A stretch of DNA of 32,579 nucleotides from Haloterrigena salina JCM 13891 (GTDB taxonomy: Archaea; Halobacteriota; Halobacteria; Halobacteriales; Natrialbaceae): NCBI RefSeq assembly GCF_000337495.1, contig NZ_AOIS01000011.1:31249-63827 (forward strand), read 5' to 3'. Positions 1-32,579 of this stretch are shown here, in pieces (positions within the stretch are counted from its first letter, which is position 1; every line of letters starts with the position of its first letter). The notes below the pieces were generated by a model. That model made no database searches. It had not been told where the DNA came from and saw nothing but the letters and a program-made list of their open reading frames with translations. The translations under genes and the position numbers were made by a program.

Positions 1-9
1 CCCGCTCAG

Positions 10-28
10 AGATGTGTATAAGAGACAG
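10..28 (+). other. Nextera/Tn5 mosaic-end adapter remnant
   Basis: The 19 bases AGATGTGTATAAGAGACAG are the Tn5 transposase mosaic end used in Nextera libraries. The bases just before (GCTCAG) resemble the end of the read-2 adapter (GCTCGG). This is library DNA left at the contig end, so genomic sequence starts at about base 29. The in-frame TAA at 19-21 belongs to the adapter and must not be read as a gene boundary. Confidence 0.95.
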
Positions 29-92
29 GCGCGGGACGCTCACCGTCGTGGACGGTGACGGCGGCTCCGACGGGGGTGATGGCGATGCGTAA
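29..92 (+). CDS. cbaB: C-terminal tail of ba3-type cytochrome oxidase subunit II (partial)
   Basis: The frame read from base 30 gives RGTLTVVDGDGG, then a Gly/Asp-rich tail ending at TAA 90-92. In ba3-type subunit II the CuA-binding segment ends with Met-x-Gly-Thr followed by a beta strand such as IVVKE, and Arg-Gly-Thr-Leu-Thr-Val-Val fits the residues just after the last CuA ligand. The gene is cut at its 5' side by the contig end and adapter. It overlaps the start of the subunit I gene by 14 bases (ATG 79), or 8 if ATG 85 is used, as expected for a translationally coupled oxidase operon. The call rests on about 20 residues and on position, so it is good but not certain. Confidence 0.65.
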
Positions 93-1836
93 CGCCTACG
101 TCGATCAGTTCCCCGCGGAAGCGAAGGTGATCAAGGCCGCGTTCTGGAGTTCGTTCCTCGCGCTGGCCATCGGCGGCCTGCTCGGACTCGTGCAGGCGCT
201 CCACCGGACGGACGTCGTCCGGTTCATCGATTCGGCGGACTACTACACCGTGTTGACCGCCCACGGCGTCCTGCTGGCGATCACATTCACGATCTTCTTC
301 CTCGTGGGCATCTTCACCTGGGCGGTGACGACCAGCCTCGAGCGGGGCGTCGTCGACACCCGCTTCACCTGGTCGTGGTACGCCATGATGGTCGTCGGCA
401 CGGTGCTGGTCGGCGTCACGATCTTCGCCGGCTTCCTCGAGGACGCGCCGGAGATCCTGGGCGCGCCGCTGAACGCGGACGTCCTCTTTACGTTCTACGC
501 GCCGCTGCAGGCTCACCCCTTCTTCTACGTCGGACTGGTGCTGTTCGTCGTCGGCTCTTGGCTCGCCGGCGTCGACTGGTTCCGGACGTGGTGGGCCTGG
601 CGGGGCGAGAACCCCGACGAGCGCATCCCGCTGCCGACGTTCATGGTGTTGACGACGACGCTGTTCTGGTACATCTGCACGTTCGGCGTCGCCCTGTCGA
701 TCCTCGTGTTCCTCCTGCCGTGGTCGCTGGGGATCGTCGACTCCGTCAATCCGCTGCTGACTCGAACGCTGTTCTGGTACTTCGGCCACGCCGTCGTCTA
801 CTTCTGGCTGATGCCGGCGTACATGATGTGGTACATCATGCTGCCGAAGCTCTCCGGCGGGAAGCTGTTCAGCGACCCGCTCGCACGTGTCGTCTTCGTG
901 CTGTTCCTGCTGCTCTCGACGCCGCTGGGCATCCACCACCAGTATCTGGATCCCGGCATCGCGGAGGGGTACAAGTTCATCGCGATGACGAACACGATGT
1001 TCCTCCTGCTGCCGAGCCTGCTGACCGCGTTCACCGTCGTCGCGAGCATGGAACACGGCGCGCGCCAGCGCGGCGGCGAGGGCTACCTCGGCTGGCTCAG
1101 AGCCCTACCGTGGCGCGATCCGGTCTTCACCGGCATGGCGCTGGCGGGGCTGATGTTCGCCGCGGCCGGCTTCTCCGGCATGATCAACGCGGGAATGAAC
1201 ATCAACTACCTCGTCCACAACACCTGGTGGGTCGTCGGGCACTTCCACCTCACCGTCGGCACCGCCGTCGCGCTGACGTTCATGGCCGCGGCCTACTGGT
1301 TCATCCCGCAGGTGACCGGCAAGGCGCTGTGGAACCGTTCCGTCGCGCTGGGCCAGGTCCTGCTGTGGTTCATCGGCATGACGTTCATGTCGAACGCGAT
1401 GCACCGCTCGGGGCTGTTCGGGATGCCCCGCCGGACCGCCGAACCGCAGTACTCCGGCTTCGAGTTCGAACCCGCCGCCGGGACCGTCGGTGAGATCAAC
1501 GCGCAGGTCGCCCTCGGCGCCGTGATCCTGACCGTCTCGCTTGCCCTGTTCCTCCTGAACATGGTCCTGACGTCGTTCAACGGGTCCAGCGACGCCATCC
1601 CGGACAACACCTACGCCGGAACGCTCTCGGGTCCCGAGGACGCGCCCGAGATCCTCGACAACCTCAAGCTCTGGACCGCCATCGCCATCGTCCTCGTGAT
1701 CTTCGCGTACACGCTCCCGGTGGCGAGCATCGTCGAGAACGGCGGCCTCTTCGGCCCCGGAATCGAGGGACAACAGCTCACGCTCGTCCCTGATACCGCG
1801 ACCGTCCTCGAGACCGTCCGGGAGGTGATGCCGTAG
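79..1836 (+). CDS. cbaA: ba3-type terminal oxidase subunit I
   Basis: This is the catalytic subunit of a haem-copper oxygen reductase (B family), which reduces O2 to water at the end of the respiratory chain and pumps protons across the cytoplasmic membrane. The 585-aa protein is almost entirely membrane helices. Ligand motifs are in family order: His62 in TAHGVLLAI (low-spin haem), His237 and Tyr241 in GHAVVYFW (CuB His and its cross-linked Tyr), His286-His287 in HHQYLDPG (CuB), and His388/His390 in VGHFHLTVG (high-spin and low-spin haem). The H-x-x-x-Y spacing and HHQ-x-x-DPG are typical of the ba3 type. A frame opens at GTG 55, but ATG 79 or 85 matches the usual family start just before the VDQFP segment, and both overlap the upstream cbaB stop. 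The next gene starts at the base after this stop codon. Confidence 0.93.
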   Translation: MAMRNAYVDQFPAEAKVIKAAFWSSFLALAIGGLLGLVQALHRTDVVRFIDSADYYTVLTAHGVLLAITFTIFFLVGIFTWAVTTSLERGVVDTRFTWSWYAMMVVGTVLVGVTIFAGFLEDAPEILGAPLNADVLFTFYAPLQAHPFFYVGLVLFVVGSWLAGVDWFRTWWAWRGENPDERIPLPTFMVLTTTLFWYICTFGVALSILVFLLPWSLGIVDSVNPLLTRTLFWYFGHAVVYFWLMPAYMMWYIMLPKLSGGKLFSDPLARVVFVLFLLLSTPLGIHHQYLDPGIAEGYKFIAMTNTMFLLLPSLLTAFTVVASMEHGARQRGGEGYLGWLRALPWRDPVFTGMALAGLMFAAAGFSGMINAGMNINYLVHNTWWVVGHFHLTVGTAVALTFMAAAYWFIPQVTGKALWNRSVALGQVLLWFIGMTFMSNAMHRSGLFGMPRRTAEPQYSGFEFEPAAGTVGEINAQVALGAVILTVSLALFLLNMVLTSFNGSSDAIPDNTYAGTLSGPEDAPEILDNLKLWTAIAIVLVIFAYTLPVASIVENGGLFGPGIEGQQLTLVPDTATVLETVREVMP

Positions 1837-2052
1837 ATGCGCGTCTCCAAGGCCGGCCTGCTCGTCGTCGCGGCGATCGTCATCCCGATCGTCGTCGAAT
1901 TCCGCACCGCCCTCTCGTGGTTCGGAATCGAGCTCTCGGTCCTCGAAGGGGTCGCCCTCGCCGTCACGATCGTCCTCGCGATCGTCGTCTGGGCGGTGTG
2001 GCCGTCCGACGGGAACGGCAACGCCGAGACCGAACCCACGGACCCCGAGTGA
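1837..2052 (+). CDS. Small two-helix membrane protein of the oxidase operon (CbaC-like)
   Basis: A 71-aa protein whose ATG directly follows the cbaA stop (TAG-ATG, no gap), so it is almost certainly cotranscribed and coupled. It has two hydrophobic segments, at about residues 7-22 and 35-56, separated by FRTALSWFGIELSVLEG, and an acidic hydrophilic tail. In the ba3-type operon of Natronomonas pharaonis a small membrane protein (CbaC) follows cbaA. Position, size and topology match that gene, but the sequence is too short for a motif-based call. It probably acts as an accessory or structural subunit of the oxidase. Confidence 0.75.
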   Translation: MRVSKAGLLVVAAIVIPIVVEFRTALSWFGIELSVLEGVALAVTIVLAIVVWAVWPSDGNGNAETEPTDPE

Positions 2053-2176
2053 TCGGGCGCGGCGACCGACGCCCCGACCGGGAGTTGAGGGCGATTTCTT
2101 TCCTGGAGGCGTGTGAAAACCGCGGTGCGTACAGGGAACGCCGGTATCGAACGCTTCGACGCGACGAGACCGAAGC

Positions 2177-2998
2177 TTACGTTTCGAACGGAAGACTTCC
2201 GAGAAACTCGTCGCTCTGATAATCGAGATGGTCCAGTCGAGGGCCGAGCAGTTCCCGCGTGAGGACCACCAGCGGATTGGTCTGGCCCTCTCCGATCATC
2301 GCGACCTCCGTTCTCGATCCGGTGGCGTCCTCGTCCCAGAGGCCGACGACGACGGTCTCCCGATCGGCGACGATGAGCCGACTCACCTTGGGATAGTTCG
2401 CCCGTTCGTACATCCAATCCATCTGTGGCTCCCAGATCGTCGCTTCCGGGAGGCGCTCCCGAAAGAACTCTCGAGCAGCGTCGTTTTTCGTCCCGGCGTG
2501 AAGGTCGACGCCTCGGTCGATGGCGTTCTCCGCGTGCGGGACACACGCTTCGTCGAGTAACTCGTCGGACGCGTAGATCAGAAAGAGTTCGTCGTCGGCT
2601 CTGTCGGCCAGCTCCCGGCAATAGTCGTACACCGCTTTGCGACCCTCGAGCCGCCCGACGGTATGCTCGTCCAGTCTCCGTCCCGTCCCGAACTGCGAGA
2701 GCAGTTCGTCGAGCGCTTCGACGTCCATCCAGTCGACGTCATCCGCCGATCGACGGCCGGTGGTGACGATATTTTCATCGTGGTCGTACGCGACGAACCC
2801 GACTTCGTCGAGTCGGGGAAGGTACTCGTGGTGGAGCGAAACGATCGTCCGCTCGAGTTCCTGTTCGTCCGCCGAAGCGAGGTGTTCAGCGAGTTCTGTT
2901 ATGGAGAGGCCGCGAGGAGACTCATTGAGAGCGGTTAAAATTTCACGATTAGTGGCATCTATGAGTAGTCGAATGATTTCTTCGTCTTCTGACCCCAT
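2177..2998 (-). CDS. Winged-helix transcriptional regulator with TrmB-like C-terminal domain
   Basis: This 273-aa protein starts with a haloarchaeal winged helix (about residues 8-90). LIDATNREILTALNESPRG is the first helix pair, LSITELAEHL the recognition region, and LHHEYLPRLDEVGFVAYD the conserved wing typical of DUF7344-type HTH domains. The C-terminal part (about 115-265) contains GRKAVYDYCRELADRADDEL, then a beta-rich stretch with LIVADRETVVVGLWDE, resembling the phospholipase-D-like effector domain of TrmB-family regulators. It lies convergent to the oxidase genes and has its own promoter. The ligand and targets are unknown. Control of the neighbouring oxidase is possible but unsupported. 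Confidence 0.8.
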   Translation of the reverse strand: MGSEDEEIIRLLIDATNREILTALNESPRGLSITELAEHLASADEQELERTIVSLHHEYLPRLDEVGFVAYDHDENIVTTGRRSADDVDWMDVEALDELLSQFGTGRRLDEHTVGRLEGRKAVYDYCRELADRADDELFLIYASDELLDEACVPHAENAIDRGVDLHAGTKNDAAREFFRERLPEATIWEPQMDWMYERANYPKVSRLIVADRETVVVGLWDEDATGSRTEVAMIGEGQTNPLVVLTRELLGPRLDHLDYQSDEFLGSLPFET

Positions 2999-3023
2999 TA
3001 CTGATGGATATTCCCGTGCGGGT

Positions 3024-3031
3024 GTTAAAAA
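3024..3031 (-). promoter_or_regulatory. TATA box for the winged-helix regulator
   Basis: On the minus strand TTTTTAAC is centred about 29 bases upstream of ATG 2998. That spacing suits an archaeal TATA box driving a leaderless or nearly leaderless transcript, and it supports the chosen start. Confidence 0.55.
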
Positions 3032-3206
3032 CCAGGTTTCTATTCAGCCATGTTATTATAGGATCATAGCCTATCAATTTTTGCTGAGAGTCATCATCGT
3101 TCGCACTCAGAACCCACATATGTGTCTACCAAATTGGACGATTCGGTTCCGAGAATAACTTCGAAGAACGAAACCGTGTTACCGGCTGCCGGAACCGTGA
3201 CGGTCG

Positions 3207-3518
3207 CTACCACGTCTCGATCCGTCCCTCGCGGACGTCCTCCGCACAGCCCTCGCAGTCGGGATGGCCCGCTTCGAAACACGCCGGCCGGTACTGGTCG
3301 TCGAGCATCGCCGCCCGCTGTTCGGCGTAACGCCGGCAGACGATCTTCGCCCGTCCCGCCTCGTCCGACGGCAGGCTGCGGGCGTTTTTCGCCACTTCGT
3401 AGGCCTCGCGGGCCTCCTCGAGTTGCTCGCCCGTCGAGCCCCGAACCTGTTCGTACTGCTCGCCAGCCTCCTGAAGCTTCGAGCGCAGGAACCGCTCGAG
3501 CCGACGACGATCCGCCAT
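3207..3518 (-). CDS. Small Cys-containing haloarchaeal protein (DUF7091-like)
   Basis: A 103-aa hydrophilic protein: an N-terminal basic helix (ADRRRLERFLRSKLQEAGEQ), a long charged helix, and a C-terminal third with four cysteines (IVCRRY, PACFEAGHPDCEGC). The His plus closely spaced Cys at HPDCEGC could bind a metal. I recognise it as a conserved haloarchaeal protein of unknown function resembling DUF7091. The frame is also open from GTG 3524, but ATG 3518 is preferred because a weak TATA-like sequence (GACTATGTGG) lies about 27 bases upstream. It is divergent from the sulfite-oxidase-like gene across about 145 bases. No function can be assigned. Confidence 0.7.
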   Translation of the reverse strand: MADRRRLERFLRSKLQEAGEQYEQVRGSTGEQLEEAREAYEVAKNARSLPSDEAGRAKIVCRRYAEQRAAMLDDQYRPACFEAGHPDCEGCAEDVREGRIETW

Positions 3519-3662
3519 TGGCACGTGATTCGGTCGCCGGCCACATAGTCCCGTCGCCGCCGTTCAGCGATTCGTTACGCGGGAACAGTCTCGGCCGGTC
3601 GACGACGAGCGACCGCTCGAGCCGGGGCGAAGGGTTTTGCCAGCTCGTGTCGTGTGGTGACT

Positions 3663-4910
3663 ATGAGCACGGAGCAGCCTCGCGAGAGTCGCCGCGACGA
3701 AATCGATACGATCCTCGAGCGGAAGGACGGCGGCGTCCGCGAAACCCGCGACGAGGCCGACAAGTACACCGTCGTCGGTGCGGCCGACAGGCGAACCTAC
3801 GCGAACTGGCTGACGCCCGTCGAGGAGCACTTCGTCTGCCACCGCAACGACATTCCCGACGCCGACGCGGACTCGTGGACGGTCTCACTGACGGGAGGAC
3901 TCGACGACGAGTACTCGCTGTCGGACCTGAACGACGAGTTTCCGACGGTCGCGGTGGCCCACACGATGGAGTGTGCCGGAAACGGCCGCGGACAGCACCG
4001 ACCGGAGACGGGGAGCGTCCAGTGGGGGTTCGAGGCCGCCGGGACGGCGATCTGGACCGGGACGCCGCTCAGTTCGATACTACGCGGTCGGCTGGACGAC
4101 GCGGACGGCGACGCGTGGCTCACGGCCGTCGGCGGCGACCCCTCGGACGGCGACGACGTCTTCGCGCGGTCGATCCCCCTCTCGAAGGCGCTCGAGGACT
4201 GCATCCTCGCCACGGAGATGAACGGCCGGCCGCTCCCCCGCGAGCACGGCTTTCCGGTTCGGCTGATCGTCCCCGGCTGGTACGGCGTCAACTGCGTCAA
4301 GTGGGTCGAGGAACTCCGGCTGATGGATACGATGGTCGTCGACGGCTCGCTGGACCGGCCCGGCGACCACGCCTACTGGCAGCAGGAGGCCTACCGGATG
4401 CACCCCGCCGGCGTCGACCCCGAACCGAACGAGACCGTCGAAACGGTCGATACGTGGGCCCAACTCGAGGCGGACGAACCCGACCACCCCTACACGTTCG
4501 ACCAGACCGTGATGTCGGTCATCGGCGCTCCGGACGGCGACTCCGCAGTGAGCGCTCCCGAGGACGGAACGATCGAGATCACCGGCGTCGCCTGGGCCGG
4601 CGACGACGGCGTCGAGCGGGTCGAGGCCTCGACCAACGGCGGCGACACGTGGGCCGACGCGGAGCTGTTCGGGCCCGACTACGCGGGCGCGTGGCGACTG
4701 TTCCGCTCCGACTGGGACGCGCGGCCGGGGACGCACGTTCTCTGTTCGCGAGCGACCGACGATCAGGGCCGCCGACAGCCGATGCGGATCTCCAATCCCG
4801 ACGCCTGGCGCGGCGCGCTCGAGGCCGACGAGTTCCCCTGGAACGAGGGCGGGTACGCCGCGAACGCGGTTCTGCCGAACGCCGTCGAAATCGACGTCGA
4901 GTCGACCTAA
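3663..4910 (+). CDS. Sulfite-oxidase-like molybdopterin-dependent oxidoreductase
   Basis: A 415-aa enzyme of the sulfite oxidase family, which binds molybdenum cofactor and oxidises sulfite or related compounds. The Moco domain (about residues 40-255) carries the molybdenum-ligating Cys104 in TMECAGNGR, and later VPGWYGVNCVKWVEEL, the substrate/cofactor region of the family. The C-terminal 130 residues form the immunoglobulin-like dimerisation domain (EITGVAWAGDDGVERVEAS, then the W-x-LFRSDWDA segment). There is no cytochrome b5 domain and no Tat or Sec signal: the N terminus (MSTEQPRESRRDE) is charged, so it is predicted cytoplasmic. GTG codons at 3654 and 3657 are in frame but ATG 3663 is the natural start. 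The electron acceptor and true substrate are unknown. MoaB near the right end would serve its cofactor. Confidence 0.9.
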   Translation: MSTEQPRESRRDEIDTILERKDGGVRETRDEADKYTVVGAADRRTYANWLTPVEEHFVCHRNDIPDADADSWTVSLTGGLDDEYSLSDLNDEFPTVAVAHTMECAGNGRGQHRPETGSVQWGFEAAGTAIWTGTPLSSILRGRLDDADGDAWLTAVGGDPSDGDDVFARSIPLSKALEDCILATEMNGRPLPREHGFPVRLIVPGWYGVNCVKWVEELRLMDTMVVDGSLDRPGDHAYWQQEAYRMHPAGVDPEPNETVETVDTWAQLEADEPDHPYTFDQTVMSVIGAPDGDSAVSAPEDGTIEITGVAWAGDDGVERVEASTNGGDTWADAELFGPDYAGAWRLFRSDWDARPGTHVLCSRATDDQGRRQPMRISNPDAWRGALEADEFPWNEGGYAANAVLPNAVEIDVEST

Positions 4911-4961
4911 CGGCCCCCTCGATCGGGCTCGCGACGTTCACTTTCACCCCGGTGCCGGTAC

Positions 4962-4969
4962 TTTAAATA
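4962..4969 (+). promoter_or_regulatory. TATA box of the rpa3 operon
   Basis: TTTAAATA in an otherwise GC-rich intergenic region is a strong archaeal TATA box. A transcript starting about 25 bases downstream (near 4990-4995) would carry a 5' leader of roughly 35 bases before ATG 5028. That is unlike most haloarchaeal genes here and fits the Shine-Dalgarno sequence found in that leader. Confidence 0.65.
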
Positions 4970-5013
4970 CTATCGGGCGCGAAACGAGATATGCCTCCCA
5001 GTGAAACGAAAGA

Positions 5014-5018
5014 GGAGG
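5014..5018 (+). promoter_or_regulatory. rpa3: Shine-Dalgarno site deciding the rpa3 start
   Basis: GGAGG lies 9 bases before ATG 5028. The frame is open further upstream (GTG 5001), but this ribosome-binding site overlaps the would-be upstream codons, so ATG 5028 is the start. Confidence 0.7.
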
Positions 5019-5027
5019 CGTGACACA

Positions 5028-5957
5028 ATGAGCGACGTACGACAGCACGCGGACGACATACACGACCAGTTTTCGGATCACATCGACGTGAGCGTCGACG
5101 ACGTCGAGGAGCGACTGACGACGCTCGTCGACGAGTACAAGGTCCCCATCGACGAGGCGCGCCGGAGCGTCACCAACCACTACCTCGAAGAGGCCGGCCT
5201 CGAGCGAGAGGACATCTCGCAGGGCGGTAGCGAGGAAGTGAACGTCGAGGACATCGACAAGCCCGAACAGTGGATCGACCTCACCGCGAAGGTCATCGAA
5301 CTCTGGGATCCCCGGAGCGACTCCGTCGCACAGGTCGGCCTGCTGGGCGACCCGACGGGCACGATCAAGTTCACCAAGTGGGCCAAATCGGACCTGCCGT
5401 CCCTCGAGGAGGGCGCGGTCTACGACCTTCGCAACGTCGTCACCGACGAGTACCAGGGCCGGTACTCCGTCAAACTCAACTCGACGACGGTGATCGAGGA
5501 ACTCGACGAGGACATAGAGGTCGGCGACGACACCAGCGAGATCGAGGGCGCCCTCGTGGACATGCAAAGCGGCAGCGGCCTCATCAAGCGCTGCCCGAAA
5601 GAGGACTGCACGCGCGTCCTGCAGAACGGCCGCTGTAACGAACACGGCGAGGTCGAAGGCGAGTTCGACCTCCGCATCAAGGCGGTCGTCGACGACGGGA
5701 TCGACGCCCACGAGGTCATCTTCGACAAGGAGGCCACCGAGGACCTGACGGGCCTGAGCTTAGAGGAGGCCAAGGATATGGCGATGGACGCCCTGGACAC
5801 GACCATCGTCGCCGACGAGATCCACGAGGACATCGTCGGGACCTACTACCGCATCGAGGGACCGACCTTCGGCCGCTACGTGCTGGCCGACGACGTCGAG
5901 GAACTCGACGGGCCCGCCGACGCCGAACAGCTGCTGATCAGAGCGAGGTCGATGTGA
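5028..5957 (+). CDS. rpa3: Replication protein A (single-stranded DNA-binding), Rpa3 type
   Basis: A 309-aa single-stranded DNA-binding protein that protects ssDNA in replication and repair. The N-terminal 70 residues are a helical region (QHADDIHDQFSDHIDVSVDD). An OB fold follows from about residue 80 to 160 (WIDLTAKVIELWDPRSDSV, then GLLGDPTGTIKFTKW). Next comes a zinc finger with Cys189, Cys194, Cys203 and His206 (CPKEDC, then CNEHG), and a C-terminal OB-like part ending VGTYYRIEGPTFGRYVLADD. One main OB fold plus zinc finger and about 310 residues match haloarchaeal Rpa3 rather than the larger Rpa1 and Rpa2. The partner gene rpap3 starts one base after its stop codon, as in Haloferax volcanii. 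A TATA box and a Shine-Dalgarno leader precede it. Confidence 0.93.
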   Translation: MSDVRQHADDIHDQFSDHIDVSVDDVEERLTTLVDEYKVPIDEARRSVTNHYLEEAGLEREDISQGGSEEVNVEDIDKPEQWIDLTAKVIELWDPRSDSVAQVGLLGDPTGTIKFTKWAKSDLPSLEEGAVYDLRNVVTDEYQGRYSVKLNSTTVIEELDEDIEVGDDTSEIEGALVDMQSGSGLIKRCPKEDCTRVLQNGRCNEHGEVEGEFDLRIKAVVDDGIDAHEVIFDKEATEDLTGLSLEEAKDMAMDALDTTIVADEIHEDIVGTYYRIEGPTFGRYVLADDVEELDGPADAEQLLIRARSM

Positions 5958-5958
5958 T

Positions 5959-6600
5959 ATGAGCCAGTCAGAACTCACCCGCGAAGTCGCCCGCCGCGTC
6001 TTCGCATCGGAATTCAACGATTCGACGTACACCTTCAAAGAGAGCGACGACGAGCGCGCGCCCAACTACGCGCTGCTCCCGACCGGCGACCGCGCGAACC
6101 GCGTGTTCATCGTCGGCACCCTCACGGAAACCGAAGACGTCGGCGAGGACAGCGAGTACTGGCGCGGCCGGGTCGTCGACCCGACCGGGACGTTCTTCGT
6201 CTACGCCGGCCAGTACCAGCCCGAGGCCGCCTCGGTGCTCCGGGACACGGAGCCGCCGGAATACGTCTCCATCGTCGGCAAACCCCGTACCTACGAGACC
6301 GACGACGGCAGCGTCAACGTCTCCGTTCGCCCCGAATCCATCGCGGTCGTCGACGACGACACCCGCGACCGCTGGGTCGTCGAAACCGCCGAACGAACCC
6401 TCGACCGGATCGAGGCCTTCGAGGAGTGGGAAGAAGAACAGGAGGCTCCCGAGAGCGGCTCGACGGCGCCCACCAACGAGTACGCCCAGATGGCCCGCGA
6501 GCGCTACGACTCGCCGGTCGTCAACTACCGAAACGACGTGATTCAGGCCCTCGAGCAACTCGAGGACGTCGAGGCCGACGACGCCGAAGCGACGGCCTGA
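5959..6600 (+). CDS. rpap3: RPA-associated protein, Rpap3 type (COG3390)
   Basis: A 213-aa partner of Rpa3. The N terminus SELTREVARRVFASEFNDS is the family signature, followed by an OB-like domain (about 45-130): ALLPTGDRANRVFIVGTLTE, then YWRGRVVDPTGTFFVYAGQY and YVSIVGKPRTYE. The C terminus is an acidic helix-rich tail (EAFEEWEEEQEAPES). In Haloferax volcanii rpa3 and rpap3 are cotranscribed and their products associate. Here ATG 5959 comes one base after the rpa3 stop, so the pair forms a coupled operon. A T-rich stretch (6623-6627) after the stop could terminate it. Confidence 0.92.
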   Translation: MSQSELTREVARRVFASEFNDSTYTFKESDDERAPNYALLPTGDRANRVFIVGTLTETEDVGEDSEYWRGRVVDPTGTFFVYAGQYQPEAASVLRDTEPPEYVSIVGKPRTYETDDGSVNVSVRPESIAVVDDDTRDRWVVETAERTLDRIEAFEEWEEEQEAPESGSTAPTNEYAQMARERYDSPVVNYRNDVIQALEQLEDVEADDAEATA

Positions 6601-6622
6601 GTTCGGCAACTCCGTTTCGTTC

Positions 6623-6627
6623 TTTTT
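6623..6627 (+). terminator. Possible poly-T terminator of rpa3-rpap3
   Basis: Five consecutive T (in GTTCTTTTTCGC) lie 23 bases past the rpap3 stop, in the short convergent gap before the esterase gene. Archaeal termination often uses such T tracts. The tract is short, so the call is weak. Confidence 0.3.
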
Positions 6628-6672
6628 CGCGCCGCTCAACCCGAGAGCGACGCATCCGCGTCCGCTCTCCGA

Positions 6673-7356
6673 TCACGCCTCGAGAGCGGTCTCGAGTAGC
6701 TCGCCGATCGCCGCGAACTCGTCGTTGGTGACCTCGTGGCCGGTCTCGGGGTAGCGCCGCTCGTCGACCGCGGCGTCGGCTCGTTCGAAGAGTTGCGCCG
6801 TCGCGGCGACGCGCGACGGATCGACGTGGGGGTCCTCGGTCCCGTAGCCGAGCAGGACCGGTGTCCCCGCCAGCGAGCCGTCGATATCGGTCGCCTCGAG
6901 TTCGGCGTCCGATCCCGGCAGGGTCGCGGAGAGAACGGCGAGCCCGCCGTAGCGGTTCGGGTTCCGGCGGACGTACTCCGCGGCGACGCAGGCGCCCTGC
7001 GAGAAGCCCGCGAGGACGGTTTGCTCCGGCGGGATCCCGATCTCCGCCGCGGCCCCGAGAGCGGCGGCCACACAGTCGACGCTCGAGGAGAGCCACGGCT
7101 CGTTCTCAGTTCGCGGTGCGGCGGCCGAACGGGGGTACCAGCGGCTCCGCTCGGCCTGCGGGGCGAGGACGGCGAGGCCGTGTCGATATACGGGTTCGAA
7201 GAGGTTGACAACGCCCTGGGCCGTCGCGCCGCGACCGTGGCAGACGACGAGCGCGGCCTCGGCGGCCAGCGCGGGCGCACCAGCCGTGAGCAGCGGCTGC
7301 CCAGCGTGGGGCCCCGAAACCGAGTCCATCGTCCGACTCGAGTCCCGGCCCGTCAT
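6673..7356 (-). CDS. Phospholipase/carboxylesterase-type alpha/beta hydrolase (MhqD-like)
   Basis: A 227-aa serine hydrolase of the phospholipase/carboxylesterase family. The catalytic triad is visible: Ser119 in AGFSQGACVA, Asp175 (or Asp179) in GYGTEDPHVD and His207 in YPETGHEV. The oxyanion region is VCHGRGATAQGVVNL. Its ATG overlaps the stop of the dioxygenase gene (ATGA, 7353-7356), so translation is coupled. A dioxygenase-esterase pair of exactly these families forms the MhqO/MhqD-type hydroquinone and quinone detoxification system in Bacillus, so it may hydrolyse the ring-cleavage product or a related ester. ATG at residue 10 is an alternative start but would lose the coupling. No signal peptide, so cytoplasmic. 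Confidence 0.88.
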   Translation of the reverse strand: MTGRDSSRTMDSVSGPHAGQPLLTAGAPALAAEAALVVCHGRGATAQGVVNLFEPVYRHGLAVLAPQAERSRWYPRSAAAPRTENEPWLSSSVDCVAAALGAAAEIGIPPEQTVLAGFSQGACVAAEYVRRNPNRYGGLAVLSATLPGSDAELEATDIDGSLAGTPVLLGYGTEDPHVDPSRVAATAQLFERADAAVDERRYPETGHEVTNDEFAAIGELLETALEA

Positions 7357-8360
7357 CGGTCGCTACCGGCGTCGGCGCTGTCGGCGGCGCCGGTGTCGCC
7401 GTCGCGCGCAGTCGACTCCGGAACCGTCAACTCCGGCAACTGGCTCTCGATCAGGTCCCGATCCCGCTCGAACCAGTCGGGCAGGTGCAGCGACTCGCCG
7501 GGGCCGCCCTCGGGACCGGTGGCAGCGACGCCGTCACTCTCGGTCGCCAGTTCGAAGAGGACGCCGCCCGGTTCGCGGACGTACAGCGAGTGGAAGAAGT
7601 GGCGGTCCTTGACCCGCGAGACGTCGTGGCCGCGGTCGCCGAAGAGCTCCCGCCACTCGTGGAGTTCGTCCTCGCTCCCGACGCGGACCGCGACGTGGTG
7701 CAGGGTTCCGGGGCCCTCGCGGCCGAACTCGGCGGCTCGGTCGAGCACGTCGACGACCGTCGCTCGATCGCCGGCGGCGCGATACCGGGCTCGGTCGTCC
7801 AGTTCGGCCTCGTACTCGAAGCCCAGCGTCTCGAGCGTGCTCGCGGTCGCGTAGGGATTGACCGACAGTGTCGAGACGCCGTGGAGCGCGCGGATCGCGG
7901 ATTCGTCGGGAACCGGGCCGTCGGTCCACGGTTCGACGCCGCTCGGGTCCGGCGCGTCGGGCGGGCCGGCGACGAGTTCCAGTCGCGTCCCGTCGGGATC
8001 CTCGAATCGCAGGACGCGCTCCTCGAAGCGCTCGAGCGGGCCCTCGACCGCGACGTCGTGATCGGCGAGTCGGTCCCGCCAGTACTCGAGGGAGCCCGCG
8101 GGAACGGCGAACGCGACCGACGCGACCTGCGGTTTGCCGACCCGGCCCGGATCGGTGTGGGGGTCCGGGAAGTGGGTCAGGACCGTCCCCGGCGTGCCGA
8201 CCGCGTCGCCGAAGTAGAGGTGGTGCTGGAGGATGTCCTCGAAGTTCACCGTCTGGGTCGCGAGGCGAAGGCCGAGGACGCCCGCGTAGAAGTCGACGGC
8301 CGTCTGGGCGTCGCCGACCAGTCCCGTGACGTGGTGGAGTCCCGGCGTGTCGGGAGGCAT
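7353..8360 (-). CDS. VOC-family ring-cleaving dioxygenase (MhqO-like)
   Basis: A 335-aa protein made of two glyoxalase/VOC modules, typical of extradiol-type ring-cleaving dioxygenases of the LinE/MhqO group. Module 1 (about 6-130) begins GLHHVTGLVGDAQTAVDFY and ends RFEDPDGTRLELVAG. Module 2 (about 155-275) contains TLHHVAVRV and YVREPGGVLFELATE. Likely Fe(II) ligands are His10, His222 and Glu270, in the expected order. Typical substrates are hydroquinones and catechols. The downstream esterase gene overlaps its stop codon. A ribbon-helix-helix protein is encoded divergently 110 bases away and could be the regulator. The C-terminal tail (last 20 residues, Ala/Asp/Ser-rich) is unconserved in appearance. 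Confidence 0.9.
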   Translation of the reverse strand: MPPDTPGLHHVTGLVGDAQTAVDFYAGVLGLRLATQTVNFEDILQHHLYFGDAVGTPGTVLTHFPDPHTDPGRVGKPQVASVAFAVPAGSLEYWRDRLADHDVAVEGPLERFEERVLRFEDPDGTRLELVAGPPDAPDPSGVEPWTDGPVPDESAIRALHGVSTLSVNPYATASTLETLGFEYEAELDDRARYRAAGDRATVVDVLDRAAEFGREGPGTLHHVAVRVGSEDELHEWRELFGDRGHDVSRVKDRHFFHSLYVREPGGVLFELATESDGVAATGPEGGPGESLHLPDWFERDRDLIESQLPELTVPESTARDGDTGAADSADAGSDR

Positions 8361-8470
8361 GGTCGACGTTGGGCCTCGAGCGGAATAGCAGGTCGGGTCC
8401 CGGAAGCGGCGATCGAGTGGTCGTCTGACGAATCGTTAAGTGTCACGCCCGACGAATAGACGACAAACAG

Positions 8471-8875
8471 ATGGGCAACAAGAACAAGACGATCTCGTTT
8501 CGAGTGAACGAGGACGCGTTCGAGGCGCTCCAGGATATCGCCGAAGAGCGCGACATCTCGTTGTCCGCCGTCTTCCGGGACTACGTCGACCAACTGGTCG
8601 AACACGACGGGCAGGTCGAGGTCGTCCCCGAGGACGAACTCGAGGCGATGGGGAGCGATGACGGGGAGCAGACGTTTCCGCCGACCGTCGAGGTCCGCAA
8701 GAGCTTCGTCCGCGAACACGAGCGCCTCGAACTCGAGGCCGAACACCTCCGGGAGCAACTCGACGAGTACAAGGGCTACGTCAACGAGTTGCAGGACCGA
8801 CTCGAGGACGAGGAAGACGAGATCCTGTTGCTGGACGATCTAGACGAGGAAGACGAATCGTACCAGTTGCGATAG
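8471..8875 (+). CDS. Ribbon-helix-helix protein with coiled-coil tail
   Basis: A 134-aa protein. Residues 1-45 (MGNKNKTISFRVNEDAFEAL, then LSAVFRDYVDQLVEH) have the beta strand plus two helices of MetJ/Arc/CopG-type ribbon-helix-helix DNA-binding domains. Residues 75-125 form a strongly charged coiled coil (ERLELEAEHLREQLDEYKGY, then NELQDRLEDEEDE), and the C terminus is acidic. The whole protein is a plausible dimeric or higher-order DNA-binding protein. It is divergent from the dioxygenase/esterase pair, which makes local regulation possible but unproven. Many haloarchaea carry a similar stand-alone gene, so it may have a general role instead. The TATA-like TTAAG near 8436-8440 implies a leader of a few bases. 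Confidence 0.8.
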   Translation: MGNKNKTISFRVNEDAFEALQDIAEERDISLSAVFRDYVDQLVEHDGQVEVVPEDELEAMGSDDGEQTFPPTVEVRKSFVREHERLELEAEHLREQLDEYKGYVNELQDRLEDEEDEILLLDDLDEEDESYQLR

Positions 8876-9040
8876 TCGGCGCTCGGAGCAGATTGAACTG
8901 AACTGATTTCTGTGGTGGCGCGCGCCGGAGTTGGGAAACCGAAGCGTGAGTGCCCGCTGTGTGACTGCTGAATATCTCGGATGAATCGCCTCGAAATCAG
9001 GTTCCGCGGAACTCGGCCTGCTGCTTATAGCGATGGTACA

Positions 9041-9154
9041 TCAACCGAGATTCTTGAGTGAATCCGGCATCTCGCCGGTTACCAGCCATCGAAGGAGACT
9101 CCATCCGAGAGCGATCCAAAACACGATGACTGCCCCGAACAATACTTGCTCCAT
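9041..9154 (-). CDS. 37-residue single-helix membrane microprotein
   Basis: Reading complementary from ATG 9154 gives MEQVLFGAVIVFWIALGWSL, then LRWLVTGEMPDSLKNLG and a TGA stop. Residues 4-26 form one strongly hydrophobic membrane helix, followed by a short polar tail with a basic residue at the boundary. Coding reality is supported by a TATA box centred 23-24 bases upstream, the spacing of a leaderless haloarchaeal gene, and by the lack of any competing gene in this stretch. I do not recognise a family. It may be a membrane peptide that modulates a larger complex, but no partner is adjacent. Confidence 0.6.
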   Translation of the reverse strand: MEQVLFGAVIVFWIALGWSLLRWLVTGEMPDSLKNLG

Positions 9155-9173
9155 ACGCCTACGTACACACGAT

Positions 9174-9181
9174 TTTATAAA
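9174..9181 (-). promoter_or_regulatory. TATA box for the 37-aa membrane protein
   Basis: TTTATAAA (self-complementary) is centred at 9177.5, about 23 bases before ATG 9154, as expected for a leaderless transcript. Because it is a palindrome it could in principle also serve rightward transcription, but no rightward gene follows. Confidence 0.6.
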
Positions 9182-9302
9182 TTCATATTGGTTATTCTTC
9201 CAAATGTAGGTGCTGGATCGTCAGATCTGTTCTAGGCACGTGTAAGAAATAGTAAAATCGTGCGACGTTCCGTTTCTCCAGTCAGCAGCGGCAACGAGAG
9301 TA

Positions 9303-9758
9303 CTATCGGGCGAGATTCTGCTTCGCCTGCCGGATCTCGTCGCGTTTCTCGTCCTGACCGTCGATCCGCGCCAGTCCCTCGGCCGCCTCGAGCGTGCGGA
9401 CGCCGTTGTCCAGAAACGAGAGGACGTCGCCGGGGTAGGCGTAGACCATGTAGTCGTCGGTCATCACGTCGACGATCGCGTCCGGGCCCAGCCCCTGTGC
9501 GCGCAACTCGAGGAGGTACTGGATGAATTTTCGTTCCGGGCAGCCACAGTAGGGGTTGTTGTCGCAGCTACAGTCCAGGAAGTCCTCCGTGAAGTCGAGG
9601 ACACGATCCCGGGTCGCGTCGTCTAACTTCTCGAGGCCCTGACCCTGGAAGAGCATGTCCAGCGTCGCCCCCTTGAACGCGCCCTTCGGGATGTTCGTCT
9701 CGAGCTGGGAGCTGAGCTGCCGGTGGTTTTTGACGTAGATTTTATCGGTGATGGCCAC
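9303..9758 (-). CDS. DUF5814-like Cys-rich protein
   Basis: A 151-aa soluble protein starting with GTG. Residues 55-75 contain a cysteine cluster, DFLDCSCDNNPYCGCPERK, with four Cys that could bind zinc or an Fe-S cluster. It is followed by a conserved helical part, FIQYLLELRAQGLGPDAIVD, then MTDDYMVYAYPGDVLSFLDN. I recognise this as the domain named DUF5814, which in archaea is also found at the C terminus of a superfamily II helicase. Here it stands alone, with the helicase absent. The function is unknown; a nucleic-acid-related role is inferred only from that fusion. Confidence 0.75.
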   Translation of the reverse strand: MAITDKIYVKNHRQLSSQLETNIPKGAFKGATLDMLFQGQGLEKLDDATRDRVLDFTEDFLDCSCDNNPYCGCPERKFIQYLLELRAQGLGPDAIVDVMTDDYMVYAYPGDVLSFLDNGVRTLEAAEGLARIDGQDEKRDEIRQAKQNLAR

Positions 9759-9913
9759 GCGTTGGCGGCCCTAGCGGCGCTGGGCCGAAAAACGTCCCGG
9801 TCCGCGTCGCGGCCGGCGAGTGCCCCGGAATCACGCGGTACTGTCTCGCACGGACGCGTACTCGAGTCGTAACGTATTTCAGTTGGACCGGCCGTAACTG
9901 ATTGTGTAAGCGT

Positions 9914-9986
9914 GTCCGGGTTGGGGTAGTGGTTATCCTTCAGCCTTGTGGAGGCTGAGACGCGGGTTCGATTCTCGCACCCGGAC
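9914..9986 (+). tRNA. tRNA-His (anticodon GTG)
   Basis: The cloverleaf fits with acceptor TCCGGGT pairing ACCCGGA, anticodon stem CAGCC/GGCTG around loop TTGTGGA, and T arm GCGGG-TTCGATT-CTCGC (one G-U pair). The anticodon is at 9948-9950. The extra G at 9914 (position -1) pairs with C73 at 9986, the identity hallmark of tRNA-His and encoded in the gene here. No intron and no encoded CCA. The 22 bases at its 3' end are repeated 106 bases downstream. Confidence 0.95.
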
Positions 9987-10090
9987 TTCCTGCGGCGAAC
10001 AAACTCGTGAGCCGCAGGAGTCGTCAGAGAATCGAACTACGCGAGACGAACGAAGTGAGTCTCGCAGTCGGGTTCGATTCTCGCACCCGG
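9963..10090 (+). repeat. tRNA-His 3'-end direct repeat with internal hairpins
   Basis: The 22 bases at 9963-9984 (T arm plus 3' acceptor of tRNA-His) recur exactly at 10069-10090. Between the copies lie a hairpin CCTGCGGC/GCCGCAGG (stems near 9989 and 10010), an 11-base inverted copy of the T arm (GAGAATCGAAC, 10027-10037) and a second hairpin GCGAGAC/GTCTCGC (10041-10065) whose loop holds CGAACGAAGTGAG. The layout is therefore copy, hairpin, inverted copy, hairpin, copy. No protein is encoded. Confidence 0.85.
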
Positions 10091-10130
10091 CCATTTCGAA
10101 ACGGTATCGTGAACGAGCCGCCGGTGTCCG

Positions 10131-10988
10131 TCACATCGCGTTCTCGAGGAACCCGGTCAACCGCTCGACGAAGTACTCGGGTCGTTCCTCGGGGATCCAG
10201 TGGCCGGCCCGGTCGACGACCTCGCCGTCGACGTCGGTCGTGACCGCGTTCATGTCCGCGATTGGCAGCTCGCGGAAGGAGGTCGCGCCGCCGAGGGCGA
10301 GCACCGGCGTCTCGAGCGGGTCCTCGGCGTGCGCGTCGTTATTCTCGGCGTCCTCGTCGTAGGCGCGGTAGTACTCGAAGCCGCCCCGGAGCCCGCCGGG
10401 CTGGGAGTAACAGCGGACGTACTCGTCGCGGGCGTCGGTATCAATCGCTGAGGGGTCGTAGGCGCCCTGCTTGTAGAACCACGAGAGGTAGAGCCGCTCC
10501 CGTCCGGCGACCAGTCGTTCGGGCAGGTCGGGAACGGAGTGAAAGCGCGTGTGCCAGAGCCGCCGTTTCTCCTCCTCGCGGACGCCCGGGAGCCCGGCGT
10601 CGAGGACGCAGAGGGCGCCGACCTCGCCGCGATACTGGGCGGCGTAGGCGTAAGCCGTCGCCATCCCCCAGTCGTGGCCGACGAGCGCGATCGGGTCGTC
10701 GCCGAAGCCGAGGTGGGCGACGAGTTCGCGAACATCGGTCGCGACGGTGTCCTTGTCGTAGCCCGCCGCGGGCGTTTCGGAGTCGCCCATGCCGCGGAGA
10801 TCCGGCGCGATGACGGTGTAGTCGTCGGCGAGAGCGGGAATCACCGCGCGCCACTCGTACCAGGTTTGGGGCCAGCCGTGGAGCAACACCAGCGGCGGCC
10901 CCTCGCCCGCCGTCACGTAGTGCAGTTTGACGCCGTTCACTCGCGCCAGTCCGTGCTCGAGGTCGTCGAGCGCGTCCGCGTCGACCAT
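10131..10988 (-). CDS. Epoxide-hydrolase/dehalogenase-type alpha/beta hydrolase
   Basis: A 285-aa alpha/beta-fold hydrolase. The oxyanion motif is LLHGWPQTWYEWR (HGWP at 37-40), the nucleophile is Asp106 in VGHDWGMA, and the catalytic His is His263 in DRAGHWIPEE. An Asp nucleophile rather than Ser places it with epoxide hydrolases and haloacid/fluoroacetate-type dehalogenases. The cap domain (about 130-230) includes LYLSWFYKQG. The frame is open to GTG 11018, but ATG 10988 is preceded by a strong GGAGG five bases upstream, which fixes the start. It is a single gene, divergent from the zinc-ribbon gene. The substrate is not predictable from sequence. Confidence 0.88.
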   Translation of the reverse strand: MVDADALDDLEHGLARVNGVKLHYVTAGEGPPLVLLHGWPQTWYEWRAVIPALADDYTVIAPDLRGMGDSETPAAGYDKDTVATDVRELVAHLGFGDDPIALVGHDWGMATAYAYAAQYRGEVGALCVLDAGLPGVREEEKRRLWHTRFHSVPDLPERLVAGRERLYLSWFYKQGAYDPSAIDTDARDEYVRCYSQPGGLRGGFEYYRAYDEDAENNDAHAEDPLETPVLALGGATSFRELPIADMNAVTTDVDGEVVDRAGHWIPEERPEYFVERLTGFLENAM

Positions 10989-10993
10989 GTCCC

Positions 10994-10998
10994 CCTCC
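10994..10998 (-). promoter_or_regulatory. Shine-Dalgarno site deciding the hydrolase start
   Basis: On the minus strand GAGGAGGGGAC precedes ATG 10988; the GGAGG core ends 5 bases from the start codon. It decides between ATG 10988 and the upstream GTG 11018. Confidence 0.65.
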
Positions 10999-11103
10999 TC
11001 AAGGCCCGCGAAGTTCACTGTTCGGCCGCGGCCGGGGCGGCGTTCGAACCGCCCCGTGGATCCACGCGAACATCCAATATCGAGGGGGACCTACGCTCGA
11101 GCG

Positions 11104-11277
11104 ATGGCGACGACCGATCCGGACGATTCGTTCGATTGCGACACCTGCGGGCGGACGGTCGCGTTCGACGAGGCCCGTCGAACGAAAACGATGGGCGGGC
11201 TCGATCCGACGACGTGGCAGACCCTCTGTTGTCCCCACTGCGGCTCGCGCCTGAAGACTGTCTACGTCGGCGACTGA
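11104..11277 (+). CDS. Small zinc-ribbon protein
   Basis: A 57-aa protein with two CxxC knuckles: FDCDTCGR near residues 11-17 and LCCPHCGSRL near 43-52, separated by about 28 residues. This is the geometry of a zinc beta-ribbon. Start ATG 11104 is chosen because upstream in-frame sequence overlaps the divergent hydrolase start region and looks non-coding. Such mini zinc ribbons are numerous in haloarchaea and usually have no known function; they are often assumed to bind nucleic acid or protein. Confidence 0.75.
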   Translation: MATTDPDDSFDCDTCGRTVAFDEARRTKTMGGLDPTTWQTLCCPHCGSRLKTVYVGD

Positions 11278-11411
11278 TTGGCCGCTCGAGTCAGCGATTC
11301 CCGACCTGAGCGCTCGAGGCCGATACGAGATGCCGAACACCACCTCGAGTAGCCCGTTCGGCGGCGTGTTCATGCGTCCGCGTTTAGGACGGCGGTCGCG
11401 TACGAACCCGC

Positions 11412-12722
11412 ATGGCCAATGCCGGACTCGGACGGACCGTCGACGAGCCCGCACGGAACGCGGCGCTGGCCTGGATCGTCACGCTCGCGCTCGTCGCCTT
11501 CGCGATCAACCACGGCCTCGCCGAGTCGTACCGCTGGTTCGCCTTCACCGGCTTCGCGGTCGCGATCGTCCTGCTCCCGGTGGCCGCGTTCCGCGATCCG
11601 CTCGCGATGCCGCCGTGGGAACTGCTGGCGCTGGTCGCCGTTCCCGTCGTCGACGCGACGCTGTTCGGTCAGTCCTCGCTGACGACGGTCGCGACCTACG
11701 TTGCCGTCGCCGCGGTCGCGCTCGTCGCGACCGTGGAGATCGATCGGTTCACGGCCGTGCGAATGAACCACACGTTCGCGATCGTCCTGGTCGTGCTCAC
11801 GACGCTGGCGGTCGCCGGAACGTGGAACGTCGCTCAGTGGCTGGCCGACGTGACCGTCGGCACCAACTACGTCCTCGACGGTCGCTCGCAGGACGCCGCC
11901 AACCGCGCGCTGATGATCGACTTCGCGTACGCGGCCCTAGCCGGACTCCTCGCTAGCGTCGTCTTCGGGCGCTATTTTTCGTACGCGCCGAACGACAGCG
12001 ATCAGACGCGAGCGTACTCTCCCATCAACGACGCTCCGGGTGAGGCGGAGCCGGACGACGACGCGCCGGACGAAGAACCCGATCCGGTCCCGAGTCTGAT
12101 TCGCGACCGGTTGGACGCCCCCGACCGAACCGTCGAGATCCTCTCGCGAACGATGCAGGTCGCCCTCGCCGTCCTCCTGCTGTACGGGTTCGTCACGCGG
12201 GACCTGACGACGGTCTCCAACAGCGCCATCGCGCTCGGGATCACGTTCCTCCCCGCGGTGTTCGAACGGGACCGGCGACTGCCCCTCGAGCCGGGACTGG
12301 TCTTCTGGCTCACCGCGGCGGTGTTCCTACACGCGCTCGGCTCCGCGGGCCTCTACAGCTTCATCGGCCCGTGGGACAGTCTGACCCACACCGTCTCGGC
12401 GTCGATCGTCGCCGCGGCGGGCTACGCCGTCGTCCGGGCGATCGACCTCCACACCGACGAGATCTACTTCCCGCCGCGGATGCTGATCGCCTTCATCCTC
12501 GTGTTCGTGCTGGCCTTCGGCGTCCTCTGGGAGCTCCTGGAGTTCGCGCTCGACTGGAGCGCACAGCAACTCGGCCTCAGCGCGGTCGTCGCCCAGCACG
12601 GCCTCAATGACACGATCGTCGACCTCTTCTACGACGTCGTCGGCGCCGGCGTCGCCGCGATCTGGGGCTCGTTCTACCTCACCGAACTCTCGAATCGCAT
12701 CGCCAGCCAACTCGAGAGTTGA
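11412..12722 (+). CDS. Multi-helix membrane protein with internally duplicated fold (DUF2238/YjdF-like C half)
   Basis: A 436-aa integral membrane protein in two halves. Residues 15-190 and 243-425 each hold about five or six helices. They are joined by an acidic, Pro-rich cytoplasmic-type linker (about 191-240: APGEAEPDDDAPDEEPDPVP). The C half carries GPWDSLTHTVSASIVAAAGY, FGVLWELLEFALDW and NDTIVDLFYDVVGA, which resemble DUF2238/YjdF membrane proteins. The N half has matching but degenerate segments (VEIDRFT against RAIDLHT; WNVAQWLADVTVG against WELLEFALDWSAQ), so the gene arose by internal duplication. The conserved polar motifs occur only in the C half, suggesting that half keeps the active or ligand site. 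Function unknown. Confidence 0.78.
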   Translation: MANAGLGRTVDEPARNAALAWIVTLALVAFAINHGLAESYRWFAFTGFAVAIVLLPVAAFRDPLAMPPWELLALVAVPVVDATLFGQSSLTTVATYVAVAAVALVATVEIDRFTAVRMNHTFAIVLVVLTTLAVAGTWNVAQWLADVTVGTNYVLDGRSQDAANRALMIDFAYAALAGLLASVVFGRYFSYAPNDSDQTRAYSPINDAPGEAEPDDDAPDEEPDPVPSLIRDRLDAPDRTVEILSRTMQVALAVLLLYGFVTRDLTTVSNSAIALGITFLPAVFERDRRLPLEPGLVFWLTAAVFLHALGSAGLYSFIGPWDSLTHTVSASIVAAAGYAVVRAIDLHTDEIYFPPRMLIAFILVFVLAFGVLWELLEFALDWSAQQLGLSAVVAQHGLNDTIVDLFYDVVGAGVAAIWGSFYLTELSNRIASQLES

Positions 12723-12783
12723 GCCAGTCGACCGCTCGAGCCGACGCTCGAGAGAGACCCCAACGCTCGACGGCGTTCCGACG

Positions 12784-13014
12784 CTACGCCGACTCCTCGA
12801 GCTCGTCTCGCTCGGCGCGCTCGATCGGATATCGTCGGCCGTCGCCGAGCTCCGCGAGTGCCTCGTCGAAGTGGTCGATCCCGCGGCCGACCGCGTGGTG
12901 AAAATCTACGAGCGCGCCATGGGCTCGGCGTACTTCCTCGAGGCCGCGCTCGATCTCTTCGAGGGCCGCTCGCTCGTCGTCGGACAGGTCGGTGATCGGA
13001 GACAGATCACTCAT
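12784..13014 (-). CDS. Small acidic helical haloarchaeal protein
   Basis: A 76-aa protein, MSDLSPITDLSDDERAALEE, followed by a long amphipathic helix with ERGLEEVRRAHGALVDFHHA and VGRGIDHFDEALAEL. Charged heptads and two His-containing turns suggest a helical hairpin or coiled coil. It has no Cys, no signal and no membrane segment. It has strong G/C third-position bias and a clean start. I do not recognise a characterised family. It sits convergent to the membrane protein gene and upstream, in the same direction, of the PsiE-like gene, separated from it by about 120 bases. Confidence 0.65.
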   Translation of the reverse strand: MSDLSPITDLSDDERAALEEIERGLEEVRRAHGALVDFHHAVGRGIDHFDEALAELGDGRRYPIERAERDELEESA

Positions 13015-13171
13015 ACCGACCGTCTCTCGGTCGAGTAGTTAGAGATACGGCCTGAATTGACGGGGTGTCGCGCGTCGGTGGAACCGGACCGCGGATCGAG
13101 CGCTCTCGCGGGACGCCTCTCGTCTGTACGGGCCGGAGGTTAGTCGACGGGACCGAAACGGGCGGCCGGAC

Positions 13172-13666
13172 TCACGGCGACCTCCCGTACACGCGCTCCG
13201 CGAAGAGCAACGCGACGAGTCCGAAGATGATGATCGTGTACGAGATCGCGGCGAACAGGGCGTCTTGCGTGCTCGCGTACTCGCTCGTCCGGAAGATGAT
13301 CGCTTTTCGGACCATCGCGATCACTCCCGTGTAGATCACGAGCCTGACGATCTGTCGGGTGTCGCTCTCCTGCGTGTACGCGATGACCGTGTGATACACT
13401 TCGACGATTATCAGCAAGAGGAGCCCCGTGTCGATGAACCCGATGACGACGAGCGGATCGGTGATGTTCCCCGTTTGAATCGACCGCAGGATCTGCAGCG
13501 TCAGATCGACGACCCCGATCGCAAAGAGGATCGCGAAGACCCACGCGGCGACCAGTTCGACGTATCGAATGAACTGATCCGCCACCGCGGCGATCCGGTC
13601 GGGATCGACGACGGTAGCGGGAGCGTCGGACGCCGGTCCTCGAGAACCGTTTTCGTCGTCAGTCAT
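13172..13666 (-). CDS. PsiE-like (phosphate-starvation-inducible family) membrane protein
   Basis: A 164-aa protein with a hydrophilic N terminus (MTDDENGSRGPASDAP) and four membrane helices: FIRYVELVAAWVFAILFAIG, PLVVIGFIDTGLLLLIIVEV, RLVIYTGVIAMVRKAIIF and AAISYTIIIFGLVALLF. The order of helices, the EVYHTVIAY segment after helix 2 and the RKAII motif in helix 3 match the PsiE / phosphate-starvation-inducible membrane family. ATG 13666 is chosen; the longer frame to 13891 would add an Arg/Ser-rich segment that looks like non-coding sequence. The biochemical role of PsiE proteins is unknown even in Escherichia coli. Confidence 0.8.
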   Translation of the reverse strand: MTDDENGSRGPASDAPATVVDPDRIAAVADQFIRYVELVAAWVFAILFAIGVVDLTLQILRSIQTGNITDPLVVIGFIDTGLLLLIIVEVYHTVIAYTQESDTRQIVRLVIYTGVIAMVRKAIIFRTSEYASTQDALFAAISYTIIIFGLVALLFAERVYGRSP

Positions 13667-13739
13667 AGCCGTTCGGAGACCGTACGGTCCAGACGTCGAT
13701 TCGGACGAGGATAAGCGTTCCCGGGCGGAGGGACATCGT

Positions 13740-14039
13740 ACGCCGGCGACGGTTCCGACCGCTCTCAGCCCCTCCGACGCACGCAGGGCTCGCAGCAGCG
13801 GTCGGCGTCTCGCGATGGACGGGCAACGCGTCGGCGGCGGCCGATACGGTTCGAGCCGCGAACTGGCGGCCGATTTCGACTGCCGGATCAAGGGCGTCTT
13901 CCGCTACGAACCGGGCGACGACTGATCGCCGCAGGCGACGATCACGTCGATCCGCAATCCGTTTCCGAAGGCCGATGCGATCACCGACGGCCTGCGTCGG
14001 AACGGCGTCGACGTCAGAGAGGGATCGCGGCAGAAGCGC
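13740..14039 (+). other. Possible decayed coding sequence (no intact gene)
   Basis: These 300 bases hold no convincing intact gene. The plus frame through 13815 reads MDGQRVGGGRYGSSRELAAD, then FDCRIKGVFRYEPGDD and TGA (13923-13925). The same frame continues after the stop as NPFPKADAITDGLRRNGVDV. That last stretch resembles the ADAIRDxLxxxGVxV helix near the C terminus of cysteinyl-tRNA synthetases, but it is short and the resemblance may be chance. It could be a broken gene remnant or spurious high-GC reading. Confidence 0.25.
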
Positions 14040-14897
14040 TCAGTCGGCCGCGTCGGTCAACCGCTGGACCTCGTCCTCGGACAGCGACAGCTGCGAGGCC
14101 GCGACGTTCGACTCGAGGTGCTCCGGACTCGAGGTGCCCGGAATCGGCAGGATAACCGCCGACCGCTCGAGGAGCCACGCCAGGGCGACCTGGCGGCGCG
14201 TCGCGTCGTGTTCGTCGGCGATCTCGTCCAGGAGATCGCCGTGCTCGTCGACGTCGTCGCCGTTGATCGGCGCCCACGGAATGAAGCCGATCCCCTCCTC
14301 GGTACAGAGTTCGAGGGCGTCGGCGGCGCCGCGGTCGCCGACGTTGTAGCGGTTCTGGACCGTCGCGATCTCGACCTGCTCGCGGGCCTGATCGATGTGT
14401 TCCGGCGAGACGTTGCTGAGCCCCACCTCGTCGACGAGCCCCTCGTCTTTGAGTTCGGCGAAGGCCGCAACCGAGTCCTCGAAGGGCGTGTCGTCGTCGG
14501 GCCGGTGGAACTGGTAGAGGTCGATAGTATCGGTCTGCAGGCGATCCAGCGAGGTGAGCACCTGATTGCGGATGTAGTCGGGATCGCCGTGGGCGAGCCA
14601 CTCGCCCTCGCGGTTGCGCAACAGGCCGGCCTTGGTCGCAACCAGCACGTCGTCGCGATCGCCGATCGCCTCGCCGATGAGCCGTTCGCTGACTGCGGGG
14701 CCGTAGGAGTCGGCCGTGTCGACGAGATCGACGCCGATATCGACCGCCCGCTGGAGCACCTCGCGGGCCTGGTCCTCGTCCTCGGGCGGCCCGATGATCT
14801 CGTCGCCGGTGAGACGCATCGCCCCGAAGCCGAGCCGATGAACGGTTCTGTCTCCGATCTCGAACGTGTCGCTCTCGTTTTGTGGTGTCTCGCTCAC
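14040..14897 (-). CDS. Aldo/keto reductase
   Basis: A 285-aa NAD(P)H-dependent oxidoreductase with a TIM-barrel fold. The catalytic tetrad is present: Asp60 and Tyr65 in LVDTADSYG, Lys89 in VATKAGL, and His131 in LYQFHRPDD. IPIPGTSSPEHLESN near the C terminus is the cofactor phosphate-binding loop. The longest frame starts at GTG 14942, but GTG 14897 (SETPQNESD...) is favoured because GGTTATGCG, a TATA-like box, lies about 27 bases upstream, giving a leaderless transcript. It is a single gene. The substrate is unknown; such enzymes reduce aldehydes or ketones or oxidise sugars. Confidence 0.88.
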   Translation of the reverse strand: MSETPQNESDTFEIGDRTVHRLGFGAMRLTGDEIIGPPEDEDQAREVLQRAVDIGVDLVDTADSYGPAVSERLIGEAIGDRDDVLVATKAGLLRNREGEWLAHGDPDYIRNQVLTSLDRLQTDTIDLYQFHRPDDDTPFEDSVAAFAELKDEGLVDEVGLSNVSPEHIDQAREQVEIATVQNRYNVGDRGAADALELCTEEGIGFIPWAPINGDDVDEHGDLLDEIADEHDATRRQVALAWLLERSAVILPIPGTSSPEHLESNVAASQLSLSEDEVQRLTDAAD

Positions 14898-15030
14898 GGG
14901 CGTGTTACTGCCGGCGGACGCATAACCGTTGGCCACGGCCACGTCGGGTTCCGGTTTCTGCCCGCTCGCGGTCTCGATTGCCGCCCTCGAACTGAGTGCA
15001 GCGGTTCGCTTGAGACGGCCTAAAAGCCAG

Positions 15031-15150
15031 TTAGAACTCTTCTCCAGTCGCTTCTTCGGCCGTTTCCTCGATCCCTTCCGAAACCGCTTCTTCTGCCCCG
15101 CCCGAGAGGTAGCCGTCGATCGCCTCCGTCAGTATCTCGAGTACACTCAT
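15031..15150 (-). CDS. 39-residue acidic small protein
   Basis: Reading complementary from ATG 15150 gives MSVLEILTEAIDGYLSGGAE, then EAVSEGIEETAEEATGEEF and a TAA stop. The codons have the strong G/C third-position bias of real genes here, while the surrounding DNA is noticeably more A/T-rich, which argues for coding. The protein is a single amphipathic helix followed by a Glu-rich tail, without Cys or membrane segment. AT-rich sequence just upstream (15155-15180) could hold the promoter. No family recognised. It lies between the aldo/keto reductase and tRNA-Phe, all on the minus strand. Confidence 0.55.
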   Translation of the reverse strand: MSVLEILTEAIDGYLSGGAEEAVSEGIEETAEEATGEEF

Positions 15151-15253
15151 AATTCACGGATTAAATTGATAGTACAATACTCTGTCGTGAGAGAGCTTCG
15201 CTCGCAGAACCTCAGTCTAGTTCAGAATCCGCTCGGCGTCGTTTCTACGTCTC

Positions 15254-15266
15254 CTCACTTCGTTCG
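15254..15266 (-). repeat. Shared tRNA-trailer motif after tRNA-Phe
   Basis: On the minus strand the exact 13-mer CGAACGAAGTGAG begins 13 bases past the 3' end of tRNA-Phe. The same 13-mer lies downstream of tRNA-His (10047-10059) and, on the minus strand, between the two repeat copies downstream of tRNA-Val (17507-17519). In every case it is on the tRNA-sense strand. Confidence 0.7.
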
Positions 15267-15279
15267 TCGCTGTAGAATA

Positions 15280-15353
15280 TGCCGCCTCCCGGATTTGAAC
15301 CGGGGACAGCTCGATCTTCAGTCGAGTGCTCTCCCAGTCTGAGCTAAGGCGGC
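15280..15353 (-). tRNA. tRNA-Phe (anticodon GAA)
   Basis: The complementary strand folds with acceptor GCCGCCT/AGGCGGC and discriminator A, anticodon stem CTCGA/TCGAG around loop CTGAAGA, and T arm CCCGG-TTCAAAT-CCGGG. No intron and no encoded CCA. A TATA-like GTATAAAAAA (15375-15384 on the plus strand) lies about 27 bases upstream of the tRNA start. Confidence 0.95.
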
Positions 15354-15575
15354 GCACCTCTATCTCTGTCGATCGTATAAAAAAGGATTTCGAATCAGAG
15401 CCGGTATGACAGCCGCCTACACGAGTATCATTTCGTTTGTGATAGGTGGGGTTAGGAAAACACATCGAAAAGTAACGCGGAGAATACGCTCGAGTTTATC
15501 AGTCATTGATTCGTGTGTGTTGGATTTTTAGATATTCAAGACACCCTTTTCCGGGCCGGCGAGTAATATCGTGTT

Positions 15576-16022
15576 ATGGAGGCACTTACCTCGAGTCAGG
15601 AGGGACGACAACTCTCGGCAGATACCATCCTCGAACTGCTCGCGAACCGGCGACGGCGGTACCTCCTCTACGCACTCCGCGGGCAGGAAGATCCGATCGA
15701 ACTCTCGACGCTGGCCGAACAGGTCGCCGGCTGGGAACACGACGTACCCCCGGACGAAGTCGCCAAGAACGAGTACAAGAGCGTCTACGTCTCCTCCGTC
15801 CAGTGTCACGTCCCGAAACTGGCCGACGCGGGCGTCGTCGACCACGACGAGGACAACCACACGGTCGTCCTCGGGGACAACTTCGACCAGCTCGAGCCGT
15901 ACCTCCGCGTCGTCGTCAAGGACGAACCGGAGAATTCGACACTCCACGCCGCGCTCGAACGCGAGTCCGGCGACGGCCTCCTGGGACGCGTTCGGGAGAA
16001 CGTCGCCCGACTCAAGCAGTAG
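15576..16022 (+). CDS. DUF7344-type helix-turn-helix protein
   Basis: A 148-aa regulator-like protein. Residues 17-100 form the haloarchaeal winged helix: SADTILELLANRRRRYLLYA, PIELSTLAEQVAGWEHD, SVYVSSVQCHVPKLADAGVV, then DHDEDNHTVVLG as the wing. This is the DUF7344 arrangement (LLxNxRRRxLLYxL, then a HVPKLxxAGVV wing). Many copies exist in each haloarchaeal genome, mostly uncharacterised, and they are presumed transcription factors. The C-terminal 45 residues are charged and less conserved. It stands alone at the left edge of a gene-poor region, so its targets cannot be guessed from context. Confidence 0.82.
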   Translation: MEALTSSQEGRQLSADTILELLANRRRRYLLYALRGQEDPIELSTLAEQVAGWEHDVPPDEVAKNEYKSVYVSSVQCHVPKLADAGVVDHDEDNHTVVLGDNFDQLEPYLRVVVKDEPENSTLHAALERESGDGLLGRVRENVARLKQ

Positions 16023-16608
16023 CTCGATTCGAACCGCCGCCCGAACCGACGACGGCGAACCGTGTCGCTCGAGGCACAGTGACTGTTTTCTCGCGGGACG
16101 ATTCGGTTTGAACGACTCGCGACAATCAGTGAGCAGGGACGTGACGACGCTACCAGCGCGTCGGAGCGATTCCAGCTCCGCAAAATCGGTTTCGAGAGAG
16201 ATATCCTTACATTACCGACGGGGGACTGTCTTAACAAACGAGTGTCCATAATACGTCATTGGAAACCAGTTCCTGGCGTCTCGTGGTAGAGAACGGAGCG
16301 GTTCGAGCGACGCGTCGAATCCGAACGGCAGCCACAGCGAGCGGCCCAAATCGGGTTGGCGAAATAGACAGTCACCTGACTGTTTCACTGACTGCAACGA
16401 GCCATCTACCCGCCGAGACGAGTAGTGTATCGAATGCAAGAGCGTCATCGGTACTGGAATGGACACCGTCTCGAGAGGAAGTACAGGATGCGCTCATAAG
16501 ATCCCCGATAGATGAATCGACCGTCCAGCGTGCGGCGTCCGGAGCGCGTCAAATCCGTGGTGGCGAGTCGCTGCCGGCGACCGAGATCGAACGCTCGACC
16601 CCCGACTC

Positions 16609-16776
16609 GAGGAGATTACGATCAGGATCGGCCGGGACGGCGCGCTGTTGCACGCCGTCCGGGACGGTCACCGGCTGGTCATCGCCAAACTGCTCGGTAT
16701 CGAGGCGATTCCGGTCCTCGTCCGCCGGCGACACGCGCGGTGGCAATCGACTCGCGAGGATCTCTCGACCGCGATG
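16609..16776 (+). pseudogene. Fragment resembling a haloarchaeal ParB-like nuclease-domain protein
   Basis: One frame reads ITIRIGRDGALLHAVRDGHR, then LVIAKLLGIEAIPVLVRRRH and ARWQ. This matches the core of a haloarchaeal ParB N-terminal-like family, normally DGxLLFVDGRHRLAIAKLLGxxxIPVxVxVRHxxWQ. The conserved GRHRLAIA is altered to DGHRLVIA. Upstream, the same frame reaches a stop at 16513 without the usual 150-200 residue N-terminal part, and downstream it dissolves into Arg-rich reading. It is therefore a relic, not a working gene. Full-length relatives often sit near cell-surface glycosylation genes; none is here. Confidence 0.45.
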
Positions 16777-17045
16777 CCTGCGTTCGTTCGAACCGTCGGT
16801 CGACGGGAGCGCGATGCCGGCATCGAACGAGTGAGGCTGGGGTGTAACAGTGGCCCGACGAATCCGCCTTCGGGAGCGCACAATGAGGCCGTGGGAACTC
16901 CCCAACGGCCGGTGACGGGCCGTAATGCGGTCGCTACCGACTCGCCACGCGGTCGATACCACGAGCAACGGTCCGGTATCGCTCGAGTACCGCGCGGAGG
17001 GGAACGCGTAACTATCCGTCCCGAACGTGTCTCCTCGGACAGCGT

Positions 17046-17222
17046 ATGCTCGAGTCTCGAGACGAAGACGCGTTCCGACCGGCGCCCGCCGAAGCGGAGT
17101 GGGAACCTGAGTCGATGTCCGGCGTCGTCGGCGTCCGAATCGCGACCAGCGAGGAGGACGGACCGTCGTCCTCGGAGTGGCTCTGGTCCTCGCAGTGGCT
17201 GGACCTCGTGGCCAAACGCTGA
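17046..17222 (+). CDS. Possible 58-aa small protein or coding remnant
   Basis: From ATG 17046 the frame gives MLESRDEDAFRPAPAEAEWE, then PESMSGVVGVRIATSEEDGP and SSSEWLWSSQWLDLVAKR. The composition (acidic, with normal hydrophobic content and four Trp) and strong G/C in third positions are those of a haloarchaeal protein, unlike the Arg-rich shadows around it. No domain is recognised. The frame is open upstream of the ATG, so it could also be the 3' remnant of a longer lost gene in this decaying region. Confidence 0.35.
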   Translation: MLESRDEDAFRPAPAEAEWEPESMSGVVGVRIATSEEDGPSSSEWLWSSQWLDLVAKR

Positions 17223-17470
17223 CCCGTTCGTCGTCGAGCGGTCTTCGTCCGGTTCGGCGTCGGCTCGGTCGGATTCGGCAGGTCCGAATGATCGCCGACG
17301 GTCCCGTTCCGAGCGCAGCGTTTCCGGACGGTCGTCCGCGGTCGGTGGCGAGCGAGAATGGATGGCCCGGGAGTGCACTCTCGTCGCGAGGCTTGGCGGT
17401 GCGCTGGCTCGTACGCTTGAAGAGAGATCGACTCGAGTGCGTTCGAGAGAGACTGGCTCGAGTCGAAGCG

Positions 17471-17609
17471 GGGCTCGGGCGGGTTCGAACAACGCGAAGA
17501 CGGTCGCTCACTTCGTTCGCGCTACGTCTTCTCTCGTTCGAAAGCCCTCGCATACATTCCTGTGACTCACTTTCGTTCGTCTCAGAAATGGGCTCGGGCG
17601 GGTTCGAAC
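17471..17609 (-). repeat. tRNA-Val 3'-end direct repeat with internal hairpin
   Basis: The 20 bases at 17590-17609 (3' acceptor and part of the T arm of tRNA-Val) recur exactly at 17471-17490, 119 bases downstream in tRNA sense. Between them is an inverted pair GAAGACG/CGTCTTC (near 17496 and 17525) enclosing the 13-mer CGAACGAAGTGAG (minus strand, 17507-17519). A one-base variant of the 13-mer (17566-17579) lies right after the tRNA. The arrangement parallels that after tRNA-His and tRNA-Met. Confidence 0.8.
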
Positions 17610-17662
17610 CACCGACCTCGGCCTTGTAAAGGCCGCGTCATGACCAGCTAGACCACGAGCCC
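17589..17662 (-). tRNA. tRNA-Val (anticodon TAC)
   Basis: The complementary strand folds with acceptor GGGCTCG/CGAGCCC and discriminator A, anticodon stem CGGCC/GGCCG around loop TTTACAA, and T arm GGCGGGTT-type sequence with GTTCGAAC. No intron and no encoded CCA. A TATA-like AAGGTTATTC on the minus strand lies about 28 bases upstream; it overlaps the divergent promoter of the DUF192 gene. Confidence 0.94.
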
Positions 17663-17723
17663 GCATCCGAACCAAATCACCCCGTCCGAATAACCTTTAC
17701 TTTCTCGCGCTCGAGGATCGATC

Positions 17724-18218
17724 ATGGCCCTCGAACGCGTCCAGAAGGCCCTCCTGGCGGTTGCAGCTGTCGGCGTGATCGCCATGCTCGTTCTTCAGAT
17801 GGGGCTGGTCACGCCGCCGTGGACCGAAGACGAGGGCACCGTCCGCGTCGTCGACGGCGACACCGGCGCGGGGCTCGCGACCGTCGACGTCGAGGTCGCG
17901 GACACGCCGAACGAACGCTACACCGGGTTGAGTGATCACGAGTCGCTCGCGGACGGCGAGGGGATGCTGTTCGTCCACGGCGACGAGGACGAACGAACCT
18001 ACGTGATGCGGGAGATGGACTTCGACATCGACATCGTCTTCGTCGGCGCCGACGGCGAGATCACGGCGATCGAGCACGCCCGCGCGCCCGAAGCCGGCGA
18101 GGACGGCGAGAATCTCGAGTACTCCGGCGAGGCGAAGTGGGTTCTCGAGGTGCCCCGCGGCTACGCTACCGAGACCGGAATGGAACCCGGCGACGAGATC
18201 GAAATCGAGTACGAGTGA
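17724..18218 (+). CDS. DUF192 family membrane-anchored protein
   Basis: A 164-aa protein. Residues 8-28 (KALLAVAAVGVIAMLVLQMG) are an N-terminal signal-anchor helix, so the rest faces the cell exterior. Residues 40-163 form the DUF192 domain: VEVADTPNERYTGLSDHESL (usually ERxxGLMxR), GMLFVHGDEDERTYVMREMD, FDIDIVFVGADGEI, then AKWVLEVPRGYATETGMEPG. The fold is known from structures but its activity is not. TTTACTTT near 17697-17704 is a TATA-like box about 25 bases upstream, shared in a divergent region with the tRNA-Val promoter. Confidence 0.88.
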   Translation: MALERVQKALLAVAAVGVIAMLVLQMGLVTPPWTEDEGTVRVVDGDTGAGLATVDVEVADTPNERYTGLSDHESLADGEGMLFVHGDEDERTYVMREMDFDIDIVFVGADGEITAIEHARAPEAGEDGENLEYSGEAKWVLEVPRGYATETGMEPGDEIEIEYE

Positions 18219-18296
18219 GACGCCGGTCGATCCCCGCAGACCACCGTTTCGATTCGTAGCAAACCCTTATTGGCGGCCGACCCGGACTCGAGAACA

Positions 18297-20249
18297 ATGA
18301 GCGGGAGTGGCGTCGACTGGGAGGAGGACGACCCGTTCGAGGAACAACGCGAGGAGATCGAGAACCCGATGAAGCGGCTGTTCCTCGAGTACGGGCGCAA
18401 CTACGCGTTTCAGGCGGTCGTCGGCGTCTTCGCGAGCACCTTCGCCCGGATTCTGGATCTGCTGCCGCCGATCATGCTGGCGGTCGCGCTCGACGCCGTC
18501 TTCCGCGGTGAGGCCGGCTACGCCGAGTCCCTCCCCTTCGGCGGCGACCTTGTTGCCCCGTACGTCCCCGCGACCCAGGAGGGGCAGTTCTACCTGACCG
18601 TCGGCGTCATCGCCGCCGCCTTCTTCCTCGGCGCGGCGTTTCACTGGCTTCGCAACTGGGGCTTCAACGCCTTCGCCCAGAACATCCAACACGACATCCG
18701 GACCGACACCTACGACAAGATGCAGCGGCTGAACATGGACTTCTTCGCGGACAAGCAGACCGGGGAGATGATGTCCATCCTCTCGAACGACGTCAACCGC
18801 CTCGAGCGATTCCTCAACGACGGGATGAACTCCCTGTTTCGGATGGCGGTAATGATCGTCGGAATCGGCGTGATCCTCTTCGCCTACAACTGGCAACTCG
18901 CGCTGGTTGCTCTGCTTCCGGTGCCGCTGATCGCCGGCTTCACCTACCTGTTCGTCAAGATCATCCAGCCCAAGTACGCCGCCGTCCGGTCGACCGTCGG
19001 CAAGGTCAACTCGCGACTCGAGAACAACCTCGGCGGGATCCAGGTAATCAAGTCGAGTACCACCGAAGACTACGAGTCCGAGCGCGTCGAGGACGTCTCG
19101 CAGGATTACTTCGACGCCAACTGGGACGCCATCGAGACGCGCATCAAGTTCTTCCCGGGACTGCGCGTCCTCGCCGGCATCGGCTTCGTCGTCACCTTCC
19201 TCGTCGGCGGTCTGTGGGTCTTTCAGGGCCCGCCCGGCTCCTTCACCGGCACCCTGACCGAGGGTGAGTTCGTCGTCTTCATCCTCTACACGCAGCGCTT
19301 CATCTGGCCGATGGCCCAGTTCGGGCAGATCATCAATATGTACCAGCGCGCCAGGGCCTCTTCGGCGCGGATGTTCGGCCTCATGGACGAACCGAGCCGC
19401 GTCGCGGAGAACCCGAACGCGACCGACCTCGAGGTGACGGAGGGCCGCGTCTCGTACGACGACGTCACGTTCGGTTACGACGACGAGGAGACCATCGTCG
19501 AGGACGTCGACTTCACCGTCGCCGGCGGCGAGACGCTGGCCCTCGTGGGGCCGACGGGTGCGGGAAAATCGACCGTCCTCAAACTCCTCTTACGGATGTA
19601 CGACGTCGACGAGGGGGCGATCACCGTCGACGGTCAAGATGTCCGAAACGTTACCCTCGAGAGCCTGCGCGAGTCGATCGGCTACGTCAGCCAGGACACG
19701 TTCCTCTTCTACGGCACCGTCGAGGAGAACATCACGTACGGCACGTTCGGCGCCGACCGCGAGGACGTGATCGAGGCCGCGAAGATGGCCGAGGCCCACG
19801 AGTTCATTGAAAATCTCCCCGACGGCTACGACACCGAGGTCGGCGAGCGCGGCGTGAAACTCTCGGGCGGCCAGCGCCAGCGCATCTCCATCGCGCGGGC
19901 GATCCTCAAGGACCCCGAGATCCTCGTCCTGGACGAGGCGACCAGCGACGTCGACACCGAGACGGAGATGCTCATCCAGCGCTCAATCGACGAGCTCGCG
20001 GCGGACCGGACCACGTTCGCCATCGCCCACCGCCTCTCGACGATCAAGGACGCCGATCAGATCCTCGTCCTCGAGGGCGGCGAGATCGTCGAACGCGGCG
20101 GACACGAGGCACTGCTCGAGAACGGCGGGCTCTACTCGCACCTCTGGGGCGTCCAGGCCGGCGAGATCGACGAACTGCCACAGGAGTTCATCGAGCGCGC
20201 CCAGCGCCGGCAGGCCCGAACGGACGTGAGTACCGACGACGACGATTGA
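18297..20249 (+). CDS. ABC exporter: fused permease and ATPase
   Basis: A 650-aa half-transporter of the type-I exporter (MsbA/LmrA-like) class. Residues 1-45 are an acidic cytoplasmic lead. Residues 45-365 hold six membrane helices, with SILSNDVNRLERFLNDGMNS and the GGIQVIKSSTTEDYESE loop typical of the family. The ATPase (about 385-620) has Walker A GPTGAGKST (418-426), Q-loop GYVSQDTFLF, signature LSGGQ (522-526), Walker B ILVLDE (542-547) and switch His578 in AIAHRLST. All catalytic residues are intact, so it should work as a homodimer exporting a hydrophobic or lipid-like compound. The frame opens at TTG 18270, but ATG 18297 has a TATA-like CCTTATTG about 29 bases upstream. Substrate unknown. 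Confidence 0.93.
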   Translation: MSGSGVDWEEDDPFEEQREEIENPMKRLFLEYGRNYAFQAVVGVFASTFARILDLLPPIMLAVALDAVFRGEAGYAESLPFGGDLVAPYVPATQEGQFYLTVGVIAAAFFLGAAFHWLRNWGFNAFAQNIQHDIRTDTYDKMQRLNMDFFADKQTGEMMSILSNDVNRLERFLNDGMNSLFRMAVMIVGIGVILFAYNWQLALVALLPVPLIAGFTYLFVKIIQPKYAAVRSTVGKVNSRLENNLGGIQVIKSSTTEDYESERVEDVSQDYFDANWDAIETRIKFFPGLRVLAGIGFVVTFLVGGLWVFQGPPGSFTGTLTEGEFVVFILYTQRFIWPMAQFGQIINMYQRARASSARMFGLMDEPSRVAENPNATDLEVTEGRVSYDDVTFGYDDEETIVEDVDFTVAGGETLALVGPTGAGKSTVLKLLLRMYDVDEGAITVDGQDVRNVTLESLRESIGYVSQDTFLFYGTVEENITYGTFGADREDVIEAAKMAEAHEFIENLPDGYDTEVGERGVKLSGGQRQRISIARAILKDPEILVLDEATSDVDTETEMLIQRSIDELAADRTTFAIAHRLSTIKDADQILVLEGGEIVERGGHEALLENGGLYSHLWGVQAGEIDELPQEFIERAQRRQARTDVSTDDDD

Positions 20250-20487
20250 TCAGCTCGAGGCGATTTCGCTCTCCGGCCGGCGGCGCACCGGCGCAAGGGT
20301 AGGCGTCTACGTCCTCGCCTCCGATACCGCCGAAACGTCCGACGCGCCGCTCGAGGCGACCATCGAAACAGTCGCCACCGGCAGAAGTGGCTCGTTCGCT
20401 CGCACGCTGTTCACTCTCCGCTGAAAAGTACTGGCGATACCTCCACCTCGTCTCGGTCTCGAACGACCGGTTCCGCTTCGGACGCGC

Positions 20488-20832
20488 TCAGAACGACTCC
20501 TGTCCTTCCTGATTGTCCTGGTCCGGCGCACCTTCGTCCTGTCGCTGTTCGCCTGACGCGGGCGGGGTGCGGTCGCTGTAGTTCTTCCGTCCGATCGCCT
20601 CGTCGCCGACCATGTTCATGATCGCCGTCTCGACGTCGCCGTAGTCCTGGTACTCCTCTTGGTTGAGCGGCCCGATGAGTTCCTCGAGGGTCGTCGTGTT
20701 CCCCTCCATCTCGATCTCCTCGTCGCCGTAGCGCTCCATCAGTTCGTCCTCGCTCAGCGGGTAGTCCGCGGACTCGAGGTCGTCGCCCAACTCGCCGAGG
20801 TCGACGCCGAGCTGTCGGTCGTCGTTGGTCAT
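20488..20832 (-). CDS. DUF5789-like acidic haloarchaeal protein
   Basis: A 114-aa soluble acidic protein: DLGELGDDLESADYPLSEDE, LMERYGDEEIEMEGNTTTLE, then ELIGPLNQEEYQDYGDVETA and IMNMVGDEAIGRKNYSDRTP. This pattern of YPLSxxEL, a DEEIE turn, and MVGDEAIGRKxYSDR near the end matches the haloarchaeal family DUF5789. The last 22 residues (Gln/Asp/Glu-rich) look disordered. ATG 20832 is preferred over an upstream in-frame codon at 20841. No function is known. It is divergent from the creatininase-family gene. Confidence 0.78.
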   Translation of the reverse strand: MTNDDRQLGVDLGELGDDLESADYPLSEDELMERYGDEEIEMEGNTTTLEELIGPLNQEEYQDYGDVETAIMNMVGDEAIGRKNYSDRTPPASGEQRQDEGAPDQDNQEGQESF

Positions 20833-20987
20833 GGACGGCAATTACTCGCACCGCCGGAAACCGGTTGGCCCTGCGTTCGCCACCGGAACCGACGGCGGAG
20901 CGGCGCGCCGAGGACGCCCGCGCCGACGATACGACGGGAACCGACGGTTCCGAGAGTTTCATGTCCGCTCCGCGGGAGTGCTCGCGC

Positions 20988-21728
20988 ATGGACCTACGCA
21001 ACGCGACGTGGACGGACGTCCGCGACTGTGAGACGGAGCTGGCGGTCGTCCCCGTCGGCAGCACGGAACAGCACGGCCCCCACGCCCCCCTCGGGACGGA
21101 CGTCGTCGCCGCGGAGGCGGTCGCCGACGCCGGCATAGAGCGCGTCGACCGCGAGGTCGTCCGCGCGCCGGCGATCCCGGTCGGTATCGCCGAAGAACAC
21201 CGGCAGTTCCCGGGTACGATGTGGGTTTCCGAGGACACCTTTCGGGACTACGTCCGCGAAGCCGTCGAGAGCCTCGCCCACCACGGCTTCGATCGGGTCG
21301 TCATCGCCAACGGCCACGGCGGCAACGTCGACGCCCTGCGGGAGGTCGGCGGCCAGATCACCCGCGACGGCGACGCCTACGCCGTTCCCTTCACCTGGTT
21401 CGAGGCCGTCGGCGAGCACTCCGCCGAGATGGGACACGGGGGCCCGCTCGAGACCGCCCTGCTGCGCCACTGCGAGCCCGACCTCGTCCGGGAGGAACGG
21501 ATCGAGGAGGCCCGAGACGGGCGCGCCGAGAGCTGGGGCGACTGGCTGAGCTATACGAATCTGGCCTACGATGCGGCGGAGTTCACCGAAAACGGCGTCG
21601 TCGGCGATCCCGCGGACGGGGATCGGCAACGCGGCGAAGAACTGCTCGAACTGGCGGGGGACGCGTTAGCGCGACTGCTCGAGGCCGTCGCCGAGCGAGG
21701 CGTCTCGCGACCCGAGCGCCGGGAGTAG
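20988..21728 (+). CDS. Creatininase-family amidohydrolase (possibly ArfB-like)
   Basis: A 246-aa metal-dependent amidohydrolase. The metal site of the creatininase fold is visible: Glu27 and His29 in VGSTEQHGPH, Asp38 in GTDVVAAE, His110 in VIANGHGGN, and Glu155 in HGGPLETALL. Family members hydrolyse cyclic or linear amides. In archaea one group (ArfB) removes the formyl group from the pyrimidine intermediate of riboflavin and F420 synthesis, and MftE-like members process peptides. An ArfB-type role is plausible because a pterin gene (MptD-like) lies 0.8 kb away, but sequence alone does not settle it. ATG 20961 is also in frame; ATG 20988 is closer to the usual start. Confidence 0.85.
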   Translation: MDLRNATWTDVRDCETELAVVPVGSTEQHGPHAPLGTDVVAAEAVADAGIERVDREVVRAPAIPVGIAEEHRQFPGTMWVSEDTFRDYVREAVESLAHHGFDRVVIANGHGGNVDALREVGGQITRDGDAYAVPFTWFEAVGEHSAEMGHGGPLETALLRHCEPDLVREERIEEARDGRAESWGDWLSYTNLAYDAAEFTENGVVGDPADGDRQRGEELLELAGDALARLLEAVAERGVSRPERRE

Positions 21729-21782
21729 CGGCATCACGGGGCGACGTGGGGCGACGCGAGTCACTCTCGAGTGGCTGCGTCG

Positions 21783-22298
21783 TTACTCTTCGTCTTCGTC
21801 AGACTCGTCTTCGTCAGCGTCGGCGTCGGCTTCCGCCTCCTCTTCCTCGTCTTCTTCCGCGGCGTCCTCTTCTTCGGCTTCGTCGTCGGTGTCCGCATCG
21901 GTGTCGGGACCGGCGTCCTCGAGGGTCCCTCGGAGCGCGGGAATCGTCGACGTGAGTTCACCGACCTGCTCGCCGGCCTCGGCGATGTCCGCGATGGCGT
22001 CCTCGAGATTGCCGATTTCTTCCTCGAGGTCGTCGGCGTCCTCGAAGGCGTCGGCGCGCTGGCCCATCGTGAACCACTTCTTCGCGTCTCGGAGGTGCTC
22101 CTCGGCGTCGCCGGCGTTCAGCGCGGAGTTGAGTCCGTTGAGCACGCCGAGGACGTTGTCGGCGTCGGTCTCCCAGACGTCGTCGGAATCGGGCAGCGCG
22201 GCCCAGCCGTCCTCGAGCGAGGATTCGACGTCTGCGCGCATCTCGTTGGCGGCCTCGCCGAACAGTTCCTCGTCGTCGCCGAATGTCGCTTGGCTCAT
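21783..22298 (-). CDS. DUF5790-like protein with acidic tail
   Basis: A 171-aa protein of two parts. Residues 1-120 are a conserved helical domain: DDELFGEAAN-type start, DVESSLEDGWAALPDSDDVW, ADNVLGVLNGLNSALNAGDA, then EEHLRDAKKWFTMGQRADAF. I recognise this as haloarchaeal DUF5790. Residues 128-171 are almost only Asp, Glu and Ala (DAAEEDEEEEAEADADADED), a low-complexity acidic tail with repeated GAC/GAG/GCC codons. A TTTTAAC promoter element lies 27 bases upstream of ATG 22298. Function unknown; the tail is probably disordered. Confidence 0.8.
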   Translation of the reverse strand: MSQATFGDDEELFGEAANEMRADVESSLEDGWAALPDSDDVWETDADNVLGVLNGLNSALNAGDAEEHLRDAKKWFTMGQRADAFEDADDLEEEIGNLEDAIADIAEAGEQVGELTSTIPALRGTLEDAGPDTDADTDDEAEEEDAAEEDEEEEAEADADADEDESDEDEE

Positions 22299-22319
22299 AG
22301 CTCACTCTTCACGGGGGCC

Positions 22320-22328
22320 GGGGTTAAA
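22320..22328 (-). promoter_or_regulatory. TATA box for the DUF5790-like gene
   Basis: The minus strand reads CCTTTTAACCCCGG, with the TTTTAA core centred about 27 bases upstream of ATG 22298, consistent with a leaderless transcript. Confidence 0.55.
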
Positions 22329-22495
22329 AGGTCGCCCGAAAGTGAAAGTGAAAACCGACTCGAGCGAGTCGATATCGACCGAACGGCGACGAGATTTCGA
22401 AAGGGAGATTACTCGAACCCATGGCGGAACGAGAATGAGAATACGTGTTCGAGCAAATCGACTCCCGATTGTATCCGCCTACCCGCGCTCCGCAA

Positions 22496-22870
22496 TCAGT
22501 CAGCCGTCGAGTCGCGACCGCGGACCGATTCGACCTGCATCAGCGGATAGCCGTCCTCCATCTCCATTCGCGTGACGACCTCACAGCCCTCGTAGTCGAC
22601 GACGATTTCGACCTCGAGGAACCGGCCCGTCAGTTCGGTGTAATCGGCCGCCGAGTCGGCGAGTTCGGCCTCGAGCGCCTCGGTTCGGACGTCGACGGTG
22701 ACGTCGGTGCAGTGGGGCTGGTTCTCGATAGCTTCCTCCATCGCCGTCTCGAGGCTGGGTGCGCTGGCCGGCGCGACCGGGGTCCCGGCGAACTGGTGGT
22801 AGAGCGTGCCGAACTTGATGCCGGCCTCGAAACAGGCGGCCTCGGCGTCGGTGGGATCGCTGTCGGTCAT
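22496..22870 (-). CDS. mptD: Archaeal dihydroneopterin aldolase (MptD family)
   Basis: A 124-aa protein of the archaeal MptD family, which cleaves 7,8-dihydroneopterin to 6-hydroxymethyl-7,8-dihydropterin and glycolaldehyde on the way to pterin cofactors. The recognisable motif is AEAACFEAGIKFGTLYHQFA, then GTPVAPASAPSLETAMEEAI and ENQPHCTDVTVDV. Glu and His residues in FEAGIKFGTLYHQF are those expected in the active site. The C-terminal half is a beta sheet (RFLEVEIVVDYEGCEVVTRM). Length is normal for the family. ATG 22870 is the first start. Haloarchaea use such pterins for folate-type cofactors and possibly for molybdopterin-independent roles. Confidence 0.85.
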   Translation of the reverse strand: MTDSDPTDAEAACFEAGIKFGTLYHQFAGTPVAPASAPSLETAMEEAIENQPHCTDVTVDVRTEALEAELADSAADYTELTGRFLEVEIVVDYEGCEVVTRMEMEDGYPLMQVESVRGRDSTAD

Positions 22871-23269
22871 ACGCGGATCCTCGAGTGCGCTCGGGAAGGG
22901 GATTGCGATGCGAGCGGACGACGATCGAGATCCCGTGCGAACGACGAGGAGCACCTTGCGCTCGTGGCAACAGGGAGTCACCACTCCCTCCCCAGCCGAT
23001 TCGCTCGTTCGCAGGCTCACGGCTACGCCGTTCGCCATTCCGCGGCGCGAGGCGCCGCGCTCCGCTCCCTCGCTCATCCCTCGCGCGTAGCCGTCGCCGC
23101 GCCTTCGAATTACTAGGCGCGCCGTCAGCACGCGCCCCCGCAAAGTGGGATCTCGACCGAGTTCGAGACGAGCGCACTGGTCTGTGACTGTTCGGAACGT
23201 ATGCTACTACCGACCGAACTGCCGAGGAACCGCATGGTACTTATCGACGCTTTCCCTTCCACCGAACGA
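22871..23269. other. Intergenic region with two strong hairpins
   Basis: About 400 bases between the MptD-like and dehydrogenase genes without a convincing gene. It holds two perfect short hairpins: AGGGAGT/ACTCCCT with a 4-base loop (22972-22989) and CGCGGCGC/GCGCCGCG with loop GAG (23041-23059). The sequence just right of each is pyrimidine-rich (CCTCCCC; TCCGCTCCCTCG). They could be transcription or RNA-stability elements. The right end (TACTTATCGAC near 23238) may contain the promoter of the downstream dehydrogenase. Confidence 0.55.
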
Positions 23270-24019
23270 ATGGCACAGTCAGTCCTGCTTACGGGGGCTG
23301 CGGGGCGGGTCGGAGAGGCCATCCTCGGCGGCCTCGCGGACGACTACGAGTGGCGGTTGCTGGATCGGGATCCGCCGACGGAGGACTATCCCGGCGAGTT
23401 CGTCGTCGCGGATATCACCGAGGACGAGACTATCCGCGAGGCAATGGAGGGGATCGACGTCGTGCTCCACCTCGCGGGCGACCCCCGAAAGACGGCGCCG
23501 TGGGACAGCGTCCTGACGAACAACATCGACGGGACCCAGACGGTCTTCGAGGCCGCCGTCGACGCCGGCGTCGAGAAGGTCGCTTTCGCCTCCTCGAACC
23601 ACGCCGTCGGCCACTACGAAACCGACGAGCGCACGCCCGAGATGTACCGGGCCGACGACGACTACCTGCTCGACGGGACCGAACAGCCCCGTCCGGGTAA
23701 CCTCTACGGCGTCTCGAAAGTCGCCGGCGAGGCGCTCGGTCGGTACTACCACGACGAGTACGGGATTTCGGTGGTCAACGTCCGCATCGGGAACCTCACG
23801 GAGAACCACCCGCCGATCGACTACGAGCGCGGCCAGGCGATGTGGCTCTCTTACCGGGACTGTGCACACCTCTTCGATCGCTGCATTCAGGCCGACTACG
23901 ACTACGAGATCGTCTACGGTATCTCCGACAACGACCGGAAATACTACTCCATCGAGCGCGCGAAGGAAGTGCTCGGCTACGAGCCACAGGACAACTCCGC
24001 CGCTCACAACGACGACTGA
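23270..24019 (+). CDS. azf: NAD-dependent glucose-6-phosphate dehydrogenase, Azf-like (extended SDR)
   Basis: A 249-aa extended short-chain dehydrogenase. The Rossmann motif LLTGAAGRVGEAIL is at the N terminus, the catalytic Ser is in FASSNHAVGHYE, and Tyr/Lys in LYGVSKVAGEALGRYY. VVNVRIGNLTENHPP and the C-terminal YEIVYGISDNDRKYYSIERA agree with the archaeal zwischenferment (Azf) of Haloferax volcanii, the NAD-dependent enzyme of its oxidative pentose phosphate route, as I recall that sequence. Uronate dehydrogenases and UDP-hexose epimerases share the fold. ATG 23270 is preferred over upstream in-frame codons, which read as non-coding. The gene just downstream is also a sugar-type oxidoreductase. 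Confidence 0.75.
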   Translation: MAQSVLLTGAAGRVGEAILGGLADDYEWRLLDRDPPTEDYPGEFVVADITEDETIREAMEGIDVVLHLAGDPRKTAPWDSVLTNNIDGTQTVFEAAVDAGVEKVAFASSNHAVGHYETDERTPEMYRADDDYLLDGTEQPRPGNLYGVSKVAGEALGRYYHDEYGISVVNVRIGNLTENHPPIDYERGQAMWLSYRDCAHLFDRCIQADYDYEIVYGISDNDRKYYSIERAKEVLGYEPQDNSAAHNDD

Positions 24020-24144
24020 CGGTCGCTGCGAGTCCCTCGAGCGGCACCCCTCTCGAGTAGCCTCCGCCGGCACGCTCGCGGGGAAAACCGGCAACCGAAA
24101 CCGGCGGGCCCCGACGTTTTGGTGTCGGCCGCGTCAGTACGCCC

Positions 24145-25116
24145 ATGGAGTACACGACGCTCGGTTCGACCGGCATGAAAGTCAGTCGCATCGGTCTCGG
24201 CTGCATGAGTTTCGGCAGCGGCCGGGAGTGGATGTTAGACCGCGAGGAGGGCCTCGAGCTCATCGAGCGCGCGATCGACCTCGGGATCAACTTCTTCGAC
24301 ACCGCCAACGTCTACTCCACGGGCGAGTCAGAGGAAATCCTAGGCGACGCCCTCGAGGGGTACGACCGCGACGCGCAGGTCGTCGCGACGAAAGTCTTCG
24401 CCGAGATGGATCCCGACAATCCCAACGCCAGCGGACTCTCTCGAAAGGCGATCGAACAGGAACTCGAGGCCAGCCTCGATCGACTCGGCCTCGAGACGAT
24501 CGACCTCTACCAGACCCACCGCTGGGATTACGACACGCCGATCGACGAGACGCTGCGGGCGCTCGACGACGCCGTCCGCCGCGGGAAGGTGCGCTACGTC
24601 GGTACCTCCTCGATGTGGGCCCACCAGTTCGCCGAGGCGCTGCAGACGAGCGAGCGACTGGACCTCGAGCGCTTCGCGACGATGCAGAACCACTACAACC
24701 TGTTCTACCGAGAGGAGGAACGCGAGATGCTCCCCCTCTGTCAGAAGGAAGGGGTCGGCGTGATCCCGTGGTCGCCGCTGGCCCGCGGCGTGGGCACCCG
24801 TCCGCACGATCGGATCGAGTCGACGACCCGCGGCCAGACGGACCAGTACTTAGAACAGATCCCCTACCTCGAGGGCGGCGGCGAGGAGATCAACGAACGG
24901 GTGCAGGAGCTGGCCGCCGAGAAGGGCGTGACGATGGCCCAGCTCAGCCTCGCGTGGCTGCTCCACAAGGACTGGGTCGACGCCCCCATCGTCGGGACGA
25001 CCAGCGTCGAGCACTTAGAAGAGGCCGTCGAAGCGCTCGAGGTCGATCTCACGGCGTCGGACATCGCCTACCTCGAGGAGCCCTACGAGCCGCTGCCGAT
25101 CGCGGGCCACGAGTGA
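24145..25116 (+). CDS. Aldo/keto reductase
   Basis: A 323-aa NADP-type oxidoreductase with a full active site: Asp52 and Tyr57 in NFFDTANVYSTGES, Lys83 in VATKVFAEM, and His125 in YQTHRWDYD. The start YTTLGSTGMKVSRIGLGCM and the C-terminal IVGTTSVEHLEEAVEALEVD are characteristic of the Tas/YajO-like branch of the superfamily. It is only distantly similar to the other reductase in this window (14040-14897), so it is not a recent duplicate. It follows the Azf-like gene by 125 bases in the same direction, which suggests but does not prove a shared role in sugar or aldehyde metabolism. Confidence 0.9.
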   Translation: MEYTTLGSTGMKVSRIGLGCMSFGSGREWMLDREEGLELIERAIDLGINFFDTANVYSTGESEEILGDALEGYDRDAQVVATKVFAEMDPDNPNASGLSRKAIEQELEASLDRLGLETIDLYQTHRWDYDTPIDETLRALDDAVRRGKVRYVGTSSMWAHQFAEALQTSERLDLERFATMQNHYNLFYREEEREMLPLCQKEGVGVIPWSPLARGVGTRPHDRIESTTRGQTDQYLEQIPYLEGGGEEINERVQELAAEKGVTMAQLSLAWLLHKDWVDAPIVGTTSVEHLEEAVEALEVDLTASDIAYLEEPYEPLPIAGHE

Positions 25117-25148
25117 CCGTCGTGGTCACCGAGCGCGAATAGAACCGA

Positions 25149-25763
25149 TCAGAACAGCCCTTCGACGTCGGATTCGCGGGCCTCGCGCCGGCCGACGTGA
25201 TCCGCGAGTCGCTGGTGAATGAGCCCGCGATGCTCGTCCTCGCGGACGAAATCGAACACCAGCGTGATGAAGCGGCTGTCGTCGTCGCCGGCCGCCAGAT
25301 CCCGTTCGGCGTACTGCCGGGCCGCGTCGACGGGGTCGGCGTCGTACCCCAGTTCGCCGGCGAGGACGGGCGCGGCGATGGCCGTCGGTTCGAACGCGAG
25401 GTCGGCCGGCGCGGGCGCCGTTCCCTCGTGGACGAGTCGGACCGGCGGCCGGCGCTCGACGAGTTCGGGATCGGCCGCCAGCGCCTCGAGGAACGAACGC
25501 ACCGTCGGAAGCCGAACGTCGCGGTAGTCGGCCGGCAACTCGGCGAGGTATTCTCCGGCGCTCTCGGCCAGCCCGACGGCCCCCTTCCAGTTGCGTTCGC
25601 GGGCGTGGACGACTGCCGCCGTAAACTGGATCAACCCGTGGAGCAGTCGCTCGTCGTCGGTGCCGGCCTCGAGATCCAGCCAGTGGTCCTCCCAGGCGTC
25701 GTGGGCGGCGTGGTAGTACCCCGCGTTGTAGATCGCGGCTCCCGCCCGGAACTGGTCGCGCAT
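25149..25763 (-). CDS. DUF309 domain protein
   Basis: A 204-aa soluble helical protein. Residues 5-60 carry the DUF309 signature: AGAAIYNAGYYHAAHDAWED, HWLDLEAGTDDERLLHGLIQ and FTAAVVHARERNWKGAVGLA, where the H-x-x-W/E-x-x-W pattern is invariant. The remainder is an Ala-rich helical extension ending RRPPVRLV...SRFITLVFDFVRED, which is unconserved in appearance. ATG 25763 is chosen; the frame extends to 25862 but its added N-terminal segment (Arg/Gly/Pro-rich) is unlike the family. It is convergent with the aldo/keto reductase gene across 32 bases. DUF309 proteins have no established activity. Confidence 0.82.
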   Translation of the reverse strand: MRDQFRAGAAIYNAGYYHAAHDAWEDHWLDLEAGTDDERLLHGLIQFTAAVVHARERNWKGAVGLAESAGEYLAELPADYRDVRLPTVRSFLEALAADPELVERRPPVRLVHEGTAPAPADLAFEPTAIAAPVLAGELGYDADPVDAARQYAERDLAAGDDDSRFITLVFDFVREDEHRGLIHQRLADHVGRREARESDVEGLF

Positions 25764-26105
25764 ACCCGTCGTAGGGACTCGAGACCTGAGATACTGTCGC
25801 CGGCAAAAACCCGACCGCGGTGGGTGCCGGATACGACCGCCTCCGGCAGGGCGGGCAGACAACTGTAAACTGGGGACACTGATCGACTCGGTACGGTGAT
25901 CAGGTGACGGGACGAGCAGTGAGTCCCCGACCGGTTATGTGCCGCCACCGGTCATGGCGGTACTTGCAACGAGACCGCGGCGGTACATTATTATGGAGCG
26001 GCTTCACCGTCCGTTGACGTGATACAACGACCATAAGGGACCGTTAACTGACTTCTACGGGCCAGTTTCGGGGATCTCGAAACCCTCGCTACGCAGCCGT
26101 TCGTT
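25764..26105. other. Intergenic region of about 340 bases
   Basis: No gene is recognised between the DUF309 gene start and the aminopeptidase end. The stretch is mixed in composition, with A/T-rich patches near 25985-26005 (GGTACATTATTATGG) and 26028-26048 (CCATAAGGGACCGTTAAC). These resemble promoter elements, but no start codon with an extended good frame follows on either strand. Confidence 0.45.
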
Positions 26106-26126
26106 CGAGGAATCTCTGATTCCTCG
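26106..26126 (-). terminator. Perfect hairpin at the aminopeptidase stop
   Basis: CGAGGAATC (26106-26114) and GATTCCTCG (26118-26126) form a nine-base perfect stem with a three-base loop. On the minus strand the hairpin starts at the base right after the aminopeptidase TAG stop (26127-26129). Its exact placement suggests termination or 3'-end stabilisation. It lacks a T tract, so it is not a classical intrinsic terminator. Confidence 0.55.
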
Positions 26127-27209
26127 CTACTCCCACTGAAACCGCCCGTTCCGCTGGACAACCTCGCCGTCGATCTCGAGGCGCGAGTCCTCGCTCATAT
26201 CGGTGATCAGGTCGACGTGGACCGCGGAGTCGTTGCCCGACTCGCCGTCGGGAAGGTTCGCGTCGTAGGCCCGGCCGAGCGCGAGGTGGATCGTGTCGCC
26301 CATCTTCTCGTCGAAGAGGATGTTGTCCGTGTAGCGGTCGATTCCGCGGTTCATCCCGATGCCGAGTTCACCGAGTCGGCGCGCGCCGTCGTCCGTCTCG
26401 AGGATCTCGCCGATCACGTCCGCGCCCTGTTCGGCGTTGTAGTCGACGACCGCGCCGTCCTCGAACGCGAGGCGGACGCCCCGAACCGACTCGCCGCGCA
26501 GCGTCATCGGGACGTCGAAGGTCACCTCGCCCTCGGTGGCGTAGGGTGCAGTGAACACCTCGCCGCTGGGAAGGTTATGCGAATCATATGCGACCGAGGC
26601 GGCGCTGTTGACCGCCGTTCGGTCGTCGATCCGCATGGTGAGGTCGGTTCCGTTCGAGACGAGTCGGACCTCCTCGCCCGCGTCGAGCAGGTCCTTCATC
26701 TGGGCCATCTCCTCGGCCAGCGATTCCCAGTCCCGGAGGATCGCGTCGTAGGCGAACTCCTGGTACTCCTCGTAGGCCATGTTGGCCTGCTGGGCCAGCG
26801 ACCGCGTCGGATGCACCGTCGACACCCAACGGGTTCCGAGCCGCGTCTCCCGAATGTCTTTTCTGGCGTTGTTGTACGCACGGCGCCGCTCGCCCGGCAC
26901 GTCGGCGGTCGCGCTCGTGTTCCGACCGCCGCCGAGCGAGAGGTAGACATCGGCGTGTTCGACGAGCGCGAGTTCGTGGGCAGGGTTCTCGTCGAACTCG
27001 CCCTCGTGGGCGCGGAGGTACGCGCGAGTGATCTCGCCGGAGCTGTAGGTCGAAAGCAGGTTCGCGCCCCGCTCGCCCAGTTTCTCGGCGACTGCGACCG
27101 CGAGTTCGTGGGCGTCGGGACCGACCGAGAGCACGACGTCGTCGCCGGCCTCGACGCGGGCGCTCCAGTCGACCAGTACGTCGGCGTGTTCGCGTACGCG
27201 TTCGTCCAT
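26127..27209 (-). CDS. M29-family metallo-aminopeptidase (thermophilic AmpS type)
   Basis: A 360-aa cytoplasmic aminopeptidase with two metal ions that removes N-terminal residues from peptides. The family motifs are present: the metal-binding Glu in SHNLPSGEVFTAPYAT, the second region GIGMNRGIDRYTDNILFDEK, and the His/Asp ligands in MGDTIHLALGRAY and NDSAVHVDLITDM. The length is close to the 370-410 of bacterial members. The frame opens at ATG 27233, but ATG 27209 (MDERVREHADVLVDWSARVE) has a TATA-like TTTAG centred 26 bases upstream, so it is the likely leaderless start. A hairpin lies directly after the stop. The neighbouring transporter gene ends upstream in the same direction. Confidence 0.9.
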   Translation of the reverse strand: MDERVREHADVLVDWSARVEAGDDVVLSVGPDAHELAVAVAEKLGERGANLLSTYSSGEITRAYLRAHEGEFDENPAHELALVEHADVYLSLGGGRNTSATADVPGERRRAYNNARKDIRETRLGTRWVSTVHPTRSLAQQANMAYEEYQEFAYDAILRDWESLAEEMAQMKDLLDAGEEVRLVSNGTDLTMRIDDRTAVNSAASVAYDSHNLPSGEVFTAPYATEGEVTFDVPMTLRGESVRGVRLAFEDGAVVDYNAEQGADVIGEILETDDGARRLGELGIGMNRGIDRYTDNILFDEKMGDTIHLALGRAYDANLPDGESGNDSAVHVDLITDMSEDSRLEIDGEVVQRNGRFQWE

Positions 27210-27232
27210 ATCGGTCACTCGAGAGCGGCCCA

Positions 27233-27238
27233 CTAAAC
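27233..27238 (-). promoter_or_regulatory. TATA-like box for the aminopeptidase
   Basis: The minus strand has GCGTTTAGTGGG, with its TTTAG core centred about 26 bases before ATG 27209. This spacing decides between ATG 27209 and ATG 27233, because the longer start would fall inside the promoter. Confidence 0.5.
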
Positions 27239-27258
27239 GCTCCTCGTTCGCGGCGCGA

Positions 27259-27996
27259 CTACGCGACGGTCGTCTCCTCCGCCAATTGCTCCTCTCGAGC
27301 GCGCACGAACGAGACGATCGCGTAGACGATCGGCGTGTCGAGGACGGCGATGGCGAGTTTCAGCAGGTACTGCCCGACCATCAGCGCGAGCAGCGCCTCG
27401 ACCGACAGGACGGTGCCGACGCCGAGCACGGCGGGCGCGACGGCGAAGCCGACGGTGACGAAGATGACAGTGTCGATGGCCTGGCTGCTCGCCGTCGACG
27501 CGATGTTTCGCAGCCAGAGCTTCTCTCGACCGGTGTAGTCGCGGATTCGGTGGAAGACGATCACGTCCCAGTTCTGGCTGACGACGTACGCCAGCAGGCT
27601 CCCGAGGACGATATTCGTCGAGGCGCCCAGTACGTCCGCGAACGTCCCGGGGTCGATGCTCAAGTCGGCCGCAGGGGCCGCGATCGTCGACCAGACGAGC
27701 GCGAGGACGACGAAGTTCATCGCGAAGCCGACGTTGACGACCACCTGCGTCGCCCGCCGACCGTACAGTTCGGCGTAACAATCGCTCGCTAAGAACGTCA
27801 GCGCGTAGGCGACGGCCGCGCCGGGAAGAGCGAGCTCGGCGCCGACGATCGGCAGCGACACCGGCAGCGAGAACGCGAGCACCTTCGAGGCCGTCAGCTG
27901 AGCCGTCACCAGGGCCGTCACGAACAGGCCGATCAGCGCCACCTGCGCGATCGTCGGCCCCGGCGGACCCCGTGACTGCGATCGAGAGCGGGACAT
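27259..27996 (-). CDS. Queuosine/archaeosine precursor transporter (VUT/YhhQ family)
   Basis: A 245-aa membrane protein with six or seven helices. Family motifs are visible: TALVTAQLTASKVLAF, the AVAYALTFLASDCYAELYGR signature (T-F-x-x-[SD]-x-x-[AS]-E-x-[YF]-G) and LGSLLAYVVSQNWDVIVFH with LWLRNIASTASSQAIDTVIF. These match the VUT family (YhhQ/QueT type), which imports 7-deazaguanine precursors such as preQ0. In archaea the product is archaeosine in tRNA. ATG 27996 (MSRSRSQSRG) is preferred; upstream in-frame sequence reads as non-coding. A TATA-like GTTTAGG on the minus strand lies about 28 bases upstream. It is upstream of the aminopeptidase gene, 50 bases away, but that gene appears to have its own promoter. 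Confidence 0.9.
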   Translation of the reverse strand: MSRSRSQSRGPPGPTIAQVALIGLFVTALVTAQLTASKVLAFSLPVSLPIVGAELALPGAAVAYALTFLASDCYAELYGRRATQVVVNVGFAMNFVVLALVWSTIAAPAADLSIDPGTFADVLGASTNIVLGSLLAYVVSQNWDVIVFHRIRDYTGREKLWLRNIASTASSQAIDTVIFVTVGFAVAPAVLGVGTVLSVEALLALMVGQYLLKLAIAVLDTPIVYAIVSFVRAREEQLAEETTVA

Positions 27997-28277
27997 GCAC
28001 TGCGCGTATCCGGCGGATCTACCTAAACGATTCGAGACCGACTCGGAGCGACCGTCGAGACGCCCGACGACGCCGTGACACCGACGGATGCGTTCGAGAC
28101 GGTCACATGATTCGGTTGATATCACGATCTATCGATAGCGGTCCGGAACTCCGTCTTTCGAGCCAATTAGCGGAAAGTGGTCAGATAATAGAGTTATTTC
28201 AAACGCCAGGATAATCGGCTGAGATTCGCGTTTTCGGACGATCCGTTTCGGAGATTATCCCGTTTTCGAGAGGACGA

Positions 28278-28297
28278 GTATAACACAACTGTTATAC
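28278..28297 (+). promoter_or_regulatory. Perfect inverted repeat overlapping the cold-shock gene promoter
   Basis: GTATAACA and TGTTATAC form an eight-base perfect inverted repeat with a four-base spacer (CAAC). The repeat ends 26 bases before ATG 28324, and its right arm (GTTATAC) is at TATA-box distance from a leaderless start. It could be an operator covering the promoter, two back-to-back TATA boxes, or both. Confidence 0.6.
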
Positions 28298-28323
28298 GTG
28301 TCGCTCTACTCTCTTTGGTTGCA

Positions 28324-28518
28324 ATGGCGAAAGGAAACGTTGATTTCTTCAACGACACAGGCGGCTACGGTTTCATCGATACTGAGGACGCGGACGAGGA
28401 CGTTTTCTTCCACATGGAAGACGTTGGCGGCCCGGACCTCGAGGAAGGCACAGAGATCGAATTCGACATCGAACAGGCCCCCAAGGGCCCCCGCGCCACC
28501 AACGTCACCCGCCTGTAA
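28324..28518 (+). CDS. cspA: Cold-shock domain protein
   Basis: A 64-aa single cold-shock domain, the OB-fold RNA/ssDNA chaperone. The RNA-binding motifs are intact: GGYGFIDTED (RNP1, normally KGFGFI) and DVFFHMED (RNP2, VFVHF). It begins MAKGNVDFFNDTG and ends with PKGPRATNVTRL, as in haloarchaeal Csp proteins. It is markedly acidic, unlike bacterial CspA, as usual for haloarchaea. The frame extends to 28315, but ATG 28324 is the natural start and lies at leaderless distance from a TATA-like box inside the upstream inverted repeat. Single gene. Confidence 0.93.
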   Translation: MAKGNVDFFNDTGGYGFIDTEDADEDVFFHMEDVGGPDLEEGTEIEFDIEQAPKGPRATNVTRL

Positions 28519-28880
28519 TACGGCTTCTTGCGTTCGGTAACGGGTTTCACATTCGACTATACATTCTTCGGTAGGCTTCATCGGATAGCGGTAGCGCCCG
28601 TCGTTCGCCGACCGGAGTTAGCGCTCGTGTCTGAATCTAAATAGAGTTTCGCTAACTGGTAGTTCACTATCGGTCATATTCGGAGCCCCAGTCGGCCGGT
28701 CGGTTCGATTCGAGAGCGGGCGGCGGGTTTCAGGTGTGTCACTTGTAGCCACCCCTTACTGCCAGGGACCGATCCAATTCGTCCGCTTATCTGAGTTAGT
28801 CCCCCGAAACGACCGAGAAACAGTTGATACGCGAACGATAACAAATAGTCGAACAGTCCGTGTGTCGGTGTGGTTGCAAA
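28519..28880. other. A/T-richer intergenic region of about 360 bases
   Basis: No gene is recognised here. The stretch is unusually A/T-rich for this genome, with a 7-base inverted pair GTTAGCG/CGCTAAC (about 28616 and 28650) separated by CTAAATAGAG, and ACGATAACAAATAG near 28837-28850. The latter is about 35 bases upstream of the PadR-like gene and is its likely promoter. Confidence 0.45.
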
Positions 28881-29153
28881 ATGGACGATCTGACCGGATT
28901 TCAACGCGATCTTCTGTACGTGATCGCCGGAGCCGACCAGCCGTCTGGCCAAGAAGTCAAAGACGAAGTCGAGAAGTATTACAACAGTGAAATCAATCAC
29001 GGCCGGCTGTATCCTAATCTCGACACGCTCGTCAACAAAGAGCTCGTCGAGAAAGGGCAGCTCGATCGGCGAACGAACTACTACGCCATCAGCGACGACG
29101 GGCGGTCGGCGATCGAACAGCGCCGCGAGTGGGAACGGCAGTACATCGACTGA
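28881..29153 (+). CDS. PadR-family winged-helix regulator
   Basis: A 90-aa DNA-binding protein: MDDLTGFQRDLLYVIAGADQ (helix 1), PSGQEVKDEVEKYYNSEINH (recognition helix region), GRLYPNLDTLVNKELVEKGQ, then LDRRTNYYAISDDGRSAIEQ (wing). The GRLYPNLDxLVxxGLVxK and RTNxYxIT pattern is that of PadR/PhoU-type small regulators in haloarchaea. It lacks the C-terminal helical dimerisation domain of the larger PadR group, so it is the short type. ATG 28881 is chosen over the upstream frame beginning at 28860. It lies alone, and no target is obvious. Regulation of the adjacent HalOD1-like or cold-shock gene is possible but unsupported. Confidence 0.85.
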   Translation: MDDLTGFQRDLLYVIAGADQPSGQEVKDEVEKYYNSEINHGRLYPNLDTLVNKELVEKGQLDRRTNYYAISDDGRSAIEQRREWERQYID

Positions 29154-29311
29154 CCGTCTCCTAACTCCCAGTTCTGAACCGCACGCGCGCCGCGGGGGCT
29201 CGACGAGCGCCGCTTGTCGGTCCTCTCAAGGCGCCGTGGCACGCAGGACGGTCGCCGAGCCTCGAGTCCCGGCCACTCCCGGCCCGCTCGGGCTCGGCGT
29301 TTCGGCCGCGC

Positions 29312-29599
29312 TCACACGTCAGTGACCCGTATCTCGATCTCGTCGCCGACGTCGTGAAGCGAGACGTGCGTGCCATCGATCACGAACGAAACCGTCGTCG
29401 CCGCGTTCTGGTTGAACCGAAACAGTCGCTCGAGAGCGTCCGGGTTGATGATCTCGTACAGCGTGAAATCCGCCTCCACGAGGTCGATATCCTGATGGGC
29501 CTCGATCGCCCCCAGCACGGCCTCGCTCAGCGTCCGGTCCTCGTCCGGACTGAACGTCGTGTCGCCACTTCCCTGATAGGTTTGATTGTCGGTAGACAT
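29312..29599 (-). CDS. HalOD1-like output-domain protein
   Basis: A 95-aa protein made of one domain. Residues 25-92 read TLSEAVLGAIEAHQDIDLVE, ADFTLYEIINPDALERLFRF and NQNAATTVSFVIDGTHVSLH. This resembles the haloarchaeal output domain HalOD1, with its pattern of a helix, LYDxIDPDALDxLF and VSFxYxGxxVxV. HalOD1 proteins are often fused to, or encoded near, signalling proteins and are proposed to be output modules. Here it stands alone, convergent to the PadR-like regulator. ATG 29599 is preferred; the upstream extension to 29638 reads as Thr/Asp-poor non-coding sequence. Its molecular function is unknown. Confidence 0.8.
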   Translation of the reverse strand: MSTDNQTYQGSGDTTFSPDEDRTLSEAVLGAIEAHQDIDLVEADFTLYEIINPDALERLFRFNQNAATTVSFVIDGTHVSLHDVGDEIEIRVTDV

Positions 29600-29949
29600 G
29601 GATGGGATGCAACGCCCGTCGTACGTAAACGTCTCCACGGCACCTGCCTGCCCCGTTGCGATCGGTGATATGGGTCGGAGCCGACAATTCGGACGACCGG
29701 CGACCGTGAATGAAGGATGGAGAGTACAGGTATATTCACTCTGATAGTTACACGAGTCTCCCGGAACGCGCTTTCAGACCTCTCCATTTTGATAGCGTTA
29801 GTTGAGATTCAGTTTTTGCAACTGTTTATTATAGCCCATATAAGCGCTAACGGACCCGAAGTACGCCGACGGCTCGCTTCGCTCGCGTGCTGTGACTTCT
29901 CGGATTCGAACCGTCAGTGCGTAATCGATTCACTCCTCACGTCCGTTCG
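29600..29949. other. Intergenic region left of the tRNA-Met repeats
   Basis: About 350 bases without a gene. It includes an A/T-rich patch at 29815-29845 (TTTTTGCAACTGTTTATTATAG) and a third, degenerate copy of the tRNA-Met T arm (CGGATTCGAACC, 29901-29912), preceded by GGCTCGCTTCGCTCGCG. No start codon with good coding character follows the A/T-rich patch. Confidence 0.5.
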
Positions 29950-30083
29950 TCGCAGAATCGATGGGCCCTGACGGATTCGAACCTCGGTCGGAGCGAAGCT
30001 CCTCCCTGCTTCGAATCCGCAGGGGTCATTCCGTGCTGCTCGCGTCTGCTCGCAGAATCGATGGGCCCTGACGGATTCGAACC
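29950..30083 (-). repeat. tRNA-Met 3'-end direct repeat, exact 34 bases
   Basis: The 34 bases at 30050-30083 (12 bases of trailer plus the last 22 of tRNA-Met) recur exactly at 29950-29983, exactly 100 bases apart. An inverted copy of the T arm (TTCGAATCCG, 30010-30019) lies between them, next to the inner hairpin GGAGC-GAA-GCTCC. A third partial copy of the T arm is at 29901-29912. The copy is not a second tRNA because only the 3' end is present. Confidence 0.88.
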
Positions 30084-30168
30084 ATCGACCACTCGGTATC
30101 CCACACGACCTCACACTGTGGGGTCGCGTTATGAGCCGAGCGCTCTAACCAGACTGAGCTAAGGGCCC
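30062..30168 (-). tRNA. Elongator tRNA-Met (anticodon CAT) with 32-base intron
   Basis: The complementary strand folds with acceptor GGGCCCT/AGGGCCC and discriminator A. The anticodon CAT is at 30131-30133. After it, a 32-base insert (about 30097-30129, one-base ambiguity) interrupts the loop at the 37/38 position; removing it joins CTCGG-CTCATAA-CCGAG into a normal anticodon stem-loop and leaves 75 bases. The insert contains CGACC/GGTCG, consistent with a bulge-helix-bulge. Haloarchaeal elongator tRNA-Met is known to carry an intron here, which identifies it as elongator rather than initiator or Ile2. A TATA-like TTAATTA lies 30 bases upstream. Confidence 0.93.
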
Positions 30169-30238
30169 TTTCACTCGAGCAAAAACGTGCGTGGTAATTA
30201 ACGCTTGCTGTCCGTTTCGCCCGCGAGCGGGCCGGCGC

Positions 30239-30367
30239 CTACGCGGTCAGCGCCTCGAGTTCCTCGTCGCTCAGTTCCGCTTCCAGCTCCGCCTCGTCGT
30301 GGGACTCGAGGACGTCCGCCCGCTCCTCTGCGTCGAGTTCGGTGACGGATTCGAAGTGGTGACACAT
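30239..30367 (-). CDS. 42-residue acidic protein
   Basis: Reading complementary from ATG 30367 gives MCHHFESVTELDAEERADVL, then ESHDEAELEAELSDEELEAL and TA with a TAG stop. It starts with a Cys-His-His cluster, and the rest is one or two acidic helices. I recognise this pattern (MCHHF..., LDAEERAxVLxxH) as a small conserved haloarchaeal protein without known function. Codons have strong G/C third-position bias. The CHH cluster plus later His32-type residues could bind a metal; no activity is known. It sits upstream of moaB in the same direction but is separated by the tRNA side of the region. Confidence 0.65.
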   Translation of the reverse strand: MCHHFESVTELDAEERADVLESHDEAELEAELSDEELEALTA

Positions 30368-30429
30368 AGCAATCGAGGATAGGCGCGTGTCGTCAATAAG
30401 CGTTGGTTCAGGCGATCCGACCGATCGCG

Positions 30430-31017
30430 TTACTCCCCGTAATCCGCGAGCGTCTGGTCGTTCGTCCCGGTTCGGTGGCGCGTCGCCAGCCCCGCGAGGT
30501 GTGGCGCTTCGGGAACGATCAACTCCTCGCAGGCGGTCTCGCAGGCGCTCGTGCTCCCGGGGAGACAGAACACCGGCGTGTCGACGGCGATCCCCGCCTT
30601 CGCGCGCGAGGCCATCGCGCGGGTGCCGACCTCCTCCCAGGAGAGCATCCGGAACAGTTCCCCGAAGCCGGGCAGGTCGCGTTCGAACAGCGAGGCCGTC
30701 GCCTCCGGCGAGACGTCGTCGGCGGTGACGCCCGTCCCGCCGGTCGTGAGCACGATGTCGATATCCGGCCGGGCGACTAGTCCGCGGACGGCGGTTCGAA
30801 TTGCGGAGTAGTCGTCACGGACTAACAGCCGCTCTTGGACCTCGTGGCCCGCGTCCTCGAAGCACTCCTGGATCGTGTCCCCGCCCGGGTCGTCGGGATC
30901 GGCCTCGTCGGCCTGCGCGCGCGAACTCGAGACCGTGACGATGCCGACGTAGAGGGGATCGATGACGTCGTGGCCGTGGTCGTCCGTGCTCCGACGGTCG
31001 TCTCTATCGGTTGTCAT
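30430..31017 (-). CDS. moaB: Molybdenum cofactor biosynthesis protein MoaB/Mog
   Basis: A 195-aa member of the MoaB/Mog family that adenylates molybdopterin before molybdenum insertion. The conserved core is visible: VGIVTVSSSRAQ, DPGGDTIQECFEDAGHEV, the nucleotide and pterin-binding loop VLTTGGTGVTADDVSPEATA, and GTRAMASRAKAGI. The FCLPGSTSACETA motif near the C terminus completes the site. An N-terminal His/Asp-rich extension (RSTDDHGHD) precedes the fold. It is transcribed in the same direction as the CobW-like genes on its right, 110 bases away. Its product would serve molybdoenzymes such as the sulfite-oxidase-like protein at 3663-4910. Confidence 0.93.
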   Translation of the reverse strand: MTTDRDDRRSTDDHGHDVIDPLYVGIVTVSSSRAQADEADPDDPGGDTIQECFEDAGHEVQERLLVRDDYSAIRTAVRGLVARPDIDIVLTTGGTGVTADDVSPEATASLFERDLPGFGELFRMLSWEEVGTRAMASRAKAGIAVDTPVFCLPGSTSACETACEELIVPEAPHLAGLATRHRTGTNDQTLADYGE

Positions 31018-31128
31018 ACGCTGTCGTCCACGCCGGAGGGCGTTAATCCCTCGGCTCGCCGCGGGATGTTGCCTCGAGTGCGGTGCGGTCAGTGGACGGT
31101 CTATAGCCGTGCGACGCAGTCGGACTCG

Positions 31129-32445
31129 TTACTCGTCGCTCGAGACCGTCACCGACTCGCCCATCCCCGTCGGCGCGGAGTTCTCGAACGTCGACCAGTC
31201 GGCGTCCATCTCGGCGTCGGTCAGCAGACAGTCGTCGAGGCGGGCCTGCAGGTCGTCCATCGAGAGGTCGCGGCCGATCAGGGCGAGTCGCGTCTCGCGG
31301 TCGCCCCACTCCTCGTCCCACGAGAGGTCGTCCTGGGCCTCCCGGTACTGGTCCTGGCGCTCTTCGGAGAGGCTGGCGATCCAGCGACCCGTTACCTCGA
31401 GGGTCGTCGCCGTCCCGGCGTAGCTCATCGTGATCGCCTGTCGTTCGCGGCCGGCGATCCAGCACAGTCCCTTCGCGCGGACGAGGCCCGCGGGCAGGTC
31501 GGCGAGCAGCGCTTCGAAGCGCTCGGGGTGGAACGGCCGCCGCCGGTGGTACGTGTCGACCACGATCCCGTAGCGTTCCGGCGGGTGTGCGTGGTCGTCG
31601 TCACCGTGGTCGGACTCGTGGCTACCGTCCCCGTGGTCGTGTTCGTGACCGGCGGCGTCGTGGTCGCTTCCATCGGACTCGTCGGCGTCGGCCTCGATCG
31701 CTCGCTTCCAGCCCGCCGACTCGGCCGCGGCCTCGAGATCGAAGCGCCCGCTCTCGAGCAGCGCGTCGGGATCGAGCGATCCGTATTCGGTTGTGACGAT
31801 CTCGGCGCGAGGCTGGAGCGTCTCGAGGATTCCGACGACGCGCTCGCGTTCGGCGTCGGTCACGAGGTCGCACTTGTTGACGACCAGCAGGTCGCAGAAC
31901 TCGACCTGCTCGAGCAGCAGGTCCCCGAGCGGTCGGCTGCCGGACTCGTCGGGACCCTGTCGTTCGGGCCGCACGGGCGGGCCGTCTCCCGCGACGGCCG
32001 CGTCGTCGGTCGCTCCATCGACCGCGTCGGCGGCCGCGAACCGATCGTGGAACCGCCGGGCGTCGACCACCGTGACGACCGCGTCGAGGTCGTAGGGGCC
32101 GCCCGCGGGGCCGCGGACGAACTGCCGGGCGATCGGCTCCGGTTCGCCGACGCCGGAGGCCTCGACGACGAGGTACTCGAAGTCGTGTTCCTTCCACAGT
32201 TGGATGACCGACCGGGAGAGTTCGCCGCCGAGGCTACAGCAGATACAGCCGTTCTCGAGGGCGACGACCTCCTCGCCGGTCCGCAAGTCGGTACGCGCTT
32301 CGACGAGATCGGCGTCGACGTTGACGCTGCCGACGTCGTTGACCAGCACGGCGATCTCGCGGTCGGTCGACTCGAGCAGGGCCGACAGAAGGGTCGTCTT
32401 GCCGGCGCCGAGTTCGCCACAGAGGACGGTGACGGGAACGCTCAT
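31129..32445 (-). CDS. CobW/COG0523 metal-chaperone GTPase
   Basis: A 438-aa G3E GTPase of the COG0523 family, which delivers metal ions such as zinc or cobalt to client proteins. Walker A is GELGAGKT (residues 10-17). The metal-binding CxCC motif is Cys67-Ile-Cys69-Cys70 in ENGCICCSL. VVEASGVGEPEP is the switch region and NKCD (190-193) the guanine-specificity motif. A His/Asp-rich linker (about 260-288, HEHDHGDGSHESDHGDDDHA) adds metal-binding capacity. The CobW C-terminal domain follows (GIVVDTYHRRRPFHPERFEA). Its start codon overlaps the stop of a second CobW-like gene (ATGA, 32442-32445), so the two are coupled. The extended Asp/Gly-rich insert at 140-172 is unusual. Confidence 0.92.
   Translation of the reverse strand: MSVPVTVLCGELGAGKTTLLSALLESTDREIAVLVNDVGSVNVDADLVEARTDLRTGEEVVALENGCICCSLGGELSRSVIQLWKEHDFEYLVVEASGVGEPEPIARQFVRGPAGGPYDLDAVVTVVDARRFHDRFAAADAVDGATDDAAVAGDGPPVRPERQGPDESGSRPLGDLLLEQVEFCDLLVVNKCDLVTDAERERVVGILETLQPRAEIVTTEYGSLDPDALLESGRFDLEAAAESAGWKRAIEADADESDGSDHDAAGHEHDHGDGSHESDHGDDDHAHPPERYGIVVDTYHRRRPFHPERFEALLADLPAGLVRAKGLCWIAGRERQAITMSYAGTATTLEVTGRWIASLSEERQDQYREAQDDLSWDEEWGDRETRLALIGRDLSMDDLQARLDDCLLTDAEMDADWSTFENSAPTGMGESVTVSSDE
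31195..31266 (-). repeat. 72-base exact copy shared with the contig end (copy 1)
   Basis: These bases code for the 24 residues LSMDDLQARLDDCLLTDAEM plus DADW of the CobW-like protein and recur exactly at 32508-32579. To their left (toward the C terminus) the two genes diverge completely. Confidence 0.95.
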
Positions 32446-32579
32446 GTCTCGTCAGCGAGCGCGAGTTCACGTCGGTCTTCCGATCCGAACGGATCAGGGT
32501 AGGCGTCCCAGTCGGCGTCCATCTCGGCGTCGGTCAGCAGACAGTCGTCGAGGCGGGCCTGCAGGTCGTCCATCGAGAG
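32442..32579 (-). CDS. Second CobW/COG0523 GTPase, C-terminal end only (partial)
   Basis: The last 45 codons of a gene that continues past the contig end. They read LSMDDLQARLDDCLLTDAEM, DADWDAYPDPFGSEDRRELA and LADET, then TGA at 32442-32444. The first 24 residues equal those near the C terminus of the downstream CobW-like protein; the rest differs (DAYPDPFGSEDRRELALADE against STFENSAPTGMG...). This shows a tandem paralogue upstream in the operon. Its stop overlaps the start of the next gene by three bases. Whether it has the same CxCC and GTPase motifs cannot be seen. Confidence 0.88.
   Translation of the reverse strand, partial: LSMDDLQARLDDCLLTDAEMDADWDAYPDPFGSEDRRELALADET
32508..32579 (-). 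repeat. 72-base exact copy at the contig end (copy 2)
   Basis: Identical to 31195-31266 base for base, with the first mismatch at 32507 (c against a). The contig stops inside this copy, so the true repeat is at least 72 bases and may be longer. Confidence 0.95.

Follow-up and report, generated by a model that had tools for sequence, protein, structure and literature searches.

The window analysed here is a stretch of 32,579 nucleotides from the draft genome of the haloarchaeon Haloterrigena salina JCM 13891 (genome G000; contig C11, positions 31249-63827; 4.84 Mb in 71 contigs). It contains a tRNA-Met (cat) gene with an intron on the minus strand at 30168-30062, recognized by Rfam RF00005 with 57.7 bits but missed by ARAGORN. 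Read on the tRNA strand, the gene is followed by two consecutive units. Each contains a hairpin A, an inverted copy of the T arm (inv), a hairpin B and a direct copy of the tRNA tail (dir), which comprises the T arm and 3' acceptor strand of that tRNA; the second unit is decayed. The other three tRNAs of the window are followed by a unit of the same kind or by its remnant. The features are the following.

30062 to 30168, minus strand: tRNA-Met (cat) gene with intron; its last 22 nt (30083-30062, GGTTCGAATCCGTCAGGGCCCA) are dir1
30023 to 30061, minus strand: hairpin A of unit 1, starting with the trailer TCGATTCTGCGA and containing GCGAGCAGACGCGAGC
30010 to 30022, minus strand: inv1, inverted copy of the cognate T arm, CTGCGGATTCGAA
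29984 to 30009, minus strand: hairpin B of unit 1, type 1 (GCAGGGAGGAGCTTCGCTCCGACCGA)
29962 to 29983, minus strand: dir2, exact copy of the tRNA-Met tail
29918 to 29961, minus strand: hairpin A of unit 2 (CGATTC..CGAACGGACGTGAG..GAATCG) with linker, beginning with the copied trailer TCGATTCTGCGA
29905 to 29917, minus strand: inv2, inverted arm CTGACGGTTCGAA
29861 to 29904, minus strand: hairpin B of unit 2 (GCGAGCGAAGCGAGC type)
29844 to 29860, minus strand: decayed dir3, TTCGGGTCCGTTAGCGC against TTCGAATCCGTCAGGGC
9988 to 10092, plus strand: unit behind tRNA-His, with A, inv GAGAATCGAAC, B and tail copy CGGGTTCGATTCTCGCACCCGG
17471 to 17588, minus strand: unit behind tRNA-Val, with A, inv, B and tail copy GTTCGAACCCGCCCGAGCCC
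15181 to 15279, minus strand: remnant unit behind tRNA-Phe, with A, inv and the start of B; no tail copy was found

The repeat that drew attention to this locus is real. An exact 34-nt direct repeat occupies 29950-29983 and 30050-30083 with a spacing of 100 nt, and none was obtained in 100 dinucleotide shuffles, even with 3 mismatches allowed. It covers the last 22 nt of tRNA-Met and 12 nt of trailer, as the preliminary description had it. The inverted 10-base piece reported between the copies, TTCGAATCCG, is present at 30010-30019. The third partial copy, at 29898-29912, exists as a match but was misread: on the tRNA strand it is inv2 (29917-29905), which looks direct only because TTCGAA is its own reverse complement. 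The decayed third tail at 29860-29844 was also listed in the repeat search, at 77%. An assembly error, which had been named in advance as a possible cause, is not the explanation in the sense of an artefact of one draft, as the same architecture is found at many loci of other genomes.

The interpretation first given to the repeat is supported only in part. Units made of the tRNA end and trailer are indeed repeated, and a recombination origin is plausible. The number of units, whose comparison between strains had been put forward as a test, does vary between related genomes. However, the inverted copy is a regular part of the unit rather than incidental, two structured hairpins lie between the repeats, and a single tandem duplication behind tRNA-Met is rejected, since the same units follow other tRNAs, each with copies of its own tRNA.

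We examined 48 usable tRNA matches of the genome (49 were found, one partial match being dropped). Of these, 21 have a copy of their own 22-nt tail scoring 14 or more within 20-300 nt downstream; one of them (C11:141783) is simply the next tRNA-Asp gene, leaving 20. Non-cognate tails reach that score in 0 of 1640 combinations. With a looser score of 12 and 350 nt, 24 of 48 tRNAs of this genome (two of them explained by neighbouring tRNA-Asp genes) and 27 of 45 of the congener G025 have one. At three loci of this genome (L067, L092 and L097), copies next to single N letters behind tRNA-Asp and C44:2955 look like assembly joins and should not be counted as biology. In two genomes of other haloarchaeal families, 8 of 15 tRNAs each (those with loci, chosen by Rfam score) have a copy at score 12; these were not inspected one by one. 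Of 31 tRNAs in loci from other classes of the phylum, 0 have one, and of 3 in-class tRNAs in that sample, 1 has.

The 20-mer of the Met tail is present in 97 of 125 family genomes. Nine of these, including this one, have two copies 100-129 nt apart, two have copies 35-36 kb apart and one 5.4 kb apart. BLAST of the window's tRNA-His and tRNA-Val against 61 family genomes gives tail-only matches, mostly about 100-130 nt downstream. By a hand count of the tables, they occur in 29 of 61 genomes for His and 36 of 61 for Val, of which G095 and G096 have theirs 24-35 kb away and G040 on other contigs. The loci examined show A-inv-B-tail units, up to three in tandem. At locus L265 of genome G005, three identical 111-bp units lie in tandem behind a partial tRNA-His, through recent amplification or an assembly effect.

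The type-1 B pattern is found in 38 of 125 family genomes and 20 of 29 genera, with 0 for the reversed pattern. A scan of genome contigs from 84,980 species for its core found 24 stretches, all from haloarchaea. Of the 25 sites in them, 21 have a tRNA predicted upstream on the same strand, two lie behind a protein gene with a T-arm-like end (L129) and two are in other contexts (L135, L148). The protein gene ends in ..DWDGYRFEPV-stop and its 3' end (GGTTCGAACC, GGTTCGAACCGG) mimics a T arm; units follow it in three genomes (L129, L278, L280). At L135 and L148, from Natrialba, type-1 B hairpins lie beside a TGTTCCCGCG sequence, duplicated in L148, that is not a tRNA; this host feature was not identified.

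The repeats begin at G53/T54 of the T arm; of 66 sense direct repeats whose first copy lies in a tRNA, most start at GGTTC or GTTC, that is at G52/G53. Among the entries examined, those marked non-tRNA were mostly antisense views of tRNA sites. In 401,259 bases of this genome scanned without regard to tRNAs (contig C37 and the window), direct repeats of 18 nt or more with an inverted piece of 9 or more were found only behind tRNAs. The rest of the genome was not scanned in this way, and a reversed-sequence control is uninformative because reversing keeps repeats. In one set of loci where the automatic identification of T arms failed for several members, only L223, L240, L242 and L214, read by eye, were used. 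The unit consists of two hairpin segments of about 45 and 39 nt median.

Hairpin A often has the form stem-CGARC-loop-GYGAG-stem. In 60 distinct A stems of that form (from 133 A segments), 5.92 of 7 positions pair, against 4.08 with shuffled partners (maximum 4.50 of 500 shuffles); G-T cells are 32 and A-C cells 16. In 33 aligned type-1 units, of 50 collected, the inv-B-dir stem has 95.2% standard pairs, eight pairs changed on both sides and a covariation score of 0.241 against 0.094, with 0 of 500 shuffles as high. Much of that covariation is the cognate relation itself, as inv follows the T stem of its own tRNA. With RNA parameters, the sense strand folds better than the antisense in 109 of 131 A and 93 of 116 B segments (85 of 131 and 85 of 116 with DNA parameters). 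The segments used for the folding and A-stem analyses are not phylogenetically independent. Several B types share inner motifs, with outer helices that differ but still pair. Nested hairpins also occur: at L072 compared with its G025 orthologue L306, and at L168 and L175, small GA-type hairpins (GCGAACGG..CCGTGAGC) are inserted inside the loops of B hairpins.

Tail copies tend to gain single pyrimidines in the T loop. Among 185 tail copies behind 245 tRNA flanks, we counted 25 single-base insertions and 1 deletion; 19 insertions fall between positions 57 and 59, and the inserted base is C in 18, T in 6 and A in 1. They occur behind tRNA-Pro, two tRNA-Thr, two tRNA-Arg, tRNA-Met and tRNA-Phe. 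Many of these loci were picked by their B hairpin and orthologues are not independent, so that the number of events is smaller, perhaps eight or more. A reverse-transcription origin of the +1 insertions is not supported, position 57 itself being rarely substituted (3 of 179). An eight-base T loop would spoil a seven-base recombinase overlap or put a bulged pyrimidine in the inv-dir stem; we do not choose between these possibilities.

G000 and G025 belong to the same genus. Of 15 orthologous first units, six have A and B both alike. C12:53288 (tRNA-Arg) and C30:115872 (tRNA-Met) have the same A and a different B, while C34:61645 has the same A and the same B feet with a hairpin inserted inside B. 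C37:156816 (tRNA-Leu) has an identical B and a different A, C37:136328 a changed A, and C11:66389 extra sequence before A; the remaining three differ in both. In all, 2-3 units have the same A and a replaced B, and 3 have the same B and a changed A. Behind tRNA-Met (C63:4785) and tRNA-Ser (C67:303171), this genome has a whole extra unit in register. Behind the same tRNA-Ser (tga), hairpin A is replaced by about 750 bp of low G+C (L074:1590-2340; 33-44% in the 250-base windows that cover it, surroundings 62-74%), followed by the usual inv-B-tail. This AT-rich insert, placed where hairpin A sits in the congener, carries a 187-codon ORF with a hydrophobic N-terminal stretch by eye, whose function is unknown and for which no family search was made. 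It is the only unit seen to carry a gene in place of A.

We clustered 98 modules from loci picked by tRNA only, leaving out those picked by their B hairpin. At 85% identity, 1 of 12 A clusters and 7 of 14 B clusters span more than one tRNA; pairs of modules from different tRNAs share an A cluster 10 times and a B cluster 114 times. So A is locus-bound while B is shared, and the T-arm copies are where the exchanges stop.

No carrier of the units was seen: the type-1 and one type-2 B pattern were absent from IMG/VR, and the window unit had no match in the phage and plasmid collections; only these two B patterns and the window unit served as queries. Probable integrated elements of 24-36 kb lie at tRNA-Val and tRNA-Met (L282-L285 of G095 and G096; L042-L045 of G073 and G077). 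In G095, one 23.7-kb element (L283) has an integrase-like ORF at its right end beside a type-9 B hairpin, which suggested that B hairpins belong to integrases. In a second element (L285), however, a complete unit lies outside the element end, so the hairpin there is more likely a pre-existing unit. Proviruses can apparently use dir2 as their site: by eye, the sequence directly behind tRNA-Met in G021 resembles what follows dir2 in G022, and that of G034 resembles what follows the tail copies of G040 and G098. That these are proviruses is inference.

Several described systems come close in form. The E. coli tyrT repeats (rtT RNA, Rfam RF00391) are repeat units behind a tRNA gene, each with a copy of the last ~19 nt of the tRNA, and the units described here likewise hold a tail copy in each tandem unit. 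The tyrT repeats are one locus in one lineage, with no inverted T arm and no exchangeable hairpins, whereas here about half of the tRNA genes of a genome and many units of different sequence are concerned. No RtT match was found in window positions 28001-31500 up to E 5, and a search for papers naming both rtT RNA and tyrT found none. Integron cassette arrays (attI/attC) share with the units arrays anchored at a fixed site, an imperfect-palindrome hairpin bounded by inverse and direct core sites at each unit's end, exchangeable cassettes and strand-specific folding. Their core sites read GTTRRRY / RYYYAAC, while the dir copies read GTTC[AG]A with a tRNA-specific extension, position 56 being changed in 1 of 179 copies. 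The integron integrase profile TIGR02249 gave 0 of 4 genomes over the cut-off (best 40 of 265 bits), although generic tyrosine recombinases are present in 4 of 4, and the units contain almost no genes. An inv-B-dir hairpin and tandem units are there, but whether the hairpin is a recombination site was not tested, which leaves this point of resemblance undecided. The tRNA att sites and partial tRNA copies of archaeal proviruses also duplicate the tail of the tRNA; those flank kb-size elements, whereas here short hairpin units with an inverted arm, often in tandem, show neither an element body nor an integrase between the repeats. Haloarchaeal PATE, SMR and MITE repeats and IS200-IS605 ends (PMC3119063) are similarly short, palindromic and without coding capacity. 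PATEs and SMRs are dispersed and have no target duplication, while direct repeats, mostly 14-43 nt, flank the mostly tRNA-bound units. Action of a Y1/HUH transposase on the hairpin was not assayed, nor was an association with such genes searched.

We conclude that the feature is a two-unit array of a haloarchaeal family of tRNA-tail hairpin cassettes. The analysis itself demonstrates the architecture, the cognate copies, the compensatory stems, the presence or absence of whole units between congeners, and the independent replacement of A and of B with breakpoints at the T-arm copies. The mechanism, on the other hand, is inferred. In this view, the alternating T-arm copies (direct, inverted, direct) are the junctions at which hairpin cassettes are inserted, lost and exchanged at the DNA level; the folded form is the tRNA-sense strand; and a recombination enzyme supplied in trans, which was not identified, acts on T-arm/hairpin junctions. 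The main hosts would be tRNA genes because a unit brings its own copy of the tRNA 3' end, so that the tRNA stays intact whichever copy is used. Recombination at the T-arm copies is the simplest reading that fits gain, loss, A-only and B-only exchange, tandem growth and target preference, and we favour it tentatively. It is weakened in that no enzyme was found and no carrier was seen with the queries used. Many units are also vertically inherited and conserved across genera, which also fits a function in place, and the sense-strand preference and the excess of G-T over A-C pairs fit RNA as well as single-stranded DNA.

The latter observations, together with the compensatory stems and a U-G pair kept in 25 of 33 type-1 units, are what speaks for an RNA-level element, read through from the tRNA gene and working as structured RNA, for example by pairing inv with the tRNA T arm or with the decoy tail, or by capturing tail-binding enzymes. 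We consider this unlikely: the units sit after T-rich trailers that would stop archaeal transcription (an inference, as the scan made here covers bacterial-type sites only and is no test of it), the B hairpin behind one tRNA differs between genera and congeners, half of the tRNAs lack a unit, and units also follow a protein gene. Slippage and template switching at T-arm palindromes, with gene conversion and no dedicated enzyme, could also make and erase units. T arms are dyads, the units are quasi-palindromic, inv is imperfect at its outer edge, the L265 array is made of identical units, and repeat-mediated deletion is described in Haloquadratum (PMC3119063). We hold this origin to be somewhat less likely still, since it does not by itself give the same B hairpins behind different tRNAs and in different genera.

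Least likely, and already disfavoured, is that the units are attL/attR scars of viruses, plasmids or other integrative elements since deleted. Although tRNA 3' ends are the usual archaeal att sites (PMC8371274), provirus-like sequences here follow dir2 copies as well as the tRNA itself, and true element ends 24-36 kb away exist, the length and anatomy of the units are regular across many tRNAs and genera, and the insert is two hairpins and not element remains, with no match in the viral, phage or plasmid collections for the queries used. A bolder and doubtful possibility, not excluded by our data, is an integron-like cassette system without IntI, anchored on tRNA genes. In it, the T arm would be the insertion site, the inv-B-tail hairpin a folded single-strand recombination site made cognate to its host tRNA, and the unit bodies (usually hairpin A, once the 187-codon gene behind tRNA-Ser) the cassettes, which a lineage-specific recombinase would insert, delete and swap.

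We found no description of these units in the open-access literature searched, including PMC8371274, PMC3119063 and PMC9897764, although subscription papers and preprints were outside its scope; with this caution, and since the nearest precedent is one locus and integrons fail on two defining features, we regard the family as a new category. The reading is directly testable in genetically tractable haloarchaea. If it is right, roughly half of the tRNA genes in the haloarchaeal genomes examined carry an unannotated, structured, exchanging module. This would affect how provirus att sites and partial tRNA genes are annotated, explain why tRNA flanks differ between close relatives, and point to an unknown DNA (or RNA) processing activity that recognizes T arms.
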